Below, piece after piece: positions 1 to 34,725 of a stretch of DNA of 34,725 bases. The translations under genes and the position numbers were made by a program. The stretch comes from Corallococcus praedator. GTDB taxonomy: Bacteria > Myxococcota > Myxococcia > Myxococcales > Myxococcaceae. How positions within the stretch are numbered: position 1 is the stretch's first letter; every line of letters starts with the position of its first letter. The notes under the pieces were generated by a model that saw nothing but the letters and a program-made list of their open reading frames with translations, ran no database searches and was not told the DNA's origin. Where the stretch lies: NCBI RefSeq assembly GCF_003612125.1, contig NZ_RAWI01000054.1:1-34725 (forward strand). The letters are read 5' to 3'.

Positions 1-9
1 GAAGGTGCG

Positions 10-474
10 GTGGAGACGCTCCGGAAGCTGGAGCGCGCGGGGGCGTCCGAGGCGCAGCGGGTCAGCGCCGCGGAGGTGGCGCTGGAGGTGCTGACGGGCG
101 CGGGGGAGCTGGCCCCGGACAAGTCCCGGAGCAAGGCGGAGGCGTACCTGCGCGACCGGCTGGAGGAGCACGCGGCCACGGCGGGCGTCTTCGAGCACAA
201 CGTCCGGCTGCACCCCGAGGACAAGCGCTCCTGGGAGGTGGACTTCCTGAGCCGGCGGCTGCGGCTCGCGGTGGAGGTCGACGGCTACTTCCACTTCCAG
301 GATCCGGAGCGGTTCCGCCGCGACCGGCGCAAGGACCTGGACCTCCAGCGGGCGGGCTACTGGGTGTACCGGCTGCTCGCGACGGACGTGCTGTCCCAGC
401 TGGAGCACATCCTCCACACCCTCGACACGTTGATTGCGGCCCGGAAGCGCGAGCTTGCCGGGCGGGAGCCATGA
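10..474 (+). CDS. DUF559-type PD-(D/E)xK nuclease, possibly 5'-truncated
   Basis: Predicted DNA endonuclease of the DUF559/Vsr-like group. The core lies at residues 43-127: an alpha-helical lead-in, then D78 (in EVDF) and E89-x-D91-G (in AVEVDGY), which fit the acidic residues of the PD-(D/E)xK fold. The basic stretch FRRDRRKDLDL and the strand GYWVYRLLATDV follow, both typical of DUF559. A GTG at 10 is the first possible start, but there is no in-frame stop in the nine bases before it, so the gene may begin outside the window and this may be the C-terminal domain of a larger protein. Its stop overlaps the next gene's ATG (ATGA at 471-474), so the two are very likely co-transcribed. A nuclease next to a HerA-like ATPase suggests DNA defence; that role is inferred. 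Confidence 0.75.
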   Translation: METLRKLERAGASEAQRVSAAEVALEVLTGAGELAPDKSRSKAEAYLRDRLEEHAATAGVFEHNVRLHPEDKRSWEVDFLSRRLRLAVEVDGYFHFQDPERFRRDRRKDLDLQRAGYWVYRLLATDVLSQLEHILHTLDTLIAARKRELAGREP

Positions 475-1511
475 CCATGGACAACACCGACACCCCCGAC
501 ACCCGACTCCAGGGCCTGGCCCTGGCCTGGCTGGCGACGCGTTCGGAGAAGAAGCCGGGCACGCGCAACGAGCTGGCGAAGACGCTGCATGCCTTCGTGG
601 AGCACCGCTGGAGCCGGGGCGAGTGGACCGAACGGTTCGACGCGCTGCTGGAAGGGCTGCAGGCCGGCAGGCTCGTGGAGAAGCGCTCGCGCACGGCGCT
701 GGCGCTGACGGGCCAGGGCCGGCAGCGGGCGTTGAAGTTCCTGCGGGTGGATTCGCCCAAGGGGCTGACGTGGAAGCGGGTGAAGCAGCAGCACCTGCTG
801 GCGAAGGGCCTGGGCCTGCCGAATTCCAAGTCGGTGCTGGGGCGGCTTGCGAACGCGGACGGCGTGCGGGCGGTGCTGCTCAAGCGCGCGCATCGGGTGG
901 AGGGGCCGGAGACGCCGACGCTGGAGCAGGTGCGGGACCGGCTGCTGTGGCGACAGCTGGGCGTGGAGACGGGGGAGAAGTTCTCGCTGCGCGCGGTGCA
1001 GGCGCACCTGCTGGGGCAGTTGCTGGAGCAGGAGGTCAGCGACCCGAAGCGCGGCGTGGAGCAACTGGCCGCGCGCACGGTGGGCGCGTCGCGGGTGGAC
1101 GCGGAGGTGGTGCGGCTGGCGGCGCTGCGGGAGTGGGTGCTGGCGGCGGGAGCGCAGGAGCCGAAGAAGGAGCCCGCCCTCCCCCAGCCACGCGTGGAAT
1201 CCCCCCGGGAGGAGCCGAAGGCCCCCCTCGCGACGGATACGGCGGCCTTCGCCCAACGGGTGCTCGACGTCGCGCGGGCATCCCCCACGGGCCGGTTCGG
1301 AGACAACAAGGTCTTCATCTCGCATGTCTGGAAGGTCATGCGGCCCGAGTGGGCGGATCGGGAGTCCTTCGATGCCGCATTGCTCGACGCCAATCGACAG
1401 CGGCGCCTGTTGCTCAGCCGCGCGGACCTCGTCCAGCACATGAACGCCACGGACGTCGCCGACTCCGAGGTCCAGTCCTACGGCGCCACCTACCACTTCG
1501 TCGTCGTCTAG
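471..1511 (+). CDS. Hypothetical protein, possibly DNA-binding, in ATPase/nuclease operon
   Basis: Function not recognised; 346 aa, no signal peptide or membrane segment. Residues about 10-90 are mostly helical and end in a basic stretch, followed by LTWKRVKQQHLLAKGLGL, which could be a winged-helix or similar DNA-binding region (inference). A charged, proline-rich linker lies at about 225-255. The C-terminal 90 residues form a separate compact domain, with FGDNKVFISHVWK near its start and ending in GATYHFVVV. From memory, similar tails occur in proteins of bacterial defence loci, but I could not check this. ATG at 471 overlaps the upstream stop; a second ATG at 477 is also possible. The next gene starts 22 bp downstream. 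A sensor or adaptor between nuclease and ATPase is a reasonable guess only. Confidence 0.7.
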   Translation: MTMDNTDTPDTRLQGLALAWLATRSEKKPGTRNELAKTLHAFVEHRWSRGEWTERFDALLEGLQAGRLVEKRSRTALALTGQGRQRALKFLRVDSPKGLTWKRVKQQHLLAKGLGLPNSKSVLGRLANADGVRAVLLKRAHRVEGPETPTLEQVRDRLLWRQLGVETGEKFSLRAVQAHLLGQLLEQEVSDPKRGVEQLAARTVGASRVDAEVVRLAALREWVLAAGAQEPKKEPALPQPRVESPREEPKAPLATDTAAFAQRVLDVARASPTGRFGDNKVFISHVWKVMRPEWADRESFDAALLDANRQRRLLLSRADLVQHMNATDVADSEVQSYGATYHFVVV

Positions 1512-1533
1512 TCAGAGTCCTCCAGGAGCCCCC

Positions 1534-4500
1534 ATGGCCACCGACGCACGTCTTGCCGCGTTCCTCGCAGACGGTCCCGAGATCTTCAGCAGCGTCCAGC
1601 AGGGTCAGACGCTCTGGAAGCGAGACCCCTTCGACGTCGAATCCCTCAACGCTCCCGCACGTTCCGCCTTCGAGCGGCTGGTGAAGCGCGCCATCCGCAA
1701 GCCCGCTCCGGATTCAGGCAGGCTGCTGTTGCTGCTCGGCGAATCAGGCAGCGGAAAAACGCACCTGGTGCGGGCCTTTCGCAACAGCGTCCACAGCCGG
1801 GGCGTGGGCTACGTCGGCTACATGCCGATGACCGTCGATGCGACCCACTACGACCGGCACATCCTGTCCTACTTCATCGACTCCCTGGACAGACCGTATG
1901 ACTCGGACGCGGGGGAAGACTCCGGACTGATGCGCCTGTCCGACGCGGTGATGGCGCGCTGCATGAGTGCCTTTGCACCGCTCATCCCGGAAGAGCGCAT
2001 CCTCGAAGACCATGAGCTTCACGACATGATCCGCTCGGTCGCGGATGACCTTCACGCGCTCGATGACTTCCGCCACATCGACGTGCAATTGCTGCGTGCG
2101 CTCATCTGCCTTCAACGCCGCGAAGCGCGCTTCCACCACCGGATCCTCCAGTGGTTGCGATGCGAGGACCTCGCTCCGGCGGACCGCACGGTGATTGGCG
2201 ATCTGGTGCCACGCACCGCGGACGACGACCCCATCCGGATGATGACGCACCTGGGGCGGCTCATGGGCGTGATGAACCAGGCCCTGGTCCTCTGCGTGGA
2301 CCAGGTGGAGGACATCAGCGACTTCGAACAGAGCCCCCGGATGGAACCCTCCTTCCGCCGGGCGATGAACAGCTTCGCCGCGCTCGCGGCGCAGGTGCCC
2401 ACGGCCATCGTGGTGGTCTGCTGCCTGGAGGACTTCTGGTCGAAGATGCGCAACCAGCTCAACCTGGCCATGAGGGACCGCATCGAACACGATCCCGAGC
2501 CCGTCTCGCTGGAGGTCTCGGTGACGGCGCAGACGGCGCGGGACATCGCGGCACGCCGGCTGAGCGTCCTGTACGCGCAATCAGGCCTCTCCCCCCACCC
2601 TTCCGACCCCACCTACCCCATCCCTGCGAAGGGTTTCGAATTGCTCAGCGGCCAGCGGACGCGCGACGTCCTCAATCAATGCCGCCGTTACCGGGAGCGC
2701 GCCATCCAGGAAGAGAAGCTCCCCAAGGACTTTCCCCTGCCCATCCCGGGAAAGGGCGGCGGCACGCAGCCGCCACCGGCTGAAGTCAGCCCCATCCAGA
2801 AGACGGACCAGGCCTGGATCGACTTCCGGGCCAGGTTCAAGGACGCGATTCCCGAGGAAGACTCGGACGTCGCCGCGCTGCTGGCCTGGGCCATTGAAAT
2901 GGGCGGAGACGAGCTCGGCGGATCCACGCGCTTCAAGGTCAAGCCGCTGGATGAGGAGTCGCTGAACGTCACGCTCCAGCCCGGCAACACCCAGATGTTC
3001 GTGGCGCTTTGCAACCGTTCTCCGAGAGGCGGCGGGCTCGGGCGCCAGATGGCGGATGCCTTGAGGGCCGCCGCGGGCAAGTTGACCGTCCTCGTGCGCA
3101 CGACGGACTTTCCCGGAACGCTCGGAACGCTGGTCGCGGACCAGACCACGATGTTGATGAAGAAGGGCGGCCGTCGCGCGGTGCTCGGCAACAGCGATCT
3201 GCGCGAGCTGGTCGCATTGCGGTCCTTCCAGAAGGAGCACCCCGCACCTGCGTTCATCGAGTGGAGCCGCGCCACGCATCCCATCACGCGACTGAAGGCG
3301 ATCTCGGATGTGCTCGCGCTGGAGAAGAGCCCTCCTCCGGAGTCCACGCGTCAGCTTCCACCGCAACCCGTCTCCACGGCGGAAGGAACCTCCGCCCCGA
3401 GCGTCATGAAGCCTGTCCAGGGAGAGCGCCGTGGAGCCACCGCTGAGAGCGCGCGACGTGTGGACACCCGGCCCGACGAGAAGCCGGCCCATGTGCGTGA
3501 GCCCGAATCCTCCAGCGAGGACTCGCGAGCGGAGACCGCGCTGGATGGACATCACCTCACGGCCATCGGCCCGCCCTTGGTCAGCAAGGTGCCTGGCCGC
3601 ACGAAGACTCCCGTCGAGGTGCCCCAACCGCAAGCCATTCCTCCCAAGCCCGCGAGCGATGCGAAGCCGGGCGCGATGCGGATGGGTATCTCCGAAAGCG
3701 TCTTCACCCAGCCTGTCTTCATCCAACCGGACGAGTTGACGAAGCACAGCGCGTTCCTCGGCGGTTCCGGAAGCGGCAAGACGACGCTCGCCTTGAACCT
3801 CATCGAGCAACTGCTCCTGCAAGGCATTCCGGCGCTGCTCGTCGACCGCAAGGGAGACCTCGCCGCGTATGCACGGGACGAGGCGTGGGAGGAGGAGCTG
3901 AAGGACCCCGTCCTGAACGAGCGTCGCCGCCTGCTGAAGGAGCGGGTGGACGTGGCGCTCTACACCCCGGGACGCTCCGACGGGCGTCCGCTCGCCATTC
4001 CCATCGTTCCGCGAGGCTTGGAGGTCCTGCCTCCAGAAGAGCGTGACCAGAGCATCCAGCAAGCCGCGGAGGCCATCGCGAGCATGCTGGAGTACAAGAG
4101 CAGCCAGAAGGACAAGGCGGCGAAGGCGCTGTTGGCCCAAGCGTTGAGGATGCTGGTGGAGCGGCCCCTCGGACAGGAGCTCACTCTCGACCTGCTCCAG
4201 AAGTTCATCGCGTCCCAGGACATCGCGCTCGTCCAGGAAGTGAGCGGGATGGACCTCAAGGTGTTCCCCAGGCTCGCCCAGGACCTGACGACGCTGAAGC
4301 TCAACACGCGCACCCTCTTGTCCAATCAGGGGGAGAAGCTGGACATGGAAGAGCTGCTCGGCCGGGGAAGCGCGAAGGTGCCTGGCCGGACCCGGCTGAG
4401 CATCATCAGCACCAAGTTCCTGGGCGGAACGCAAGGCTCGCTCTTCTGGGTGTCGCAGTTGCTCGTGGAGGCCAATCGCTGGGCAAGCCAGCACCCCTCA

Positions 4501-4923
4501 TCCCGACTCCAGGCGGTCCTCCTCTTCGACGAGGCAGACCTGTACCTCCCCGCGATGAGCATGCCCGCCACCAAGCAGCCCATGGAGAACCTGCTGAAGC
4601 GCGCCCGTTCGGCGGGCATCGGGGTGATGCTCGCGACGCAGAGCCCGGGAGACCTGGATTACAAATGCAGGGACAACGTGCGCAACTGGTGCGTCGGTCG
4701 GGTGAAGGAGGAGACGGCGCTCAAGAAGCTCAAGCCCATGTTCGCGGATGCCCGTGTCGATGCGGCCGCGAAGCTCCCCGCGCAGAAGCAAGGGCAGTTC
4801 CACGTCCTGCGAGACGGACAGGTGGAACAGCTCAAGGCGGACCGGAACATCATCAAGACGGACCAACTCTCCGAGGATGAAATCCTCCAGCTTGCACACC
4901 GCTCTCGCGAACAGGGGCAATGA
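1534..4923 (+). CDS. Dual P-loop ATPase: N-terminal AAA/STAND-like plus C-terminal HerA/VirB4-like
   Basis: A large 1129-aa ATPase with two nucleotide-binding domains. The first has Walker A GESGSGKT at 69-76 and a Walker B-like LVLCVDQVED at 251-260, in an ORC/STAND-like arrangement. A low-complexity proline- and charge-rich linker covers about 600-720. The second has Walker A GGSGSGKT at 743-750, then PALLVDRKGDLAAYA, Walker B LLFDEAD with D999 and E1000, and the motif GVMLATQSPGDLDYKCRDN. This set matches HerA/FtsK/VirB4-type DNA-pumping ATPases (DUF87/DUF853-like). An AGGAG motif sits 7-8 bases before the ATG. It is the third gene of a unit with a DUF559 nuclease. HerA-like ATPases paired with nucleases are frequent in phage defence and end processing, so a DNA-translocating restriction-type complex is likely. 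It matches no named system that I can identify. Confidence 0.85.
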   Translation: MATDARLAAFLADGPEIFSSVQQGQTLWKRDPFDVESLNAPARSAFERLVKRAIRKPAPDSGRLLLLLGESGSGKTHLVRAFRNSVHSRGVGYVGYMPMTVDATHYDRHILSYFIDSLDRPYDSDAGEDSGLMRLSDAVMARCMSAFAPLIPEERILEDHELHDMIRSVADDLHALDDFRHIDVQLLRALICLQRREARFHHRILQWLRCEDLAPADRTVIGDLVPRTADDDPIRMMTHLGRLMGVMNQALVLCVDQVEDISDFEQSPRMEPSFRRAMNSFAALAAQVPTAIVVVCCLEDFWSKMRNQLNLAMRDRIEHDPEPVSLEVSVTAQTARDIAARRLSVLYAQSGLSPHPSDPTYPIPAKGFELLSGQRTRDVLNQCRRYRERAIQEEKLPKDFPLPIPGKGGGTQPPPAEVSPIQKTDQAWIDFRARFKDAIPEEDSDVAALLAWAIEMGGDELGGSTRFKVKPLDEESLNVTLQPGNTQMFVALCNRSPRGGGLGRQMADALRAAAGKLTVLVRTTDFPGTLGTLVADQTTMLMKKGGRRAVLGNSDLRELVALRSFQKEHPAPAFIEWSRATHPITRLKAISDVLALEKSPPPESTRQLPPQPVSTAEGTSAPSVMKPVQGERRGATAESARRVDTRPDEKPAHVREPESSSEDSRAETALDGHHLTAIGPPLVSKVPGRTKTPVEVPQPQAIPPKPASDAKPGAMRMGISESVFTQPVFIQPDELTKHSAFLGGSGSGKTTLALNLIEQLLLQGIPALLVDRKGDLAAYARDEAWEEELKDPVLNERRRLLKERVDVALYTPGRSDGRPLAIPIVPRGLEVLPPEERDQSIQQAAEAIASMLEYKSSQKDKAAKALLAQALRMLVERPLGQELTLDLLQKFIASQDIALVQEVSGMDLKVFPRLAQDLTTLKLNTRTLLSNQGEKLDMEELLGRGSAKVPGRTRLSIISTKFLGGTQGSLFWVSQLLVEANRWASQHPSSRLQAVLLFDEADLYLPAMSMPATKQPMENLLKRARSAGIGVMLATQSPGDLDYKCRDNVRNWCVGRVKEETALKKLKPMFADARVDAAAKLPAQKQGQFHVLRDGQVEQLKADRNIIKTDQLSEDEILQLAHRSREQGQ

Positions 4924-4968
4924 AACGACATCGGCGCAGGTTTCGCATTCTCGGATGACCACGGTTTC

Positions 4969-5011
4969 CCGCTCCGACCTGGCCGGCGATAGGCCTGCAA
5001 GGTCGGAGCGG
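4969..5011. repeat. 12-bp perfect inverted repeat (hairpin) after ATPase gene
   Basis: The arms CCGCTCCGACCT (4969-4980) and AGGTCGGAGCGG (5000-5011) are exact reverse complements around a 19-base loop. The loop itself can fold through two GGCC tetramers. It lies 45 bp after the ATPase stop and 50 bp before the next ATG. There is no T-run, so it is either a T-less terminator/attenuator or a dispersed palindromic repeat. Confidence 0.75.
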
Positions 5012-5061
5012 CGAGCGTCGTCAAGGCCTGCTGCTACGCCATACATGCCTGGAGCAACGCC

Positions 5062-6102
5062 ATGCTGGACCTCGCGACCCTGACCACCGACACCTTGCTC
5101 TCGGCACGTCTGACCGACGTCGTCGAGACACTGGTCGCCCGCGACAGAGCCACCTTCAGGTCGCGCCTCGCGAGCCTGGACATGCGTTTCACCGATGCAC
5201 GTGTCGAGGCCCTGCGCGAGGCCCATGGTGTCCTTCCCCCTGGGGAATTCCGCGAGTGGGAGGCCCTCCAACAAGCCCTCCAGGGTAACGAGGAGCCCGA
5301 GTCCTATTGGTGTTCCGAAGACCGTTCCCTCCGGCTCGACATCCCCCTCCACGTACCGGATGACCCACAAGCACTCGCAGAATTGCTGCCCTCATATTCC
5401 GCAGGACTCATCGCGGGCCTCTTCCTCCTGAGCGAGGACGCTTCGGGTGACCGCATTCTCCTGAGCCTGCTGCCCGGTCCGGGCGATACGCTCATCATCT
5501 TCCCGTTCATCCATGAGCGGAGCACGCTGCATCCCGCCCGCACCCTCAAACGTTTCCTTCTCACGGAGTGGCTTTCCGAGGACGAGCCTGATCCAGATGA
5601 AGCCCCTGGTCAGGTTGGTGAGTCTCGCTATGAGGAGTTGCTCGACGTGGCCCGAGAACACGATGAGCGGCTCCCAGCTTTCACTCCTGGCAGTCCCGAG
5701 AGCCTCATTGCGGCGGACAGTGAGCGGCTCTACCAACGCTCACACTGGCTGACAGGCATCCTCTGGGGACGACCCGGCCCCAGGCTCACGGAGCAACTCG
5801 CACGGGCGCCCGGCGCGGCGGATTGGAAACTGGAGCGGCCCTGGCTCTCGCGCCAGCCGCTGCTCGCGAACTACTGGGTGCTGGCCCACTATTTCCTCGG
5901 CAATGAGGACGCCTGCCGCACCGTCATCACCGCAGCCCACCAGAGCCCTGCGGCGCTGACTCGCGGAATTGCCCGCTTGGTAGAGGGGTGGCTCAACGCG
6001 CCTGGACAGGCGAGGCTTGCCAAGCTCGATGCGACGACTTTGGCGAACCTACGACGTGTGGTGCGCGGCTCGGCTCGAGCCGATCAGCAGATTTCGAACT
6101 GA
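5062..6102 (+). CDS. Hypothetical protein, 346 aa
   Basis: Function not recognised. The start is supported by GGAG at 5051-5054, seven bases before ATG 5062. The protein is soluble and acidic, without signal peptide, membrane helix or clear nucleotide-binding or catalytic motif. The N-terminal half is helical followed by alternating strands (about residues 100-170, including ILLSLLPGPGDTLIIF). The C-terminal 130 residues look all-helical and carry several Trp residues (WLTGILWGRPG, WLSRQPLLANYWVLAHYF). It lies between the defence-like unit and the T6SS effector island and is convergent with the Imm49 gene, 48 bp away. The base composition here appears less extreme in GC than in the flanks, by eye. 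It could be an immunity or accessory protein, but nothing proves that. Confidence 0.7.
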   Translation: MLDLATLTTDTLLSARLTDVVETLVARDRATFRSRLASLDMRFTDARVEALREAHGVLPPGEFREWEALQQALQGNEEPESYWCSEDRSLRLDIPLHVPDDPQALAELLPSYSAGLIAGLFLLSEDASGDRILLSLLPGPGDTLIIFPFIHERSTLHPARTLKRFLLTEWLSEDEPDPDEAPGQVGESRYEELLDVAREHDERLPAFTPGSPESLIAADSERLYQRSHWLTGILWGRPGPRLTEQLARAPGAADWKLERPWLSRQPLLANYWVLAHYFLGNEDACRTVITAAHQSPAALTRGIARLVEGWLNAPGQARLAKLDATTLANLRRVVRGSARADQQISN

Positions 6103-6150
6103 ATTCTTCCTTTTCTGTCGCTGACGAGCATGAAGTGCTCCGCCCAGGCG

Positions 6151-6930
6151 CTATGCGAAGAAGCGCTTCCAGGAGTCCGGGTGGAACCGAAGCACCACCT
6201 GTTCCCGAGCCACCGAGGGAACGAACAGGTGGTCCTCCTGCGGACGCAGACCTTTCGAGACAGCGAGTCGCACCAGGGCGAGTCCCTCGACAGAAACATA
6301 CCCTTCGGTCGCGAGCACCTCTTCAGCCGCCGACTCCTTCTCGCGAAGCTTACGGAACCGCACCTCCCGCGCCTCCATCATCCGCGAGAGGGCTTCATCG
6401 AACCGGGCTTCATCCGCCGCCAACAAGGCCTGGCACACCGCCAGCCGCGAGTCCGCGGAGCCTTCGAGGCTCTCCTCATAACGCTCGAGAAGGGCCTTGC
6501 CCTCACGCGCGTCCAGCCCCAGGAAGGAGTGGTCCATGAGGAAGCGGACGAAGAGGAAGTCCTCCTCGTACTCTCGATTCCTGTCGCAAGCCCGGGGTGA
6601 CAGACGCGCCAGTTCCCGTGCGGCCTCGGTGTCCCCACAGGCCACCGCATCGAAGAACGGCTCCGCGCGACTGGTCAGATTCTGTCTCTCGGGCACGGAG
6701 CCAGCGAAGTGCACGAACGCGCGTGCGCTCGCATGCAGACATTCGTGCAAGCGTGCAGGGGTGCCAGACATCAGCAGCGAGCCGATGCCCGCGATGCGGA
6801 AGTTCTGACAGAGACGGAGCGCCTCCTTCAGGCCCCCTCTCCCGGACATGAAGGCCGGGAGCAGCTCCTCGTTATCGCCCAGCGCGTTGTCGATGAAGAC
6901 GGGCAAGAACTTCGATGCCAAGGAAGTCAC
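6151..6930 (-). CDS. Imm49-family immunity protein
   Basis: Matches my knowledge of the Imm49 family of polymorphic-toxin immunity proteins: an all-helical protein of about 260 aa. Family-like features are VACGDTEAARELARLSP followed by EYEEDFLFVRFL, and near the C-terminus VEGLALVRLAVSKGL with a closing DHLFVPSVAR. It would bind and neutralise a toxin in the cytoplasm of the producer or its siblings. It is the last gene of the operon, 17 bp after the Imm11 stop. The start is uncertain. GTG at 6930 is nearly on top of the GGAAGG motif, while TTG at 6921 has that motif nine bases upstream and may be the true start, giving 256 aa. It either protects against the same AHH nuclease or is an orphan against another strain's toxin. 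Confidence 0.75.
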   Translation of the reverse strand: MTSLASKFLPVFIDNALGDNEELLPAFMSGRGGLKEALRLCQNFRIAGIGSLLMSGTPARLHECLHASARAFVHFAGSVPERQNLTSRAEPFFDAVACGDTEAARELARLSPRACDRNREYEEDFLFVRFLMDHSFLGLDAREGKALLERYEESLEGSADSRLAVCQALLAADEARFDEALSRMMEAREVRFRKLREKESAAEEVLATEGYVSVEGLALVRLAVSKGLRPQEDHLFVPSVAREQVVLRFHPDSWKRFFA

Positions 6931-6947
6931 CCTTCCAGTCGCCGGGT

Positions 6948-7538
6948 TCAGGACTTCGCAGCGGAGACCGTCAACTCCCGCAGCACCACATTGGTGAAGC
7001 GCCGCTCCTGGAACGCCTTTGCGAGGGACTCATTCACCATGTAGAGCTGCGGGTCCTGCTGGAGGCGGAAGAGGGCAGGAGCGTCGCGCAGCTTCTCCGG
7101 GTCCAACACCAACTTGCGGATGCCGACGATGGCCCCGCTGCGGTGGTACTTGATGTCACTGGCCTTGGTATCCACGCCATCGATACCGCCGAGAGGATTG
7201 ACGAAGAAATAGTCCTGACTGCGAACACGCCCCCGGTGATCCAGGAGGATGAAGGGCAGAAACTCGAGGGCGGTCTTCGGAGAGTGCTCGGCGATGACAG
7301 CCTTCATCGCACTGGAGACGATGAGGTAGTTGAAATTGTTCCCCAACACCGAGGAGAGCTGGATCCCGGTTCGCTCCTCACTTGGCTGGAGTTTCACCTC
7401 AGCGGGATAGGAGTCGCTCACGGGCTCACCGGCGGCCAGGCAATATCCGTCCAGCCCCATCACCTCTGGCTCCTGGTCCAGGAACAGCAACTCGGCGTCA
7501 TTGAGATCGCCCAGGGTTTCCAACTCGAAGAATCTCAT
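6948..7538 (-). CDS. Imm11-family (DUF1629/MXAN_0049-type) immunity protein
   Basis: A 196-aa protein resembling Imm11, the Pfam family whose type member is M. xanthus MXAN_0049. Typical features are an N-terminal alpha/beta part, the central NYLIVSSAMKAVIAE then LEFLPFIL and DYFFVNPLGGIDGVD, and a C-terminal stretch of LYMVNESLAKAFQERRFTNV, which fits the usual ending of the family. Its ATG overlaps the stop of the nuclease toxin gene (ATGA at 7535-7538), the usual toxin-immunity coupling. The inferred role is to bind the AHH nuclease encoded just upstream and prevent self- and sibling-poisoning. From memory, M. xanthus uses a related pair in T6SS sibling antagonism. Confidence 0.82.
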   Translation of the reverse strand: MRFFELETLGDLNDAELLFLDQEPEVMGLDGYCLAAGEPVSDSYPAEVKLQPSEERTGIQLSSVLGNNFNYLIVSSAMKAVIAEHSPKTALEFLPFILLDHRGRVRSQDYFFVNPLGGIDGVDTKASDIKYHRSGAIVGIRKLVLDPEKLRDAPALFRLQQDPQLYMVNESLAKAFQERRFTNVVLRELTVSAAKS

Positions 7539-8395
7539 GGCATCCCATTGAGAAGGGTATCCAGCGTTCCCGTATAGCCTGGAGTGCTCGCCTCACGTTC
7601 CTCTTTCGTCTGCCGCGCGGTGATCTGCGCGTAGAGTTCCTCGGACAGCAGTTCGAGCTGTTCCTTGGCCAGCTCATGGGCCAGCTTCGTGTGCTCCTTG
7701 TCCTTGCGGACGTACTTGCGCAGCTCGCCTTCGTAGGAGCGCATGATCTTGTCCAGGCGCTTCGCCACGAAGTCACTGTACGAGCGGTGATCCCGATACA
7801 GGAAGGTGATGAGGTGCCGCGGAAGGTTCAGGGCGCCCGCCACCTTCCTGTCCATGGGCAGGATGACCATGTTGAGCTTGTGGTTCAGGTTGTAACCGGC
7901 CCTGGCCAGTCCCCGGCGAACGATGAGCGTGGCATTCGGGAACTTCTTCTCAAGCTTGTTGGCGGCACCACGGAGCTGGCTGTTGGTGACGACGTGGTGG
8001 CCGTTGTGGATGTACGGAGTCCGGTAATCCCACTTGAAGTTCTTGCTGGTCATCGACTCAGAGACGTCCCAATCTCCCTGCTGAGGCGCTTTGAGCAGGA
8101 AGCGGTATCCCTCCGGGAAGATGGGGTAGAAAGTGCCGCTTTTGCTGACGTGGTTCCGCTTCGCGTCCGTGTGGATCGCTTTGCCCCGCGCAAGCTTCTT
8201 GTAGGCCGGCCAGTTGTAGAGGTGGGCGTCCTCCAGGGCATGCTTGAAAGCCTGCCAGCGATGGGAGCAGGTCATGGGCTCCCACGCGGCGACATGTCGG
8301 TTGAGGCACCTTCCGCCCTCGGTCGTGTTCTTGACGCTGACGTGAATCCTGTGAGCGACGTCCTCTTCATGCTGCTGAGCGGAAGGATCCGACAC
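7535..8395 (-). CDS. AHH-family (HNH/Endo VII fold) nuclease toxin, putative T6SS effector
   Basis: 286 aa. The central domain carries an AHH-type nuclease signature: G132-H133-H134 in NGHHVVTNSQL, then NLNHKLNMVILP with N171 and H172, LPRHL, and H203-x-x-Y206 in HRSYSDFV. AHH nucleases are polymorphic toxins that cleave nucleic acid in rival cells. There is no PAAR, Rhs or signal sequence, so it must be loaded on the T6SS by partner proteins. The N-terminal 120 residues are cysteine- and histidine-rich (C30, C43), and the C-terminal 70 are strongly helical and charged. GTG at 8395 follows the ketosynthase-like gene's stop by three bases, with AAGGGA just upstream. Imm11 follows with a 4-base overlap. 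Toxin class is fairly sure; T6SS delivery is inferred from neighbours. Confidence 0.8.
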   Translation of the reverse strand: MSDPSAQQHEEDVAHRIHVSVKNTTEGGRCLNRHVAAWEPMTCSHRWQAFKHALEDAHLYNWPAYKKLARGKAIHTDAKRNHVSKSGTFYPIFPEGYRFLLKAPQQGDWDVSESMTSKNFKWDYRTPYIHNGHHVVTNSQLRGAANKLEKKFPNATLIVRRGLARAGYNLNHKLNMVILPMDRKVAGALNLPRHLITFLYRDHRSYSDFVAKRLDKIMRSYEGELRKYVRKDKEHTKLAHELAKEQLELLSEELYAQITARQTKEEREASTPGYTGTLDTLLNGMP

Positions 8396-8398
8396 GGT

Positions 8399-9502
8399 TC
8401 ATCCCTTCATCGTGAGGCACATCGCACCAACGTGCCCACGTTCCGAACTGGAGACCACCAGGATGTGCTCACCTCTTGAATAGCCGCGAGCGAGCGCCCT
8501 GGCGGCCACGCACACGCCGCCAGCACCGCTGGCCGCGCCCGTATCTCCCAATGAGAGAGCGGGGAGTACTTGGTGGAAACGATCTGCCAACCGACGTTCC
8601 ATCCTGAGCCGGGCGTAGCCCCACTCGTTCGCCCGCCAGTTCTCGCCATTCAAGTCTGAAACGATACTGCCTGCGAAAGGAACCTTGAGTTCAGCGCCCA
8701 GCAGGGCTTCATCCAGAGCCTCCGTCAGCGCAACGCCAGCGTTGGGCTTCTGACTGAAGAAATGGCTCTGCTCAAACCGGACCGCCGAACCGGCGATACC
8801 GAAACACATTGAGGGTTGCCGCCGGCGAGCACTCGCGGAGGATTCCAACAGGAAGCCGGCTGCCGCCTCGCCCGGCATCAGGCCACATGGGTTCTCTGGT
8901 GTCTTGAGCCGCCGGTACCACGCCAGCCACTCCAGCGTCAGCGGGTCACAATAGGAATCAGCCGCGATGACGAGCACCCGCTCCAGCCCACGCGTCTCCA
9001 TCCAGCGACGGGCCTCATGGATGGAATGAATTGCCCCTGCGGGTCCTTGGCAGAGGACGTCGACGTTGCGCTCTTCAATGGGCAGACGTAGCGCTTCGAG
9101 AAGCGGCTGCAGGTAGGCCAGCTGGACGAGTTCCTTGGAAGCGGGTGCATCACCCGCATCACCACCGAACCGATCATCATTGAGGTACGGCGTTACGACC
9201 AGCAACCCCGTCAGGCGCCAGAAAGATGCATGGGTGGCATCTGGAAGCGCACCCTGGTGGAGCAGGTCTGAGACACAGGCCCGGGCAAGCCGGAGCCAAC
9301 GACCGATGATGGTGAACCCCTCGGTCAGTCCACGCACGGGGTGGCCGGTGATGAACTCCATTTCTTGCGAGGCCTCGTCAAGCACCTCGAAATAGGTGAG
9401 CGGCTGGGCGCAGGCAATTCCAGCACGAATGGCCGCACAGGTCGCCACGACACCCCGTCCCACGGACGAGACCATCCCCAAGCTGGTGATGACGATGTCC
9501 AA
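8399..9502 (-). CDS. Ketosynthase (thiolase)-fold protein with degenerate active site, T6SS effector-associated
   Basis: 367 aa resembling beta-ketoacyl-ACP synthases over most of its length, including MDIVITSLGMVSSVG at the N-terminus, GLMPGEAAAGFLLE (209-220) and LSLGDTGAASGAGG near the end. C151 (VLCQGPAG) sits where the catalytic Cys is expected. The two catalytic His positions appear replaced: DLNGEN (N285) where EAHGTG is usual, and GDTGAA (D320) where GHTxGA is usual. It is therefore probably not a condensing enzyme but a binding or chaperone protein. Thiolase-like proteins occur next to DUF4150 tips in T6SS loci, which suggests an effector-loading adaptor. The start is TTG at 9502, supported by AAGGAAGG five bases upstream (9508-9515). 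It is the first gene of the effector operon. Confidence 0.75.
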   Translation of the reverse strand: MDIVITSLGMVSSVGRGVVATCAAIRAGIACAQPLTYFEVLDEASQEMEFITGHPVRGLTEGFTIIGRWLRLARACVSDLLHQGALPDATHASFWRLTGLLVVTPYLNDDRFGGDAGDAPASKELVQLAYLQPLLEALRLPIEERNVDVLCQGPAGAIHSIHEARRWMETRGLERVLVIAADSYCDPLTLEWLAWYRRLKTPENPCGLMPGEAAAGFLLESSASARRRQPSMCFGIAGSAVRFEQSHFFSQKPNAGVALTEALDEALLGAELKVPFAGSIVSDLNGENWRANEWGYARLRMERRLADRFHQVLPALSLGDTGAASGAGGVCVAARALARGYSRGEHILVVSSSERGHVGAMCLTMKG

Positions 9503-9663
9503 CGCGACCTTCCTTCAGCCTGGCAAGGGCGGATTGAGTCGCCTCGCAGTCAACGCCCCAGCGAAGTGTGGGCGCCCCCTGGCGCCATGTCCATGACCTT
9601 CCCGGCCACCGACTTCTCGAAGCCCCACCAGCGCGATGCAAGGTGGTTGGAGGTGGCCACGAG

Positions 9664-9684
9664 GGGATGAGGGTAACCCTCCCC
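9664..9684. promoter_or_regulatory. Hairpin in divergent intergenic region of T6SS island
   Basis: GAGGG (9669-9673) and CCCTC (9677-9681) are perfect complements around TAA, extended outward by GGG/CCC across a two-base bulge. It lies in the 255-bp gap between the divergent ketosynthase-like and DUF4150 genes. It could be an operator or an RNA hairpin. A TATCAT at 9732-9737 is a weak -10 candidate for the plus-strand operon. Otherwise I see nothing in the gap. Confidence 0.35.
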
Positions 9685-9757
9685 GTGTCAGCAAAATCCA
9701 CGCCCCGTGAGCGTTCGCCACGTCGACGCGCTATCATGCGCCCTGGAGGAAGTGGCC

Positions 9758-10222
9758 ATGCCCGTCAATACCGGTGTGAACAAGATGTCTGTCGTCACCA
9801 AGGACAGCGGCGGTGTCACCATGGCCTTCCCGGACGTCTGCAAGACGCCCAGCCCCGCCGGGCCCGTGCCGATTCCCTACCCCAACGTCGCGCAGTCCTC
9901 CGACACCGACAAGGGCACCAAGAAGGTGTCCGTGGCCGGAAACCCCGTCTGCGTGAAGGACTCCAACTTCAAGATGAGCACCGGCGACGAGGCGGGCACC
10001 GCCGGCGGTGGCGTGGCGTCCAACAAGACCAAGGGCAAGGCCGAGTTCGTCAACTACTCCTTCGACGTGAAGTTCGAAGGCAAGAACGTGGCGCGCGCAC
10101 TCGACCTGATGCTCCACAACGACAAGAACACGCCCCCCTTCCCTGTCATGCAGGGGCCTGTCGTGGCCATGGGCGGCAGCGAGGAGAAACCCAAGTGCCT
10201 CGTCTGTGATCACGACGTCTAG
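9758..10222 (+). CDS. DUF4150 PAAR-like T6SS spike-tip protein
   Basis: 154 aa matching the DUF4150/PAAR-like family: VTMAFPDVCKTP then GPVPIPYPNVAQSSD, with VSVAGNPVCVKDSNF and STGDEAGTAGGGVAS further on. PAAR-like proteins sharpen the VgrG spike and carry effectors out of the cell. No toxin domain is fused: after the tip domain there are only about 60 residues, with a Cys-x-x-Cys near the end (KCLVCDHD). The start is ATG 9758, with GGAGGA at 9745-9750 seven bases upstream; an upstream GTG at 9707 lacks a comparable site. The gene opens the plus-strand half of the effector island, so the AHH toxin could be its cargo (inferred). Confidence 0.88.
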   Translation: MPVNTGVNKMSVVTKDSGGVTMAFPDVCKTPSPAGPVPIPYPNVAQSSDTDKGTKKVSVAGNPVCVKDSNFKMSTGDEAGTAGGGVASNKTKGKAEFVNYSFDVKFEGKNVARALDLMLHNDKNTPPFPVMQGPVVAMGGSEEKPKCLVCDHDV

Positions 10223-10247
10223 GCACCGGCGCGCCTGAATCCACACC

Positions 10248-10766
10248 ATGAGCGCTCCCTCCGACAAGAAAGCCCTCGCCCCGGCGATGGAACCCCCGAC
10301 GCCCATCCTCGGCAGCCGGGGAGGACACCTCTCCGGGCTCGATGCCTCCGGCTCCCTCCTCGTCGACTTCCCGGGCAACACCGCGGGCCCCGTGTGCGCC
10401 CGGCTGGCCGTGGCCCTGGACGCCCAGGCGCTCCAGGCGGCCGTGGCCCGGCAGCAGAAGGTCGTCCTCCTCTTCGAGAACGGCGACCCCGGACTGCCCT
10501 TCATCATGGGCCTCATCCAGGAGCCCAGCGCGACGCCCCTCCTGGACGCCCTGCTGGAAGCCCCCGAGCCGCCCCGCGCTCCCACCGAAGCCCATGTGGA
10601 CGGCAAACGCGTGGTCATCGAGGGCCAGGACGAAATCGTCCTCAAGTGTGGCGAGGCCAGCATCACCCTGCGCCGCAACGGCAAGGTCATCGTGAAGGGC
10701 ACCTACCTGGAGTCTCGCGCCACCGGAACCCACCGCATCAAGGGTGGCTCCGTGGAGATCAACTAG
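10248..10766 (+). CDS. DUF6484-domain protein with VgrG-like beta-helix tail
   Basis: 172 aa. The N-terminal and middle part (about 20-100), with GGHLSGLDASGSLLVDFPGN and VVLLFENGDPGLPFIMGLI, matches what I recall of DUF6484 proteins in T6SS loci. These recall the OB-fold of VgrG/gp5. Residues 115-172 run as short alternating strands (RVVIEGQDEIVLKCGEAS, ITLRRNGKVIVKGTYLES, ATGTHRIKGGSVEIN), as in the gp5/VgrG C-terminal needle. It probably assists assembly of the spike or adapts the effector to it. It starts 25 bp after the DUF4150 stop and ends 4 bp before the TIGR02270 gene, so all three form one operon. Confidence 0.78.
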   Translation: MSAPSDKKALAPAMEPPTPILGSRGGHLSGLDASGSLLVDFPGNTAGPVCARLAVALDAQALQAAVARQQKVVLLFENGDPGLPFIMGLIQEPSATPLLDALLEAPEPPRAPTEAHVDGKRVVIEGQDEIVLKCGEASITLRRNGKVIVKGTYLESRATGTHRIKGGSVEIN

Positions 10767-10770
10767 GACC

Positions 10771-12093
10771 ATGACCACCCCCACGGGAGCCCCCCTGCGC
10801 TGGGACATCCACGAGACGCACCTCGAGGAGGCGGCGTTCCGGTGGAGCCAGTGGGAGAAGGCGCTCGACGCACCCGACTTCACGTTGGAAGAGGTCGCGG
10901 AGCTGGAGGAAGCGGTCGCCGCGCATGTCGACGGACTGGTGCTGGGCGGTGAGCCCGTCGCGACGCGCCTGCTCGTCCCCGCGCTGACCGAAGACCCCGA
11001 ACGCATCGTCGCGGCGGCCCTGGCGCTGCTCGGTGCCGAGGCCGAATACGGCCCTGCCCTGGTGCTCGCCGCGCTGCCCTCGGCCGAACCTCCCGCGCTC
11101 GCGGCCCTCCAACGCGCGCTGGAGTTGTCCCCCGCTTCGAGCATCCCCACGTCCCTGCCGTCGCTCCTGGGAGAGGACACCGTTCCCGAGCGGCTGGCCC
11201 TGGTGCTCGACACGCTGGGGGTCCATGGGCTGGCCACGGCCCCGCTGTGCACGCCGTTCCTCACGCACCCGGAGCCGGAGGTCGCCGCCGCGGCGCTTCG
11301 CGCGGTCAGCCGGGCCCGGCTTCCCCTGGAGCCGGCGCTGCTCCAGCGAGCGCTGGACTCCCGTGCGCCCGTGTTGCGGGACGCCGCCATCCTCGCGGGC
11401 CTGATGGGTGGCCACCGCGCCGCCTGGACGACATGCCAGGCCGTGGCCAACTCCCACCTGCCCGGAGGCCGGCTGCCCCTCCTGTTGCTGGCCATGGGCG
11501 GGGAGGAGCGCGACATGAAGCGGCTGCTGGAGCTGCTCTCCGACGAGAAGCTCCGGCCGGACGTGCTGTGGGCGCTCGGGTTCTCCGGCCGCGTCGCCGC
11601 CGCCGATGCCTGCGTGGAATTGCTGCGGCACCCACCCGTCTCCGCGCTGGCGGGCGAGGCGTTCAGCGCCATCACCGGCCTGATCATCGCGGAGCAATAC
11701 GCGGTCGCTCGCGAGGAAGAAGACACGGCGCTTCCTCCCCTGGAGGAAGAGGACCTCGACGCGGACCTCACGTCCAAGCCCGAGGACGCACTGCCGCTGC
11801 CCCGACCTCAAGCCATTTCGGAATGGTGGGGTGAGGCACGCCAGCGGATGGATGTGAAACATCGCTACCTCTCGGGGCAGCCCTTCACCCCCCAGGCCCT
11901 GCTCGAAGCGCTCACCACCGCGCCCATGCGACGGCGCCATGCGCTGGCGCTGGACCTGGCGCTGCGCAGCCGGGGCGCGGTCCAGGTGCCGACCCGTGCG
12001 TTCGTGCCCCAGCAGCTTGCCGCGTGGAAGGCCGCCCGTGCGGCGCCCGGCGCTTCGTGGAGCCGCCCGTTCGCCGAGGCACTCCGGGGTTGA
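10771..12093 (+). CDS. TIGR02270-family HEAT-like protein, T6SS-associated
   Basis: 440 aa. The N-terminus (RWDIHETHLEEAAFRW, then an acidic helix and LVLGGEPVATRLLVPAL) matches TIGR02270, a family I recall as present in several copies in M. xanthus and some other proteobacteria. Residues about 60-320 are built of repeated Ala/Leu/Glu-rich helix pairs, as in HEAT solenoids. The last 70 residues include WWGEARQRMD and RRRHALALDLALRSRG. The start at 10771 is four bases after the DUF6484 stop; an earlier in-frame ATG at 10744 lies inside that gene and is unlikely. The biochemical role is unknown. A protein-binding scaffold for spike or effector is inferred from location. Confidence 0.8.
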   Translation: MTTPTGAPLRWDIHETHLEEAAFRWSQWEKALDAPDFTLEEVAELEEAVAAHVDGLVLGGEPVATRLLVPALTEDPERIVAAALALLGAEAEYGPALVLAALPSAEPPALAALQRALELSPASSIPTSLPSLLGEDTVPERLALVLDTLGVHGLATAPLCTPFLTHPEPEVAAAALRAVSRARLPLEPALLQRALDSRAPVLRDAAILAGLMGGHRAAWTTCQAVANSHLPGGRLPLLLLAMGGEERDMKRLLELLSDEKLRPDVLWALGFSGRVAAADACVELLRHPPVSALAGEAFSAITGLIIAEQYAVAREEEDTALPPLEEEDLDADLTSKPEDALPLPRPQAISEWWGEARQRMDVKHRYLSGQPFTPQALLEALTTAPMRRRHALALDLALRSRGAVQVPTRAFVPQQLAAWKAARAAPGASWSRPFAEALRG

Positions 12094-12316
12094 TGAACGC
12101 CCCGGTGCGTGGCCGGGATCCTGCCCCCAGGTCTGCGGCCAGCGCAGCGCTGCGGCTTCGCGGTCCGGGCTGGCCTCCGGGCGAGGAGTCCACGCCGGCT
12201 GCACAGAAGCCCCGGGCCCCATACTTCATCAGGGTGCCTTCCTTGCGGAGGTCCTCATGGAGAAGCGGGCGCGGTGCCCGCCGTCAGCCCGGAGGGTGGC
12301 TGGACGGGGGGAGTAG

Positions 12317-14719
12317 ATGGCCTTGCGACCAGGCCAGGAGCAGAACGCGGAGAAAGGCACGGCGGCCCTCACGGACAGGACCCGCCATGCCCTCGACGTC
12401 CTGGAGCGCATCTCGGATGCGGTCTTCTCGTTCGACCGCTTCTGGCGCTTCACCTACGTCAACACGCGGGCCGAACGACTGCTGAAGCGCTCGCGCTCCG
12501 AACTCATCGGACGCAACGTCTGGGAGGAGTTCCCCCAGGCGCTCGGCTCCGTGTTCGAGCAGGAGTACCGGCGGGCGCTCGCGTCGCAGGCCAACGTCTC
12601 CTTCGAGGCGTTCTTCTGGCCGCTCGAGGCCTGGGTGGATGTACGGGCCTACCCCTCCGCGGGGGGCCTCATCGTCTTCTGCCGCGACATCAGCGCGCGC
12701 AAGCAGGCGGAGCAGGCGCTGCATGAGTCGGAGCAGTTCCTGCGCGCCACGCTCGACTCGCTGTCCACGCACATCGCCATCCTCGATGGTCGGGGCACCA
12801 TCCTCGCCGTCAACGCCGCGTGGAAACGCTTCGCTCGGGAGAATGGCTGCGAGGAGGACTCGGCCAACTGCGGCGTGGGCGCGAACTACCTGGGCGTGAC
12901 GGACGCCGCGAAGGGCGACTTCTCGGAGGAGGCACCGTCCGTCGCCACGGGCATCCGCGACATCATCGCCGGCCGCGCCGCGTCCTTCCTGCAGGAGTAC
13001 CCGTGCCATGAGCCCGGGGGCCAGCGGCGCTGGTTCCTCGTGCGGGTCACCCGCTTCGCCGGACAGTGTCCCCTGCGCGTGGTGGTGGCCCACGAGGACA
13101 TCACCGGCCGTCGCGAGGCCGGAGAGGCGCTGCTGCGTCTGGAGCGAGAGGAGGCCGCGCGCGAGGAGGCGGAGGCGGCGCGGGAGCGGATGGACGCGGT
13201 GCTCGAGCGCATCGCGGACGGCTTCGCCGCGTTCGACCGGGACGGACGGTTCACCTACGTGAACCGGCACGCGGAGACGCACTTCGGCCGCGGGCGCGAG
13301 GCCATGCTGGGCCAGCGTCCGGCGGACGTCCTCTCCGAGTCCCAGGGGGCGGCCATCGAGCACCTGCTGCGCAGGGCGACGGGCGCCGGGGCCCCGGTGG
13401 AGGAGGATCAGCCCTCGGCCCGGGTGGACCGGTGGCTGCGCGTCGTCGCGTACCCCGCCCCCGAAGGCCACACCGTCTACTTCCGTGACGTCACCGAACA
13501 ACGCAGGGCCGAACTGTGGAGCCGCTTCCTCTCCGAGGTGAGCGCCGCCAGCACGTACTCGCTCGACTGGGAGGATGTGTCGCGCGCCGTGGTGAAGCTC
13601 ACGGTGCCCACGCTCGCGGACGGTTGCGCCATCGCCACGCCGGGCGGGCCCCACGGCGAGGAGCCCACCACCGAGGTCGCCGCGGTGACGCCCGAATTGG
13701 AGGAGGCGCTGCGCGCGATGTTCCGACCGGGGTCCACGAGCGCGCTGGGACGGACCGTGGAGCAGGCCCTGCGCACGGAGTCGGTGGTGCGCCTGCCCGG
13801 GCCCTCACAGGACAGCCCTCGCGTGGACTCGGCGGTGGCCGTGCCCTTGATGACGCAGGCGCGCCCCCTGGGCGTGCTGGTGCTGGTGTCCACGCGACCG
13901 GGCCTGCGCTACGAAACGCAGGACCTGTCGCTGGTGCGCGAGCTGGCGCGGCGGGCGGCCCTGGTGCTCGAGAACGCGAGGCTGTACCGCACCGCGCGAC
14001 AGGCCGTCACCACGCGGGACGAGACCCTGGGCATCGTCTCGCACGACCTGCGCGCGCCCCTGAACACCATCTCCCTGCTGTGCACCGGCGCGGAGCGGCG
14101 CCTGTCCCATGGTGACAGCGGCCCCGCCGTCGGAGAGGCGCTGCGCAAGGTGCGCGCCGTGGTGGGCGACATGGACCGGCTCATCGATGATCTGCTCGAG
14201 GTGGCGCGCGTGGAGTCGGGGCAGCCGAAGCTGGACCTGGAGCCGCTGGACGTGCCCACGCTGCTGGCGCAGGTGCAGGGCTTGAACGAGCTGCTGGCGG
14301 CGGAAAGGTCCCTGCGCCTGGAGGTCTCCCTCGCACCGGACCTGCCACGGGTGCGCGCGGACCGGGCGCGGGTGCTGCGCGTCTTCCAGAACCTGGTGGG
14401 CAACGCCATCAAGTTCACGCCGCCGGGGGGACGCATCCTCCTGAAGGCGGAGCACTGTGAGGGCCGCGTGTGCTTCTGCGTGGAGGACACCGGACCGGGC
14501 ATCGACGCGCAGGAGCAGGTCCACGTGTTCGACCGCTTCTGGCAGGCCATCCACGCGCACAAGGCGGGTGCCGGGCTGGGGCTCGCCATCGTCAAGGGCG
14601 TGGTGGAGGCACACGGCGGCCGCGCCTGGGTGGAGAGCCAGCAGGGCCAGGGCGCCGCGTTCTTCTTCACGCTGCCCGCGCTCACGCAAGCGCCCGAAGT
14701 CGCGCAAGCCCCCCGGTAG
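12317..14719 (+). CDS. Orphan sensor histidine kinase (PAS-PAS-PAS-GAF-HisKA-HATPase)
   Basis: 800 aa, no membrane segment, so a cytoplasmic sensor. PAS domains lie at about 22-140, 142-275 and 290-395, each preceded by a helical linker; a GAF-like domain covers about 400-555. The kinase core has H-box SHDLRAPLNTI (about 575), N-box QNLVGNAIKFTP, G1 DTGPGI, F-box VFDRFWQ and G2 GAGLGLAI, all intact. The tail has APE/AQ repeats. No receiver domain or adjacent response regulator is visible, so it is an orphan kinase as is common in myxobacteria. ATG 12317 follows a GGGGGGAG purine run. The 223-bp upstream gap holds no gene I can support. It ends 36 bp from a convergent gene. Confidence 0.93.
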   Translation: MALRPGQEQNAEKGTAALTDRTRHALDVLERISDAVFSFDRFWRFTYVNTRAERLLKRSRSELIGRNVWEEFPQALGSVFEQEYRRALASQANVSFEAFFWPLEAWVDVRAYPSAGGLIVFCRDISARKQAEQALHESEQFLRATLDSLSTHIAILDGRGTILAVNAAWKRFARENGCEEDSANCGVGANYLGVTDAAKGDFSEEAPSVATGIRDIIAGRAASFLQEYPCHEPGGQRRWFLVRVTRFAGQCPLRVVVAHEDITGRREAGEALLRLEREEAAREEAEAARERMDAVLERIADGFAAFDRDGRFTYVNRHAETHFGRGREAMLGQRPADVLSESQGAAIEHLLRRATGAGAPVEEDQPSARVDRWLRVVAYPAPEGHTVYFRDVTEQRRAELWSRFLSEVSAASTYSLDWEDVSRAVVKLTVPTLADGCAIATPGGPHGEEPTTEVAAVTPELEEALRAMFRPGSTSALGRTVEQALRTESVVRLPGPSQDSPRVDSAVAVPLMTQARPLGVLVLVSTRPGLRYETQDLSLVRELARRAALVLENARLYRTARQAVTTRDETLGIVSHDLRAPLNTISLLCTGAERRLSHGDSGPAVGEALRKVRAVVGDMDRLIDDLLEVARVESGQPKLDLEPLDVPTLLAQVQGLNELLAAERSLRLEVSLAPDLPRVRADRARVLRVFQNLVGNAIKFTPPGGRILLKAEHCEGRVCFCVEDTGPGIDAQEQVHVFDRFWQAIHAHKAGAGLGLAIVKGVVEAHGGRAWVESQQGQGAAFFFTLPALTQAPEVAQAPR

Positions 14720-14755
14720 CCAGAAGCCGCCGGGTTGCGTCCAGGCCCCGGGAGC

Positions 14756-15850
14756 TCACGCCCGCCGCAGCGTGATGACGGCCAGCTCCGCGGGGGCGCC
14801 CAGCCGCACGGGAGGGCCGGTGGTGCCCGCGCCCCGGCTCACGTACAGCCAGGAACGCTCCTGCCGATACAACCCGGCGGTCCACCGCGTGAGGAACCGC
14901 GCCAGGGACAGGCGGCGCACGCCCGGAACCCCCAGCTGCCCGCCGTGGGTGTGCCCCGAGAGCGTCAGCTCCACGCCGCGCGCCCTTGCCTGGGGAAACA
15001 GGTCGGGGTCATGCGCGAGCAGCACCGTGGGCACACCCTCCGGCCGCGCCGCGAGCGCCCGCGTCAGGTCCGCGCGTGACGTCCAGGTGTCATCGACGCC
15101 CGCGACGTAGAGACGGGCCCCGCCCCGCTCCACCACCACGCCCCGGTTGCGCAGCACGCCCAGGCCGTGGCGCTCCAGCTCGCGAACCAGGTGTTCGGCA
15201 TCCGTGTAGTAGTCGTGGTTGCCCAGGCTGACGAAGGCGCCGTCCTTCGCGCGCAGGCCCCCGAGCGCCCTCGCGATGGCCTCGACATGGGAGGAGCCCT
15301 GGGTGATGAGGTCGCCCGTCACGGTCACCAGATCCAGGTCGAGTCCGTTGAGGCGCTTCACCCAGGCGGCCACGCGCGCCTCGGGCACCTGGGGACCGCA
15401 GTGCACGTCGGAGAGCTGCCCGATGCGGTAGCCGTCCAGCGCTGGCGCCAGTCCCGCGATGCGCACGGTCCGCCGTCGCAGCCGTGGCCGGGCCAGCGCC
15501 GCGTCGGTTCCCACCGCCAGCGCGACCGCCGCCGTCAGCCCCCACGCCGCCGCTTCCGGCAGGCCTGCCCGGATGGCCAACACGGCGGGGAGCATCAGCA
15601 GGTCGAACACCAGGCAGGCGGACCACCATCCCAACGCCAGGAAGGTGGACCGCGAGGGCGCGGGGGTGTGCCACGGCGTCGTGAGCCGCTTCAGGTACGG
15701 CCAGGAGAGCCCCAGCGCGGCGAGCGCGGGAAGGGGCGTTCGTGTCCGGACGCAGAGCCAGAGCACCGTGGGCAGTTGGACGGCCGTGACGACGACGCCC
15801 ACGATGAGGCGGAAGTGGCCCTGGAAGCGCGTGGGAAAGGACATCGGCAC
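14756..15850 (-). CDS. Membrane-anchored metallophosphoesterase (YaeI-like)
   Basis: 364 aa. About 130 N-terminal residues hold four hydrophobic helices (for example LIVGVVVTAVQLPTVLWLCV and LTAAVALAVGTDAAL). The remainder is a calcineurin-type phosphoesterase domain with every metal-binding motif: QLSDVHCGP (DxH), TVTGDLI (GD), SLGNHDYYT (GNHD), LLAHDPDLF and LSGHTHGGQLG (GHxH). Family members hydrolyse phosphodiesters or pyrophosphates such as UDP-2,3-diacylglucosamine; the substrate here is unknown. The start is uncertain between GTG 15850 and ATG 15844, neither with a clear ribosome-binding site. It is transcribed alone and is convergent with the sensor kinase gene. Confidence 0.9.
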   Translation of the reverse strand: MPMSFPTRFQGHFRLIVGVVVTAVQLPTVLWLCVRTRTPLPALAALGLSWPYLKRLTTPWHTPAPSRSTFLALGWWSACLVFDLLMLPAVLAIRAGLPEAAAWGLTAAVALAVGTDAALARPRLRRRTVRIAGLAPALDGYRIGQLSDVHCGPQVPEARVAAWVKRLNGLDLDLVTVTGDLITQGSSHVEAIARALGGLRAKDGAFVSLGNHDYYTDAEHLVRELERHGLGVLRNRGVVVERGGARLYVAGVDDTWTSRADLTRALAARPEGVPTVLLAHDPDLFPQARARGVELTLSGHTHGGQLGVPGVRRLSLARFLTRWTAGLYRQERSWLYVSRGAGTTGPPVRLGAPAELAVITLRRA

Positions 15851-15993
15851 CGGATGTCTAACCGGTTCACGGACCGCTCCCAGGTGATTTCGGAGGTGTG
15901 TTTGACGCAGGAGGGCACGCCACGGCTTCTTGCTTCAAGACCTGCCCACCTGGAGACTCCGGGATTGCTGTCCATCCCACGAGGAAGTCCTCC

Positions 15994-16473
15994 ATGTCCC
16001 TGAAGCATGTGTTCGCGGTCGTGACCCTGCTGTCGACATCCGCCTTCGCCGAAGAAGACCTCAAGCCCGCCCAGGAAGAAGCCAAGGCCAAACTGGAGGC
16101 AGAGATCGAGGACGCCCTGAAGGCGACCAACGACAAGTGCGGCACCAAGCTCGAAGTGAAGACCGACTTCCAGAACTTCAAGACCGACGATTGGTCGGGC
16201 ACGAGCTTCAGCTCGTACTGTGAGTCGGTCATCCAGGAAATCGGATCCATGTGTGAACGCCCCGCGTACAAGAAGGCCATCGCCAAGAAGGTGACCGGCG
16301 TGGCGTGCCTGTTCGGCGGCGTGAAGCCCGCCGAGAAGAAGGACGGCTCCAACGACGCGACGCTGCGCAACATGTCGATCGACAAGGGCGTGTTCACGTA
16401 CCACATGTCCTCCAAGGACCACGCGAACCTCGGCGACAACACCAAGGCCACGCTCGAGAAGGCGTTCAACTGA
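15994..16473 (+). CDS. Exported four-cysteine protein, function unknown
   Basis: 159 aa with a Sec signal peptide (MSLKHVFAVVTLLSTSAFA, probable cleavage before EED). Mature cysteines are C49, C76, C87 and C105, spaced 27, 11 and 18. They probably form two disulfides in the periplasm or outside the cell. The same layout occurs in the C-terminal half of the next gene's product. GAGGAA at 15981-15986 lies seven bases before ATG 15994. The next gene starts two bases after the stop. The family is not recognised. Confidence 0.8.
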   Translation: MSLKHVFAVVTLLSTSAFAEEDLKPAQEEAKAKLEAEIEDALKATNDKCGTKLEVKTDFQNFKTDDWSGTSFSSYCESVIQEIGSMCERPAYKKAIAKKVTGVACLFGGVKPAEKKDGSNDATLRNMSIDKGVFTYHMSSKDHANLGDNTKATLEKAFN

Positions 16474-16475
16474 GC

Positions 16476-17246
16476 ATGCCCCGGACCCTTGCACCCGCGC
16501 TCATGCTGGCGGCGATCCTCGCGACGACGGCGGCGCATTCCCTGGAAGCGGTGGCGGGCAAGGTCTACCGGGGCACCGACGGCCAGAGCGTGGAGGTCAT
16601 CACGCTGGAGCCGCGCACGGCATCAGAGGTCTTGATCCGCGTGCGCGGCACCGACTCCGAAGAGGATGGCATCGCGCTGCGCGCCACCCTGAAGAAACAC
16701 TCGCGCGGCGCCGACTACGTGGCCCGCCACCGGGGAGGCGACTACGTGCTCCTCCTCCAGCGCGACGGCCGCTACGAGGCCGTCCTGCCCGGAGTGCAGG
16801 CGTTCCCCGTCAAGTTCAACCAGGACGCGACGGACAAGGCCTCCGCCGCGGAGGTGCTCGCCGCGCACCAGCAGCAACTGGAGTCGGGGCGGATCGCCGC
16901 CTTCCAGAAGAAGGCCTGGCCCCACCTGGAGAAGAAATACACGGCCCGCGCTGGCGACGCCGTCACCGCGTTGAACAAGGCCTGCGGCACCGCCTCCACC
17001 TTCGCGTTCGACTGGAAGAGCTTCAGCGACGAGGTGATGGCGGAGCTCGACGTGTGGGCCGCCTGTGCTCCGCTCGTGAGCCGCGCCCAGGCCCACTGCG
17101 CCTCGGTGAAGACCGTCACGGCGCTGGTCTGCCGCTTCGGTCCGACGCTCGGGCTGGAGCGCGGCGGCGACACGCTCACCTTCACCACCACCCAGCAGGG
17201 CGCGGCCGAAGGGCCGGCGTTCCTGGACAGGAAGCTCTCCCGATGA
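16476..17246 (+). CDS. Exported protein with C-terminal four-cysteine domain, function unknown
   Basis: 256 aa with a signal peptide (hydrophobic stretch LAPALMLAAILATTAAHSLEA). Residues about 28-112 form a strand-rich domain. Residues 130-250 repeat the fold of the preceding protein: C170, C197, C208, C219 (spacing 27, 11, 11), with CGT at the first cysteine and C-x-FG at the last, as in its neighbour. The start is set by the gap of two bases after the upstream stop; earlier in-frame starts lie inside that gene. Its stop overlaps the next ATG (ATGA at 17243-17246). The family is not recognised. Confidence 0.8.
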   Translation: MPRTLAPALMLAAILATTAAHSLEAVAGKVYRGTDGQSVEVITLEPRTASEVLIRVRGTDSEEDGIALRATLKKHSRGADYVARHRGGDYVLLLQRDGRYEAVLPGVQAFPVKFNQDATDKASAAEVLAAHQQQLESGRIAAFQKKAWPHLEKKYTARAGDAVTALNKACGTASTFAFDWKSFSDEVMAELDVWAACAPLVSRAQAHCASVKTVTALVCRFGPTLGLERGGDTLTFTTTQQGAAEGPAFLDRKLSR

Positions 17247-17998
17247 TCCGTCGACTCGTGGTGGCCGCCTGTCTCTTCGCGGCGGACGCGGTGGCCCGGG
17301 AGCCGGTGACGCTGGAGGAGCTCCAGACCCTCGCCTCACAGAAGGCCTGGGCGGAGCTGCTGGAGCGCGCGGAGGACCTCCCCGCCCCCAAGCGCACCGA
17401 CGCGTGGCGGGCCCTGGTCACCGACGCGGCGACGGCCGACGTCGAGTCCCTTCCCCCCAGCGACAAGGAGCCGTTCGCCGCGTCCCAACGGGCGCGCGCG
17501 CTGGGCCAGCGGTATGCCTTCCTCCCCAAGGCGCCGCGCTTCGCCACCGCACGCGACCAGGGTGCGCGCAAGGACCTCCAGCGCTGCCTCGAACTCGACC
17601 GGCGCGGTTGCATCGACACCTTCCTGGAGCTGACACCGGACGTGGGGCCCGAAGCGGCGCTCCAGGCCGCGCACCTCGTGAAGCAGGGGCACTTCGCCTA
17701 CGTGGCGATGCCGCTCTTCGCGGTGGCGGTGGGGGGAGGAAAGGACGTCAGCGCCTGCAAGGACGCGGCGCTCGCCGAGACGGTCATCGCGGCGCTCGGT
17801 CTTCCCAAGGAGGACCCTCGCGCGGTCCAGGCGAGGAAGGTGGCCTTCGAGGGGTGCTGGGCCGCGCTGGGCCCGAAGCTCAAGGCCGCCACCGTGGGCG
17901 CTTCATCCTACTTCCTGGCGAACACCTGCCAGCCCATGCGCGCCCGGAAGGCGCTGACCGAGCTACAGGACGAGCTCTGCAAGGACGAAGCGCTGTAG
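17243..17998 (+). CDS. Exported helical protein, function unknown
   Basis: 251 aa with a signal peptide ([17 protein letters not shown], cleavage near ARE). The mature part is helical, with TPR-like character ([37 protein letters not shown]). It has seven mature cysteines, all after about residue 110, including [15 protein letters not shown] and NTCQPM; this arrangement differs from the two upstream proteins. It is translationally coupled to the previous gene, so the three products probably act together outside the cytoplasm. No family recognised. Confidence 0.78.
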
Positions 17999-18036
17999 TT
18001 CGGGACGGGAGCGGTTCCTGCTAGGAACGCTTCCGC

Positions 18037-19491
18037 ATGGCTGTTCCCGCTTCCCCCCTCCCTCCGCTGGACCGCGCCCGCTTCGACGCGCTCGTGGCCC
18101 AGGGCTACAACCAGGTGCCCCTGGTGCGTCACCTGGATGTCGGCGCCGCGCGGCCCGTGGATCTGCTGCGCGCCCTGCCCGCCGGGGACCGCTTCCTCCT
18201 GGAGAGCACCCGCACGAGCAGCGAGGGCCGCTACTCCCTCGTCGGCGCCCGGCCCTTGCTGCGCTTCACCGCCCGGGGCTCGCGGTGCCACGTCGACGGC
18301 GTCCTCCAGGAAGAGGCCCCCCTCACCGTCCTGCGCGGGCTGCTCAGCCGGTGGAAGGGATTGCGCCCTGCCGACCTGCCGTTGTTCTGCGGCGGCGCGG
18401 TGGGCTTCTTCTCCTACGAAGCCAGTCACTTCTTCGAGGCCCTGCCCCGCCACCCGCGCGACGACCTGGGCGTGCCCGACATCGCGCTGCACTTCGTGGA
18501 CACGTTCCTCGTCGTGGACCACCTGGAGCACACCGTGCGCGCGGTGGCCACGGGTTCGGACTGGGTGGACTGCTCACGCCGCCTGGACCTGCTGGCCTCC
18601 CAGGTGCGCGCCGCCGTCGCCACGCCGTCCCCCTCGCCGCCGGCAGCGGACCTGCCCCTGGCGCCCTGGCGCTCCAACTTCACGCAGGAGGACTACCTGC
18701 TCGCGGTGGAGCGCGTGCGCGAATACATCCGCGCGGGGGACACGTATCAGGTCAACCTCTCCCAGCGCCTGGAGGTGGACTTCCCCGGCGACCCGCTGGC
18801 CCTCTACGAGACGCTGTCCGCCACCAGCCCCGTCCACTTCGCCAGCTACTTCGAGGCGGACGGCTTCCAGGTCGTCAGCGCCTCTCCCGAGCGGCTGGTG
18901 CGCGTGGAGGACGGCCGCGCCACCACGCGCCCCATCGCCGGCACCCGCCGCCGGGGCACTCCGGAGGAGGACGCCCGCTTCGTGCACGAGCTGCGCACCA
19001 GCGAGAAGGAGCAGGCCGAGCACGCCATGCTCGTGGACCTGGAGCGCAACGACCTGGGCCGCGTCTGCGCCTACGGCACCGTGGAGGTCACCCGGCTGAT
19101 GGAGATCGTCGAGTACGCCCACGTCCTCCACATCGAATCCGAGGTCGTCGGCCAGCTCGCGCCCGGCGTGCAGCCGCTCGACGTCGTGGGGGCGCTGTTC
19201 CCCGGCGGCACCATCACCGGCGTGCCGAAGATCCGCACCATGGAGATCATCACCGAGCTGGAGCCCCACCCGCGCGGCCTCTACACCGGCTCGCTCGGGT
19301 ACTTCAGCTTCGCGGGAGGACTGGACCTGAACATCGTCATCCGCACCGTCGTGGTGAAGGACGGCCGCGCGTACGTGCAGGTCGGCGGCGGCATCGTCCA
19401 CGACTCGGAGCCCCGGCGCGAATACAAGGAGACGCTCAACAAGGCCCGCTCCCAGCTCCTCGCCCTGGCCGCGAGCACGGGGCCGCGATGA
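18037..19491 (+). CDS. pabB: Chorismate-utilising synthase: aminodeoxychorismate synthase component I (or anthranilate synthase I)
   Basis: 484 aa of the TrpE/PabB family, which aminates chorismate using ammonia from the partner amidotransferase. The N-terminal domain has [10 protein letters not shown] (54-63); the catalytic domain has [29 protein letters not shown] (S283-P-E-R), PIAGTRRRG (299-307), [11 protein letters not shown] and [12 protein letters not shown]. Motifs are mixed: SPER is PabB-like, but PIAGT carries the Ala typical of TrpE rather than the Lys of classical PabB, and LLES is a TrpE tryptophan-binding motif. The neighbouring pabA- and pabC-type genes favour p-aminobenzoate synthesis for folate; dual use or tryptophan synthesis is possible. 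Its stop overlaps the pabA ATG. Confidence 0.85.
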
Positions 19492-20051
19492 TCCTCCTCA
19501 TCGACAACTTCGACTCGTTCACCTTCAACCTCGTCCAGGCGCTGGGCGCGCTCGGGGCCACGCTCAAGGTCGTGCGCAACGACGCGCTCACCGTCGCGCA
19601 GGCCCAGGCGTTGCATCCCAGCCATGTCGTCATCTCTCCCGGGCCGAAGACGCCCGACGAGGCCGGCGTGTCCCTGGACGTCATCCGTGCCTTCGCGGGC
19701 CGGGTGCCCCTGCTGGGCGTGTGCCTGGGGCACCAGAGCATCGGGCAGGTGTTCGGCGCGAAGGTGGTGCGCGCCCCCGTGCCGGTGCATGGCAAGACGG
19801 CCGAGGTCGAACACCGGGGCCAGGGCGTCTTCCGGGGCCTGCCCCAGCCCTTCGTCGCCGCGCGCTACCACTCGCTGGTGGTGGACCGCGACAGCCTGCC
19901 CGGATGTCTGGAGGTCACAGCCTGGTCCGGAGACCTGGTGATGGGCCTGCGCCACCGCGAGCTCGCGGGCCTGGAGGGCGTGCAGTTCCACCCCGAATCC
20001 TTCCTCACGCGCGAAGGCCCCCGCCTGCTCGCGAACTTCCTGGAACGCTGA
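19488..20051 (+). CDS. pabA: Glutamine amidotransferase subunit (PabA/TrpG)
   Basis: 187 aa class I glutamine amidotransferase. It opens with [14 protein letters not shown]. The oxyanion region is [11 protein letters not shown], the nucleophile is C79 in [12 protein letters not shown], and the rest of the triad is H168 and E170 in [11 protein letters not shown]. It releases ammonia from glutamine for the synthase encoded just upstream. ATG 19488 overlaps the upstream stop (ATGA), indicating stoichiometric translation. In many bacteria one such subunit serves both folate and tryptophan synthesis. Length is normal for the family. Confidence 0.93.
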
Positions 20052-20067
20052 AGCGACAGGGGCCCCC

Positions 20068-20892
20068 ATGTTCTCCACCGTCTCCGTCGATGGCGTCGTC
20101 CAGCGCTGGGAGGACCTGCGGCTCCAGGACTTCGCCCAGGGCTTCTTCTTTGGCGCGGGCTTCTTCACCACGCTCCGCATCGACGCCGGCCGGCCGCTGT
20201 TCCTCGCGCGGCACCTGGCGCGCCTGCGCGAAAGCCTCGCCGCGTTCCCCACCGCCGTGCGCGCCCCGGCGCCCGCGCTCCTCCAGGAGGACGCCGTGCG
20301 GGATTCGCTGCGCCGCTGCCTGGAGGCGGATCCGCTGCTGGGGCCGGGCTTCACCGGCGTGGGCAAGCTCGCTGTCAGTGATGGCCGGGTGCTCTGCACC
20401 TTCCGCCCGCTCGCCCAGGACTTCGAAGCCCTGCACCGCGACGGCCGCGTGCTCGACAGCGTGGAGCCCGGGGCGTACCGGCGCGCGGAGCGCACCGTGA
20501 ATCACAAGGGGCTCGCGTGGTTCCGGCAGCACGCGCTCCTGCCCCGCCTGCCCCTCATCACCAACGAAGCAGACGAGGTCTGCGAGCTGCCCACCGCGAA
20601 CGTCTTCGTCCTGCTCGACGGCGCGCTCGTCACCCCGCCGCTCGCCTCCCCGTGCCTGCCCGGCGTCGCGCGCGCGGTGTTGCTGGACGCGGGCCAGGTC
20701 GGTGGGCTTCCCGTGGTGGAGCGCGTCGTCCCGCTCGCGGACCTCTCCCGGGCGGGGGCGTGTTTCTACAGCAACGCGGTGGCGCTCGCCGTGGGTGTGC
20801 CTTGGCTGCTGGGCCGGGCGCTTCCCGACAGCCTGCGCCTCGCGGAGCAGGCCCGCGCGGTGCTCGAAGCCCGCGCCCTCCTTGAAGGCTGA
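20068..20892 (+). CDS. pabC: Class IV aminotransferase, probable 4-amino-4-deoxychorismate lyase
   Basis: 274 aa PLP enzyme of the PabC/branched-chain aminotransferase fold. FAQGFFFGAGFFTTLRI near the start and HLARLRESL are family marks; the PLP lysine is K147 in VNHKGLAWF; VCELPTANVFVLLDG carries the cofactor-binding Glu, followed by LPGVARAVLL. It would split aminodeoxychorismate into pyruvate and p-aminobenzoate for folate. It lies 16 bp after pabA, in the order synthase-amidotransferase-lyase. A D-amino-acid or branched-chain transaminase is the alternative, but the context makes PabC more likely. Confidence 0.88.
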   Translation: MFSTVSVDGVVQRWEDLRLQDFAQGFFFGAGFFTTLRIDAGRPLFLARHLARLRESLAAFPTAVRAPAPALLQEDAVRDSLRRCLEADPLLGPGFTGVGKLAVSDGRVLCTFRPLAQDFEALHRDGRVLDSVEPGAYRRAERTVNHKGLAWFRQHALLPRLPLITNEADEVCELPTANVFVLLDGALVTPPLASPCLPGVARAVLLDAGQVGGLPVVERVVPLADLSRAGACFYSNAVALAVGVPWLLGRALPDSLRLAEQARAVLEARALLEG

Positions 20893-20927
20893 GCGCACCC
20901 GCCCTGAGTGCGGCACACTGCGCCGCC

Positions 20928-21509
20928 ATGACCCGCTCCCTTGTCATGGTCCCGCGCTGGGCAGGCAGCCCCGACACCGACTTCTACCCCTGGCTCACCG
21001 CGAAGGTGCGCACGCCGCCCGCGCGCTTCGACGACGTGCGCGCACTGGCCATGCCCACGCCCTCCGCGCCGACCCTCGATGGCTGGGTTTCCACCGTGGC
21101 CTCGGCCGTGGGTTCCGTGCCCGCGCCCTCCACCGTGTTCCTGGGACACAGCGTCGGCTGTCAGGCCGTGATGCGCTACCTGGCGACGTTGCCTCCGGGC
21201 CACACCGTGGAGGGCGCGCTCCTGGTCGCTGGCTGGTTCGAGGTCGACAAGCCCTGGGACACCCTGCGGCCCTGGATTGAGACACCGATGGACTTCGACC
21301 GCGTCCGCGCCGCGCTCCGCCGCTGCGTGGTGGTGCTGTCGGACTCCGACCCGTTCACCTCCGACTGGCGCCGCAACACCCGGCTCTTCGAGGAGCGCCT
21401 GGGCGCCGAGGTCCGCGTCATTCCCGGAGGCCGCCACTTCAACAACCCCCAGGAGCCCGCCGTCCTGGAAGCCCTCCAGGAGCGGTTCGCCGTCGCGCCT
21501 CCGGGTTGA
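20928..21509 (+). CDS. Small alpha/beta serine hydrolase (RBBP9/YdeN family)
   Basis: 193 aa. The nucleophile elbow is FLGHSVGCQA with S75; the acid is probably D141 in LSDSDPF and the base H170 in PGGRHFNN. This size and motif order match the RBBP9/YdeN hydrolases. A conserved tryptophan segment (VPRWAGSPDTDFYPWL) opens the protein. The substrate is unknown. It follows pabC by 35 bp and may be co-transcribed, although a link to folate synthesis is not implied. Confidence 0.9.
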   Translation: MTRSLVMVPRWAGSPDTDFYPWLTAKVRTPPARFDDVRALAMPTPSAPTLDGWVSTVASAVGSVPAPSTVFLGHSVGCQAVMRYLATLPPGHTVEGALLVAGWFEVDKPWDTLRPWIETPMDFDRVRAALRRCVVVLSDSDPFTSDWRRNTRLFEERLGAEVRVIPGGRHFNNPQEPAVLEALQERFAVAPPG

Positions 21510-21624
21510 ACGTTGCCCGTGGGCCGGCGACCGACCAGGCAGGCTCCGGAGGGCCGCCTCCGGTGGCAATCCCCGAACCCGCCCCCAGATTGGAAGGACT
21601 TCTTCCAACGACAGGAGGCATCAC

Positions 21625-21798
21625 ATGGGCTCGAAGAAAACGGACGAGAAGCAGGTCGTTCACCAGGGCGCCGGCGAGAACGAGGACCTCCGGCACAAGG
21701 GGGGCGGGCGCGAGAACGAGGAGGACAAGCACGCCGGTCCGAAGCCCGAGGGCAATGGCGGAACGGGCCAGCCCGCTGCGTTTCCAGAGCACAACTGA
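21625..21798 (+). CDS. Small hydrophilic 57-aa protein
   Basis: 57 aa, almost free of hydrophobic residues and rich in Gly, Glu, Lys, Asn and His (GENEDLRHKGGGRENEEDK, KPEGNGGTGQPAAF). It is probably intrinsically disordered, loosely like hydrophilin or stress-type small proteins. The start is well supported: AGGAGG at 21613-21618 lies six bases before ATG 21625. The function is unknown. Confidence 0.6.
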   Translation: MGSKKTDEKQVVHQGAGENEDLRHKGGGRENEEDKHAGPKPEGNGGTGQPAAFPEHN

Positions 21799-21876
21799 CC
21801 CTGCACCCACACCGGACAGGGGCTGAACGACGCGAAGTCGCTTTCGCGGGCGAAGGGAGCCGTTAACCTGGGGGCC

Positions 21877-22344
21877 ATGGCCGACCCCGCTCCCTTCGTC
21901 TCCCGCGTCCCCTTCGAGTCCGTCCATCCGAAGGCCCTCGCCGTGTACTGCTCGGACGGGCGCTTCACCGAAGCCGTGGAGGACCTGGCCCACCACCTGG
22001 GCCACCCGCGCATCGACACGCTCACCCTGCCCGGCGGACCCGCGCTCCTCAACCGCTGGGCGTCCGACTACCTGGAGAGCGAGGGCATCACCCGCGCCGC
22101 GAAGTTCCTCATCGAAGGACACCACATCGAGGACGTGCTGCTGCTGGCGCACGCGGGCTGCGGCTACTACCAGGCCCGCCACGGCGCCCTGGGACCGGCC
22201 ATCTCCCTGGAACAACAGCTGAAGGACCTGCACTTCGGCGCGAAGGAACTCCAGACGGCCTACCCCCACCTGCGCATCCACCTGTACTTCGCGCACCCCA
22301 AGGGCAAGACCGTCGAATTCGAGCACATCCCCCGCGAGGGCTAA
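21877..22344 (+). CDS. Short beta-carbonic-anhydrase-like protein
   Basis: 155 aa with the zinc-site layout of beta-carbonic anhydrases: C25-x-D27-x-R29 in VYCSDGRF and H92-x-x-C95 in LAHAGCGYY, the first preceded by a strand and the second by VLLL. Beta-CAs reversibly hydrate CO2 to bicarbonate; here the domain is shorter than the usual 180-220 aa, with the segment between the motifs intact and a reduced C-terminus. It could be a divergent CA or a zinc protein with another role. It overlaps the stop codon of a convergent TPR gene by four bases. Confidence 0.7.
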   Translation: MADPAPFVSRVPFESVHPKALAVYCSDGRFTEAVEDLAHHLGHPRIDTLTLPGGPALLNRWASDYLESEGITRAAKFLIEGHHIEDVLLLAHAGCGYYQARHGALGPAISLEQQLKDLHFGAKELQTAYPHLRIHLYFAHPKGKTVEFEHIPREG

Positions 22345-23057
22345 CGCGCGTCCCGCAGTCCGGCGCGGAGCGCATCCAGCAGCGTGGGCGGATCCCCCAC
22401 GCGCAAGGCCGCGAGCCCCGCGTCGAAGTCCGCGCGCGCGCCCGCGATGTCCCCACGTTCAAGCCGCAGCACGCCGCGCGCGTGGAGCAGCTCCGGATCC
22501 ACCGCTTCCCCCTCCTGGGCCTGAAGCGCGGTCGTGAGGTCCTGTTCCGCCGCCTCCTTCCGTCCCGCGCGGATCCGGGTCAGCGCGCGCTGCTGGAGCA
22601 GCCACGGGTTGCCGGGGTCCTCCGCCAGCGCGGCCGTCCAGTCGGCTTCGGCCTCCGACCACCGGCCCAGGGCGCCGAGCGATTCCGCGCGCTTCATGTG
22701 CACCACCAGCGCCTTGCGGAAGCCCGCGGCCTCCACCTGCGTGAAGCCCTCCACCGCCTCCGCGTGCCGCCCCAGCCGCGCCAGCGCGAGCGAGCGGTAA
22801 TAGCGCGTGGCCGCATGTCCCGGCGCCAGGGCGAGCACGCGGTCGAACCAGGGCAGCGCCTCCGCCGGCTGTCCGCCCCACACGCCCAGCGTCAGGCCCA
22901 CCTCCACGAGCACACGCACCTGCTCCGGGTGGGCGTCCGCCAGCTTCCTCGCCAGCGCGAGCGCCGACGTGTAGCGGCCCCCGCGCCGCAGGCGGTCCAC
23001 CTCGCGGAGCGGCTCGGACAACTCCGGGGGCCACGCCTGACGTCCGTTGCGTTCCAT
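22341..23057 (-). CDS. TPR-repeat protein
   Basis: 238 aa with no signal peptide. It is built of tetratricopeptide-type helix pairs at about 25-60, 61-95, 96-130, 131-165 and 170-215; recognisable marks are ALPWFDRVLALAPGHAATRYYRSLALARLGR, given here as marking the helix pair around 62-92, and EADWTAALAEDPGNPWLLQQ. It probably serves as a protein-interaction scaffold; the partner is unknown. ATG 23057 is the only good start. It is divergent from the methyltransferase gene with a 125-bp gap. Confidence 0.82.
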   Translation of the reverse strand: MERNGRQAWPPELSEPLREVDRLRRGGRYTSALALARKLADAHPEQVRVLVEVGLTLGVWGGQPAEALPWFDRVLALAPGHAATRYYRSLALARLGRHAEAVEGFTQVEAAGFRKALVVHMKRAESLGALGRWSEAEADWTAALAEDPGNPWLLQQRALTRIRAGRKEAAEQDLTTALQAQEGEAVDPELLHARGVLRLERGDIAGARADFDAGLAALRVGDPPTLLDALRAGLRDAR

Positions 23058-23182
23058 GCGGTGGGGGCCTGGGTCCTCGGGGTGAGGGAACCCCGGGCGA
23101 TTTCGCAGGCGGGTCCCCGGGGTGTCAAGGCGCGGGGGCGGACCGCTTGACCTGCGGCCCCGGTCGCGCGAAGAGCGCCGGC

Positions 23183-23908
23183 ATGAAGCCCTGGGAGACG
23201 GTCGAGAAGGAACAGGTGCCGGAGGTGGGAGAGGTCGTCCTGGCCCGGCGTGACAATGAATATGTGCTGCGCGTGCGCGGCCAGACGCTGATGTCCAGCC
23301 GGCAGCACGGCTCCGAAGCGGCCCTGGCCGACGCCGGCTGCGCGCACCTGGTGGGCACGGAGAAGGCCCGCGTGCTGGTGGGCGGCCTGGGCTTCGGCTT
23401 CACGGTGCGGGCGGTGCTCGACCGCCTGGAGCCCTCCGCGCGCGTCGTCGTGGCGGAGCTGTTGCCCTCGGTGGTGACGTGGAACCGGGGCATCCTGGCG
23501 TCCCTGGCCAAGGCCCCGCTGGAGGACTCGCGCGTCACCGTGGTGGAGGGAGACGTGGGGCGCCTGATGCGCAAGCAGAGCGGCGCGTTCGACGCCATCC
23601 TGCTCGACGTGGACAACGGCCCCTCCGCCCTCACCCACCCGGACAACGAAAGCCTCTACGACATCACCGGTGTGTCCGTCGCCTATGGCGCCCTGCGCCC
23701 CAAGGGCACGCTCGTGGTGTGGAGCGCCGGGCCATCGCCCGCGTTCGTGAAGCGGCTGGAAGACGTGGGCTTCACCGTCCAGGTCCTCAAGCCCGCAGCG
23801 CATGGCACCAAGGGCCCACGCCACACGCTCTTTGTCGCCCAGCGCATCGGCAAGGGCCCTGCCTCCGTGCCGTCCCGCCAGGGCAAGCGTCCGGGCCGGG
23901 GGGGATGA
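23183..23908 (+). CDS. Spermidine-synthase-like SAM-dependent methyltransferase
   Basis: 241 aa. The Rossmann motif I is VLVGGLGFGFTVRAVLD (64-80), followed by ARVVVAELLPSVVTWN with the acidic ribose-binding position and FDAILLDVDNGP as the motif at the active site. The N-terminal strand region (LRVRGQTLMSSRQHGSE) resembles the small domain of spermidine synthases. The substrate may be putrescine-like or something else; a true polyamine synthase would normally be longer and have a DAxD/DVDx aspartate pair, of which DVDN is a partial match. ATG 23183 is preferred over 23147 because family similarity begins there. A lipoprotein esterase follows after one base. Confidence 0.8.
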   Translation: MKPWETVEKEQVPEVGEVVLARRDNEYVLRVRGQTLMSSRQHGSEAALADAGCAHLVGTEKARVLVGGLGFGFTVRAVLDRLEPSARVVVAELLPSVVTWNRGILASLAKAPLEDSRVTVVEGDVGRLMRKQSGAFDAILLDVDNGPSALTHPDNESLYDITGVSVAYGALRPKGTLVVWSAGPSPAFVKRLEDVGFTVQVLKPAAHGTKGPRHTLFVAQRIGKGPASVPSRQGKRPGRGG

Positions 23909-23909
23909 C

Positions 23910-24743
23910 ATGCGCGGCGCGATGACCCGACTTGGTGTGTTGCTGTTCGCGGCGCTGCTCTGCGCCTGTCGGGGCCATGCCGTGGTCCCTGAGCCCACGC
24001 CGGCACACGCGTCCTTCACGCTGCCGTCCGCGGCGCTCCAGGAGACCCGGCGGCTCAACGTCTACACACCCCCGGGCTACGACCCGGCGGCGGCGACGCG
24101 CTATCCCGTGCTGTACATGCCCGACGGCGGCGAGCAGGAGGACTTCCCGCACGTCGCCGCCACCCTCGACACCGCGATCCGCGCCGGAGAAGTGCGGCCG
24201 TTCATCCTCGTCGGCATCGAGAACACCGAGCGGCGCCGCGACATGACCGGACCAACCCAGGTGGAAGAGGACCGGAAGATCGCCCCGCGCGTCGGAGGCT
24301 CGGCCGCGTTCCGCGCCTTCCTCCGCGACGAGCTCATGCCCGAGGTGCGCCGTCGCTATCGCGTGACGGAGGAGACGGCCATCGTCGGCGAGTCGCTCGC
24401 CGGGCTGTTCATCGTGGAGACCTTCTTCCTAGAGCCGGGGCTGTTCACCACGTCCATCGCCTTGAGCCCCAGCCTCTGGTGGAACGACGACGAAGTGGTG
24501 CGCAAGGCCGAGGAGCGGCTCACCGCACGGCCAGACGTGCGCGCCACGCTGTATGTGGCCTCCGCGGGCGATGACACCATCGGCCCTCAGTCGGCGCGCT
24601 TGGCGGAGGTCCTTCGCGCGAACGCGCCCGCCAGCTTGAAGTGGCGGTACGAGTCCCGGCCCGACCTGCGCCACGACAACATCTACCGCTCGCTGTCGCC
24701 CCAGGTGCTGCGCCAGTACCTCGCGCCCGTGCCCCCGCATTGA
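23910..24743 (+). CDS. Lipoprotein esterase of the enterochelin esterase/esterase D type
   Basis: 277 aa. The signal peptide ends in a lipobox-like LCAC with C20 as lipidated cysteine, so it is likely anchored to a membrane. The alpha/beta hydrolase domain (PF00756-type) follows: RRLNVYTPPGYDP, VLYMPDGG, the nucleophile S162 in VGESLAGLF, SPSLWWND, ASAGDD and a C-terminal H in DLRHDNIY. Family members hydrolyse ester bonds of siderophores, acylated compounds or thioesters. The start at 23910 is one base after the previous stop; an internal ATG at 23922 is also possible. A siderophore role is not shown. Confidence 0.85.
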   Translation: MRGAMTRLGVLLFAALLCACRGHAVVPEPTPAHASFTLPSAALQETRRLNVYTPPGYDPAAATRYPVLYMPDGGEQEDFPHVAATLDTAIRAGEVRPFILVGIENTERRRDMTGPTQVEEDRKIAPRVGGSAAFRAFLRDELMPEVRRRYRVTEETAIVGESLAGLFIVETFFLEPGLFTTSIALSPSLWWNDDEVVRKAEERLTARPDVRATLYVASAGDDTIGPQSARLAEVLRANAPASLKWRYESRPDLRHDNIYRSLSPQVLRQYLAPVPPH

Positions 24744-24871
24744 GCAGCGGAAGCCCCCCTCCACCGCGAGCAGGACGGCAGGCGGCGGGTGCCCGGTCCC
24801 GGGAAACCGGTTAGAACGCCAGCGCGCCGCTCCACTCCGGGGCGGCTCCTTCTCCACCGTGGAGGCGTTCG

Positions 24872-25573
24872 ATGGGACTTCCCACTGGCGTGCATCATCT
24901 GGCTCTCGCGACGCGCGACATGAAGGCGCAGCTCGCGTTCTTCACCCAGGTCGTCGGCATGGAGCTGGAAGCGCTGTACTGGATGCACGGCGTGGAGAAC
25001 ACCGTGCATGCGTTCCTGCGGCTGGGGGACACCTGCTCCCTGAGCTTCGTGCAGGCGCCGGACATGGCGACCATCGAGCCGGTGATTGGCGTCTCGCACC
25101 CGGGCTTCAGCGCGGGGTCGGTGGCCCCGGGCGCGATGCAGCACCTGGCGCTGAGCGTCCCCACGGAAGTGGAGCTGCTGGCGCTGCGCGACCGGCTGCG
25201 CTCGCACGGCTACTGGGTGGCGGGCCCCGTCAACCACAACATGTGCAAGTCGATGTACGTCCAGGCGCCGGAGGGCCTCATCCTGGAGTTCGCGACGGCC
25301 GAGGGCGCCATCGACGTGGAGCAGTGGATCGACCCGGCCGTGGTGGCCTTCTGTGGCATCAACGCCAGCGAACTGGAGAGCTTCGTCCGGCCGCCGCCCT
25401 TCACGTCGCAGGGCGGCAAGGTGCCGCAGCCGGCCCCCACCGCACGGCCCAACTTCGTCTTCACCGGCGAGTGGGCCCCGCGCGGCGCGGTGTTCTTCCA
25501 GCTCACCGACGAGCAGATCGCCGCCGCGCTGGACTCCCCCACTCCGCCGGTGCCCAGGCGCCCGGCGACCTGA
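24872..25573 (+). CDS. VOC (glyoxalase/dioxygenase superfamily) protein
   Basis: 233 aa. Residues 5-150 form a vicinal-oxygen-chelate fold: VHHLALATRDMKAQLAFFTQ supplies the first metal-binding His, MQHLALSVP the second, and GLILEFA the Glu. The C-terminal 70 residues are extended and proline-rich. Its reaction cannot be told from sequence; VOC proteins include dioxygenases, lyases and isomerases. GGAGG at 24861-24865 precedes ATG 24872. It is convergent with the SDR gene, with six bases between the stops. Confidence 0.85.
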   Translation: MGLPTGVHHLALATRDMKAQLAFFTQVVGMELEALYWMHGVENTVHAFLRLGDTCSLSFVQAPDMATIEPVIGVSHPGFSAGSVAPGAMQHLALSVPTEVELLALRDRLRSHGYWVAGPVNHNMCKSMYVQAPEGLILEFATAEGAIDVEQWIDPAVVAFCGINASELESFVRPPPFTSQGGKVPQPAPTARPNFVFTGEWAPRGAVFFQLTDEQIAAALDSPTPPVPRRPAT

Positions 25574-25579
25574 GTTCCG

Positions 25580-26470
25580 CTACGGCGTGGCGCTCGCCGG
25601 GCCCGCCTCCGGGCCTCGTGCCGCTTGCGGCTTCATCATCCCGCCCGCCACCCGCAGGCCGACCCAGCGCGGCGCGAAGCGCGTCATGTTTGCCTGGAAC
25701 CAGTTGCGCCACCCCGGCACCACCGAGGCCCGGCCCTGATCCAGGGCCTTGAGGGCGCGGAGCACGACCCCTTCCGCCGGCGCCAGCGGGCCCACCGCGG
25801 CCTGCTTCGTGCCCACCACGTCGAAGAAGGCCGTCTGCACCGGCCCCGGGCAGAGCGCGAGCACGCGCACGCCCCGCTCACGGGTCTCCTCCGACAGCGC
25901 CTCCGTGAAGGACAGCACGAACGCCTTGGTGGCGCCGTAGATGGCCATGTACGGCACCGGCTGGAAGCCCGCGATGGAGGCGACGTTGAGGATGCCGCCC
26001 ACGCCGCGCGCGAGCATGTCCGGCAGGAACAGGTGGCAGGTGTCCGCGAGCGCCGTGACGTTGAGCATCACCTGCTCGTGCTGGCGCGCGAATGAGGCGG
26101 ACTCGAAGGCGCCGTGGGAGCCGAAGCCCGCGTTGTTGACGAGCAGGTCCACGCGCAGCCCCTTCTCCTGGCAGCGCGCGTGCAACTCCCTGCCGGCGCC
26201 CTCGCGGCCCAGGTCCAGCGCGATGACCTCCGCCTGGATGCCGTGCTCCGCCTGGAGCTTCGTCGCCAGCGTGCGCATCCGGTCCTCCGAGCGCGCCACC
26301 AGGATGAGGTCCATGCCCCGGGCCGCCAGCTCGCGGGCGAACACCTCGCCCAGCCCGGACGACGCGCCCGTCACGAGCGCGCGGTGCCCCGCGTAGGGGA
26401 AGGCCCCGGACCTGGGCGCGGGGGTGGAAGCAGGACGGCGGGCGATGGGCTGTGCGGAAGTCGTTTGCAT
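25580..26470 (-). CDS. Short-chain dehydrogenase/reductase (classical SDR)
   Basis: 296 aa. The NAD(P)-binding glycine motif is TGASSGLG (34-41), NNAG lies at 112-115, and the catalytic set is S165 (NVASIAG), Y178 and K182 in YGATK. The R60 after LILVAR suggests NADP(H). PGPVQTAFF is the usual segment after the active site. It has an extended C-terminal tail past 250. ATG 26470 is followed by a low-complexity lead of about 25 residues. A TetR gene lies divergent across a 70-bp spacer with a palindrome, so the SDR gene is probably repressed by it. The substrate is unknown. Confidence 0.92.
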   Translation of the reverse strand: MQTTSAQPIARRPASTPAPRSGAFPYAGHRALVTGASSGLGEVFARELAARGMDLILVARSEDRMRTLATKLQAEHGIQAEVIALDLGREGAGRELHARCQEKGLRVDLLVNNAGFGSHGAFESASFARQHEQVMLNVTALADTCHLFLPDMLARGVGGILNVASIAGFQPVPYMAIYGATKAFVLSFTEALSEETRERGVRVLALCPGPVQTAFFDVVGTKQAAVGPLAPAEGVVLRALKALDQGRASVVPGWRNWFQANMTRFAPRWVGLRVAGGMMKPQAARGPEAGPASATP

Positions 26471-26477
26471 GGGGTTA

Positions 26478-26525
26478 GAATGTGAGCGAGCGCTCACGTT
26501 CTCAACTCGCGTTGGGCTCACATTC
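26478..26525. promoter_or_regulatory. TetR operator region between SDR and tetR genes
   Basis: The palindrome GTGAGCG-AG-CGCTCAC (26482-26497) has perfect 7-bp arms. GAATGTGAG (26478-26486) is repeated inverted as CTCACATTC at 26517-26525, giving a second half-site pair. The location between divergent starts at 26470 and 26541 fits a TetR-family operator that controls both genes. Confidence 0.75.
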
Positions 26526-26540
26526 CGTTCCAGAGGTCCC

Positions 26541-27212
26541 ATGCCCCGCCGTCCGCCCCCTTCCCGTCGCAGGGCACCCCGCCAGGAGCGGTCGCAGGCC
26601 ACCTGCGATGCCATCCTCACCGCGACTGCTCGCGTTCTGGTCAAGGACGGGTACGACGCCGCGAGCACCAACCGCATCGCGCAGGAGGCGGGCGTGAGCG
26701 TCGGCTCGCTCTACCAGTACTTCCCCAGCAAGGAGGGACTGGTGACGGCGCTGATGGAGCAGCACCGCGCTCGGGGGGTGGCGGACTTCGAGGCGGGGCT
26801 GGTGCCGCTGGCCGGGCAGCCGCTTCCGGTGGCGATGCGCGCGCTCATCCGGCAGGTCATCGCCGTGAAGCGGGAGAACCCGCGCCTGAACCAGGTGCTG
26901 CATGAGCTGATGCCGCGCATGCGCCAGTGGGGCCTGTCGGATGTGTACTCGCAGCGCCTGTTCCGCGTGGTGCGCGCCTTCCTGGCGCCGCGCTTCGAGG
27001 ACCTGCGTCCCCAGAACCTGGACATGGCGGTCTTCATCCTGGTGACCACCGTGGAGGCGCTCTGCCACACGGCGGTGACGGAGCGGCCGGACTACCTGGA
27101 GGATGAGAGCTTCGTGGAGGAGATCGCCACGCTCGCGCTGGGCTACCTGCGCCCGGAGCCGGCGGCGGTCCCGGTGCGCCGGACGGCCCGGGAGCGGACG
27201 GTCCGGATGTGA
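26541..27212 (+). CDS. TetR-family transcriptional repressor
   Basis: 223 aa. The DNA-binding domain (residues 20-75) has the TetR order: DAILTATARVLVKDGYDAAS, TNRIAQEAGVSVGSLYQYF and PSKEGLVTAL. The ligand domain is helical and non-conserved, with a Tyr/His-rich region around LCHTAVTERPDYLED. The start at 26541 gives the usual short basic arm before the helix-turn-helix; upstream in-frame starts run into the operator. It probably represses itself and the divergent SDR gene; the inducer is unknown. Confidence 0.92.
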   Translation: MPRRPPPSRRRAPRQERSQATCDAILTATARVLVKDGYDAASTNRIAQEAGVSVGSLYQYFPSKEGLVTALMEQHRARGVADFEAGLVPLAGQPLPVAMRALIRQVIAVKRENPRLNQVLHELMPRMRQWGLSDVYSQRLFRVVRAFLAPRFEDLRPQNLDMAVFILVTTVEALCHTAVTERPDYLEDESFVEEIATLALGYLRPEPAAVPVRRTARERTVRM

Positions 27213-27278
27213 GCGACATCCCGCCGCGAGGAGGGTCCGACGCGCGGCCTTGGAGGGGCGTTGAGGAAAAGAATGGCT

Positions 27279-28082
27279 TCAGGGCGGTGGGGACGCGCGG
27301 CCCATGGGAATCACCAGCGGGCCGGGCAGGTCCGGCCGCGACACCACCTCCACGCGCAACCCGAAGGTGTTCGCGATGAGGTCCGGGGTCAGCACGTTCG
27401 TCGGGGTGCCTGACTGCACGCACCGGCCCTGGTCCAGCACCGCGATGCGGTCCGCATAGCGCGCGGCCAGGTTCAGGTCATGCAGCACGGTGAGCACCGC
27501 GCCGCCTTCGTGCGCGAACGCCCGCGCCCGCTCCAGCACCAGGTGCTGGTGGGAGAGGTCCAGGCTCGCCGTCGGCTCGTCCAACAGCAGGTAGCGGTGG
27601 CCGTGCACGGGGGGCGTCCACAGTTGGGCCAGCACGCGCGCCAGTTGCACGCGTTGCCGCTCGCCCCCTGAGAGCGTGGTGTACGCGCGCGAGGCCAGGT
27701 GCTGCGTGTCGGTGGCGTCCAGCGCGGCGCGGGCCACCGCCAGGTCGGACTCCTCGCCGCCTCGCCGCGCGTGGGGGCTGCGCCCCAGCACCACCACTTC
27801 CAGCGCGGTGAAGCCGAAGCCCAGCGAGGACTCCTGGAGCAGCACACCCAGCCGCTGCGCGCGTTCCGCCAGGGGCCACTGGTGCAGCGCGCGTCCTTCC
27901 AGGAACACGTCGCCGCTCTTGCAGCGCAGCTCGCCCGACAGCGCGGCCAGCAGCGACGACTTGCCCGCGCCGTTGGGGCCCACCACGGCCAGCACTTCGC
28001 CGGGCTTCACCTCCAGCGACAGCGGTCCCGCCACGCGCCCGCGTCCACGCCACACCTCCACGTCGCGCGCCTCAAGGCTCAT
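27279..28082 (-). CDS. hmuV: Heme ABC transporter ATP-binding protein HmuV
   Basis: 267 aa ABC ATPase that powers heme import through HmuU. Walker A is GPNGAGKSS, Q-loop LLQESS, signature LSGGERQRVQLARVL, Walker B YLLLDEPTASLD and the switch His lies in TVLHDLNLAARYADRI. The C-terminal part (PTNVLTPDLIANTFGLRVEV) is typical of HmuV/FecE-type proteins. ATG 28082 has AAGGAGG four bases upstream, inside the 3' end of the repeat ORF. That ORF overlaps this gene by 11 bases. This is the last gene of the heme operon. Confidence 0.93.
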   Translation of the reverse strand: MSLEARDVEVWRGRGRVAGPLSLEVKPGEVLAVVGPNGAGKSSLLAALSGELRCKSGDVFLEGRALHQWPLAERAQRLGVLLQESSLGFGFTALEVVVLGRSPHARRGGEESDLAVARAALDATDTQHLASRAYTTLSGGERQRVQLARVLAQLWTPPVHGHRYLLLDEPTASLDLSHQHLVLERARAFAHEGGAVLTVLHDLNLAARYADRIAVLDQGRCVQSGTPTNVLTPDLIANTFGLRVEVVSRPDLPGPLVIPMGRASPPP

Positions 28083-28097
28083 ACCGCCTCCTTGCGC
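28071..28097 (-). repeat. Right flank repeat: hmuV start region, copy A
   Basis: This 27-base stretch around the hmuV start (GCGCAAGGAGGCGGT, then ATGAGCC, then TTGAG, on the minus strand) matches copy B at 28534-28560 at 23 of 27 positions. It carries the hmuV ribosome-binding site and first codons. Confidence 0.75.
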
Positions 28098-28545
28098 GCC
28101 GCACGCGCTGGGGTGGCCGGCATGCGCGCACGGAGGCCAGCTCCGTGTCGGATGAACCTGAGAGCACTCGGGTCCTCTGCGCGGAACGCGAGATGCCCGC
28201 CACTGGAGTCGCGTCACGAGCCTCCGGGCTCACGCGGGCCCTCTGTCCAGAGCGGGTGATGCCTGCCGGTACGCCCGTGACGAAGGTCGGGTCCATGTCA
28301 CGTGTCGCCGGACGCACGCGGATCCATTGCATGAACCGCTTGATGCCAGTCGGTGTCCCCGTGACGACGGTCGAGCCCGCATCACGTGCCTCTGGACTCA
28401 CGCGGGCCTTCTGTCCGAAGCGCGTGAGGCCTGCCGGCGCGTCCGTGACGACGGTCGAGCCCGCGTCACGTTCCTCTGCGTGCATGCGTTCGACCGGCGC
28501 ACCCGCCTCGGAGTCCTGCTCCAACGAAGGTGACTCCGGGCTCAT
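28072..28545 (-). CDS. 28-aa-repeat ORF between hmuU and hmuV, function unknown
   Basis: 157 aa. The ATG at 28545 overlaps the hmuU stop (ATGA) and has an AGGGGG site; its end overlaps hmuV by 11 bases, so it can be translated within the operon. The centre repeats a 28-residue unit: RDAGSTVVTDAPAGLTRFGQ, RDAGSTVVTGTPTGIKRFMQ, RDMDPTFVTGVPAGITRSGQ, then a shortened RDATPVAGISRSAQ; each is followed by a piece like KARVSPEA. There is no signal or membrane segment. The tail is Arg-rich. The same DNA is open in another frame on the plus strand (28145-28576), so coding is not certain. It may be a non-coding array that happens to be open, or a real repeat protein. It has no counterpart in hmu operons that I know. 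Confidence 0.5.
   Translation of the reverse strand: MSPESPSLEQDSEAGAPVERMHAEERDAGSTVVTDAPAGLTRFGQKARVSPEARDAGSTVVTGTPTGIKRFMQWIRVRPATRDMDPTFVTGVPAGITRSGQRARVSPEARDATPVAGISRSAQRTRVLSGSSDTELASVRACRPPQRVRRARRRYEP
28214..28488. repeat. 84-bp tandem repeat array
   Basis: Three full copies of an 84-bp unit start at TCACG at 28214, 28298 and 28382, and a partial fourth at 28466, so the period is exactly 84 bases. Copies 1 and 3 are closest (for example CTCACGCGGGCC and CCTGCCGG in both), copy 2 is more diverged. A truncated copy lies just before, about 28153-28213. The period is a multiple of three, keeping frames open on both strands. Confidence 0.9.
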
Positions 28546-28560
28546 GCCGCCCCCTTGCGC
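28534..28560 (-). repeat. Left flank repeat: hmuU end/repeat ORF start, copy B
   Basis: This stretch reads GCGCAAGGGGGCGGC, then ATGAGCC, then CGGAG on the minus strand. It holds the hmuU stop codon, the start of the repeat ORF and its ribosome-binding site. It differs from copy A at four positions. The pair brackets the 84-bp array. Confidence 0.75.
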
Positions 28561-29627
28561 GACAGCAGCGCGATGAAGGCCGGCACGCCCAGCACGGAGG
28601 TAAGCGCCCCCACCGGCAGCTCCGACGGCGCGGCCAGCGTGCGCGAGAGCAGGTCCGACGCCAGCAGCAGCGACGCTCCTGTCAGCGCGGACGCCGCCAG
28701 CAGCCGCCGGTGATCCGGCCCCAGCGCCATGCGCAGCAATGCGGGCACCAGCAGGCCCACGAAGCCAATCATCCCCGTGAAGGCCACCGCCGCCCCCACG
28801 CCCAACGCCGCGGAGAGGATGAGCCGGCGCTTGAGGCGCTCCACGTCCACGCCCAGGTGGTACGCCTCGCGCTCGCCCAGCAGCACCAGGTTGAGCGCTC
28901 GCGCCTCGCGCAGCACCAGGCCCAGCGTGAGCAGCAGCGGCACCGCCGCGGCACCCACCGTCTCCCACGACCCGCCGCCCAGGCTGCCCAGGCTCCAGAA
29001 GGTGATGGAGCGCAGCTGCGCGTCCGAGGCCGCGTGGGTCAAGAGCCCCATGCCCGCGAACGCCCCCGCGCTCACCGCCACGCCCGACAGCAACATGCGC
29101 GGCGTGTCCGTCCTGCCTCCCCCCGTGCCCAACCGCTGGGCCAGCAGCGTCGCGCCCAGCGCGCCCAGGAAGGCCGCGCCCGGCACCACCAGCATGCGCA
29201 GCGCGCCCATCTGCATCCCCAGTGTCACGTCCAGCACGATGGCCAGCACCGCGCCCAGCGCCGCGCCACTGGAGGTGCCCAGCAGGCCCGGCTCCACCAG
29301 CGGATTGCGGAAGAGCGCCTGGAGCGCGGCCCCCGTCGTCGCCAGCACCGCGCCCACCATCATGCCCAACAGCACACGCGGCAGGCGGAGGGTGAACAGC
29401 ACCGCGCGCTGCGTGGTGTCCATCCGTTGGGAGGCCTCGCCCAACCCCAGTGCCTCCCAGAGGCTGCCAAGGATGGCGGCCGGAGGCACCGGCACCGTGC
29501 CTATGGCCAGCGACGCGAGCACCACCAGCGCCAGCACCAGGCTCAGCGTCACCCAGGGCCTCACGCCCGGAAGCCGTGAAGGCACCGGACGCGCGGCGGA
29601 CACGGGCATGGCCTCCGACGCGCTCAT
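28542..29627 (-). CDS. hmuU: Heme ABC transporter permease HmuU
   Basis: 361 aa inner-membrane permease of the BtuC/FecCD/HmuU type. About ten hydrophobic helices are visible, starting with VTLSLVLALVVLASLAIGTV. Family marks are RLPRVLLGMMVGAVLATTGAALQALFRNPLVEPGLLGTSSGAALG at about 75-125 (named by position), the cytoplasmic coupling segment RREAY-like GEREAYHLGVDVERLK, and GFVGLLVPALLRMALGPDHR. It forms the heme channel as a dimer with HmuV. ATG 29627 overlaps the hmuT stop (ATGA). The gene ends in AASTOP overlapping the repeat ORF start. Confidence 0.93.
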   Translation of the reverse strand: MSASEAMPVSAARPVPSRLPGVRPWVTLSLVLALVVLASLAIGTVPVPPAAILGSLWEALGLGEASQRMDTTQRAVLFTLRLPRVLLGMMVGAVLATTGAALQALFRNPLVEPGLLGTSSGAALGAVLAIVLDVTLGMQMGALRMLVVPGAAFLGALGATLLAQRLGTGGGRTDTPRMLLSGVAVSAGAFAGMGLLTHAASDAQLRSITFWSLGSLGGGSWETVGAAAVPLLLTLGLVLREARALNLVLLGEREAYHLGVDVERLKRRLILSAALGVGAAVAFTGMIGFVGLLVPALLRMALGPDHRRLLAASALTGASLLLASDLLSRTLAAPSELPVGALTSVLGVPAFIALLSRKGAA

Positions 29628-30502
29628 TTGCCGCCGCCCTTCCCTGCCGCCGGCAACACCCCGTCCTGCAGGCGCCCCACGGCCCGGCCCAGGCCCGGCC
29701 CCAGCCCCATGAAGTCCACGTCCTCCACCGTGACGAGCTTCCAGCCCTTCACCTGCGACAGGCCGGGCTGCTTCGACAGGCCCTCCGCGCCGCCCACCGT
29801 CTCCACCGAGCCCGCGGGCAGCAACACGAAGTCCGGCGCCGCCGCCACCACGGCCTCCGCGCTGAGCGGCTTGTAGCCCTTCAGCTCCCCCACCGCGTTC
29901 ACCGCGCCCGACAGCCGGATGAGCGTGTCCGCCACCGACCCGGAGCCCGCCACCATCATCGTGCCCGCGCCGCGCGCGTACACCGCGAGGATGCGCGGCG
30001 GCTTCGCGCCCTTCAGCGCCGTCACGCGGCCGGCCGCCCGGGCCAGGTCCTCGTCCAGCTTCGCCACCAGCGCCTTGCCCTGGTCCGGCGTGCCCAGTCG
30101 CTCCGCGACGGTCTGGATGCGAGCGCGCGCCGCGTCCACCGTGGGCTCGTTGGCGAACGTCTCCACCTGCATGCCCGCCTGCTTCAACTGCTCCAGCACC
30201 GCGGGCGGCCCGGCCTCCGCCGAGCCCAGCAACAGGCCCGCGCCCAGCGACAGCACCCCTTCGGCCGACAGCGCGCGCTGGTAGCCCACCGTGCGCACCT
30301 TCGACGCCTCCGGCAGCGCTCCGCTGGAGTCGTCCACGCCCACCACCCGGTCGCCCGCGCCCAGCGCGAACACCGTCTGCGTGATGGCCGGCCCGATGAC
30401 CACGAGCTTCGGCGCGGCCTTCTTCGGCTCGGGCGGCGCCGCGTGCGCGGACAGCGCGAACAGCGCGCAGACGAGCCCCCACTTCGAAGCCGTGCGCCTC
30501 AT
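29624..30502 (-). CDS. hmuT: Periplasmic heme-binding protein HmuT
   Basis: 292 aa with a signal peptide (hydrophobic LVCALFALSAHA, cleavage near AAP). It has a periplasmic binding-protein fold of the BtuF/ShuT type: LVVIGPAITQTVFALGAGDRVVGVDDSS, VGYQRALSAEGVLSLGAGLLL, LAVYARGAGTMMVAGSGSV and LIRLSGAVNAVGELKGYKPL (all consistent with HmuT). It would pass heme from the receptor to HmuU. ATG 30502 overlaps the hmuS stop. The C-terminus is Gly/Lys-rich (GKGGGK). Confidence 0.9.
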   Translation of the reverse strand: MRRTASKWGLVCALFALSAHAAPPEPKKAAPKLVVIGPAITQTVFALGAGDRVVGVDDSSGALPEASKVRTVGYQRALSAEGVLSLGAGLLLGSAEAGPPAVLEQLKQAGMQVETFANEPTVDAARARIQTVAERLGTPDQGKALVAKLDEDLARAAGRVTALKGAKPPRILAVYARGAGTMMVAGSGSVADTLIRLSGAVNAVGELKGYKPLSAEAVVAAAPDFVLLPAGSVETVGGAEGLSKQPGLSQVKGWKLVTVEDVDFMGLGPGLGRAVGRLQDGVLPAAGKGGGK

Positions 30503-31584
30503 GACGCCACCTCCACCGCGGGCAGCGCCCGGCCCAGCTCTTCCATCAGCGTCCGCCACGCCGGGGACTCCAGCTCCCCCGGCTTGCGCTTGCCGAACAG
30601 CAAACCGATGTTCTCGCCCGCCCGGTCGAACAGCTCCAGCGAGGTGACGGTGCCGTCGCGCGTGGGCTTGCGCACCACCCAGGCGGAGTGGACCTGATCC
30701 GCGCGCACGTGGAGGTTGAAGCCCGGATCCAACACGTTCATCCACGGGCCCATGGGCCGCACCGTGCGCACCGGCCCGGTGTGGATCTGGATCGCCCCCG
30801 GGTTGCCCACGAAGATCATGATGGGCAGCCCCGACGACGCGGCGCGCTCCAGCGTCCAGCCCAGCGCGTCCGGCGCCACCGGCAACGCGAACTCCGGGCC
30901 CGCGAGCCGCAGGGCCTGCGTGCGCGCCACCTTGAAGCGCTTGAGCAGCGCGAAGAACTCGTGCGTGTCCTGGAGCGCGCGCCAGCCGTCCACCAGCCCT
31001 GGCGCGTCGATGTCCGCGTCCGGCAGGGGCACGGGCGGCGGGGCCACCGGCACCACGTTCAACACATGGGATGGGTCCTCGTGTGTCAGCTCCGCCACCA
31101 GCGCCTCGAAGGCGGCGACGTCCGCCTCCGGCTGGAGGTAGATCTTGTGCACGGCGGTGCCCGCCGCGTCGAAGACCTGGAGGCTGCGGCGCACCTCGCC
31201 GGACACGTCCTCGCGCAGCGCGAACGCGAAGCACCACCGCGACAGGAACAGCCGCAGGTCGATGTCCTCGTCCAGCACCAGCGCCATCGCGCCGTGCACC
31301 TCCACCTTGCGGTAGACGCCCTTCTTCTCGTGCACCGCGGACGCGTTGCGCGTCAGGGCCATCACCCGCCCCAGCGACTCCAACCGGGGCAGGAGCACGT
31401 CGAAGCGCGGCTCCAGCCGCACCAGCTCCCCGTTCAACCCGGTGACGAGCAGCTCCGCCTCGCTCACCCCCAGTTGCTCCGCCGCGTCGCGGATGCGCGT
31501 GCGCGGCTGGGACTCCCGCAGGGCCTGCCAGCGCTCTCGCAGCGCGGCGGTCGTGCTCCCGGCCTTCTCCGTCTGGGGCGTCAT
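30499..31584 (-). CDS. hmuS: Hemin-handling/degrading factor HmuS
   Basis: 361 aa cytoplasmic protein of the HmuS/HemS/ChuS family, built of two structural repeats. Residues about 20-180 form repeat one (VHEKKGVYRKVEVHG, then LDEDIDLRLFLSRW); 195-350 form repeat two, with H208 in LQDTHEFFALLKRF matching the heme-ligand position I recall for ChuS His193, and IQIHTGPVRTVRP followed by LDPGFNLHVRADQVHSAW. Members bind and often degrade heme or deliver it. Length and motif order are normal. ATG 31584 overlaps the hmuY stop by one base (TGATG). Confidence 0.92.
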   Translation of the reverse strand: MTPQTEKAGSTTAALRERWQALRESQPRTRIRDAAEQLGVSEAELLVTGLNGELVRLEPRFDVLLPRLESLGRVMALTRNASAVHEKKGVYRKVEVHGAMALVLDEDIDLRLFLSRWCFAFALREDVSGEVRRSLQVFDAAGTAVHKIYLQPEADVAAFEALVAELTHEDPSHVLNVVPVAPPPVPLPDADIDAPGLVDGWRALQDTHEFFALLKRFKVARTQALRLAGPEFALPVAPDALGWTLERAASSGLPIMIFVGNPGAIQIHTGPVRTVRPMGPWMNVLDPGFNLHVRADQVHSAWVVRKPTRDGTVTSLELFDRAGENIGLLFGKRKPGELESPAWRTLMEELGRALPAVEVAS

Positions 31585-32243
31585 CACGGCTGCCCCCCGG
31601 CCGGCGCGGCGACCTTCGCCCAGCGCAGCTTCAGGTTCGCGGGCGAACCGGCGTCGTCGTAGTACGACAGCAGCTCCACCTTGAAGTACGCCCCCTGGTC
31701 GGAGCGGACGACGTAGAGCTGCGCGCGCGGCGTGAGCGTGTGGAACTTCAGGTCGTAGAGATACCAGCCGCCCGCCGTGTTGAAGACCGTGTCCGGGGTG
31801 GTGTCCGTGTCGTCGCCGTCCGCGGCATCCGTGGACCAGCCCGTTGACGGCGCCTGGGTGAGCGCCGCGAACGACGTGTCCGTCAGGAGGGCCACCTGCA
31901 CGCCGCCCGTCCCGCTGACGCCGCCGCGCGACTTCACCACGAAGCGCTGGAAGGCCAGGTCCCAGGCCGCGTCCTCGGTCGCGCTGACCTCCTTGCCGGT
32001 GTCCAGATCCAGGCCCACCCACAGCGCCGGCTCCGTCGCGTTGATGACCGACGTGAAGGACCCGTCACCGTTGTCCTGGTGCTTGAGGTTGGCGCTGTCC
32101 TCCGGATGGACGACCGGGTCCTCCTCCTCCTCGGGTCCCGGCTGGGGTTGGAGGTCGTCACCGCAGGCGGAGCTCAAGCCCGCGACGAGCAGCGCCGCGC
32201 AGGCGCGGCCCAGGAAGCCAGGGCGGAACGGAATGGGGAACAT
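31584..32243 (-). CDS. hmuY: HmuY-family heme-binding lipoprotein
   Basis: 219 aa. The N-terminal signal ends in a lipobox LSSAC, so it is a lipoprotein, probably surface-exposed. An acidic linker (EEEEDPVVHPED) follows. The HmuY-type beta domain has WVGLDLDTG, WDLAFQRFVVKSRGGVSG, WYLYDLKFHTLTPRAQLYVV and AYFKVELLSYY. HmuY proteins take heme from hosts or prey and pass it to the TonB receptor. ATG 32243 is preceded by AAGGAG. It lies 40 bp after the receptor gene. Confidence 0.88.
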   Translation of the reverse strand: MFPIPFRPGFLGRACAALLVAGLSSACGDDLQPQPGPEEEEDPVVHPEDSANLKHQDNGDGSFTSVINATEPALWVGLDLDTGKEVSATEDAAWDLAFQRFVVKSRGGVSGTGGVQVALLTDTSFAALTQAPSTGWSTDAADGDDTDTTPDTVFNTAGGWYLYDLKFHTLTPRAQLYVVRSDQGAYFKVELLSYYDDAGSPANLKLRWAKVAAPAGGQP

Positions 32244-32283
32244 GCGGACTCCTTGCAGGAAACACGGAGGTGGGAGGGGACGG

Positions 32284-34245
32284 TCAGAAGCGGGTGGACA
32301 CCCCGGCCTGGACGGTGCGGGGTGGAATGGGCAGGTCGTCGGGATTGCCCGCGTCGGTGAGGTTGGTGCCGACGACGAAAAGCTGGAGCCCGTCCGCTGG
32401 CATCCGCCAGGCGATACGGGCATCCAGGGAGACGGTGGGGCTGGCACGGTAGGAATCCGCCACACCGTCTCCGTTGGTATCTGGGTAGAAGGGCCGCTCG
32501 CCCGTGAGCGCGCCGCGCACCAGGGCCTCCAGGCCCCACGGGCGGTAGCGCCAGGAGGCCTGCGCGGTGAACCGGTGGCGCGCCTGGCCTTCCAGCGCGC
32601 GCTCCAGGTCCTGATCCGTGCCGTCGGTGAGCGTGTAGCCCAGCTCCACCTGGACGCGGCCGGGCAGCGACTGGCGCACGCCCAGCTCGCCGCCGCGCAC
32701 GCGCGCCCGGGCGATGTTGATGTACGAGTAGCGCAGGGCCTCGCCCTCGGACTGGAGCGACGCGGCGATCATGTCGCGCAGCGAGTGCTGGAACACGCCC
32801 GCCCACACCATGGAGTCGCCAAAGGGCCGCACCTCCACGTTGAGGTTGTAGCTACGGGAGCGCTCGGGCTTCAGGTCCGGGTTGCCGCGCACGGTGTAGC
32901 CCACCGCGGGGTTCTCGAAGTCGATGAGCAGGTCCTGGAAGCTCGGCGCGCGGTAGCCCCACCCGTAGCCGGCGCGCACCGTGAGCCACGACAAGGGGTC
33001 GACCTTCAGGGCTGCCCGGGGCGTCACCGCGAAGCCGAACTGCGAATCCAGGTCCACCCGCCCGCCCCGCACGATCACCAGCCCCAGCTTCTCCCAGATC
33101 GTCCAGGTGTCCTGCGCGTAGAAGGAGCCGCGCCCGCGCCTCCCCTTGCCGCCGTCCAGCCGGTCCGAGTGCAGCCACTCGCCCAGGTACTCCGTGCCCA
33201 CCACGAACGCGTGCGAGCCGGGCCGCGCGTCCAGTTGCACACCCAGGCGGGCCTGTTGGTCGCGCGTGTCCTCCACGGAGTCCAGCGCGGAGGCGTTGCG
33301 CTGGTCGCGCAGGTAGCGGCGCTCGTAGTGCCCGTAGGACAGGTCCGTGCGCAGCGTCGCCTTCTGCCCCAGCCGCCAGGACGGCGACAGGCGCGAGGCG
33401 AAGGTGTTGTCGCGGGTCGCGCGGTCGAACACCGCACTGCCCGCGCCCAGGTCCACGCCGCGCTGGAGCCGGTGGGAGAAGGACGCGGTGCCCTCCAGCG
33501 ACAGCGTCTCCGAGCCGCGCCAGTCGCCGCGCGCGGACAGGTCATATCCGTTCAGGCTGCTGCCCGTGGTGCCCAGGTCGGTGGGGTCCAGGTCATACGC
33601 GGAGCCGCGCTGGAGCCCCGCGCTCATGCGCAGGCCCCACGCATCGCCGCGCGTCTCGCCCGTCGCGTCCAGGTCCAGCCGGTTGCGCGTGCCGTAGGCG
33701 GCCCGCAGGTCCGCGCCCAGGGGGCGCTGCGCCTTGCGCGTGATGAAGTTCACCACGCCCGCCACCGCGTCGCTCCCGTACATCACCGACCCCGGGCCCT
33801 TCACGATCTCCACCTGCTCGATGTCCTCCATCGACAGGCGCGACAGGTCCACGTCGCCGTCCACCTTGCCGGTGACGCGCTCGCCATCCACCAGCACCAG
33901 CGCGTACTCCGGCGCCAGCCCCTGCATGGACAGCCCCGCCCCGGAGAAGCCCTGCTGCACCACGAGGCCCGGGCGCGCGGAGAGCAGCTCCGAGGCGTCC
34001 CGCGCCCCGCTCGCGACGATCTCCGCGCGGGTGATGACCTCCGTCGTCACCGGGGATTCGCGCACGCGCTCCTGGCTGCGTGAGCCCGTCACCACCGTCT
34101 GGAGCGCGGGGGCCTCCTCGGCCACGCCACCGTCCACGGGCGACACATCCGCCACGCCACCGTCCACGGACGGCACGCCCTGCGCACCGGCCACGCCGGA
34201 CAGCAAGAGACACAGCAGTGCGAAGCCACGCCAACGCCCGGGCAT
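32284..34245 (-). CDS. TonB-dependent outer-membrane heme receptor
   Basis: 653 aa. Signal peptide to about 20 (WRGFALLCLLLSGVAGA), TonB-box-like LQTVVTG (49-55), plug domain with VEIVKGPGSVMYGSDAVAGVVNFITRK (about 125-150), then a beta-barrel ending in VSTRF. Heme-receptor boxes are Y431-R-A-P434 and N455-P-D-L458-KPERS. The His normally found between the two boxes in HemR-like receptors is absent here. A short repeat, SVDGGVAD then PVDGGVAE, lies before the TonB box. The ATG at 34245 has GGGAGGA seven bases upstream; GTG 34263 is inside that site. It opens the heme import chain and needs TonB-ExbBD encoded elsewhere. Confidence 0.9.
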   Translation of the reverse strand: MPGRWRGFALLCLLLSGVAGAQGVPSVDGGVADVSPVDGGVAEEAPALQTVVTGSRSQERVRESPVTTEVITRAEIVASGARDASELLSARPGLVVQQGFSGAGLSMQGLAPEYALVLVDGERVTGKVDGDVDLSRLSMEDIEQVEIVKGPGSVMYGSDAVAGVVNFITRKAQRPLGADLRAAYGTRNRLDLDATGETRGDAWGLRMSAGLQRGSAYDLDPTDLGTTGSSLNGYDLSARGDWRGSETLSLEGTASFSHRLQRGVDLGAGSAVFDRATRDNTFASRLSPSWRLGQKATLRTDLSYGHYERRYLRDQRNASALDSVEDTRDQQARLGVQLDARPGSHAFVVGTEYLGEWLHSDRLDGGKGRRGRGSFYAQDTWTIWEKLGLVIVRGGRVDLDSQFGFAVTPRAALKVDPLSWLTVRAGYGWGYRAPSFQDLLIDFENPAVGYTVRGNPDLKPERSRSYNLNVEVRPFGDSMVWAGVFQHSLRDMIAASLQSEGEALRYSYINIARARVRGGELGVRQSLPGRVQVELGYTLTDGTDQDLERALEGQARHRFTAQASWRYRPWGLEALVRGALTGERPFYPDTNGDGVADSYRASPTVSLDARIAWRMPADGLQLFVVGTNLTDAGNPDDLPIPPRTVQAGVSTRF

Positions 34246-34273
34246 CCCAGGTCCTCCCGGCACGCAAGCCGGG

Positions 34274-34293
34274 GGCTTCCGCGAAAGGAAGCC
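34274..34293 (-). promoter_or_regulatory. Hairpin in the leader of the TonB receptor gene
   Basis: GGCTTCC (34274-34280) and GGAAGCC (34287-34293) are perfect complements around a six-base loop. It lies 28 bases before the receptor's ATG, in the 141-bp gap after the zinc-ribbon gene. It may affect mRNA stability or translation. The rest of the gap shows nothing clear. Confidence 0.5.
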
Positions 34294-34386
34294 TGTCGGG
34301 CGCTGGGCTCAAGGGCCTCGGGCCTCAGGAAACACACGTCCACCACTCCCGGAGCCTCACGCGGCCCCGGACCCTCCACGCCTGCT

Positions 34387-34587
34387 TCAGCCGCCTTCAC
34401 CCCGGGGCGCCGCCAAGCCCCTGCGGGTGTCCCGGGAAGGCGCCGAGCCCTCCAGCGGAACCACCTGCGTCCGGTGACACCGGCGGCACTTCAACTCCAC
34501 GCCGCCCGGCACCAGCCGCGCCAACAGGCTGCCGCACATGCAGCGCAGCTCCCCGGCACTTCCCTGCGGCCCGCATCCCTCGTGCAT
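34387..34587 (-). CDS. Small zinc-ribbon protein (Com-like)
   Basis: 66 aa. A four-cysteine zinc ribbon is formed by C16-x-C18 (RCMCGSLLARL) and C34-x-x-C37 (LKCRRCHRT). The spacing and the GGVELKC phrase resemble the phage Mu Com-type zinc-finger family, whose founder is a translational activator. Here the first pair is CxC. ATG 34587 has GGGAG upstream and lies 22 bases from the predicted transcription start. It is the first gene of the Fur-controlled heme operon. A role in iron response is inferred from position; it could also be a simple metal-binding protein. Confidence 0.75.
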   Translation of the reverse strand: MHEGCGPQGSAGELRCMCGSLLARLVPGGVELKCRRCHRTQVVPLEGSAPSRDTRRGLAAPRGEGG

Positions 34588-34615
34588 CGCGGCTCCCTGC
34601 GTTCAGTGGGGCCAG

Positions 34616-34644
34616 ACGATATTGATAGTGAATATCAAAGTCAA
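34616..34644 (-). promoter_or_regulatory. Sigma-70-type promoter of the heme operon
   Basis: On the minus strand, the -35 TTGACT (34639-34644) and the -10 TATCGT (34616-34621) are 17 bases apart. Transcription would begin near 34609, about 22 bases before the zinc-ribbon start codon. This AT-rich block stands out in the GC-rich window. Confidence 0.65.
34618..34636. promoter_or_regulatory. Fur box over the heme operon promoter
   Basis: GATATTGATAGTGAATATC matches the 19-bp Fur consensus GATAATGATAATCATTATC at 15 of 19 positions. Perfect inverted repeats GATATT/AATATC lie inside it. It covers the promoter's spacer and -10 region, the position expected for iron-dependent repression. Confidence 0.8.
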
Positions 34645-34658
34645 AAGACTTCCGGTGA

Positions 34659-34675
34659 ACACCGCAACCCGGTGT
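34659..34675 (-). terminator. Possible terminator hairpin of the right-hand gene
   Basis: ACACCG (34659-34664) and CGGTGT (34670-34675) form a perfect 6-bp stem with a five-base loop. On the minus strand a TTTT run follows after about ten bases. It lies 16 bases after the presumed stop of the partial gene at the window end and just before the heme promoter. Confidence 0.35.
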
Positions 34676-34690
34676 CCGGACGGGAAGTCC

Positions 34691-34725
34691 CTACTTCGTG
34701 CCCGTCTTCGCGGCGGGACGGGGGG
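34691..34725 (-). CDS. 3' end of a gene entering from the right (partial)
   Basis: On the minus strand, the frame ending at TAG (34693-34691) reads P-R-P-A-A-K-T-G-T-K before the stop, a typical Ala/Pro/Lys-rich tail of a myxobacterial protein. Only 11 codons are visible, so identity cannot be given and even the frame is tentative. Confidence 0.3.
   Translation of the reverse strand, partial: PRPAAKTGTK

Follow-up and report, generated by a model that had tools for sequence, protein, structure and literature searches.

The origin of orphan genes and small proteins in bacterial operons is an open question, often because the intermediates do not survive. A locus of Corallococcus praedator raises this question in a concrete form: in the window, namely the whole 34,725-nt stretch of contig NZ_RAWI01000054.1 analysed here, an ORF that consists mostly of a tandem repeat is inserted between hmuU and hmuV of a putative heme importer operon. 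Where did such a gene come from, and what keeps it in the operon?

A repeat-encoding ORF between hmuU and hmuV

The genes concerned all lie on the minus strand of the window and comprise a hmuT-like gene for a substrate-binding protein (29,624-30,502; 292 aa), a hmuU-like permease gene (28,542-29,627; 361 aa), and hmuV for a heme ABC transporter ATP-binding protein (27,279-28,082; 267 aa), with hmuT overlapping hmuU by a 4-nt ATGA. HmuV passes the NCBIfam heme ATP-binding model NF010068 with 309 bits (cut-off, 261), whereas HmuU matches models of the BtuC/FecD-type permease (E down to 8e-71) and HmuT those of substrate-binding proteins (IsdE, BtuF, and others) in all cases below the curated cut-offs. 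An earlier note on this DNA had spoken of a heme transporter operon; this wording thus stands as far as HmuV is concerned, and for the other two proteins the label “heme” rests on HmuV and the gene order. No relatives of HmuV were found in viral contigs.

The inserted ORF encodes 157 aa and occupies 28,072-28,545 on the minus strand. The earlier note gave this length correctly, but its interval of 28,153-28,545 leaves out the last 81 bases. In the same strand at 28,210-28,476, TRF detected a tandem array with a period of 84 nt, i.e., 28 codons (3.2 copies, 71% matches, score 294), which makes up most of the gene; among the 39 rows that TRF returned for the window, the second-highest score was 82. 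The pentamer TCACG recurs at 28,214, 28,298, 28,382, and 28,466 exactly as the earlier note had described, and the 84-nt array proposed from this spacing is real. Also, a repeat search recovered three 111-nt copies that are spaced by exactly 84 nt, together with a looser 37-nt repeat family whose fourth copy lies 66 nt away; the first of the 111-nt copies shares 69% and 77% identity with the other two.

The ORF was further claimed to be coupled to both of its neighbours, and it does overlap the two of them. Its start codon shares ATGA (28,542-28,545) with the TGA of hmuU, giving a 4-nt overlap, and its 3' end overlaps the start of hmuV by 11 nt (28,072-28,082, ATGAGCCTTGA), where the ATG of hmuV is located at 28,082 and is preceded by the Shine-Dalgarno-like AAGGAGGCGGT (28,083-28,093). 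The start within the ATGA of the hmuU stop recurs in all three genomes that we found to carry the array. As the earlier note also observed, both strands are open across the array: a plus-strand frame of 143 aa (28,145-28,576) spans it. The third codon positions of this frame are those of the sense frame, and it therefore provides no independent coding signal.

Distribution of the insert among relatives

Relatives were sampled in the genus (16 Corallococcus genomes, 14 of which have hmuV; no hmuV was detected at E 1e-60 in the other two, G011 and G008), in the family (27 of 76 genomes matching), and in the genus of one further carrier, G095 (25 of 27 genomes matching); the genome of the window is G000 in these comparisons. 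The hmuU/hmuV junction could be read at 46 loci in Corallococcus and its relatives. Of these, 39 were bare with an overlap of exactly 4 nt, including two distant paralogues (L042 and L043, with HmuV 44% identical), and seven carried an insert, so that hmuU and hmuV are normally adjacent just as had been supposed. The 14 junctions of Corallococcus are divided into eight bare ones, three with the array (G000, G007, and G012), and three with much smaller ORFs, which we call mini-ORFs. The length of the insert differs in each of the seven genomes; in the three array genomes, hmuU and hmuV are separated by 459, 492, and 393 nt, and the inserts measure 463, 496, and 397 nt, all differences between them being multiples of 3. 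At the neighbouring hmuT/hmuU junction, a plain in-frame NTGA overlap was found in 39 of the 42 readable loci (the end of hmuT was not found in four of the 46), and the three exceptions were G108 and the two distant paralogues.

In a tree of concatenated hmuU and hmuV covering 22 of the 46 loci, the array genomes and the mini-ORF genomes each formed a clade with a support of 100, and G095 represented a separate third group; in a tree of hmuV only, the array clade was not recovered and G012 was placed outside. On the concatenated tree, parsimony gives three putative gains at hmuU/hmuV and another at hmuT/hmuU in G108. Instead of separate gains, a single old gain followed by several precise losses is conceivable, because flanking repeats would permit clean excision.

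Duplicated junctions in related genomes

The inserts of the relatives were compared with the ends of the adjoining genes, and the scores were ranked against 977 segments of the window and 159 NTGA gene ends from G006; in the comparisons with hmuU 3' ends, ATGA was added to query and null alike. In G095, which belongs to another genus of the same family, a 158-nt insert at hmuU/hmuV provides an ORF of 53 aa that is composed of a HmuV N-terminus and a HmuU C-terminus and is ATGA-coupled on both sides. The first 50 nt of this insert are identical to the 5' end of its own hmuV at 46 positions, and positions 44-162 (with ATGA) are identical to the 3' end of its own hmuU at 107 of 119; none of the 977 window segments scored as high in either comparison. 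The two matches join at a short shared GGCG. The insert of G095 is a young duplication of the junction.

The mini-ORFs in Corallococcus are 28-32 aa long and all ATGA-coupled; G009 and G006 have one each, and G010 has three in tandem. In G010 (L022), the tandem copies of 86, 95, and 86 nt correspond to mini-ORFs of 29, 32, and 29 aa (MSREA...AA), forming a chain from hmuU through the three mini-ORFs to hmuV, in which the ATGA closing each ORF opens the next. The 3' ends of the mini-ORFs in G009, G006, and G010 match the hmuU 3' end at a level reached by none of the 977 window segments and none of the 159 gene ends in each case. A comparable insert is present at hmuT/hmuU of G108 (L066, 300-419), where 116 nt encode a 39-aa ORF with ATGA coupling at both ends. 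This insert matched the hmuT 3' end of two of the three tested relatives (0/977 and 0/159 each) and was at chance level against the third, G112 (124/977), and against its own hmuT (288/977).

All seven single units have a length of 2 modulo 3, namely 95, 83, 86, 95, 86, and 158 nt at hmuU/hmuV and 116 nt at hmuT/hmuU of G108, and such a length preserves the chain of ATG/TGA start and stop codons. These seven are not independent draws, because they stem from about three events and five of them share one ancestry.

Origin of the array in the window

In the window, the last part of the insert (28,079-28,144, minus strand) resembles the 3' end of its own hmuU: over about 65 nt, 52 of 65 positions are identical with a score of 47, which was attained by none of the 977 and none of the 159 null segments (maxima, 33 and 27, respectively). 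This stretch is thus a hmuU 3' end that was copied and has diverged. BLASTN with the window insert also hit the hmuU 3' ends at the empty sites of G014, G005, and G002 (E 3e-4, 6e-4, and 0.0145); two further matches, at C44 of G012 and C13 of G010, were dismissed as chance ones because the DNA around them contains long open frames of an unrelated kind. Among all seven inserts, six outscored every one of the 977 and 159 null segments in the match to the hmuU 3' end. The exception, G007, showed a weak match, with null segments as high in 22/977 and 4/159 against the hmuU of G015 and in 272/977 and 54/159 against its own. A match to the hmuV 5' end was significant only in G095, and the other six inserts were within the null.

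The repeat units themselves were examined with a profile of the junction built from the eight empty sites of Corallococcus. This profile matched the window insert at 405-467 (E 0.018) and, within the array, at 259-334 (E 0.008; 28,212-28,287, minus strand), where profile positions 20-97 cover the stop/start point; the best background value was 0.099. Two more stretches followed in the 84-nt register at 109-166 (E 1.0, alone not significant; 28,380-28,437, minus strand) and 213-254 (E 4), both within the background. With a profile of all 39 empty sites, the window units did not stand out, their best values being 0.27 and 0.45 when the background reached 0.12. In a direct alignment, the 84-nt unit spans positions -45 to +25 of its own junction, with a gap of 2 nt, and 14 of 977 null segments scored as high. 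The corresponding counts for the other ten of the 11 junctions tried were 4 in G014, 9 in G005, 14 in G002, 42 in G003, 117 in G015, 283 each in G004, G001, and G013, 746 in G095, and 909 in G085. At the protein level, the likeness of the array ORF was weak to both the HmuU tail (40 of 1000 shuffles as high) and the HmuV head (170 of 1000). The array inserts also have a weak likeness to the mini-ORFs of the sister genomes, the best null counts of 980 being 12 for G000, 3 for G007, and 15 for G012.

We hence consider that the new gene probably arose by tandem duplication of the hmuU/hmuV stop/start junction, an origin that the earlier note had not noticed, as the similarity of its 3' end to hmuU suggests; on weaker evidence, the array units may also be copies of the junction, of which we are less sure than of the 3' end.

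Foreign DNA, either a mobile mini-repeat as the earlier note had listed among its options or a captured gene, might instead have been inserted exactly at the stop/start overlap. Its patchy occurrence, at three of the 14 Corallococcus loci, would fit such an insertion, but the product of the ORF has no second copy in its own genome beyond a chance-level match (E 0.6), and the matches of the insert DNA that were listed at other sites of the 16 genus genomes are short and weak (best E, 9.8e-5). When a genome collection was scanned for the array family, two contigs were hit, those of Corallococcus terminator CA054A and a Myxococcaceae MAG, both at this same locus and both already counted within the three array genomes. 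Given also the hmuU-like 3' end of the insert and the native junction duplications in related genomes, we regard a foreign origin as very improbable, and the mobile mini-repeat is not borne out.

Coding and selection

The other options that the earlier note had raised were a coding repeat and a regulatory array, and here the first was upheld: the frame is kept in all three carriers, the length differences between their inserts are all multiples of 3, and the changes are biased to synonymous ones. In two of the three comparisons among the array proteins, pN/pS was 0.38 and 0.35, and none of 400 neutral simulations was as low at each of three kappa values; in the third, pN/pS was 0.63, with 7, 13, and 13 of 400 simulations as low. 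The neutral simulations averaged 0.93-1.03. The sense frame shows an excess of changes at third positions in all three pairs, the two shifted forward frames give dN/dS of at least 0.93, and the antisense frame that shares the third positions mirrors the constraint of the sense frame. The adjoining hmuU and hmuV are under stronger constraint (dN/dS 0.05-0.26). These patterns indicate that the array protein is under purifying selection with a conserved frame. In the mini-ORFs, pN/pS ranged from 0.19 to 2.58 over ten pairs and fell between 0.55 and 1.14 in eight of them, a loose constraint; the frame seems to matter in the array and the mini-ORFs alike and the amino acid sequence mainly in the array protein.

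A regulatory array of DNA or RNA, composed of binding sites or an attenuator with an incidental open frame, would be in keeping with the regular 84-nt spacing and with the plus-strand frame that is open as well. The third-position excess of the sense frame and the dN/dS values of the shifted frames nonetheless speak against it, as do the length differences in multiples of 3 across the three genomes, and we see hardly any room for this explanation.

The selection on the array protein bears on another possibility: the 157-aa protein could serve the heme importer as a specialised accessory, such as a disordered partner of HmuU/HmuV or a heme-handling repeat protein, so that its function rather than the coupling keeps the ORF in place. 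The pN/pS values under the neutral ones in all three comparisons would be expected of such a protein, and so would the well-conserved C-terminal half, which ends in RRARRRYEP in all three. However, searches of Pfam at E values up to 1 and of NCBIfam at E values up to 0.001 gave no match to the ORF, and its AlphaFold model from an input of three sequences displayed no confident fold (mean pLDDT 48, pTM 0.10). Moreover, the protein is missing from 11 of the 14 hmuUV loci in Corallococcus, and the mini-ORFs of the sister genomes drift over the wide pN/pS range given above. An accessory function as the reason for retention is thus rather unlikely in our view, though it is compatible with, and not exclusive of, an origin from the junction.

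Less probable still is a neutral passenger, i.e., an expansion by slippage at the junction that has no function and persists until it is lost. The nearly free drift of the mini-ORF sequences and the seven different lengths in seven insert genomes are what such a passenger would produce, but the array protein evolves below the neutral rate, all seven single units obey the length of 2 modulo 3, and the frame is intact in all three array genomes.

Proposed course and retention

Based on the duplication of the junction, the following course can be envisaged. In the ancestral state, hmuT, hmuU, and hmuV would have been chained by 4-nt NTGA stop/start overlaps. The junction, comprising the hmuU 3' end with its Shine-Dalgarno sequence and the hmuV 5' end, would then have been copied in tandem in the lineage that led to the window; when the copied length is 2 modulo 3, such a copy would give a small ORF with a HmuV-like start, a HmuU-like end, and ATGA coupling on both sides. 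Repeated duplication would add more units, and a deletion of 2 nt would then have converted a stop-containing unit of 86 nt to an open one of 84 nt (0 modulo 3). The 2-nt gap in the alignment of the unit with the junction would accordingly mark the point at which the hmuU frame was brought into the hmuV frame. As 84 nt is 0 modulo 3, the internal stops are out of frame, and the units can be read as a single ORF made of 28-aa repeats. This ORF overlaps hmuV by 11 nt (-11), in contrast to the -4 of the mini-ORFs and the ORF of G095. The array protein would have gained some sequence constraint at a later time. We infer the order of these steps, the origin of the unit heads from hmuV, the translation of the ORF, and the reason for its retention.

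As to the last point, ribosomes leaving hmuU would translate the insert and then restart at hmuV by termination-reinitiation; the array ORF itself would thereby be translated. According to a review, the NTGA (-4) spacing is by far the most common in coupled genes, and of the two models put forward for the coupling, one is reinitiation (PMC12548453). Most likely, then, the insert would be retained as an ORF that hands ribosomes over from hmuU to hmuV, with any in-frame insert being tolerated. Such a hand-over would make in-frame inserts harmless and explain the length rule.

It should be added that hmuV also has a good Shine-Dalgarno sequence of its own. Duplex energies, calculated with an assumed anti-Shine-Dalgarno tail, were -10.9 to -11.9 in six of the seven insert genomes and -8.9 in G010; of the eight empty Corallococcus sites, seven had -11.0 and the eighth, that of G001 (L020), had -4.0. 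A better Shine-Dalgarno sequence for hmuV as the benefit of the duplication was thus discarded, there being no consistent gain in these energies.

Two further observations concern the sequences around the insert. In G009 (L018), the Shine-Dalgarno-like sequence is weakened ahead of the insert ORF (-6.2) and strong ahead of hmuV (-11.9). Also, the C-terminus of HmuU is altered in two array genomes (RGRGMA in L010 and RRGTA in L011), compared with ARKGAA at seven of the eight empty Corallococcus sites; it is as if the HmuU tail had been freed once it no longer encoded the ribosome-binding site of hmuV.

Generality and significance

For an estimate of how common such duplications are, we scanned 800 kb of G006, divided into 40 pieces of 20 kb of which one had been picked for hmuUV, for inserts of up to 260 nt, a limit that the window insert exceeds. 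Among 2551 ATGA pairs, two reached 33 of 52, namely hmuU/hmuV, at a distance of 2 modulo 3, and another at 0 modulo 3. Ten of 5468 GTGA pairs reached 33, and the best 14 were all at 0 modulo 3, like repeats inside genes. These 800 kb and the window together yielded 66 filtered simple NTGA junctions and 46 sandwich candidates with 11 chained mini-ORFs, of which only that at hmuU/hmuV was clearly a junction duplication (null 0/1000). Another of the NTGA-chained ORFs, of 50 aa (L088, 2169-2318, in G006), showed a doubtful match to the 3' end of its upstream gene (22/1000; 20/977 and 5/159). Clear junction duplications are therefore rare in this 800-kb sample, which is small and in which only recent events are detectable.

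Tandem duplication of NTGA junctions could nonetheless be a general way, as yet without a name, in which genes are born within operons, an extension that we put forward tentatively and with less confidence than the origin of the gene in the window. The copy would bring a ribosome-binding site, a start, and a stop, and its length would decide the outcome: separate micro-genes at 2 modulo 3, and one repeat protein at 0 modulo 3. The locus would show the stages side by side, since one operon of one bacterial family presents the junction in its bare form, as a young duplication, with one mini-ORF or a chain of three, and with a fused repeat protein. This suggests that a new ORF could be expressed from its birth by inheriting a coupled start site, and it leads to a concrete prediction on the insert length modulo 3 that is applicable to any genome collection. 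The hmuUV locus lets one see a way in which genes may be created within bacterial operons.

Comparison with known systems

Coding minisatellites and tandem-repeat proteins are likewise built of in-frame tandem units, with copy numbers varying between species; in the present case, however, the likely source of the repeat, a gene junction, is traceable. Small proteins are also known from heme-uptake operons in the form of HemP/HmuP, from which the array ORF is set apart by having no match to a family model, not by an alignment.

In the literature searched, which consisted mostly of non-subscription papers, no title described the duplication of a junction as a source of genes. The NTGA motif of coupled genes (PMC12548453) is what hmuT/hmuU, hmuU and the insert, and the chains of mini-ORFs have in common. 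The word “duplication” does not appear in the text of that review, whereas here the motif itself would have been duplicated into new ORFs; furthermore, the array ORF overlaps hmuV by -11 and not by the -4 of NTGA-coupled genes. The birth of bacterial genes through fusions of distant genes, brought about by deletions, is described in another report (PMC12803068), and there, as here, a new ORF is made from pieces of existing genes. Unlike those fusions, the process proposed here is a tandem duplication of the overlap between two neighbours that leaves both parents intact. We propose the term “junction-duplication gene” for this kind of gene, and the most suitable interpretation of the element between hmuU and hmuV is that of a young gene derived from the junction of its neighbours.
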